From: Alphaproteobacteria bacterium
GTDB lineage: Bacteria; Pseudomonadota; Alphaproteobacteria; Rhizobiales; Aestuariivirgaceae
Assembly: GCA_028868255.1 (NCBI GenBank)
Contig: JAGWUY010000005.1
Span: 1-35,164 of the forward strand
Length of the DNA: 35,164 nucleotides
Direction: 5' to 3'
The notes under the pieces are model-generated. The model was not told the origin of the DNA. It saw nothing but the letters and a program-made list of their open reading frames with translations, and searched no databases. This document shows positions 1 to 35,164 of the stretch, in pieces. The first letter of the stretch is position 1. Each line of letters opens with the position of its first letter. Position numbers and translations under genes: made by a program.

Positions 1-965
1 GGCATATCGGCACTGTCCACCACGCCGCGCACAAAGCGCAAATAAGGCGGCAGCAGGCCCACATCATCGGCGATGAAGACACGCTTCACATAAAGTTTTT
101 GGCGGCCTTTGCGCTCGGGGTCATAAAGGTCGAAAGGACGCTCACCAGGCACATAGAGCAGCACGTTATATTCCTGGCGGCCTTCGGCACGGTAATGCAG
201 GGTCAGCGCCGGCGCTTCGGTGGAATGCGTAAGGCCGCCATAAAATTCCCTGTGCTGCTCGGCTGTCACATCATTTTTTGAACGCATCCAGATCGCTGAG
301 GCCGAATTGATCTGGCGGGCCTCACCTTCTGTCATCAACATGATCGGGTGGGCGATGTGGTCAGAATAGTTGTGAATGACTTCGCTGATCTTGTAGTCTT
401 CCAAAAAGCCATGCGCATCTTCACGCAAATGGAGAATGATTTTGGTGCCGCGTTCCAAATTCTTGGCAGGCTCAACGGTGAATGTGCCCTCCCCATCTGA
501 TGACCAGACATGGCCTTTTTCTTCGCCGGCTTTGCGCGAAAACACATCAACTTTTTTGGCTACCATGAAGGCGGCATAGAAGCCGACCCCAAACTGGCCA
601 ATCAGACTTGGCGCATCCTTGATATTTTCAGCAAAGGCTTGCGTGCCAGATTTGGCGATGGTGCCTAAGTTTTCTGACAACTCGTCGGCGGTCATGCCGA
701 TGCCGTTATCTGCAATCGTCAGCGTGGTTGCAGATTTATCAGTGGAAATGGTGATTTTGAGTTTGGGCTGCTGTTCCAAGAGCTTTGGGTTGGCGATGGC
801 CGCATAGCGCAACTTATCCAGCGCGTCTGATGCGTTGGAAATCAGTTCGCGCAAAAAAACATCTCGGTCAGAATAAACTGAATGGACCATCATGTGCAGA
901 AGTTTGCCCACCTCGGCCTGAAAGGCCTGTGGTTTACTGGATTTTGACTGTGCTGTCTTGGCCAT
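1..965 (-). CDS. htpG: Molecular chaperone HtpG (Hsp90), N-terminal part, runs off window start
   Basis: Minus-strand reading from ATG at 965 gives MAKTAQSKSSKPQAFQAEVGKLLHMMVHSVYSDRDVFLRELISNASDALDKLRY...DNGIGMTADEL...GQFGVGFYAAFMV, the Hsp90 GHKL ATPase signatures. Not in the ORF track because it is open at the window edge. Confidence 0.97.
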   Translation of the reverse strand, partial: MAKTAQSKSSKPQAFQAEVGKLLHMMVHSVYSDRDVFLRELISNASDALDKLRYAAIANPKLLEQQPKLKITISTDKSATTLTIADNGIGMTADELSENLGTIAKSGTQAFAENIKDAPSLIGQFGVGFYAAFMVAKKVDVFSRKAGEEKGHVWSSDGEGTFTVEPAKNLERGTKIILHLREDAHGFLEDYKISEVIHNYSDHIAHPIMLMTEGEARQINSASAIWMRSKNDVTAEQHREFYGGLTHSTEAPALTLHYRAEGRQEYNVLLYVPGERPFDLYDPERKGRQKLYVKRVFIADDVGLLPPYLRFVRGVVDSADM

Positions 966-991
966 GAATGCCCCCTGTTAGATCAGCCTGA

Positions 992-1012
992 TTTTTGACG
1001 AATCGTCAAAAA
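992..1012. promoter_or_regulatory. 21-bp perfect inverted repeat (10-bp arms, 1-nt centre) upstream of htpG
   Basis: tttttgacga-a-tcgtcaaaaa, 27 bp upstream of the htpG ATG; contains GAATC (GANTC) at its centre. Confidence 0.6.
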
Positions 1013-1043
1013 CCAGAAAAGGTGATCGCCTGTAGAAACTTAG

Positions 1044-1077
1044 GCGATTTTGATGTTTCTGCGAACCATCAAAACGC
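1044..1077. promoter_or_regulatory. Second inverted repeat in the htpG upstream region
   Basis: gcg(a)ttttgatg - tttctgcgaac - catcaaaacgc; 11-bp stem with one bulged base. Confidence 0.45.
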
Positions 1078-1134
1078 TTTAATGCCCGCGGATATTGGAA
1101 ATCGGGGCTGGTTCGTCAAGGCCTAAATCGTGGC

Positions 1135-1165
1135 AAAAAAAAGCGGCTGCAACACGCAACCGCTT
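1135..1165 (-). terminator. Rho-independent terminator of a minus-strand transcript
   Basis: Minus strand AAGCGGTTGCGTGTTGCAGCCGCTTTTTTTT: AAGCGG/CCGCTT stem (inner TGC/GCA pairs) plus U8 tract. Confidence 0.7.
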
Positions 1166-1306
1166 GAGGGACGCAACAGACACACGAACGCATGTCTTGG
1201 AAAGCAGGGGGCCCGGCCGGTCTTTCGAGCGCATCGGGGGGCTGGGGGGCTATACCGAAGCGAACCAGCCGGGCTGTCGAGGCAACAGCAACACTATCTC
1301 CCTCTA
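1135..1306 (-). ncRNA. Putative structured small RNA ending in an intrinsic terminator; 6S-like rod architecture is possible but unproven
   Basis: Minus strand: GAGGGA (1304-1299) can pair with TCCCTC (1171-1166); CCCGGCTGGT (1273-1264) pairs with ACCGGCCGGG (1221-1212) with one wobble; followed by AAGCGG...CCGCTT and eight Ts. No good protein-coding explanation. Confidence 0.5.
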
Positions 1307-1420
1307 TCTTGTTCAAGACTTGGTGCAAATGCGGCAAAACTGGGGAATTTTGCTTACTTGCAAATCAGAGCCTGTCTTGGCAATGTTACAGTGTGATGAC
1401 ATGCGACAGGTCAAACTGAA

Positions 1421-1789
1421 ATGAGCACGGGTGAAGCCACTGGAAACGCCGATGTGGTGCTTCGCTTTCCGGCTGTAGCCACCAAAACCGTGGCTTTTGA
1501 TCGTGTTGAACTCAATCTTATTCTCAATCTCTACGGTCGACACGTGGCTGAGGGTGAATGGCGCGATTATGCACTGGATTTTGGCCGCGAAACTGCGGTT
1601 TTTGCTGTGTTTCGGCGCAGTGCTGAGCAGCCGCTTTATCGGATTGTCAAAAACCCGGCGCTTGCCCGCAAGCAGGGCCTTTATTGCGTGGTTGCACAAG
1701 GTGGCTTAATCATGAAGCGGGGCAATGAGCTTGCGCAGGTGCTGAAGGTTTTGGTGAAACGGCCTAAACTGCTTGACCCAGTATCATAG
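1421..1789 (+). CDS. DUF2794 family protein
   Basis: 122-aa ORF; VELNLILNLYGRHVAEGEWRDYALDFGRETAVFAVFRRSAEQPLYRIVKNP is typical of alphaproteobacterial DUF2794. Confidence 0.85.
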   Translation: MSTGEATGNADVVLRFPAVATKTVAFDRVELNLILNLYGRHVAEGEWRDYALDFGRETAVFAVFRRSAEQPLYRIVKNPALARKQGLYCVVAQGGLIMKRGNELAQVLKVLVKRPKLLDPVS

Positions 1790-1830
1790 CAATTGAGATT
1801 GTGGGCTATTTCGCCCATATAGGCGCCATC

Positions 1831-2685
1831 ATGACAACAGAAGCCCCCGTTAAATTTCGCAAAATGAATGGTCTTGGGAATGATTTTGTCGTTCTCGATG
1901 GACGGCATCGGAAATTATCAATCATGGAAGCACAGGTTCGCGCGATTGCTGACCGGAAGACGGGGATAGGTTGTGATCAGCTGATCGTGATCGAATCATC
2001 TCCTGATTTTGATGTTTTAATGCGAATCTGGAATGCAGAAGGCGGTGAAGTGCCGTCCTGTGGTAACGCTTCACGCTGCATCGCAGATTTGATTTTCGAT
2101 GAGAAGGGCAGCAACACCGCCTCGATCTTGACCAAGGGGGGTGTGCTCTTGGCTTCAAAAGCCGGAGAGAAGATGGTGACTATTGATCAGGGTGTGCCAA
2201 AATTTGGCTGGAAAGACATTCCTTTGTCTGAGCCCTTTGCTGATACGCGCCATATTGAACTGCAATATGGCCCGATTGATAATCCCACTATTCACTCACC
2301 TTCGGTGGTCAATGTAGGCAATCCGCATTGCATTTTCTGGGTGAAGGATCTTGACGTGGTAGATTTGGCCAAAGCGGGGCCGATGCTGGAAAATCATCCG
2401 CTATTTCCGGAGCGGGCCAATATTTCGTTGGCCAGGGTGATGGCGCGTGATCACATTATTATGAAAGTGTGGGAACGCGGCGCTGGCCTTACCAAGGCGT
2501 GTGGAACGGCGGCTTGTGCCATCATGGCCGCAGGCCACCGCATTAAGGTGATCGACAGTGCCTGCCGCGTCACTTTGCCGGGGGGTGATTTGTTTATGGC
2601 TGTTCGTGAAAATGATGGCCACGTGTTGATGACAGGGCCTGTAGCCTATGAATTTGAAGGTGTTTTGCCTGCGGAGCTCATGTGA
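1831..2685 (+). CDS. dapF: Diaminopimelate epimerase
   Basis: KMNGLGNDFVVLD, PSCGNASRCIA and ERGAGLTKACGTAACA motifs; ATG at 1831 preferred over the longer ORF start at 1801. Confidence 0.97.
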   Translation: MTTEAPVKFRKMNGLGNDFVVLDGRHRKLSIMEAQVRAIADRKTGIGCDQLIVIESSPDFDVLMRIWNAEGGEVPSCGNASRCIADLIFDEKGSNTASILTKGGVLLASKAGEKMVTIDQGVPKFGWKDIPLSEPFADTRHIELQYGPIDNPTIHSPSVVNVGNPHCIFWVKDLDVVDLAKAGPMLENHPLFPERANISLARVMARDHIIMKVWERGAGLTKACGTAACAIMAAGHRIKVIDSACRVTLPGGDLFMAVRENDGHVLMTGPVAYEFEGVLPAELM

Positions 2686-3926
2686 CCGCGCCCAAGATTG
2701 TCAGCTTTGGATGCCGACTCAATAGTTTCGAGTCTGAAATTATGCGTGGCCATGCCGAAAAGGCGGGGCTGGATAATGCTGTGATCTTTAACACCTGTGC
2801 GGTGACGGCAGAGGCCACACGCCAGGCGCGCCAAGCCATTCGCAAGGCGCATAAAGAACAGCCGGATGCGCAAATCATTGTAACTGGTTGCGCAGCTCAA
2901 ACAGACGCAGCGATGTTTGCTGCCATGCCCGAAGTTTCGCGCGTGTTGGGCAATGAGGAAAAATTGCAAGCCACCAGCTGGCTGAAAGGCAGCAATGCGC
3001 CACGCGTTGAGGTGGCTGATATTATGCTGGTGAAAGAAGCGCGCCCGCCGATGATTGACCAGCTGACAGGGCGCACGCGCGCTTTTGTGCAGGTTCAAAA
3101 TGGCTGTGACCACCGCTGCACGTTTTGCATCATTCCCTTTGGGCGGGGCAATTCTCGTTCGGTGAGCGTTGGTGATGCGGTGACCCAGATCAGCCGCTTG
3201 GTGGATGCAGGCCATGCTGAAGTGGTGCTTTCGGGTGTTGATCTCACCTCCTGGGGGGCGGATTTGGAGGGGCAGCCCAAATTGGGTGCATTGCTTTCCC
3301 AAATTTTGAAAAAAGTGCCTGATTTGAAGCGTTTGCGGCTGTCTTCCATCGATTCAATCGAGGCTGATCAAGAGTTGGTTGAAGTGATTACGGGTGAAAG
3401 CCGGGTGATGCCGCATCTTCATCTTTCACTTCAATCGGGTGATAATTTGATTCTGAAGCGCATGAAACGCCGCCATTCACGCGAACATACCATTGCGTTT
3501 TGTAATGAGATGCGGGCCAAACGGCCTGACATGACCTTCGGGGCAGATATTATTGCCGGTTTTCCGACGGAGTCCGAGGAGATGTTTCAAAACTCTATGA
3601 ATATCGTTTCGGAATGCGATATCACATTCTTGCATGTGTTCCCCTATTCTCCCCGCCCAGATACCCCGGCAGCCCGCATGCCCCCTGTGCCTCAAGCTGA
3701 TATCAAGCGCCGTGCCGCCTTGCTTCGGGCCAAGGGGGAGGCACAGCTGAAATCCTTTATGCAGCGGCAGATTGGGGCCACGCGCAATGTGTTGGTGGAA
3801 ACGCCATTGCAAGGACGCACTGAACATTTTGCCTTGGCGAAGTTTGAAACAAAAATGGTGCCCGGCGCAGTCGTGAAGGCCAAAGTGATTGGCGCTGCCG
3901 ATTCACATTTGGAAATGGGACTCTAG
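2682..3926 (+). CDS. mtaB: tRNA t6A37 methylthiotransferase MtaB (radical SAM)
   Basis: SFGCRLNSFESE N-terminus, radical-SAM CDHRCTFCIIP motif, C-terminal TRAM-like region; GTG start overlaps the dapF stop. Confidence 0.93.
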   Translation: MTAPKIVSFGCRLNSFESEIMRGHAEKAGLDNAVIFNTCAVTAEATRQARQAIRKAHKEQPDAQIIVTGCAAQTDAAMFAAMPEVSRVLGNEEKLQATSWLKGSNAPRVEVADIMLVKEARPPMIDQLTGRTRAFVQVQNGCDHRCTFCIIPFGRGNSRSVSVGDAVTQISRLVDAGHAEVVLSGVDLTSWGADLEGQPKLGALLSQILKKVPDLKRLRLSSIDSIEADQELVEVITGESRVMPHLHLSLQSGDNLILKRMKRRHSREHTIAFCNEMRAKRPDMTFGADIIAGFPTESEEMFQNSMNIVSECDITFLHVFPYSPRPDTPAARMPPVPQADIKRRAALLRAKGEAQLKSFMQRQIGATRNVLVETPLQGRTEHFALAKFETKMVPGAVVKAKVIGAADSHLEMGL

Positions 3927-3930
3927 AAAT

Positions 3931-5355
3931 ATGGCTGGATTTTTCAAAAAACTGTTCAACCGCATTGCAGGAAAAGCTGAAGAGGCCGTGGTCGAAACGC
4001 CGGTATTGACTGCCGCCGTTGAAGACAGTGCGCCTGTCATTGTCGCTGAAGAGACGGTTGAAGTTCCTAAGCCCGTCAAGGTCAAAGCACCTTCCGCTGC
4101 GAAGTCAAAAAAGCTGCCAACCGGAAAAGTAAAGCCTGTATCAACCAAGGCAGCAAAGCCGGAACCAGGATCAGAGCGTAAAGCGAAGGCTGCAAAGACC
4201 GAGCCTGCTCTTGCGCCTCAGGTGAAGACCAAGGTTGTAGCGCCCGCAACCAGAACAATGGCCGCGCCTCCTGCGCCAAAGCCGAAGCAAAAAATGGCCG
4301 CAAAGCCTGTCCCTGTTGAGGTGCCGCCACCGAAACCTGTTGAAATAGTGCCGTCTCCACCGCCCTCACTTGTGGCTCCGCCTTCGCAGGTTGTTGTTGC
4401 ACCTGCCCCCGCCATTTCAGGGCAAGCCGAGTTTTCGGCTGGGGGGTGGCTTTCACGCCTGCGCTCTGGCCTTTCCAAGTCATCCAAATCGATCACCGGG
4501 TCGATCACAGCGATTTTTACCAAGCGCAAGTTAGACAGGGAAACCTTACAGGAACTCGAAGACACACTGATTCAGGCCGATCTCGGTCTTGCTGTTTCTG
4601 AGCGCATTATCGCTGCTGTTTCTCATGGGCGCTATGACAAGGAGATTGACCCCGAAGAGGTGAAACAGATATTGGCCACAGAAGTGGCCAAGGTGTTGAA
4701 GCCTGTCGAAGTGCCGTTCAACTTTGGCTCAGAAAAGCCATTCGTGGTCATGGTTGTTGGTGTGAATGGTGCGGGCAAGACCACCACAATCGGCAAGCTT
4801 GGGTCCATCGCAGCTGCTGAAGGCTTCAAGGTGATGTTTGCCGCCTGCGACACATTCCGCGCCGCTGCTATTGAGCAGCTGACTGTGTGGGGCAACCGGA
4901 TTGGAGCAACAACGATAAGCAGGCCTACGGGTGCAGATTCGGCTGGGCTTGCCTTTGACGCGCTCAAACAAGCACGCGAAGATGGCACTGATATTCTGTT
5001 CATCGATACGGCGGGCCGTTTGCAGAATAAAGCCTATTTGATGGATGAGTTGGATAAAGTGGTGCGCGTGATCAAGAAACAGGACGAGGCGGCGCCGCAT
5101 GCTGTGCTCTTGGTGTTGGATGCCACAACTGGGCAAAATGCCTTGGCGCAGGCTGAGATTTTCACCAAAGTTGCGGGTGTCACGGGGCTTATTATGACAA
5201 AGCTGGATGGCACAGCGCGTGGCGGTATTTTGGTGGCCATTGCAGAAAAATTCAAACTGCCCATCCATGCCATTGGTGTGGGCGAAACCATTGATGATTT
5301 GCAGCCTTTTGATGCGCAGGCTTTTTCGCGCGCCATTGCAGGATTTGAAAACTGA
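3931..5355 (+). CDS. ftsY: Signal recognition particle receptor FtsY
   Basis: NG-domain motifs GVNGAGKTTTIGKL, DTFRAAAIEQL, DTAGRLQNK, TKLDGTARGG; ATG at 3931 (MAGFFKKLFNRIAGK). Confidence 0.97.
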   Translation: MAGFFKKLFNRIAGKAEEAVVETPVLTAAVEDSAPVIVAEETVEVPKPVKVKAPSAAKSKKLPTGKVKPVSTKAAKPEPGSERKAKAAKTEPALAPQVKTKVVAPATRTMAAPPAPKPKQKMAAKPVPVEVPPPKPVEIVPSPPPSLVAPPSQVVVAPAPAISGQAEFSAGGWLSRLRSGLSKSSKSITGSITAIFTKRKLDRETLQELEDTLIQADLGLAVSERIIAAVSHGRYDKEIDPEEVKQILATEVAKVLKPVEVPFNFGSEKPFVVMVVGVNGAGKTTTIGKLGSIAAAEGFKVMFAACDTFRAAAIEQLTVWGNRIGATTISRPTGADSAGLAFDALKQAREDGTDILFIDTAGRLQNKAYLMDELDKVVRVIKKQDEAAPHAVLLVLDATTGQNALAQAEIFTKVAGVTGLIMTKLDGTARGGILVAIAEKFKLPIHAIGVGETIDDLQPFDAQAFSRAIAGFEN

Positions 5356-5906
5356 TGACCCAGACGCGCAAAATGATTCTTGAGATGGGGCCGCTCGTTG
5401 CCTTTTTTCTCACCAATTGGAAATTCGGCATTTTCTATGGTACGGCCGTTTTTATGGTGGGCACGCTGATCTCGTTAGTCATCACTTATATGGTCACGGG
5501 AAAAATTGCCAAATTTGTTTTGGCGAGCGCCATCTTCGTCGGTATATTTGGGGGACTGACAATTTATCTGCACAATGATCTCTTTATCAAATTCAAAGTC
5601 ACATTAGCGAATGTTACATTTGCAGCGGTCTTGTTTGGCGGGCTCTATTTCAACAGACTGTTTCTCAAAGATATCATGGGCCAAGCGATGGAACTGCCAG
5701 AAGCCTGCTGGCGTGTGCTCACCATTCGATGGGGTCTGTTTTTCATGTTCATGGCAGTCTTAAATGAAGTTGTCTGGCGGAATTTTACCACGGATCAATG
5801 GGTGACGTTCAAGGCGTTTGGCCTCATGGGTTTGACATTGGTGTTCGCTATTGCCAATGCGCCATATATGGCCAAACACATGGAAGATTCACCTCCCAGA
5901 AAATAA
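5355..5906 (+). CDS. yciB: Inner membrane septation protein (YciB/IspZ family)
   Basis: Five-TM protein, PLVAFFLTNWKFGIFYGTAVFMV...LNEVVWRNFTTDQWVTFKAFG is characteristic; overlaps the ftsY stop. Confidence 0.93.
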   Translation: MTQTRKMILEMGPLVAFFLTNWKFGIFYGTAVFMVGTLISLVITYMVTGKIAKFVLASAIFVGIFGGLTIYLHNDLFIKFKVTLANVTFAAVLFGGLYFNRLFLKDIMGQAMELPEACWRVLTIRWGLFFMFMAVLNEVVWRNFTTDQWVTFKAFGLMGLTLVFAIANAPYMAKHMEDSPPRK

Positions 5907-6076
5907 GTCAGCAGGATGATGATCCGTGTACTGCGGAATATTTTTGCTGCTTGTCAAGTCTTGTATTTTCTTTAATTTTTAAGCTCGCTTTCACGCAAAT
6001 TTGGGCGAATGAATTTTCGCTTGCTGGAATTCAAATGACTCGCTAGGACTCGTCAGCTTTGAAAGAAGAAATTGGT

Positions 6077-6098
6077 TTTTCAATCACGGGATTGAAAA
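6077..6098. promoter_or_regulatory. Inverted repeat, candidate operator upstream of the MarR-family gene
   Basis: ttttcaatc-acgg-gattgaaaa: perfect 9-bp arms, 4-nt spacer, ~52 bp upstream of the ATG at 6150. Confidence 0.5.
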
Positions 6099-6149
6099 GC
6101 AGCCTGCACCAAGCTGGGCTTGAAATGGTGCGAGCGGGAACAGAGGTTG

Positions 6150-6668
6150 ATGTCGGGCAATAAGGAAAACAAACAGTTTGCACGTTCCTTTTCACATTTG
6201 TTGAAGAGAGCCGTGCAGTATTCTGTTTATCTCTATATGAACGAAGTTGGAAAAACGGGTTTGACTCATCGTCAATTTACCGTTCTTTCCGCTGTCGATA
6301 GCAATGAAGGAAAGAGCCAGACAGAGCTTGTAAAAATTACCGGCATTGATCGCTCAACCCTGGCTGATCTTGTGGTGCGCTTGATTGCGCAAGGTTATCT
6401 TCATCGCAAGCGCACGAAAGAAGATGCGCGCGCCAATGCTGTACGATTGACGCCTGTCGGCAAGAAGATTTTAAAGGCCACGCAGGATGGTGCGGAAGGT
6501 ATTGATAAGCGCTTGCTGGCTTGTTTCCCGGCTGCTGATCGGCGCGTGGTCATGGAATGTTTGGGGACTCTGGCGACCGAGATGGATCAAGTGGATCAGG
6601 TGTCGTCTGAGGAAGAAGAGGTCAGGGCGGTGAAGCCGCGCAAAAAGGCGGAAGCGAAAGCCAACTAA
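6150..6668 (+). CDS. MarR-family transcriptional regulator
   Basis: LTHRQFTVLSAVDSNEGKSQTELVKITGIDRSTLADLVVRLIAQGYLHRKRTKEDARANAVRLTPVGKKIL is a MarR wHTH; Lys-rich C-terminus. Confidence 0.9.
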   Translation: MSGNKENKQFARSFSHLLKRAVQYSVYLYMNEVGKTGLTHRQFTVLSAVDSNEGKSQTELVKITGIDRSTLADLVVRLIAQGYLHRKRTKEDARANAVRLTPVGKKILKATQDGAEGIDKRLLACFPAADRRVVMECLGTLATEMDQVDQVSSEEEEVRAVKPRKKAEAKAN

Positions 6669-6669
6669 A

Positions 6670-7212
6670 TCAGTTCTGCGGCGTTTTTGCCTTTTCAATT
6701 TCCTTGTCCAGTGTGCCATCTGCGACGGCTGGACCCAAACCTCCAATCACTTTAAAGCGGATTAGGCCTTTGCCATCCACAATGAAAGATTCAGGCACAC
6801 CATAAGCCCCCCATTCAATGGTGGCACGACCATTGACATCAGATCCGATCCGCGAAAATGGGTTACCGTAGTTGTTGAGAAATTTTGCCGCATCTTCGGG
6901 TTTGTCCTTGTTGTTAATACCCACCACCGCAATATCAGTTCTTTTGCTGAGGGCCATTAGCAATGGGTTCTCTTCACGGCAAGGTACACACCAAGAGGCC
7001 CAGATATTGACCAATGTCACTTTGCCAGTTTTGAGATCAGCTTGGGAAAGCCCCGGTTGATCAAGGCCAGTGACCGCCGGCAAATCGAAAATCGGTGCCT
7101 TTTTCCCTACCATCACAGAAGGGATGTATTTAGGGTCAAGACTCAACCCATAAAAAAATGCAGCAGCAAGACCGACAAACACAAATATGGGCAACAGGCG
7201 CACCAGACGCAT
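6670..7212 (-). CDS. ccmG: Thiol:disulfide interchange protein CcmG/DsbE
   Basis: Signal-anchor, thioredoxin-fold WASWCVPCREENP, in the ccm cluster. Confidence 0.93.
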   Translation of the reverse strand: MRLVRLLPIFVFVGLAAAFFYGLSLDPKYIPSVMVGKKAPIFDLPAVTGLDQPGLSQADLKTGKVTLVNIWASWCVPCREENPLLMALSKRTDIAVVGINNKDKPEDAAKFLNNYGNPFSRIGSDVNGRATIEWGAYGVPESFIVDGKGLIRFKVIGGLGPAVADGTLDKEIEKAKTPQN

Positions 7213-7355
7213 CAGTCATTGTCCTTGCGATTTTCAAGTTTTTTGCGAATGGCTTTGTCGTAGCGCAGAACGACCACAAGCAAACCTAAAATGCAGATCA
7301 GGCTAATGCCATAGGCAGCATAGACATAGACAGCATGCGGAGCTGAAAAATCCAT
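7212..7355 (-). CDS. ccmD: Heme exporter protein CcmD
   Basis: 47-aa ORF below track cutoff: MDFSAPHAVYVYAAYGISLICILGLLVVVLRYDKAIRKKLENRKDND; single TM, between ccmC and ccmG with overlapping start/stop. Confidence 0.88.
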   Translation of the reverse strand: MDFSAPHAVYVYAAYGISLICILGLLVVVLRYDKAIRKKLENRKDND

Positions 7356-8080
7356 CAACGCCTTCCAATTTCTGCAATACGCTGTTGGCGTAGTTTTCGC
7401 GCGGCAATTTCACTGCGCAGGGAAACGAGGTGGAGTGCAGTGAATAGGAGTGTGTAGGCCACGGCCATCACCAGCAAGGCCCAGAGCATGGACTTATCAA
7501 TGGCGGAACCACCCATGCGTATCACGCTGGCGGGCTGGTGCAAGGTGTTCCACCAATTGACGGAAAACTTCACCACAAACACATTGACCACGCCCACCAG
7601 CGCCACAATCCTGGCAATGGTGGCCGCGCGGGTGGGTTCATCAATGCTGGTCCAGATCGCCATATAACCCAGATAAAAGAGCAGCAGGATGAACATGGAG
7701 GTGAGCCTGGCATCGCCCCAGGCCCACCATGTGCCCCACATGGGCTTGCCCCAAAAGGACCCTGTGACAAGCGCGAGGAAGCAGAATACTGCCCCAAGAG
7801 GTGCTGCCGTTTTTGCGGCGGCATCGGCGAGAGGGTGGCGATAGACAAAGGCCACAGCACTAAAGAATCCCATAAGACAATAGACAAAAAGCCCAAGCCA
7901 AGCCGCTGGCACATGCACATACATGATGCGCACCGCTTCACCTTGCTGATAGTCGGGTGGCGTAATGACGAGTGCGCCATAAAGGCCAATTGCGAAGAGA
8001 ATGATGGTTGCCGCCCAAAGATAAGGCAAGATGGCATTTGCCAGTTTCAGAAATTTGGCCGGATTGGCGAATTGCTGCAT
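7355..8080 (-). CDS. ccmC: Heme ABC transporter permease CcmC
   Basis: MYVHVPAAWLGL and GSFWGKPMWGTWWAWGDARLTS tryptophan-rich WWD motif. Confidence 0.97.
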   Translation of the reverse strand: MQQFANPAKFLKLANAILPYLWAATIILFAIGLYGALVITPPDYQQGEAVRIMYVHVPAAWLGLFVYCLMGFFSAVAFVYRHPLADAAAKTAAPLGAVFCFLALVTGSFWGKPMWGTWWAWGDARLTSMFILLLFYLGYMAIWTSIDEPTRAATIARIVALVGVVNVFVVKFSVNWWNTLHQPASVIRMGGSAIDKSMLWALLVMAVAYTLLFTALHLVSLRSEIAARKLRQQRIAEIGRR

Positions 8081-8089
8081 GAGAATTCC

Positions 8090-8758
8090 TTATCGCAAAT
8101 AGGCTTTGAGAATGGCGGCAGAGGCCCAAGGGCTGATCACCAAGCTCATCAAGCCCAAAGCCATTAGCACGCCAAGCGCTGGAACGGAACCCGAGGGCCC
8201 CATATCGCCTGCTGTTGCGGCAACACCAAAAATCAATACCGGAACATAAAGCGGCAAAATGAGCAGGGAGACAAGCAATCCACCGCGGCGCAAACCTGCT
8301 GTGACAGCACCTCCTATGGCTGCCAGAAATGAAAGGCTGAACGAACCGGCAATCATGGAGAACATGAGCATCGGCAGACGCGCCGCATCAATTGACATCA
8401 GCATCCCTAAGGGCGGCGTAATGACGGCCAAAGGCAGGCTGACGGTAAGCCAGTGAGCGCAGGCCTTGGCCAGCGTTACAAATTCAAAAGGCAATGGCCC
8501 CATGGCCATGACATCCAATGACCCATCCTCGAAATCCTGCTGAAAAATGCGGTCGGCGGTCAATAAAACAGACAGCAACAAAGCCAGCCACATGAGGCCG
8601 GGGGCGAGCTTGCCGAGCAAATTTTGATCTGGGCCCACTGCGAGAGGAATGAGCACCATAACAGCAAGAATGAAGCCCAGGGCTGCCCCTAATCCACCGC
8701 CTTGACGTTTGGCCAAGGTCATGTCACGCCTGATGAGTGCCCAAGCTTTGACCAGCAT
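8090..8758 (-). CDS. ccmB: Heme exporter permease CcmB
   Basis: QQDFEDGSLDVMAMGPLPFEFVTLAKACAHWLTVSLPL; six-TM protein between ccmA and ccmC. Confidence 0.95.
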   Translation of the reverse strand: MLVKAWALIRRDMTLAKRQGGGLGAALGFILAVMVLIPLAVGPDQNLLGKLAPGLMWLALLLSVLLTADRIFQQDFEDGSLDVMAMGPLPFEFVTLAKACAHWLTVSLPLAVITPPLGMLMSIDAARLPMLMFSMIAGSFSLSFLAAIGGAVTAGLRRGGLLVSLLILPLYVPVLIFGVAATAGDMGPSGSVPALGVLMALGLMSLVISPWASAAILKAYLR

Positions 8759-8760
8759 TA

Positions 8761-9369
8761 TTACGCCACACCCAGAGTGATGGTTTGCGACACTGCAATG
8801 CCCAAATCAGCATGGGTTGCTGCAATCACGATGCCGCCCGTAGCGAGATGAACATGCATGTGACTCGACAGGCGGTCCAGGGATTTTGAGTCAAGACCCA
8901 CCGTCGGTTCATCCAACAGCCAAATGGGCCTTGCAATGGGTATGAGACGTGAGAGGGCAAGACGGCGCTTTTGGCCGGCGGACAAGAACATGACTTGATC
9001 ATCTGCCAAATCTCGCAAGCCAAATCCCTCAAGGGCGGAATTCGATTTCTCTTCGCCCAAAAAATCTGTCCAGAAATCCAGATTTTCCCGAACTGTCAGA
9101 GCAGGTTTAAGTGCATCTGAATGCCCCACATAATGGCACTGCTCGGGAATGCTGGCATCGGGTGCGCCACCTTCCAAAGTCAGTTTGCCTCCGCTCGGCA
9201 CATTCAGCCCTGCCAACAAGCGCAAGAGTGTGGATTTGCCCGCACCATTGGGCCCGCGCAGGGCCACCAAGCATCCATTTTCTATTTCGAAACTCAAATT
9301 TTCAATGACCATCCGCCCGCCGCGTTCACAGCTCACATTATCGGCTTTGAGCCGCAAGCGCTTTGACAT
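8761..9369 (-). CDS. ccmA: Cytochrome c biogenesis ABC transporter ATP-binding protein CcmA
   Basis: Walker A GPNGAGKSTLLRLLAG, signature LSAGQKRRLALSRL, Walker B IWLLDEP. Confidence 0.95.
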   Translation of the reverse strand: MSKRLRLKADNVSCERGGRMVIENLSFEIENGCLVALRGPNGAGKSTLLRLLAGLNVPSGGKLTLEGGAPDASIPEQCHYVGHSDALKPALTVRENLDFWTDFLGEEKSNSALEGFGLRDLADDQVMFLSAGQKRRLALSRLIPIARPIWLLDEPTVGLDSKSLDRLSSHMHVHLATGGIVIAATHADLGIAVSQTITLGVA

Positions 9370-9372
9370 TGA

Positions 9373-10098
9373 TCAAACCATATATTGTCCGCCATTGGCG
9401 CTGATGGTAGAGCCAGTGATAAAGCCTGCTTCATCGGCGGCCAAAAACACCACACAGCGCGCAATTTCATCCACCTCACCCAAGCGGCCCACAGCAATGT
9501 GTGGGATGATGGATTTTTCACGCACTTCTTGCGGCACGGCCATTACCATTTCGGTGGCAATATAGCCGGGACAAATCGCATTGACGGTGATGCCCGATTT
9601 TGCGCTTTCCTGCGCCAAGGCTTTCGTGAAGCCAATGTCGCCCGCCTTGGCAGCGGAATAGTTGGTTTGGCCCATTTGGCCTTTTTGACCATTGATGGAC
9701 GAGATGTTGATAATGCGGCCAAATTTGCGGGCGCGCATGCCTTCAATCACTGGGCGGCACATGTTGAATAGGGAGTTCAAGTTGGTGTTGATCACGCCAT
9801 ACCATTGATCAGGCGTCATCTTGTGGAACATGCCATCTTTAGTGATGCCAGCATTGTTGACCAGAATATCGACCGGTCCAATATCTGCTTCAATTTGCTT
9901 CAGCGTTGCAACACAAGTGTCATAAGACGACACATCGCACTTATAAACCGCGATCCCTGTTTCGGCATGGAAGGCTGCTGCTGCGGTTTCATTGCCAGCA
10001 AAAATTGCCGCTACTGTGCAGCCATGAGCTTTCAATGCTTTCGAAACTGCGGCTCCAATGCCGCGCGTTCCACCAGTTACCACCGCTACTCTTGCCAT
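9373..10098 (-). CDS. phaB: Acetoacetyl-CoA reductase (SDR family)
   Basis: TGGTRGIGAAVSKAL, YSAAKAGDIGFTKALAQE, ends SANGGQYMV; adjacent to a thiolase. Confidence 0.94.
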   Translation of the reverse strand: MARVAVVTGGTRGIGAAVSKALKAHGCTVAAIFAGNETAAAAFHAETGIAVYKCDVSSYDTCVATLKQIEADIGPVDILVNNAGITKDGMFHKMTPDQWYGVINTNLNSLFNMCRPVIEGMRARKFGRIINISSINGQKGQMGQTNYSAAKAGDIGFTKALAQESAKSGITVNAICPGYIATEMVMAVPQEVREKSIIPHIAVGRLGEVDEIARCVVFLAADEAGFITGSTISANGGQYMV

Positions 10099-10129
10099 GA
10101 CATTCTTCCTTCGTTTTTGTTTTTCTCAA

Positions 10130-11314
10130 TCAGCGCTCAAGACACATCGCAATGCCCATGCCACCGCCGATGCACAGTGTGGCCAAGCCCTTTTTGGCGT
10201 TACGGCGGCCCATCTCATAGAGCAAGGTGGTGAGCACGCGTGCGCCCGAAGCACCGATCGGGTGACCGATGGCGATGGCGCCGCCATTCACATTGACCTT
10301 GGCCGTATCCCATCCCATGTCCTTGTTCACGGCGCAGGCCTGTGCGGCGAAAGCTTCGTTGGCTTCAATCAGATCAAGATCCTCTGCCTTCCAACCTGCC
10401 TTGGCGAGGGCTGCGCGGGAGGCGGGGATGGGGCCGGACCCCATAATGGCGGGATCAACACCAACAGAGGCCCAAGAGGCGATGCGGGCCAAAGGTGTCA
10501 GGCCGCGCTTTGCGGCTTCGGCAGCACTCATCAAAATCACGGCCGCTGCGCCATCATTGATGCCTGAAGCATTAGCGGCGGTTACTGTGCCATCCTTCTG
10601 GAAGGCGGGCTTCAGCTTGGTGATGCCATCAAGGGTCACACCCTTTTTGATGTATTCGTCATCGGCCACCACAACATCGCCCTTGCGGGTGGTCAGGGTA
10701 ACAGGTGCAATTTCATCTTTAAACTTGCCGGCTGCTTGCGCTGCTTCGGCTTTGTTTTGGGAGGCCACGGCAAACCTATCTTGGTCATCGCGTGTCACCT
10801 GCCATTTTGCAGCTACGTTTTCAGCCGTTGTCCCCATATGATAGCCGTTGAAGGCGTCCCACAAGCCGTCACGGATCATGGTGTCAATCATTTGATAATC
10901 GCCCATCTTCACGCCATCACGCAAGTGTTGGGCGTGGGGCGCCTTGCTCATTGATTCCTGGCCGCCTGCAGCGACTATCTTGGCATCTCCGGAAGCAATC
11001 TGCTGCATGCCCAGCGCCACGGCGCGTAAGCCAGAACCACAGAGTTGGTTTATGCCCCAAGCGGGGGAGGTTATGGGAATGCCAGCATTGATTGAAGCAA
11101 TGCGTGCGGGGTTCTGGCCTTGGGCGGCGGTCAAGACTTGGCCTAAGATCACTTCGTCAATCTGCCCAGCTTCAAAGCCCGCTCGCGCCATGGCGGCTTT
11201 CAAGGCTACCGTGCCCAATTGCGCTGCCGTCAGGCTGGAAAGAGCGCCATTGAATGTGCCCACGGGTGTACGGGCTGCTGAAACGATAACAATATCATGG
11301 GCAGAAGATGACAT
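10130..11314 (-). CDS. phaA: Acetyl-CoA C-acetyltransferase (beta-ketothiolase)
   Basis: IVSAARTPVGTFNGALSSL, NQLCGSGLRAV, NVNGGAIAIGHPIGASGARVL, CIGGGMGIAMCLER; ATG at 11314 (MSSSAHDIVIVS) preferred over the ORF start at 11425. Confidence 0.96.
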   Translation of the reverse strand: MSSSAHDIVIVSAARTPVGTFNGALSSLTAAQLGTVALKAAMARAGFEAGQIDEVILGQVLTAAQGQNPARIASINAGIPITSPAWGINQLCGSGLRAVALGMQQIASGDAKIVAAGGQESMSKAPHAQHLRDGVKMGDYQMIDTMIRDGLWDAFNGYHMGTTAENVAAKWQVTRDDQDRFAVASQNKAEAAQAAGKFKDEIAPVTLTTRKGDVVVADDEYIKKGVTLDGITKLKPAFQKDGTVTAANASGINDGAAAVILMSAAEAAKRGLTPLARIASWASVGVDPAIMGSGPIPASRAALAKAGWKAEDLDLIEANEAFAAQACAVNKDMGWDTAKVNVNGGAIAIGHPIGASGARVLTTLLYEMGRRNAKKGLATLCIGGGMGIAMCLER

Positions 11315-11495
11315 CCAAAACTCCGAAACTTTAAAAATCTGTTGTCTTGCAAGCAAGCATAGCACTGTCTGGCGCATTGCAAAGGGAAGAAATTGGTGCG
11401 GTTGCGAGATTTTTTGCACTTGCAATTGTGCGATGCACGGCGCACATTTTCTGAAGTACGCGCATCAAAGAACGCCGCAAGACGGGAGACAAAAC

Positions 11496-12107
11496 GTGAG
11501 TGACAATCAGACCCAAGGCAAAACCGCAACGGTGATCAAGAAATATGCCAATCGGCGCCTCTATAACACTGCCACCAGCACCTATGTCACGCTGGATGAT
11601 TTGGCAGCAATGGTGAAGAACGGAACTGATTTTTTGGTCTATGATGCCAAGACTGGAGAGGACATTACACGCTCGGTGCTTACGCAAATAATCTTTGAAG
11701 AAGAGAATAAGGGTGGCGCGCAAAACATGTTGCCCGTCAATTTCCTGCGTCAGTTGATCAAGGCATACGGCGATACCATGCAGGGGCTGGTGCCTGGCTA
11801 TCTTGAATTTTCACTCGACAATTTGATGAAAGACCAAGAAAAATATCGCAAACAGATGATGGATGCCGCTGGCATGGGCGAGGCCTTTAAAGGGCTTGAG
11901 GATCACGCCAAACGCAACATGACCATGTTCAATGATGCTATGAAACTGTTCAACCCTTTTGCGGCGATGATGTCGGGAGCAGGTGCTGCTGCGCCACCTG
12001 AAACGCCAAATGCTGCATCAGCCCCAGCGGCCAGCAAGGATGATTTTGAACTGCTCAAGAGCCAGCTGGCAGCGATGCAGCAGAAGCTCGACAAAATGTC
12101 GAATTAA
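11496..12107 (+). CDS. phaR: Polyhydroxyalkanoate synthesis repressor PhaR
   Basis: VIKKYANRRLYNTATSTYVTLDDLAAMVKNG...VYDAKTGEDITRSVLTQIIFEEE; GTG start, divergent from phaA. Confidence 0.94.
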   Translation: MSDNQTQGKTATVIKKYANRRLYNTATSTYVTLDDLAAMVKNGTDFLVYDAKTGEDITRSVLTQIIFEEENKGGAQNMLPVNFLRQLIKAYGDTMQGLVPGYLEFSLDNLMKDQEKYRKQMMDAAGMGEAFKGLEDHAKRNMTMFNDAMKLFNPFAAMMSGAGAAAPPETPNAASAPAASKDDFELLKSQLAAMQQKLDKMSN

Positions 12108-12115
12108 CTTTGGCG

Positions 12116-14239
12116 CTATGCTGCGTTTTGTTCAGGCTGCGTACGATCAGGGAAATAGGCTTTGAGTTCTGCAAGGCTTGCCCGCAGCACTGAAATACTG
12201 GCGTCTATTTCAACAAATTGCAGTTCTGTTTCGGCGTCGTGATGAACAAGCGGCACTTCCATTTCTGAAACAGCGACGGGTTCAAAGACTTGTTCTATAG
12301 TTTTATTTGCAATTCTTTCCGTGGCAGTGCTTTGCGTAGGGGCAGGTTGCGAAGTGCCAATTTCAGCTGGCGCAGGCACTTTGATTTTTTCAACTTGTAT
12401 ATCAGCCATTGGTTTTTTGCAGGCCAAAGATTCGGGATTGTCTAGCGAGAATATGGCTTGGTCGCGCGGTTGCCATGGACGCACAATGCTGGCCTCTCCG
12501 TGCAGATTTCCTTGCAAATAGTCGATGCCCCATTGGCGCAGAATGTCAGCATCTTCCTGATTTTCAATCCATTCGGCCACCGTTTGGATTTTAAACTTGC
12601 CTGCAAGATCAATCAGGCTTCTTACGATGTATTCATTCTCGTTGTTGTGGCGCAAATCCTGGCAGAAACCACCATCCAGCTTGATCATGTTTACTGGTAG
12701 GTCACGCAGATTCCGGAACGATGTGAATCCCGCTCCAAAGTCATCAATGGCCACACCACAGCCTTGCAGCCTGAGACTTTCGACAAAATGCCTCGTGGAG
12801 GGAACATTGCTCAAAGCTACAGTTTCCGTGATTTCCACAGTCAGGCGCGGAGCCACGGACTCATTGGCCGCGAGAATTTCAAGAAGCTGATTGTACCAGC
12901 GTGGATCCATCGCCGTGGTGCCGGAGACATTCATAGTTAGGACCGCATCAGGGTGAACGTTGAGGGTTTCAACGATCATCTGCATTACAGTGCGATCAAT
13001 CAAGCGCACAAGCCCCAGATTTTCTGCGATCGGTACAAGATGCGAAGCTGCAATCAATTCCCCGCTGGCAGAATCAGACATGCGCAGCAAAGCTTCATGC
13101 ATCGTTGCTACGCCTGTCTTGGCATCAATAATAGGCTGGAATGCAAGCTTAAAACGATCTTGCTTTAAGCATTGAACAATTTCCGTGGCGCAGCGCGCAT
13201 TCAGAGCACGCCCTTCTCGGCGCCGCTCCGAAGGTTTGAAGATCACATAGCTGTCTGAGGGGTTGCGGGTGGCCTCATGCAAGGCTTCTTCGGCTTTTGC
13301 CGTCGCTGTGTTGGCATTGTCTGCATGTGCAGGCAAGCAAATCGCCCCGATTGATAGCATCGCCCAAACGGGTCCGTGCTGCGTTTCTATTACGCTATCA
13401 CTTACAACCGACAAGAAGCGCTCGAGTGCCACTTTCAACTCGGCCTCATCACACTCGTTGAGGATAATGCCAAATTTGCCACCCGAAAAGCGGGCAATGC
13501 CATCGCCACCGCGCATCACTTGACGCAATCTGCGGCCCAGAGCGACAATCACTTCATCGGCCACATCAAATCCATAGGCTTCATTGACGACAGACAGGTT
13601 ATTCACGGCAGCGATGGCGAACACACAATTGGTTTTTTCGCGCTCAGCCACAGCTATGGCTTCGCCCAAGGCCTCTGTCATGCGGCCACGGTTCATCATA
13701 CCGGTCAGGGGGTCGCAATTGCCAAGGAAATTCAAATGCTGGTCACGGCGGTGGCGCTCATCAATGCGGCGCACCGTACCAAATGCTTCCTTTGGTGCGC
13801 CATCGGTCCCGGCAATCCACCGTCCCTGATCTTCAATCCATATGGTTGTAGCACCTTGACGGCCCTCGCTGCGGAACATGTATTCAATATGGTAGGGAAC
13901 GCCATTGCCATCATCGCGGGTTTTTGAATTCATAACCGTTTCATAACGGGTGGTGAAATTATCGACATCCAGCAGATTGGCGTAAAGCTTGCCGCTTCTG
14001 ATGCGGTTGATTGCGCACCCCAAAACATCAGACGCATTATCACTCCAAGACAATTCGTCCGAAGCGATTGTCCACTTATACGCGGCTTCGCCTGCTGCGG
14101 CTAAGGCAGCATCCATATCTGCCGATTGAATTTTGGCTTCTGACCTTTCTCCATATGACGCGGCATCTTGTGCCAACTGATCGAAAGAGAATATTTCGCT
14201 GATATCAACCGTCAAGACCGCCTCCCGAGGACCGCACAT
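12116..14239 (-). CDS. GGDEF/EAL domain protein (PAS-like N-terminus); GGDEF signature degenerate, EAL motifs intact
   Basis: N-terminal PAS-like region, GGDEF domain with RFSGGKFGIIL at the signature position, EAL domain with HEALLR, DDFGAGFTSFRNL, IKLDG. Start codon uncertain. Confidence 0.93.
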   Translation of the reverse strand: MCGPREAVLTVDISEIFSFDQLAQDAASYGERSEAKIQSADMDAALAAAGEAAYKWTIASDELSWSDNASDVLGCAINRIRSGKLYANLLDVDNFTTRYETVMNSKTRDDGNGVPYHIEYMFRSEGRQGATTIWIEDQGRWIAGTDGAPKEAFGTVRRIDERHRRDQHLNFLGNCDPLTGMMNRGRMTEALGEAIAVAEREKTNCVFAIAAVNNLSVVNEAYGFDVADEVIVALGRRLRQVMRGGDGIARFSGGKFGIILNECDEAELKVALERFLSVVSDSVIETQHGPVWAMLSIGAICLPAHADNANTATAKAEEALHEATRNPSDSYVIFKPSERRREGRALNARCATEIVQCLKQDRFKLAFQPIIDAKTGVATMHEALLRMSDSASGELIAASHLVPIAENLGLVRLIDRTVMQMIVETLNVHPDAVLTMNVSGTTAMDPRWYNQLLEILAANESVAPRLTVEITETVALSNVPSTRHFVESLRLQGCGVAIDDFGAGFTSFRNLRDLPVNMIKLDGGFCQDLRHNNENEYIVRSLIDLAGKFKIQTVAEWIENQEDADILRQWGIDYLQGNLHGEASIVRPWQPRDQAIFSLDNPESLACKKPMADIQVEKIKVPAPAEIGTSQPAPTQSTATERIANKTIEQVFEPVAVSEMEVPLVHHDAETELQFVEIDASISVLRASLAELKAYFPDRTQPEQNAA

Positions 14240-14313
14240 CTGTTGTGCATGGCCCTATGTTACCCAGTTTTAACTTTAACTTTGGTTCGTAAAAAATCGG
14301 GCAAATTTTATAC

Positions 14314-14328
14314 TTAATGCGCCATTAA
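14314..14328. promoter_or_regulatory. Candidate CtrA-type box TTAA-N7-TTAA
   Basis: ttaa-tgcgcca-ttaa, ~75-90 bp upstream of the GGDEF/EAL gene start. Confidence 0.5.
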
Positions 14329-14594
14329 CGCTGGCGCTGCCCATCAATAGCTCAATCATTATGCAGTTGCGGAATAGCTGGGCAGTTTTTGTGGCCTTCT
14401 CGCGGTATCGAAGGCTGAATTTGGTGCATTTTAAGGCAAAGCTGTGACAGATTCATCACATTTAACAGAAGGTAAACAATTGAATTCCATCAGGTATTGT
14501 TAGCTATGCAAAATTTGCAATGGTAATTTTGTTGCGGTGCACATATGTATGCTGCGTAAGCGAAGAAGATGATTCCAACAGAAAGGAATAAAAG

Positions 14595-14747
14595 ATGTTT
14601 GAAGTCCTTAAGAGCCGTATCAATACTTGGAAGCGTTACAACCGTACCGTTTCGGAATTGCAATCTCTGAGCAATCGTGAGCTGTCTGATTTGGGTATTG
14701 CCCGCAGCGACATCAGCCGCGTTGCTAAAGACGCCGTACGTTCATAA
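14595..14747 (+). CDS. DUF1127 family small protein (50 aa)
   Basis: MFEVLKSRINTWKRYNRTVSELQSLSNRELSDLGIARSDISRVAKDAVRS; matches DUF1127 L..L...EL.DLGI.R.DI pattern; preceded by GAAAGGAA. Confidence 0.88.
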   Translation: MFEVLKSRINTWKRYNRTVSELQSLSNRELSDLGIARSDISRVAKDAVRS

Positions 14748-14890
14748 TGAAGCGTTTCGGCTTTTTTGAGCGCCAACGGCAGGTCAAGGCCCAGCGGCAA
14801 TCGCTGGAACAGTTGAAAAGCCTGAGTGAAGCCGATTTGGCCGATATGGGGATCAAGCGCTATCAGCTTGATCAGATTTTGCGGGGTTAA
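14747..14890 (+). CDS. Second DUF1127-like small protein (47 aa), translationally coupled
   Basis: TAATG overlap with the upstream ORF; MKRFGFFERQRQVKAQRQSLEQLKSLSEADLADMGIKRYQLDQILRG; intrinsic terminator follows. Confidence 0.8.
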   Translation: MKRFGFFERQRQVKAQRQSLEQLKSLSEADLADMGIKRYQLDQILRG

Positions 14891-14913
14891 AGCCTCGTAG
14901 CAACGAAAGTTGG

Positions 14914-14943
14914 GCCCGGACTTGATTTGTCCGGGCTTTTTTG
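14914..14943 (+). terminator. Rho-independent terminator of the DUF1127 pair
   Basis: gcccggac-ttgattt-gtccgggc followed by a T run. Confidence 0.85.
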
Positions 14944-15071
14944 TAACTTTTTTTAATGTTGCGGCAATCCGCCCAAACTGCCCGGTTGCCAGCCACTGCG
15001 CACTGTGATAGCGAGGCGCGCGATCTGGTGTTTGGCTTACAGCCGAATACTCTCAACTTGAAGGTAGTTCA

Positions 15072-15629
15072 GTGGCGGCAAATCAAATCATCAGCGGTGT
15101 GGCAGGGCGTTATGCAAATGCGCTTTTTGACCTTGCAGCCGAAGAAAAGGCAGTGCCTGCAACAGCCAAGGGGCTGCAGGCTTTTCAAAGCCTTATTGAA
15201 GAATCAGTTGACCTTCAGCGTTTGCTGAATTCGCCCGTGTTCAAGGCAGAAGACCAGATGGACGCGGTGACGGCTCTGGCTTCCAAATCTGGGGTGAATG
15301 GCCTTGCCCTTAACTTTATCAAGCTTATGTGCGACAAGCGCCGCTTGGCTGCTTTGCCTGATGCGATTCGCGGGTTTCAGGCGCTGGTTGCCGAATCCAA
15401 GGGCGAAAGCGTTGCTGAAGTGACTTCAGCGGAAAAATTGACTGCTGGTCAAATTTCAGATTTGAAAGCGGCACTCAAAGCCAAGCTTGGCAAGGACGTG
15501 CAGCTTTCAACCCAAGTCGATTCCTCAATTTTAGGTGGCCTCATCGTAAAAGTGGGCACCACCATGATTGATAACTCACTCAAAACCAAACTCTCCAATC
15601 TCAAGACTGCTATGAAGGGAACCGGCTGA
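15072..15629 (+). CDS. atpH: ATP synthase F1 subunit delta
   Basis: [16 protein letters not shown]...[33 protein letters not shown] start; first gene of atpHAGDC. Confidence 0.96.
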
Positions 15630-15630
15630 T

Positions 15631-17160
<1,530 letters not shown>

Positions 17161-17169
17161 AGGTTTTTC

Positions 17170-18048
17170 ATGGCCAGTCTCAAAGACCTCCGCAACCGTA
17201 TCGCCTCGGTCAAGGCAACCCGCAAAATCACCAAGGCCATGCAAATGGTGGCCGCGGCGAAACTGCGTCGCGCTCAGGAAGCAGCAGTTGCCGCACGTCC
17301 TTATTCGGAACGTATGGCTGTGGTGTTGGCCAATCTGGCAGGTGCTGTTTCAGGACAAGCGAGTGCGCCAGCCCTCCTTGCCGGCACAGGCAAAGACCAA
17401 ACCCATCTTCTCGTTGTGTGCACCGCTGAACGCGGGCTGTGCGGCGGGTTTAACACCTCCATCGTTCGTCTGGCCCGCGAGCATTCTGACCGGCTGATTG
17501 CGCAAGGCAAGACAGTCAAAATCATGACAGTTGGCAAAAAGGGTAATGACGCGCTGAAGCGTGTTTATGGCAAGTACATTGCGGAAGCTGTTGACTTCCG
17601 TGGTCAAAAAGCTGTGCAATATGACAATGCCACCGGCGTTGGCTCCACCATCATACGCTTGTTCAATGAAGGCGCATTTGATGTTTGCACCCTGTTTTTT
17701 GCTGAATTTAAGTCGGTGATTGCGCAAAAGCCAACGGCATTGCAGCTGATACCCGCTGCGGTTTCAGGCGGTGCATCGGCTGAACTGGGTGGCGCTGTCT
17801 ATGAAGCCGAGCCCGATGAAGGCGAAATCCTCACTGACCTGCTGCCACGCAATATCTCTATACAGGTGTTCCGCGCGTTACTCGAAAATGCAGCTTCCGA
17901 ACAGGGTGCCCGCATGAGCGCCATGGACAATGCCACACGCAATGCCGGCGATATGATCAACAAGCTGTCGATCAAGTATAACCGTCAGCGCCAAGCCCAG
18001 ATTACCAAAGAACTCATCGAAATCATTTCGGGCGCGGAAGCGCTGTAA
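17170..18048 (+). CDS. atpG: ATP synthase F1 subunit gamma
   Basis: [36 protein letters not shown]...[43 protein letters not shown]. Confidence 0.98.
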
Positions 18049-18056
18049 GACATTAG

Positions 18057-19520
<1,464 letters not shown>

Positions 19521-19529
19521 GTTTAAGGG

Positions 19530-19622
19530 ACCTCATCAGTCCCTGCGGGACAGCTTCTCCAAAGGAGAAGCGTTAGAATTGCCCTTCTCCTCTGGAGAAG
19601 GTGCCCGAAGGGCGGATGAGGT
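19530..19622. repeat. Palindromic REP/MITE-like intergenic element within the atp operon
   Basis: Terminal acctcatc...gatgaggt; two arms (cctcatcagtccctgcgggacagcttctcc and the reverse complement of ggagaaggtgcccgaagggcggatgagg), internal cttctcc/ggagaag hairpins. Confidence 0.7.
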
Positions 19623-19648
19623 TTTTGACTGGGTTAGAGGAATAGAAA

Positions 19649-20044
19649 ATGGCCGCACTTCATTTCGAGTTGGTTTCCCCCGCGAAGCTCCTGTTCTCAG
19701 GAGACGTGGCGTCGGTGACGCTGCCTGCCACAGAAGGCGAAATGACCATTTTGCCAGCTCATGCGCCCGTTCTTGCCACATTGCGCCCCGGCATTGTCGT
19801 GGTGACCAAGGATGCAGGTGGGGCTGACCGCATTTTTGTGCGCGGTGGCTTTGCTGAGGTGAACCCCAAGGGCCTCACCGTTCTGGCGGAAACCGCGATC
19901 AATATGGTTGACCTTGATGCAAGCGCATTGGCCGCGCAGATCAAGAATGCTGAAGAAGATGTGGCCGATGCGAAAAGCGATGAGGCCCGCCGCAAGGCCA
20001 ATGAAAACTTGGATCATCTGAAGAGTATTCAGGCGGCGATTTAA
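19649..20044 (+). CDS. atpC: ATP synthase F1 subunit epsilon
   Basis: HFELVSPAKLLFSGDVASVTLPATEGEMTILPAHAPVLATLRPGIV; end of the atp operon. Confidence 0.97.
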   Translation: MAALHFELVSPAKLLFSGDVASVTLPATEGEMTILPAHAPVLATLRPGIVVVTKDAGGADRIFVRGGFAEVNPKGLTVLAETAINMVDLDASALAAQIKNAEEDVADAKSDEARRKANENLDHLKSIQAAI

Positions 20045-20063
20045 GCCTTTCCGATTTAAACTG

Positions 20064-20091
20064 AAAGCCCGCAATCATCTCGCGGGCTTTT
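20064..20091. terminator. Bidirectional terminator between atpC and the convergent helicase gene
   Basis: aaagcccgc-aatcatctc-gcgggcttt: A-rich and T-rich flanks on the two strands. Confidence 0.75.
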
Positions 20092-20100
20092 GTCTTTGAA

Positions 20101-21684
20101 TTAGCCTTCAGCGCGGTTGGGGCGTTTGAAGTTGTTTCCTGATGGCTTGGCGAAGCCGCCGGGTTTGCCGGGGCCAGAAGAACGGCCACGCGGCTTATCG
20201 CCCATGCTTGCGCCACGGCCATTGCCACCACGGTTCTGGCCATCACCCGAACGGGGCTTGAACCAGGGCTTGTTATCTTGTGCTGGGGCTGCCTCAACGT
20301 TACGAGGCTTTGGCTTTTGATAAATAATGGTGGGTTCGCCCGACAATGGAGTCCAATTCGCACCTTCGGGCAACTCACGCTTTTGGGGCGCACGGCGCTC
20401 TGCCACATTTTTCTGTTCAGTGCGCTGTTCGTGAGCGGGCTTGTTTTTGAAATCCGATTGACCCCGGTGGAAGCGGCCACCTTGTGGCTTTTGCGGCTTC
20501 GTGGAGCGGCCATTGGGCCTTGTGGCCCCGCTGATTTCCGTTGGCACCGAAGCCTTGCCCAGCGCATGAACCTGCACAGGCACAGGCTTGCGGATGGTTT
20601 TTTCAATATCACGCAACAAGGCGCGCTCATCACTGGCGCAGAACGCGATGGCCACACCTTCAGCGCCGGCACGCGCGGTGCGGCCGATGCGGTGGACATA
20701 AGATTCTGGCACATGTGGCAAGTCATAATTGATCACATGCGACACACCGTCCACGTCGATGCCACGCGCTGCAATATCTGTTGCGACCAAGACCATGATC
20801 TTGCCGTTCTTGAAGCCAGCCAGAGCCTTTTCGCGGTTCACTTGTGATTTGTTGCCGTGAATGGCAGACGCCGTGTAGTTCGCTTGGGCAAGGCCTTTCA
20901 CCACCTTATCAGCCCCATGCTTGGTGCGCGTGAAGACCAGCGTGCGGGTCATGTTATTGTCTTTGAGCAGCTCATTGAGCAAAGCAAGTTTGGCACCCTG
21001 ATCGACATGGATCACGGACTGGTTGACGCGCTCTGCCGTGGTGGCCACAGGGGCCACTTCCACACGCACGGGATCGGTCAAAAGGCCTGCGGCCAGATTG
21101 GCGATTTCCTTGGGCATGGTGGCGGAGAAAAACAGGTTCTGGCGTTGCTTTGGCAACATGCCTGTGAGTTTACGAATGTCGTGGATGAAGCCGAGATCGA
21201 GCATCTGATCCACTTCATCGAGCACAAAAATCTCAACCTTGGCCAATGTTAAGGCGCGGCGTTCGATCAAATCGACCAAGCGACCAGGGGTGGCCACCAG
21301 CACATCAATGCCGCCGCGCAGAATTTCCATCTGGCGGTTGATCGAAACACCGCCAAACACGCACGCGCGCGACACCTTCATAAAGCGACCGTAGGCCTTG
21401 AAGCTTTCAGTGATTTGGGCTGCAAGCTCACGCGTGGGAGACAGGATCAAGGCGCGGCAGGTGCCCTTGGCCGGGCGTTCTGTGTGTTTGGCCAAGCGCT
21501 CCAAAATCGGCAACGCGAAGGCCGCGGTTTTGCCGGTGCCGGTTTGGGCAATGCCCAGCAAATCCTTGCCTTCAAGCAAAGCGGGAATGGAGCGCGCCTG
21601 AATGGGCGTTGGGGTGTTATAGCCTTCAGTGGCCAGTGCCTTGAGCAGGGGTTCTGAGAGGCCGAGGTTGTTAAAAGTGGTCAA
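20101..21684 (-). CDS. DEAD-box ATP-dependent RNA helicase (RhlE-like) with basic low-complexity C-terminus
   Basis: PTPIQARSIPALL, AQTGTGKTAAFALP, PTRELAAQI, VLDEVDQMLDLGF (DEVD variant), SATMP, HRIGRTARAG. TTG at 21684 is the plausible start; upstream residues in the ORF look non-coding. Confidence 0.93.
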   Translation of the reverse strand: MTTFNNLGLSEPLLKALATEGYNTPTPIQARSIPALLEGKDLLGIAQTGTGKTAAFALPILERLAKHTERPAKGTCRALILSPTRELAAQITESFKAYGRFMKVSRACVFGGVSINRQMEILRGGIDVLVATPGRLVDLIERRALTLAKVEIFVLDEVDQMLDLGFIHDIRKLTGMLPKQRQNLFFSATMPKEIANLAAGLLTDPVRVEVAPVATTAERVNQSVIHVDQGAKLALLNELLKDNNMTRTLVFTRTKHGADKVVKGLAQANYTASAIHGNKSQVNREKALAGFKNGKIMVLVATDIAARGIDVDGVSHVINYDLPHVPESYVHRIGRTARAGAEGVAIAFCASDERALLRDIEKTIRKPVPVQVHALGKASVPTEISGATRPNGRSTKPQKPQGGRFHRGQSDFKNKPAHEQRTEQKNVAERRAPQKRELPEGANWTPLSGEPTIIYQKPKPRNVEAAPAQDNKPWFKPRSGDGQNRGGNGRGASMGDKPRGRSSGPGKPGGFAKPSGNNFKRPNRAEG

Positions 21685-21925
21685 AATAAAAGTCTCATTC
21701 GGAACGATTGGGGAAGCGCCAAGCCATGTCCGAGTGAGGGCCATGCAAAGGATTCGCAGGCTGCTCAAGCGTGGCGCTTAAACCACCCCATGTGAAAGGA
21801 TAATTCGGGAAATCGCTTCATATCAGCTAGAACGGCTGCCACGTGTGGCGCCTCACATATTCTGTTTGGCTGATCGCGATGGACTGCATATGCATGTTGC
21901 AGTGCGAAAAGTCAAGAGGCAGCAC

Positions 21926-22600
21926 TTATCTCACAAAGGTTTCGACCAAGGCCGGCAGGTCGAGCATTTTGCTGAACACGGCTTCTGCGCCAATGTCTTT
22001 CAGTTTTTCACCGTGGCGCACCTCGTCTTGATGAGTGCCGGTGAAGCCCAAGGTCCAGCAGCCGGCATCAACGGCCGCGGTGACGCCCGTGACTGAATCT
22101 TCCACCACCAGGCAATTATCGGCCTTGGCACCCGCATTTTTTGCGGCCAGCAAGAACAGGTCGGGCGCAGGCTTGCCTTGTGGCACGTCCTCAATGGCAT
22201 AAACGGCATTCTTGAAGTGAGGCAGCAGGCCTGTGAGTTGCAAGGCCAGTTTCACGCGCTCCTTCGGGCTGTTGGAGGCAATCGACATGGTAAGGCCCAT
22301 GTTTCGAATGTCTTCCAACGCGTCACGCACGCCGCGCACCAAGGTCAGTTCACTGCGATAAAGCTCAACCATCCGCGCATTCTTCTGGGCGATCAAATCA
22401 TCCGACAGCGCCACGCCGCGCTCTTTTGAAAGCTCATCCAACATGGCACGAAAGGTTTTGCCGACAAAGCGGCGGTGTGCTTCCGCCTCAGACATCTTGA
22501 TGCCGTGCTGGGCCAGAATTTCGACATCAGCGCGCATGGACAAGGGTTCGCTATCAACCAAAACACCGTCACAATCAAAAATGATATGGGAAATGCTCAT
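21926..22600 (-). CDS. HAD-superfamily hydrolase (phosphoglucomutase/phosphatase-like)
   Basis: IIFDCDGVLVDSEPL, SIASNSPKERV, VVEDSVTGVTAAVDAGCWTLGFTG. Confidence 0.93.
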   Translation of the reverse strand: MSISHIIFDCDGVLVDSEPLSMRADVEILAQHGIKMSEAEAHRRFVGKTFRAMLDELSKERGVALSDDLIAQKNARMVELYRSELTLVRGVRDALEDIRNMGLTMSIASNSPKERVKLALQLTGLLPHFKNAVYAIEDVPQGKPAPDLFLLAAKNAGAKADNCLVVEDSVTGVTAAVDAGCWTLGFTGTHQDEVRHGEKLKDIGAEAVFSKMLDLPALVETFVR

Positions 22601-22611
22601 GCGTTCGGCCC

Positions 22612-23109
22612 TCAGGCTCCCAAGTGCCGGAAAGCGGCAATCACGTCAACATAAACTGCGCGTTTGAAGGGGATGATGATATCGAGCATCTCATCCATTT
22701 TGGCCCAGCGCCATTCATCAAATTCCTGCTTATGGCCGGGGGGCTTCAGATTGATTTCACTGTCTGGCCCGTCAAATTTCATAGCAAACCATTTTTGCTT
22801 TTGGCCGCGATATTTTCCACCCCAGGATTTTCCAATCAAATGATCGGGCAGATCATACTTGTACCAGCCGGGCGCTTCCGCAATGACATGGGCGGAAGTG
22901 ACAGCTGTTTCCTCCTGCAATTCGCGCAAGGCCGCCTTGGCTGCATCTTCGCCCTCGTCAATGCCACCTTGGGGCATTTGCCACCATTTGCCGATGCCAT
23001 CATCATTCTGTTTTTCAAAGCGGCGGCCAAGCCAGACCAAGCCCTTATCATTGATCAACATGACGCCCACGCAGGGGCGGTAAGCCGTGATTTCAGGTTT
23101 GACAATCAT
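22612..23109 (-). CDS. rppH: RNA pyrophosphohydrolase (Nudix)
   Basis: YRPCVGVMLINDKGLVWLGRR, Nudix box GGIDEGEDAAKAALRELQEETAV, KWFAMKFDG. Confidence 0.94.
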   Translation of the reverse strand: MIVKPEITAYRPCVGVMLINDKGLVWLGRRFEKQNDDGIGKWWQMPQGGIDEGEDAAKAALRELQEETAVTSAHVIAEAPGWYKYDLPDHLIGKSWGGKYRGQKQKWFAMKFDGPDSEINLKPPGHKQEFDEWRWAKMDEMLDIIIPFKRAVYVDVIAAFRHLGA

Positions 23110-23111
23110 GT

Positions 23112-24275
23112 TCAGCCGAGACGTCCTTTGAAGGCCGCCGAGGCGGGCATGATCACAACGCCGCGATCAGGCGCTGATTTGGCCCAGTCTGCAATGGCGT
23201 CAATGGTGGTGGGAAGGCCAGTGCCAGTGCCAATCGCTATACCATTGGTTTTGGCCTGCTCTTCCAGCAGATTGAGGGCGGCCTGAATGGATATTGGATT
23301 GGCATCAAGATCAACCACCGAGTCCGCACGTCGCACTTGCATTTGCATGGATTTGGCAACGCCATCGGTGGCGGACAGAGGCAACGAACCATCTTCCATA
23401 AATAATACACCGCGCTTGCGAAGCTCCGCCAGCAGCGGCTTTATGGCCGGGGCCGACGACAGGAAGCGCCCGCCCATATAATTGATGACGCCCGTATAAC
23501 CGGTGAAACGGCTCATATGCCATTGCAAGGCTTCGGCATTGGCCGCTTCTGGGGCATCGGCCAGCAAAGTTTTGGGTCCGGGATTGGTGGCAGGATAGCC
23601 CACAGGTTCTAGGGGCACTTGCAGCAGCACTTCATGGCCATTGGCCCTGGCCTTATCGACCTGCGCCTGCAAATTTTCGCCATAAGGGGCGAAGGCAAAG
23701 CTGATGTCTCCCGGCAAATTCTTGGCCGCTTTGGCCGTCAGTTTTTCATCAAGGCCCATGCCGCCCAAAATAATGACGATTTTCGGCGCCTCGGAATGAA
23801 TGAGACCTACAGGCACAGGTCTGGCGTAAAGATCAGAAGGCTTGCGGCCCTGTGGCGTGATGCGAGGCAAAGGGCCTGCTGCTGACGCTTCGGTTGCACC
23901 AGATATGGGCGCTTTGGTGAGCGGCTGTTTGGTGGAGACATAGATTGTAGCATCCTGCTGATAGTTTTGTTGCTGTACAGGCTCAACAATCTTGGCCGCT
24001 GGTTTAGCTGTCGCGACTTCTTCCAGAACAGGCGGCTCTGGTGTTGGGGCCGGATCAATGCTTGCGGTCTTGATCTCCTCGACCGGTGGCACTGCCAAAG
24101 TGATTTGTGGCTCTCCCGCAAAAGGATGGGGCTGCTGCACCAGCCAATAGCCGCCACCAGAGAAACCCGCGATCAAAGCGATGTAAGCAACTGTAAGGGC
24201 ACGAGGACGCCGTTCCCAAAGTCTCTGGGCCAAGCGGCGTTGGCGCAGGGGTTGTTTCAGTTCATCACGGGGCAT
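23112..24275 (-). CDS. Divergent polysaccharide deacetylase family protein (YibQ/DUF610)
   Basis: IVIILGGMGLDEKLTAKAAKNLPGDISFAFAPYGENLQAQVDKARANGHEVLLQVPLEP; N-terminal TM and proline-rich linker. Confidence 0.9.
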   Translation of the reverse strand: MPRDELKQPLRQRRLAQRLWERRPRALTVAYIALIAGFSGGGYWLVQQPHPFAGEPQITLAVPPVEEIKTASIDPAPTPEPPVLEEVATAKPAAKIVEPVQQQNYQQDATIYVSTKQPLTKAPISGATEASAAGPLPRITPQGRKPSDLYARPVPVGLIHSEAPKIVIILGGMGLDEKLTAKAAKNLPGDISFAFAPYGENLQAQVDKARANGHEVLLQVPLEPVGYPATNPGPKTLLADAPEAANAEALQWHMSRFTGYTGVINYMGGRFLSSAPAIKPLLAELRKRGVLFMEDGSLPLSATDGVAKSMQMQVRRADSVVDLDANPISIQAALNLLEEQAKTNGIAIGTGTGLPTTIDAIADWAKSAPDRGVVIMPASAAFKGRLG

Positions 24276-24323
24276 GGCTTTGGCAAGTCGATTCGTTCAC
24301 CCGGCCAGTGTGGTGGCCAAGCC

Positions 24324-24338
24324 TTAATGGTTCATTAA
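24324..24338. promoter_or_regulatory. Candidate CtrA-type box TTAA-N7-TTAA
   Basis: ttaa-tggttca-ttaa, ~49-63 bp upstream of the deacetylase ATG (24275). Confidence 0.5.
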
Positions 24339-24345
24339 CCGTCAT

Positions 24346-24375
24346 AGAAAAAGGGCGGAAAACCTTGTTCCGCCC
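24346..24375 (-). terminator. Rho-independent terminator of the ctpA transcript
   Basis: Minus strand GGGCGGAA-CAAGGTT-TTCCGCCC-TTTTTCT. Confidence 0.75.
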
Positions 24376-24383
24376 GTTGCAAA

Positions 24384-25721
24384 TCAGTTGGATTGTTTGA
24401 CCGGATCAGTTGGTTTTGTGGGCGGCACCACATTGGTGACCACTTTTTCGCCATGCAGGAAATCAATAGCCGCCTTTAGCTGAACGTCCTTGGTTTTGTC
24501 TTCCGGAACATAGGCTGAAGAGCCGCCGCCCTCATCGCCGCCATTGGGGTTCGCCAAATGGCCGTTGAGCTTGGCTTCACCGCCGGTTGAAACATCCTTG
24601 CCTAACAATTCGGGTGGTAGAGGTTGTTCAATCACAATATCAGCATCAATGCCCTTGGCCTGAATGGATCGGCCCGACGGCGTGTAGTAGCGTTGCGTGG
24701 TCAGGCGCATAGCCCCTTCATTGCCCAGTGGTATGATGGTTTGCACGGAGCCTTTGCCGAAGGAACGCGTGCCAATCAAAGTAGCGCGCTTCTGATCTTG
24801 CAAAGCACCAGCCACAATTTCAGAGGCTGAGGCCGAGCCGCCATTGATCAGCACCACCAGTTTCTTGCCATTGGTCATATCACCTTTTTGGGCGGTGTAG
24901 CGTTCCACCTGATCAGGATTCCGGCCACGGGTGGAGACAATTTCACCTTTATCCATGAACACATCGCTCACTCCGATGGCCTGCTGCAGAAGACCGCCCG
25001 GATTATTGCGCAAGTCAAGGATAAACCCTTTTTCCTTGCCGCCCATTTTGGTGTCGAGATCGGTAATGGCCTTTTGCAAGCCGCCTTCGGCTTGCTCATT
25101 GAAGGTTGAGATGCGTATATAGCCAATATCATTGGCTTCAATCGATGATTTGACCGATTCGATTTTGATCACATCGCGTGTCATCTTAACATCAAACGGT
25201 TGACGCTTGTCGCGCACCACGGTGAGGGTGATGGGGGTGTTTACAGCGCCACGCATTTTGTCGACTGCTTCATTCAAAGTGATGCCCTGCACTTCTTTGC
25301 CATCGATTTTTACAATGAGGTCATTGGCCAGAAGGCCGGCCTTGGCCGCCGGTGTACCGTCATAAGGGGCAACCACTTTGACCAGGCCGTTTTCCATGGT
25401 GACTTCAATGCCAAGACCGCCAAATTCACCCTTGGTCTTGACGTTCATATCTGCAAATTCTTTGGCGTTCATATAGCTTGAATGCGGATCCAGCGACATC
25501 AACATGCCATTGATGGCCGCTTCCATCATTTTCTGTTCATTTGGCTTTTCAACATAATCAGAGCGGACACGGTCATAGACGTCGCCAAACAAGTTGAGCA
25601 GACGGTAGGTTTCGGTGTTGGTGGCTGCGGTTGCGCCCCCTAAGGCTTGCATGAGGGCCACTGCCGAAACAGCTCCGATCATCACAAGACCAATATTGCG
25701 CATTTGGGGTGTCAGCTTCAT
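24384..25721 (-). CDS. ctpA: S41 family C-terminal processing peptidase
   Basis: PDZ GLGIEVTMENGLVKVVAPYDGTPAAKAGL; GGSASASEIVAGALQDQKRATLIGTRSFGKGSVQ Ser/Lys catalytic motifs; ATG at 25721 (MKLTPQMRN). Confidence 0.96.
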   Translation of the reverse strand: MKLTPQMRNIGLVMIGAVSAVALMQALGGATAATNTETYRLLNLFGDVYDRVRSDYVEKPNEQKMMEAAINGMLMSLDPHSSYMNAKEFADMNVKTKGEFGGLGIEVTMENGLVKVVAPYDGTPAAKAGLLANDLIVKIDGKEVQGITLNEAVDKMRGAVNTPITLTVVRDKRQPFDVKMTRDVIKIESVKSSIEANDIGYIRISTFNEQAEGGLQKAITDLDTKMGGKEKGFILDLRNNPGGLLQQAIGVSDVFMDKGEIVSTRGRNPDQVERYTAQKGDMTNGKKLVVLINGGSASASEIVAGALQDQKRATLIGTRSFGKGSVQTIIPLGNEGAMRLTTQRYYTPSGRSIQAKGIDADIVIEQPLPPELLGKDVSTGGEAKLNGHLANPNGGDEGGGSSAYVPEDKTKDVQLKAAIDFLHGEKVVTNVVPPTKPTDPVKQSN

Positions 25722-26983
25722 TTCATCGCCTCTTTTCTGCGTTGGGACCACCAAGGAGATGGGTCAACAGGAACATTGTTTTTTCTAAACTCAACATATA
25801 GCACAGGGTGTGCCGATTTTGTGTCAGAGCCGATGAGCGCCACGGAAGTTGGGCCCTTGCCCATTGTTCCTAACGGTTCACCTGCCCTGGTGGATTGCCC
25901 GATGTCAGCGGAAATGTGATTCATGCCTGCCAGCAGAACCAGATAGCCCTCTCCGGCATTCAAGATCAAGAGTTGTCCATAAGAACGGAAGGGCCCGGCA
26001 AACTCCACCTTGGCATCTACCGGCGAAATCACCGCGGCATTGTCAGATGTGGCCAGCGCAACTCCATCAAGGTTCTGGCCCAAGCCATTATCCTCACCAA
26101 AATTTTTCAGGATTTGACCCTGTACAGGATAATCCAGTTGGCCCTTTACTTGGCTCATCAGCTTTGGCGGGCCCAGCAATGCTTCACGGGCTTTACGCTC
26201 GGCTTCTGCTTTGGCCAATTCTGCGGCTTTTACTTCAGCGGTCTTTTGTGCATCAAGGCGCTGCTTTTCTGTTTCTATAGCGGCGAGCAATTGTTGCAGA
26301 GTTTCGGCTTTTTTGGCCAGTTCGGCTGATTTTTTTCTTTCTGACTCTAAATCCTTTGCAGAGGATTCGGCCAAAGACTTTTTTTCAGCCTGGAGTTTGA
26401 TCAATTCTAACTGTGTGGCTGCGAGGCTGATGCGGGCCGTTTCCTGAACGGTCTTTGTGTTTTCGGTTTCGGATTTGATGGCATCCAAGCGCTTCAGATT
26501 GTTTTGCAACTCCTGCGCCTCATCACGCATTTGCGGTACGACGGCGCCAAACATCATAGCACCACGCAGGGCCTGCAGAATATTGGCAGGCTCTACCACC
26601 AACGCAGGGGGTGGATTTTGCTCCAGCCTTTGCAAGCCTGCAAGCAGCGTGGAAAGCCTGTCCTGTTTTTCGGCCAGTGTGCTGCGGATGACCACGGCTT
26701 CTGCTGTGAGTTGATTGATCTTGGCATCTGCTGTTGCCATGGCCTGTTGTTGGGCATCCAGCGTCTTGCCCAAGGCCACAAGCTTACTTGAAATCTCGGT
26801 TTCGGCTTTTACCGCTTCATCTATATTGGCCGCCAGATTGGATTGGCGTTCTGCACTGTCTTTCAGGCTCTGCTGGACATGGCCCAGTTCAGTTGCGGGG
26901 TCTTGCGTTTGGGCAAACGCACAGCTTCCTGTCACCGACAAGAGGGCAAATGCCAGACCGTTTCGCGCCATCCACTTTCTCAT
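25718..26983 (-). CDS. EnvC-like murein hydrolase activator (signal peptide, coiled coil, M23 LytM domain)
   Basis: Signal peptide ending SCAFAQ, long coiled coil, degenerate LytM domain (VISPVDAKVEFAGPFRSYGQLLILNAGEGYLVLLAGM); 4-bp overlap with ctpA. Confidence 0.92.
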   Translation of the reverse strand: MRKWMARNGLAFALLSVTGSCAFAQTQDPATELGHVQQSLKDSAERQSNLAANIDEAVKAETEISSKLVALGKTLDAQQQAMATADAKINQLTAEAVVIRSTLAEKQDRLSTLLAGLQRLEQNPPPALVVEPANILQALRGAMMFGAVVPQMRDEAQELQNNLKRLDAIKSETENTKTVQETARISLAATQLELIKLQAEKKSLAESSAKDLESERKKSAELAKKAETLQQLLAAIETEKQRLDAQKTAEVKAAELAKAEAERKAREALLGPPKLMSQVKGQLDYPVQGQILKNFGEDNGLGQNLDGVALATSDNAAVISPVDAKVEFAGPFRSYGQLLILNAGEGYLVLLAGMNHISADIGQSTRAGEPLGTMGKGPTSVALIGSDTKSAHPVLYVEFRKNNVPVDPSPWWSQRRKEAMK

Positions 26984-27041
26984 AATCTGTGCGAAACTGC
27001 CTCAAGCCCATGTCGAAAATACGGCCAAAATCCGATCTGAT

Positions 27042-27524
27042 TTAAGCGCGGTGATAGGGATGATTGACCATAATGGTAAGAGATCGGTAAATTTGTTCGA
27101 GAAGCATGATGCGGGCCAACCTGTGCGGCCATGTCATTTGACCCAAGGCAATGATTTGGCTGGCTTTTGAACGGGTTTCCGGGCTGTGGCCATCCGGCCC
27201 GCCTAACAGAAAAGCAATGTCGCCGCCGCCATGATCACGCTGTTTGCGCAGGACAGCGGCAAAGGCTTCACTGGAAAGTGATGTGCCCCGTTCATCCAGC
27301 ACAAAGGTAAAGGCAGAAGGTGGCACGGCTGACCAGAGAATCTTGGCCTCATCATCCATGCGTGATTTGGGCGAGGCTTGCTGACTTTCGCTCCATTCCT
27401 GAATTTTCAAGGCTGTGACACCCGCCTGCTTGCCAAAGCTTTCGATGCGAAAGGCATAATCACTGGCCAACATTTTTTCTGGGCCGATTTTGAGCTTGCC
27501 AATCGCGCCGATGTGCAGACGCAT
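27042..27524 (-). CDS. rlmH: 23S rRNA (pseudouridine1915-N3)-methyltransferase RlmH
   Basis: LDERGTSLSSEAFA, IAFLLGGPDGH, MTWPHRLARIMLLEQIYRSLTIMVNHPYHR. Confidence 0.97.
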   Translation of the reverse strand: MRLHIGAIGKLKIGPEKMLASDYAFRIESFGKQAGVTALKIQEWSESQQASPKSRMDDEAKILWSAVPPSAFTFVLDERGTSLSSEAFAAVLRKQRDHGGGDIAFLLGGPDGHSPETRSKASQIIALGQMTWPHRLARIMLLEQIYRSLTIMVNHPYHRA

Positions 27525-28354
27525 CAGTCTTCGCGGTGGTCCATGGTGGCCCCTTCGGAGGGCGCATGTTCAGACCACAGTTTTTCGAGATTGTAGAAGC
27601 TGCGCACTTCTGGGCGGAAAATGTGAACAATCACATTGCCCGCATCGACCAACACCCAATCCGATTGTTCAAGGCCTTCGACGCGAATGTCTTTCTGTCC
27701 TGATGCTTTCAGCTTTGTTACCAGTTGATCGGCTATGGCGGCCACATGGCGGTTCACCCGCCCTGAGGCGATCACCATGCCATCGGCCATGGACGAGCGC
27801 CCTTCGAGATTGATGGCGATCACCTGTTCGGCCTTGGCATCATCCATGGCATCCAAGATCACATTCATCAAGGGCCAATCGGGGCCTGTATAGCGTGGGG
27901 CCTTAGGGGCCGCGACAATGACTGAAGCGGGTTTCTTGGCGCGTGAGGCTGGCTTTTTGGCCGCAGCTTTTTTGGCGACTGGTTTTTTAGCAGTGGTTTT
28001 TTTCGCTACGGTTTTTTTGGCCGCAACTCTCTTGGCAGCGGGCTTGTTGGCGACGGCCTTTTTTGCCACTGCCTTCTTTGCGGGCGTTTTGACCGCAATT
28101 TTCTTGACGACGACCTTTGCTGGCTTCTTGGCAACAGCTTTTTTTACAGTCGCTGTTTTAACGGTTGGCTTTTTGACGACTTTTTTTACCGCTTTTTTGA
28201 CAATAGGCTTCACCGCCTTGGCTGCTTTTTTGGCAACAGGCTTCACCGCTTTCTTGGCTGGCTTTTTGGCCGCTGGCTTCTTCACAACAGCTTTTTTGGC
28301 AGGGGATTTCTTGGTCGCTGGCTTTTTGGCAGCGCTGGCCTTCACAGTTTTCAC
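27524..28354 (-). CDS. rsfS: Ribosome silencing factor RsfS with long Lys/Ala/Pro-rich N-terminal tail
   Basis: C-terminal core ILDAMDDAKAEQVIAINLEGRSSMADGMVIASGRVNRHVAAIADQLV...VEGLEQSDWVLVDAGNVIVHIFRPEVRSFYNLEKLW; ~145-residue KKPAAKK-type tail. GTG start at 28354 uncertain; the core alone could start at ATG 27868. Confidence 0.9.
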   Translation of the reverse strand: MKTVKASAAKKPATKKSPAKKAVVKKPAAKKPAKKAVKPVAKKAAKAVKPIVKKAVKKVVKKPTVKTATVKKAVAKKPAKVVVKKIAVKTPAKKAVAKKAVANKPAAKRVAAKKTVAKKTTAKKPVAKKAAAKKPASRAKKPASVIVAAPKAPRYTGPDWPLMNVILDAMDDAKAEQVIAINLEGRSSMADGMVIASGRVNRHVAAIADQLVTKLKASGQKDIRVEGLEQSDWVLVDAGNVIVHIFRPEVRSFYNLEKLWSEHAPSEGATMDHRED

Positions 28355-28384
28355 AACGGGCTTCTTTTTAACAGGTTTCTTGCT
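27917..28384. repeat. Low-complexity degenerate repeat encoding the RsfS tail
   Basis: Recurrent ggctttttggc / cttcttggc / ttttttgac-like units on the plus strand, encoding KKPAAKK/AVKK repeats on the minus strand. Confidence 0.8.
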
Positions 28385-28432
28385 CAGGGTCTTATTCCTT
28401 CTGATGTTGGGCGATCCATACCAAAAAACATC

Positions 28433-29038
28433 TCAAGATGAAATGGGTTTGGCAGCATGGCGAATCTGGGTCGAGCTTTCCTTGCGCAGCGGCATGGAAA
28501 TGAACACCCAGGCAGGCGGCTTAGCCAGCGCGAGGCGGCCCGACTGTTCATTGCGCAGGCGGGCATTGCCATATCTTATCGCTGCCTGACCGCCGAGGGC
28601 GCGCACTGAATAGCCAGGCCTGGCCAGAACAGCAATGGGCAGGGTTTCGACAATGGTTGTCCAATTATGCCAGCGGTCGAGATCGCGGAAACTGTCGGCC
28701 CCCATGATCCAGACGAAATGGGCCTGAGACATGGCTTGCTTGAGAGCGTGCAAGGTTTGGGCTGTGTTGCGACTGTGCAATTGCATTTCAAGATTGGTGA
28801 CCTTGAAGCGCGGGTGTTTGGCAATACCGCGCGTTTCATTGAGGCGGGTTTGGTATTCGCCGGTTTCTTTTGTGTCTTTCAGCGGGTTTTGAGGGGACAC
28901 CAGCCACCACACATAATCCAGTTTCAGGCGCTTCAAGGCATAGAGGGCGACCATGCGGTGGCCCTGATGGGCGGGGTTGAAAGAGCCGCCGAAGAGGCCG
29001 ATTTTTTGACCCTCACCAAAAGTTGGAAGTTTCAGCAT
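28433..29038 (-). CDS. nadD: Nicotinate-nucleotide adenylyltransferase
   Basis: KIGLFGGSFNPAHQGHRMVALYALKRL, WIMGADSFRDLDRWHNW, IRYGNARL; ATG at 29038 (MLKLPTFGEG) preferred over the ORF start at 29212, which overlaps proA. Confidence 0.93.
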   Translation of the reverse strand: MLKLPTFGEGQKIGLFGGSFNPAHQGHRMVALYALKRLKLDYVWWLVSPQNPLKDTKETGEYQTRLNETRGIAKHPRFKVTNLEMQLHSRNTAQTLHALKQAMSQAHFVWIMGADSFRDLDRWHNWTTIVETLPIAVLARPGYSVRALGGQAAIRYGNARLRNEQSGRLALAKPPAWVFISMPLRKESSTQIRHAAKPISS

Positions 29039-29045
29039 GGGCGGT

Positions 29046-30296
29046 TCACGGCCTGGTCTGGCCTGTGCCACGGATTTGATATTTAAAAGTGGTGAGTTGG
29101 TTGACGCCCACGGGCCCGCGCGCATGCATCTTGCCGGTGGCGATGCCGATTTCAGCGCCAAAGCCAAATTCGCCGCCATCGGCAAACTGGGTTGAGGCAT
29201 TGTGCAGCACAATGGCTGAATCCACTTCAGTCAGGAACTTTTCGGCAGTTTTTTGATTGGCTGTCACGATGGAATCGGTGTGTTGTGAGCCATAGTTGGC
29301 GATGTGGACGATGGCAGCATCAACACCGTCAACCACGCGCAAAGAGACAATCGCATCAAGATACTCTGTTGACCAATCCTCTTCGGTTACAGGTTTGACG
29401 CGGGGATCAGTGTTTTGCGCAGCAGCATCACCTCGCACTTCGCAGCCTGCATCGATCAGTGTGCTGATGATTGGCTTGAGACTGTTGAGATTGGTGCTGT
29501 CGATAAGAATGGTTTCGGCGGAGCCACACACGCCAGTGCGGCGCATCTTGGCATTGAGCACAATGGATTTGGCCATTTCAGGATCAGCATCCCTGTCGAC
29601 ATAAACATGGCAGATGCCTTCGAGGTGGCTGAACACGGGCACGCGGGCATTTTCCTGTACCCGGGCGACAAGGCTTTTGCCACCACGGGGAATGATCAAA
29701 TCGATGGTGCCACCCAACCCTGTGAGCATATCGCCCACGGCCTCGCGGTCTGTGGTCTGTACCATTTGGATAGCGTGGGGGTCAAGGCCTGCTTCTGTGA
29801 GGCCCTGTTGCAGGCAGGTGATGATGGCCTGCGAAGAGGCAAAACCATCCGAGCCACCGCGTAAAATTGCGGCATTGCCAGACTTCAGGCACAGGCCGCC
29901 TGCATCAGCGGTGACATTGGGACGGCTTTCATAAATGATACCAATCACACCGATGGGCACGGCGATGCGCGAAATTTCCATGCCATTGGGGCGCTGCCAT
30001 TTTTCCAGCAAGCGGCCTACGGGATCGGGCAGGGCGGCGATATCCTCCAGCCCCTTGGCCATGGCTTCGATGCGGGCGGCATTGAGCGCCAGTCGGTCGA
30101 TGAAAGATGATTTCAGGTCCTTGGATTTGGCGGATGCCATATCCTGATCATTGGCGCTTTGAATGGTTTGCGCATGGGCGCGAATGGCCTTGGCCATGGC
30201 CAGAAGGGCTGCATTTTTTTGAGTTTCAGGGGCAAGGGCCAGTGATTTTGCAGCAATGCGAGCGTTTTGGCCCATTGTGATCAATTCAGCATTCAT
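29046..30296 (-). CDS. proA: Gamma-glutamyl phosphate reductase
   Basis: [76 protein letters not shown]. Confidence 0.98.
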
Positions 30297-30299
30297 GCG

Positions 30300-32554
<2,255 letters not shown>

Positions 32555-32660
32555 TTATTTGACGGTTTTATGCGGTTGTCCCGGCGACCACGGCGGTCTG
32601 TTCAGGGGTTTGACTTTCACTTTGGTTGAAAGTTTTCGTGCCGTTCAATCAACAAAGGAA

Positions 32661-33164
32661 ATGTACATGCGTTCTAAACTTTTCGTTGCCGCTGCTGCGG
32701 CCATGGTTTCTGCTGGTCTGATGTCAGGCTCTGCTTTTGCTGCCAAGAAACACCATCAAGTGCGCCATCTCGCACGCGTTCATGTGGCCCGTACGCCTGC
32801 TGTTTCGAATGCTTCTCGCGCCAATGTTCAGGCCATGATCAAGGCCCAAGCCCCGCGTTATGGCGTTCCTACTTGGTTTGCTTTGCGCATTGCCAAGATT
32901 GAATCCGGCTTTAACCCCCGCGTTACTGGCGGTGCAGGTGAAATCGGCGTTTATCAATTGAAGTGCCAGACGGCGCGCGGCATTGGCTATTCGGGTTCAT
33001 GCGCGGGCCTCTACAATCCCGCAACCAATGTGCAATATGGGCTGAAGTATTTGTCGATGGCGGTGCGCTCATCACATGGCAATCTGAAGCTCGCAGCTTC
33101 CAAGCACAATGGCGGGCTGGGCCGCAAGTCACTTGTGCCACGCTATGTGGCCATGGTGTTCTGA
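32661..33164 (+). CDS. Secreted lytic transglycosylase-like (SLT domain) protein
   Basis: Signal peptide ending SAFA; YGVPTWFALRIAKIESGFNPRVTGGAGEIGVYQLKCQTARGIGYSGSCAGLYNPATNVQYGLKYLS. ATG 32661 or 32667. Confidence 0.88.
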   Translation: MYMRSKLFVAAAAAMVSAGLMSGSAFAAKKHHQVRHLARVHVARTPAVSNASRANVQAMIKAQAPRYGVPTWFALRIAKIESGFNPRVTGGAGEIGVYQLKCQTARGIGYSGSCAGLYNPATNVQYGLKYLSMAVRSSHGNLKLAASKHNGGLGRKSLVPRYVAMVF

Positions 33165-33183
33165 TCTACTTAGATTAGGTGAG

Positions 33184-33209
33184 AAAGGCGGCTTCTGGCC
33201 GCCTTTTTG
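33184..33209 (+). terminator. Rho-independent terminator after the SLT gene
   Basis: aaaggcggc-ttctg-gccgccttttt. Confidence 0.75.
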
Positions 33210-33267
33210 CTGTCTTGTCAGCGTCAGCAAGTTGCGTCAGACTTGTGCAAAAGAGTGTGAGATTTTG

Positions 33268-34128
33268 ATGCGTTTGATAAACTGTAGTTTTTTACTGTTC
33301 GCTCTGGTCTTGAGCGTTGCTGCCCACGCGGCTCCCGCCCCGCGCGAGATGACGTTTCAGGTGATGCGGGCAGCGCCCAGCAGTTGTGAGCCATCTTGCC
33401 CAGAGTGGATATATGCGCAGGGCGAAATTGTCGGCCGCAGTGTGTCGCAATTTGAAAAAACAATAAAGCGTGCGGGCCGTGTGCCACCTTTGGTCATCAT
33501 CCAATCAGGCGGAGGAGATGTAAGGGCGGCAATGGCACTGGGGCGTAGCATTCGCGCCCACAAGATGAAAGTTGCCGTTGGTTTCGCCATGCCTTTGGTC
33601 TGTGCAGCGGGCGATGACGTATGCCTGGGGCTGATGAAACCACACGGCATGGTGCGCGGGCTTGTGCCTTCTGTTCCCAGCTATTGTGCATCGGCTTGTA
33701 CACTGGTTTTGGCCGCTGGTGTTGAGCGCATGGCCGATGGTGCAAGCGTGATTGGCACGCACCAGATTTTGAACAAGCCGATTTTCCAGCGGATTTTTTA
33801 CCGCGAGAAATATTTGCTGATCAATGGCAAGAAAAAGATCATCAGCAAAACCATTACCAAGCGCGAAACATTTAACGGCAAACCCACCACCAAGATGACG
33901 CCAAAATTTGATGCTGAGCTTGAGCGTTATGTGAAAGCCATGGGGGTGGATAAACAATTCCTGAGTTTTTATAGCAAAGCTCCACCGAGTGGCATCTATA
34001 AGATGACACCTAAAGAAAGACTCGCCACGCGCATCATAACCACAGAAACGGGACCTGATAAACTGGCCGCGGCTTCGCGGTGTTCAGGCGCCGAGCCGCC
34101 CGAGACTTGTGTGATATTGAAGTACTGA
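33268..34128 (+). CDS. Secreted/periplasmic ClpP-like (crotonase-fold) protein
   Basis: Signal peptide MRLINCSFLLFALVLSVAAHAAPA; PPLVIIQSGGGDVRAAMALGRSIRAHKMKVAVG...YCASACTLVLAAGVERMADGASVIGTHQI, resembling periplasmic ClpP-like proteins. Upstream residues in the 33109 ORF are unlikely coding. Confidence 0.82.
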   Translation: MRLINCSFLLFALVLSVAAHAAPAPREMTFQVMRAAPSSCEPSCPEWIYAQGEIVGRSVSQFEKTIKRAGRVPPLVIIQSGGGDVRAAMALGRSIRAHKMKVAVGFAMPLVCAAGDDVCLGLMKPHGMVRGLVPSVPSYCASACTLVLAAGVERMADGASVIGTHQILNKPIFQRIFYREKYLLINGKKKIISKTITKRETFNGKPTTKMTPKFDAELERYVKAMGVDKQFLSFYSKAPPSGIYKMTPKERLATRIITTETGPDKLAAASRCSGAEPPETCVILKY

Positions 34129-34132
34129 ATGT

Positions 34133-34675
34133 TTAGCCTGCGTGGCGGAGCAGGAATTCAGCTTTCGTCAATTGCAATTGGGTTGACGGCACAATGCGGT
34201 CTTGGGCGCGTGAAAGTGCTGGCTCATGGCCCGTGATCTGAAAGCCTAAGCCTTGCAAGATGCGGCCCGAAGCGGGATTATCGTCATGGAAGGCGGAAAT
34301 CAGTCCTTCATGGCTGTTTGCAGTGAAAGCGTGAGTGACCATTGCCTTGGCGGCTTCTTTGCCATAGCCTTGGCCCCAATGGGCTTCGGCCAGCCAATAG
34401 CCCAATTCGCACTGATCTTGCTCGACCTCATAGAGATAGCTGATGACGCCGATTAGCTCCCCCGTGTGAGGCAGCTCTATGCCACATACCAGTGAGCGGT
34501 GATCGAACATGCTGATCCAATCTAGAAAATCCAGCGCATCAGCTTCGGTATACGGATAAGGCACGCGGGCCAGATTTTTGCAGACTTTGAAATTGCCAAT
34601 ACCACGCGTGATGCTGGGCGCATCTTCAACGCGCAAGGAGCGCAATTTCAATCGGCTTGTGTGAAGTATCATCAT
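34133..34675 (-). CDS. GNAT N-acetyltransferase (RimJ/RimL-like)
   Basis: LHTSRLKLRSLRVEDAPSITRGI, ELIGVISYLYEVEQDQCELGYWLAEAHWGQGYGKEAAKAMVTHAF, DDNPASGRILQGLGF. Confidence 0.93.
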   Translation of the reverse strand: MMILHTSRLKLRSLRVEDAPSITRGIGNFKVCKNLARVPYPYTEADALDFLDWISMFDHRSLVCGIELPHTGELIGVISYLYEVEQDQCELGYWLAEAHWGQGYGKEAAKAMVTHAFTANSHEGLISAFHDDNPASGRILQGLGFQITGHEPALSRAQDRIVPSTQLQLTKAEFLLRHAG

Positions 34676-34690
34676 GGTTTGCTCAAAACA

Positions 34691-34718
34691 AAAGGGAGAT
34701 GGTTGCCCATCTCCCTTT
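34691..34718 (-). terminator. Rho-independent terminator downstream of rpmA
   Basis: Perfect 12-bp stem aaagggagatgg-ttgc-ccatctcccttt, followed on the minus strand by a T-rich TGTTTTGAG. Confidence 0.75.
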
Positions 34719-34742
34719 GAAACTCATCGGTGGAAAAAAGGC

Positions 34743-35009
34743 TTATTCAGCGGCTTTCAATGGAAGAACGGAAACCAGCTGTTTGTTTTCCTTGGTGCCG
34801 CGGAAGGCCACTGTGCCATTGATCTTGGCGAAAATTGTGTGATCGCGGCCAATGCCAACACCAGAGCCTGGGTGCCACTGGGTGCCACGCTGACGCAGAA
34901 TGATGTTGCCTGCCACAACAGTTTCTCCGCCGAAGCATTTTACGCCGAGGCGCTTGCCTGCTGAGTCACGACCGTTGCGGGATGAACCGCCAGCTTTTTT
35001 ATGTGCCAT
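34743..35009 (-). CDS. rpmA: 50S ribosomal protein L27
   Basis: [61 protein letters not shown]. Confidence 0.99.
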
Positions 35010-35029
35010 GGTTTGCTCCTATCTCTCTC

Positions 35030-35164
35030 TTATGTGCGGGCTTTATCGGTCTTGGCGCGGGGTGGTTTGCCCGCCATCAATTCCTTGGCCTGTTCAATCC
35101 ATTCTTCACGGGCAACACGGCCCTTCTGCTTGATTTCGCCTTCGATGCGTTCAACATCTTCAGG
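35030..35164 (-). CDS. rplU: 50S ribosomal protein L21, C-terminal extension only (runs off window end)
   Basis: Minus strand ...PEDVERIEGEIKQKGRVAREEWIEQAKELMAGKPPRAKTDKART*, resembling the helix-hairpin-helix-type C-terminal extension of alphaproteobacterial L21, directly upstream of rpmA. Confidence 0.75.
   Translation of the reverse strand, partial: PEDVERIEGEIKQKGRVAREEWIEQAKELMAGKPPRAKTDKART

What the first reader, a model, noticed from the sequence alone, without database searches (positions are those of the whole stretch)
27524..28384. Ribosome silencing factor RsfS carrying a ~145-residue histone-H1-like KKPAAKK tail
The RsfS core is complete at the C-terminus, but the same open frame continues upstream for ~145 residues almost entirely of K, A, P, V and T (KKPAAKKPAKKAVKPVAKKAAKAVKPIVKK...). 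RsfS normally starts close to the core. AKKP-type tails are known in nucleic-acid-binding proteins (AlgP/histone H1-like, PhaF-type phasins). Fused to a 50S (uL14)-binding factor, such a tail could anchor RsfS to rRNA or the nucleoid, or respond to growth state. The in-frame sequence reads on upstream of the GTG (...SKKPVKKKPV), so the true start is uncertain.
Basis: partly seen in the sequence, partly recalled or inferred. Interest (0 to 1): 0.62.

Follow-up and report, generated by a model that had tools for sequence, protein, structure and literature searches.

The report
Tailed RsfS starting at conserved CTG
A bacterial protein that switches off large ribosomal subunits carries a long, strongly positive tail whose translation begins at an unusual start signal (CTG); across Alphaproteobacteria this gene tends to use such unusual start signals that annotation programs miss, which suggests its output is tied to the cell's start-codon proofreading.

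Summary
The frame 27524..28432 (-) encodes RsfS (PF02410, TIGR00090, both over cut-off) behind a 167-residue tail (58 K, 3 R, no D/E; net +61). Translation most likely starts at neither GTG 28354 nor ATG 27868 but at CTG 28387..28385, 8 nt after AAGGA. All 34 genus genomes whose 5' end is assembled have CTG there, behind an AAGGA/GAGGA-type SD. In the same genomes conserved core leucines use mixed codons, and the next gene, rlmH, starts ATG 10/TTG 11/GTG 12. All 34 carry a K/A/P tail (43-235 aa). In close pairs the tail differs most at third codon positions, so it is translated, though it evolves faster than the core. Such tails recur in other Alphaproteobacteria (N-terminal) and in Burkholderiales (C-terminal).

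The start codon is the larger find. Across Hyphomicrobiales, rsfS CTG codons are strongly SD-associated (p=3e-24; one per family 3.5e-9); in other Alphaproteobacteria ATA, CTG, ATC and ATT are, and ATG is not. Several database records use a different start. These are the codon types that IF3 represses in infC and sigR, so I infer IF3-sensitive synthesis of RsfS. Tail function (rRNA/50S tether) is inferred. The tail is not a histone-H1 family member (below every curated cut-off). No paper describing either feature was found.

The parts
27524..28387 (-). rsfS coding sequence, 287 codons plus TGA, from CTG 28387 to TGA 27526..27524
   Evidence: Frame, SD and start conserved in 34/34 congeners; PF02410 and TIGR00090 over cut-off; coordinates checked
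28385..28387 (-). CTG initiation codon
   Evidence: Invariant CTG in 34 genomes while conserved core Leu codons vary; no ATG/GTG/TTG within reach of the SD
28396..28400 (-). Shine-Dalgarno AAGGA, 8 nt before the CTG
   Evidence: Information peak at -13..-9 across 34 genomes
27887..28387 (-). N-terminal polycationic K/A/P/V/T tail, about 167 residues, net charge +61
   Evidence: Composition, and third-position substitution excess in close pairs
27575..27862 (-). RsfS (Iojap/YbeB) domain
   Evidence: PF02410 E=1.3e-32 in genome search; PDB relatives 3ups, 7bl2-7bl5, 6sj5, 4wcw
28352..28354 (-).
   Evidence: GTG is not SD-linked; the conserved CTG lies 11 codons upstream
27042..27524 (-). rlmH, next gene, overlapping the rsfS stop (TGATG); start-codon control
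   Evidence: NF000989 over cut-off; start ATG/TTG/GTG in the genus
28433..29212 (-). nadD frame, upstream gene of the conserved nadD-rsfS-rlmH cluster (longest reading; true start probably downstream of the TTG)
   Evidence: NF000843 over cut-off, domain from residue 65
27918..28589 (+). Antisense 223-aa open frame, a shadow of the K/A-rich tail; not considered a gene
   Evidence: Lists as an ORF only because reversed AAR/GCN codons give Leu/Phe/Ala codons; inference

Best explanation
The gene encodes a bona fide RsfS whose N-terminus is a genus-specific, translated, intrinsically disordered polycation of ~167 residues. Translation begins at a conserved CUG preceded by a good Shine-Dalgarno sequence. 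Mechanism: (1) shown by comparison: start at CUG, tail translated, non-canonical starts typical of alphaproteobacterial rsfS; (2) inferred: as with infC and sigR, IF3 on the 30S subunit rejects the near-cognate codon, so RsfS is kept scarce when IF3 is plentiful and rises when free 30S outnumber IF3, coupling the 50S anti-association factor to the 30S anti-association factor; (3) inferred: the +61 tail binds rRNA on or near the 50S electrostatically, raising local affinity or retention of RsfS, whose acidic core (pI ~4.9) binds uL14. My estimates: start codon 0.95, translated tail 0.93, IF3-sensitive translation 0.5, rRNA/50S tether 0.45.
For: RsfS identity. CTG 34/34 with SD peak, against four conserved core Leu columns each using CTG/CTC/CTT/TTG, and rlmH start ATG 10/TTG 11/GTG 12 in the same genomes. 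Hyphomicrobiales rsfS: in-frame CTG with SD 40/125, p=3.3e-24; one locus per family 14/41, p=3.5e-9. Other Alphaproteobacteria: ATA 14/45 p=1.4e-9, CTG 14/78, ATC 12/74, ATT 6/40; ATG not enriched. Non-alpha rsfS: ATG and TTG enriched, CTG 0/29. rlmH: CTG not enriched, ATA/ATC/ATT 0. SD-independent: 18 further alphaproteobacterial loci in 15 families, plus L007, have no ATG/GTG/TTG ahead of the core. One Rhizobiaceae-like family: CTG with SD in 30 of 32 loci, rlmH ATG in 29 of 31. Caulobacter ribosome profiling: CTG 0.7% of starts, other near-cognates 0.25% (PMC4117421). IF3 represses infC ATT/ATC and sigR GTC starts (PMC5472188). Tail coding signal and +61 charge.
Against: No direct expression or proteome data here; start calls are comparative. 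SD-strong calls exist for only about half of the loci outside the genus. Sister genus g26 has no tail and no well-supported CTG start (L206, L267). infC in this genus appears to start with TTG (13/13 readable loci), so an infC-style feedback loop is not itself shown here. The tail tolerates many replacements and length changes, so it may be nearly neutral. In E. coli rsfS (UUG start) expression peaks in exponential phase (PMC10917681), which does not by itself fit a starvation switch.
Confidence: 0.6

Rival explanations
1. The non-canonical start codon only sets a low constant dose of RsfS; there is no IF3-linked regulation.
For: Weak start codons lower expression generally; RsfS blocks subunit joining, so over-production would be harmful; E. 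coli rsfS also has a sub-optimal codon, UUG (PMC10917681).
Against: Dose could be set by a weaker SD. Instead a strong SD is combined with codon types that IF3 rejects, and in non-Hyphomicrobiales ATA/ATC/ATT/CTG replace each other while ATG is not enriched.
Confidence: 0.35
2. The tail is a near-neutral product of replication slippage in a lysine/alanine-rich low-complexity stretch, tolerated at a permissive N-terminus.
For: Length varies from 43 to 235 aa; many nonsynonymous changes and in-frame indels; tails appear independently in several lineages and at either terminus.
Against: Present in every complete congener, always strongly basic (pI >11); third-position excess shows selection on the encoded residues; recurrent attachment to RsfS suggests use.
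Confidence: 0.35
3. The tail binds DNA (histone H1-like) and places RsfS or ribosomes at the nucleoid.
For: Weak similarity to HC2 and H1-like profiles (PF07382 37 bits; NF038053 25.8 bits).
Against: All below curated cut-offs (40, 80, 135 bits); similarity is compositional; the known partner of RsfS is on the 50S.
Confidence: 0.12
4. Translation starts at ATG 27868 or GTG 28354 and all or part of the tail is untranslated leader.
For: They are the in-frame codons favoured by gene callers.
Against: No linked SD; not conserved among congeners; tail shows coding-type substitution; CTG with SD is invariant.
Confidence: 0.04

Closest known systems
RsfS / Iojap / YbeB ribosome silencing factor (PF02410, TIGR00090)
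   Same: Complete domain, gene next to nadD and rlmH, relatives solved free and on 50S or mitoribosomes
   Different: 167-aa polycationic N-terminal tail; CUG start where E. coli uses UUG
infC (IF3; AUU/ATC start) and Streptomyces sigR (GTC start), IF3-repressed genes (PMC5472188)
   Same: Start codon outside ATG/GTG/TTG, conserved across a clade, missed by annotation
   Different: Here the gene is rsfS and the codons are CTG in Hyphomicrobiales and ATA/ATC/ATT/CTG elsewhere; IF3 dependence not measured
Histone H1-like Hc2 and Burkholderia H1-like proteins (PF07382, NF038052, NF038053)
   Same: K/A/P-rich repeats
   Different: Scores below cut-off; attached to a ribosome factor rather than a free nucleoid protein
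C-terminally K/A/P-tailed RsfS of Burkholderiales (L070; Comamonadaceae L087)
   Same: RsfS plus long basic low-complexity tail
   Different: Tail on the other terminus; independent origin
AlgP / PhaF-type AAKP tails
   Same: Residue composition (own knowledge)
   Different: No phasin or AlgP domain found by Pfam scan

Membership tests
RsfS / Iojap | PF02410 and TIGR00090 domain over curated cut-off | tested here: met
   109.9 bits (cut-off 21.6) and 115.3 bits (cut-off 56.9)
RsfS / Iojap | Neighbourhood nadD-rsfS-rlmH | tested here: met
   same order in Sinorhizobium meliloti
RsfS / Iojap | Binds uL14 and blocks 30S-50S joining | not testable with these tools
   Inferred from family membership
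Histone H1-like (HC2, NF038052, NF038053) | Score over curated cut-off | tested here: not met
   37 of 40; 21 of 135; 25.8 of 80 bits
Histone H1-like (HC2, NF038052, NF038053) | Binds and compacts DNA | not testable with these tools
   None
AlgP / PhaF phasin | Phasin or AlgP domain besides the tail | tested here: not met
   Pfam scan to E=1 shows RsfS, a sub-threshold HC2 match and two chance-level families
IF3-repressed non-canonical-start genes | Start codon other than ATG/GTG/TTG, conserved | tested here: met
   CTG 34/34 in genus; enrichment across Alphaproteobacteria
IF3-repressed non-canonical-start genes | Translation falls with IF3 excess and rises in infC fidelity mutants | not testable with these tools
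   Needs bench work

The most novel reading that the evidence does not exclude
In Alphaproteobacteria the 50S anti-association factor RsfS is under translational control by the 30S anti-association and proofreading factor IF3, through conserved near-cognate start codons (CUG, AUA, AUC, AUU), forming a cross-subunit homeostatic circuit; in one genus RsfS has in addition gained a polycationic rRNA tether.
Probability: 0.45. Interest if true: 0.8.

Novelty: new variant of a known kind. Interest (0 to 1): 0.62.

Why it matters
Few bacterial genes with conserved non-canonical start codons are characterised (infC and sigR are the stated examples). A ribosome silencing factor that uses such codons through much of a bacterial class would link subunit proofreading to subunit silencing, is directly testable in ordinary laboratory strains, and means the N-termini of many database RsfS proteins are wrong. 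The tail is a ready natural case of repeated acquisition of a disordered polycation by a ribosome factor.

Tried and rejected
GTG 28354 and ATG 27868 as starts: rejected (no SD link, not conserved). Histone family membership: rejected (below cut-offs). Assembly error behind the CTG: rejected, since 34 separately assembled genomes and database records of Sinorhizobium and Rhizobium agree. CTG as a chance Leu codon: rejected by the core-Leu and rlmH controls. CTG starts as a general trait of these genomes: not supported by rlmH or by Caulobacter start statistics. Rfam scan of the window: nothing. Using infC as a positive control for non-canonical starts in this genus: it turned out to start with TTG. 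A family search around an ATA-starting genome returned only that one genome, so within-family conservation of ATA was not tested by that route. Literature searches for an RsfS N-terminal extension or start codon found only the E. coli UUG note.

Full report
Observation. On the minus strand the frame between TGA 28435 and TGA 27524 is open for 302 codons and ends in a full RsfS domain (PF02410, 27575-27862; TIGR00090 115 bits). It lies in a proB-proA-nadD-rsfS-rlmH-envC-like-ctpA-like gene row (the ctpA-like assignment is from the translation alone).

Where translation starts. Only CTG (28387..28385) fits: AAGGA sits 8 nt upstream, and no ATG, GTG or TTG is within reach of it. The genus has 37 genomes; 36 have the domain. 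One of these is cut by its contig end (G014) and one is a fragment (G009). In all 34 others the homologous codon is CTG, behind an AAGGA/GAGGA-type SD, while surrounding bases drift. Four conserved Leu columns inside the core use CTG, CTC, CTT and TTG in the same genomes, so CTG is not fixed because leucine is. The next gene, rlmH, starts with ATG 10, TTG 11 and GTG 12 times in those genomes, so start codons are otherwise free to change. In several relatives (L111, L112, L113, L122) the frame closes only four codons above the CTG.

The tail is protein. From CTG the protein is 287 residues; the first 167 hold 58 K, 3 R and no acidic residue (net +61), while the core has pI 4.9. Tail length runs from 43 to 235 residues in the genus, always basic. 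Between close pairs, differences fall mostly on third codon positions (for example L010/L012: 4, 3 and 32 at positions 1, 2 and 3), although the tail changes faster than the core. Frames stay intact through insertions and deletions. Sister genera: g27 (L172) has a short basic extension and also a CTG; g26 (L206, L267) has neither tail nor a well-supported CTG start. Similar N-terminal tails occur in other alphaproteobacterial families (L210, L227, L236, L238, L249, L250, L254, L255 and others), and long C-terminal ones in a Burkholderiales and a Comamonadaceae genome (L070, L087). The tail is therefore a recurrent addition to RsfS, not a single oddity.

The start codon is a class-wide pattern. 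I took rsfS loci from the same order (109 loci, 41 families) and from the class (110 loci, 75 families) and asked which in-frame codons ahead of the core lie 5-9 nt behind a match of five or more bases to AAAGGAGGTG. In the order only CTG stands out strongly: 40 of 125, p=3.3e-24; with one locus per family 14 of 41, median p=3.5e-9. In the rest of the class ATA (14/45, p=1.4e-9), CTG (14/78, p=2.5e-6), ATC (12/74, p=3.7e-5) and ATT (6/40, p=5e-3) stand out; ATG does not (3/72). In rsfS outside Alphaproteobacteria ATG and TTG stand out as in ordinary genes, and CTG is 0/29. For rlmH in the same loci CTG is not enriched (1/35 and 0/28) and ATA, ATC and ATT are zero. A few rare codons reach nominal significance in these tables (CTC in order rsfS, p=8e-3; CTA and CTT in order rlmH), so single weak p-values should not be over-read. 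A test that ignores SD: 18 further alphaproteobacterial loci in 15 families, and L007 in the genus, have no ATG, GTG or TTG anywhere ahead of the core. In one Rhizobiaceae-like family sampled over about 30 genera, 30 of 32 loci show CTG with SD; one is cut by its contig end and one has TTG at the homologous place; rlmH is ATG in 29 of 31. The class sample was partly enriched for long open frames and supplemented with loci chosen for family spread.

Public annotation. In a Sinorhizobium meliloti record the annotated rsfS start is an ATG without SD, 26 codons above a CTG behind GGAAAGGAAAAACC. Qingshengfaniella is annotated at a GTG at the edge of the domain, 26 codons below a CTG behind GGAGGACCAAGTC. 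Two Rhizobium records show the same kind of miss. E. coli rsfS is TTG, as also stated in PMC10917681.

Mechanism. [quoted passage not shown] infC (ATT/ATC) and Streptomyces sigR (GTC) are documented examples, and sigR was misannotated in all available streptomycete genomes (PMC5472188). In Caulobacter, CTG makes up 0.7% and other near-cognates 0.25% of profiled starts (PMC4117421), so the rsfS pattern is far from background. RsfS binds L14 on the 50S and blocks joining with the 30S (PMC13159725). I therefore propose that IF3 holds RsfS synthesis low, and that synthesis rises when IF3 is short relative to 30S. Shown: codon, SD, conservation. Inferred: IF3 dependence and physiological purpose. 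Against a full feedback picture, infC in this genus seems to start with TTG (13 of 13 readable loci). For the tail, electrostatic holding on rRNA is the simplest function; DNA binding and near-neutral slippage are the rivals.

Novelty. The RsfS domain and IF3-sensitive starts are known kinds. Their combination, the spread of near-cognate starts over alphaproteobacterial rsfS, and the tail were not found in the papers searched. That library omits most subscription journals, so prior notice elsewhere cannot be excluded.

Noticed in passing
L341 (ATA), L177 (ATA), L188 (ATT), L364 (ATC), L361 (ATT): rsfS in non-Hyphomicrobiales Alphaproteobacteria with AUA/AUU/AUC start candidates behind strong SDs; AUA starts are hardly ever reported.
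   Followed up: partly
L396 and 12 other congeners, infC: infC in this genus seems to start with TTG, with ATA, ATT, ATG or CTG as third codon; not the AUU-type start of E. coli.
   Followed up: partly
L070, L087: RsfS of a Burkholderiales and a Comamonadaceae genome carries a 120-140 aa K/A/P tail at the C-terminus.
   Followed up: partly
L292, L294, L295, L296: Annotated rsfS starts in Sinorhizobium, Qingshengfaniella and Rhizobium records miss a well-placed CTG with Shine-Dalgarno.
   Followed up: yes
G013:C6:13607-14611 and G013:C7:8171-8914: A congener has two further long HC2-like low-complexity frames (657 and 435 aa), so K/A/P repeats occur in other proteins of the genus.
   Followed up: no
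window 27522-27524 and homologues: rlmH start codon changes freely between ATG, TTG and GTG within the genus.
   Followed up: yes
G038:C187 and G038:C101: One genome of the order has RsfS matches in two pieces on different contigs (assembly split or broken gene).
   Followed up: no
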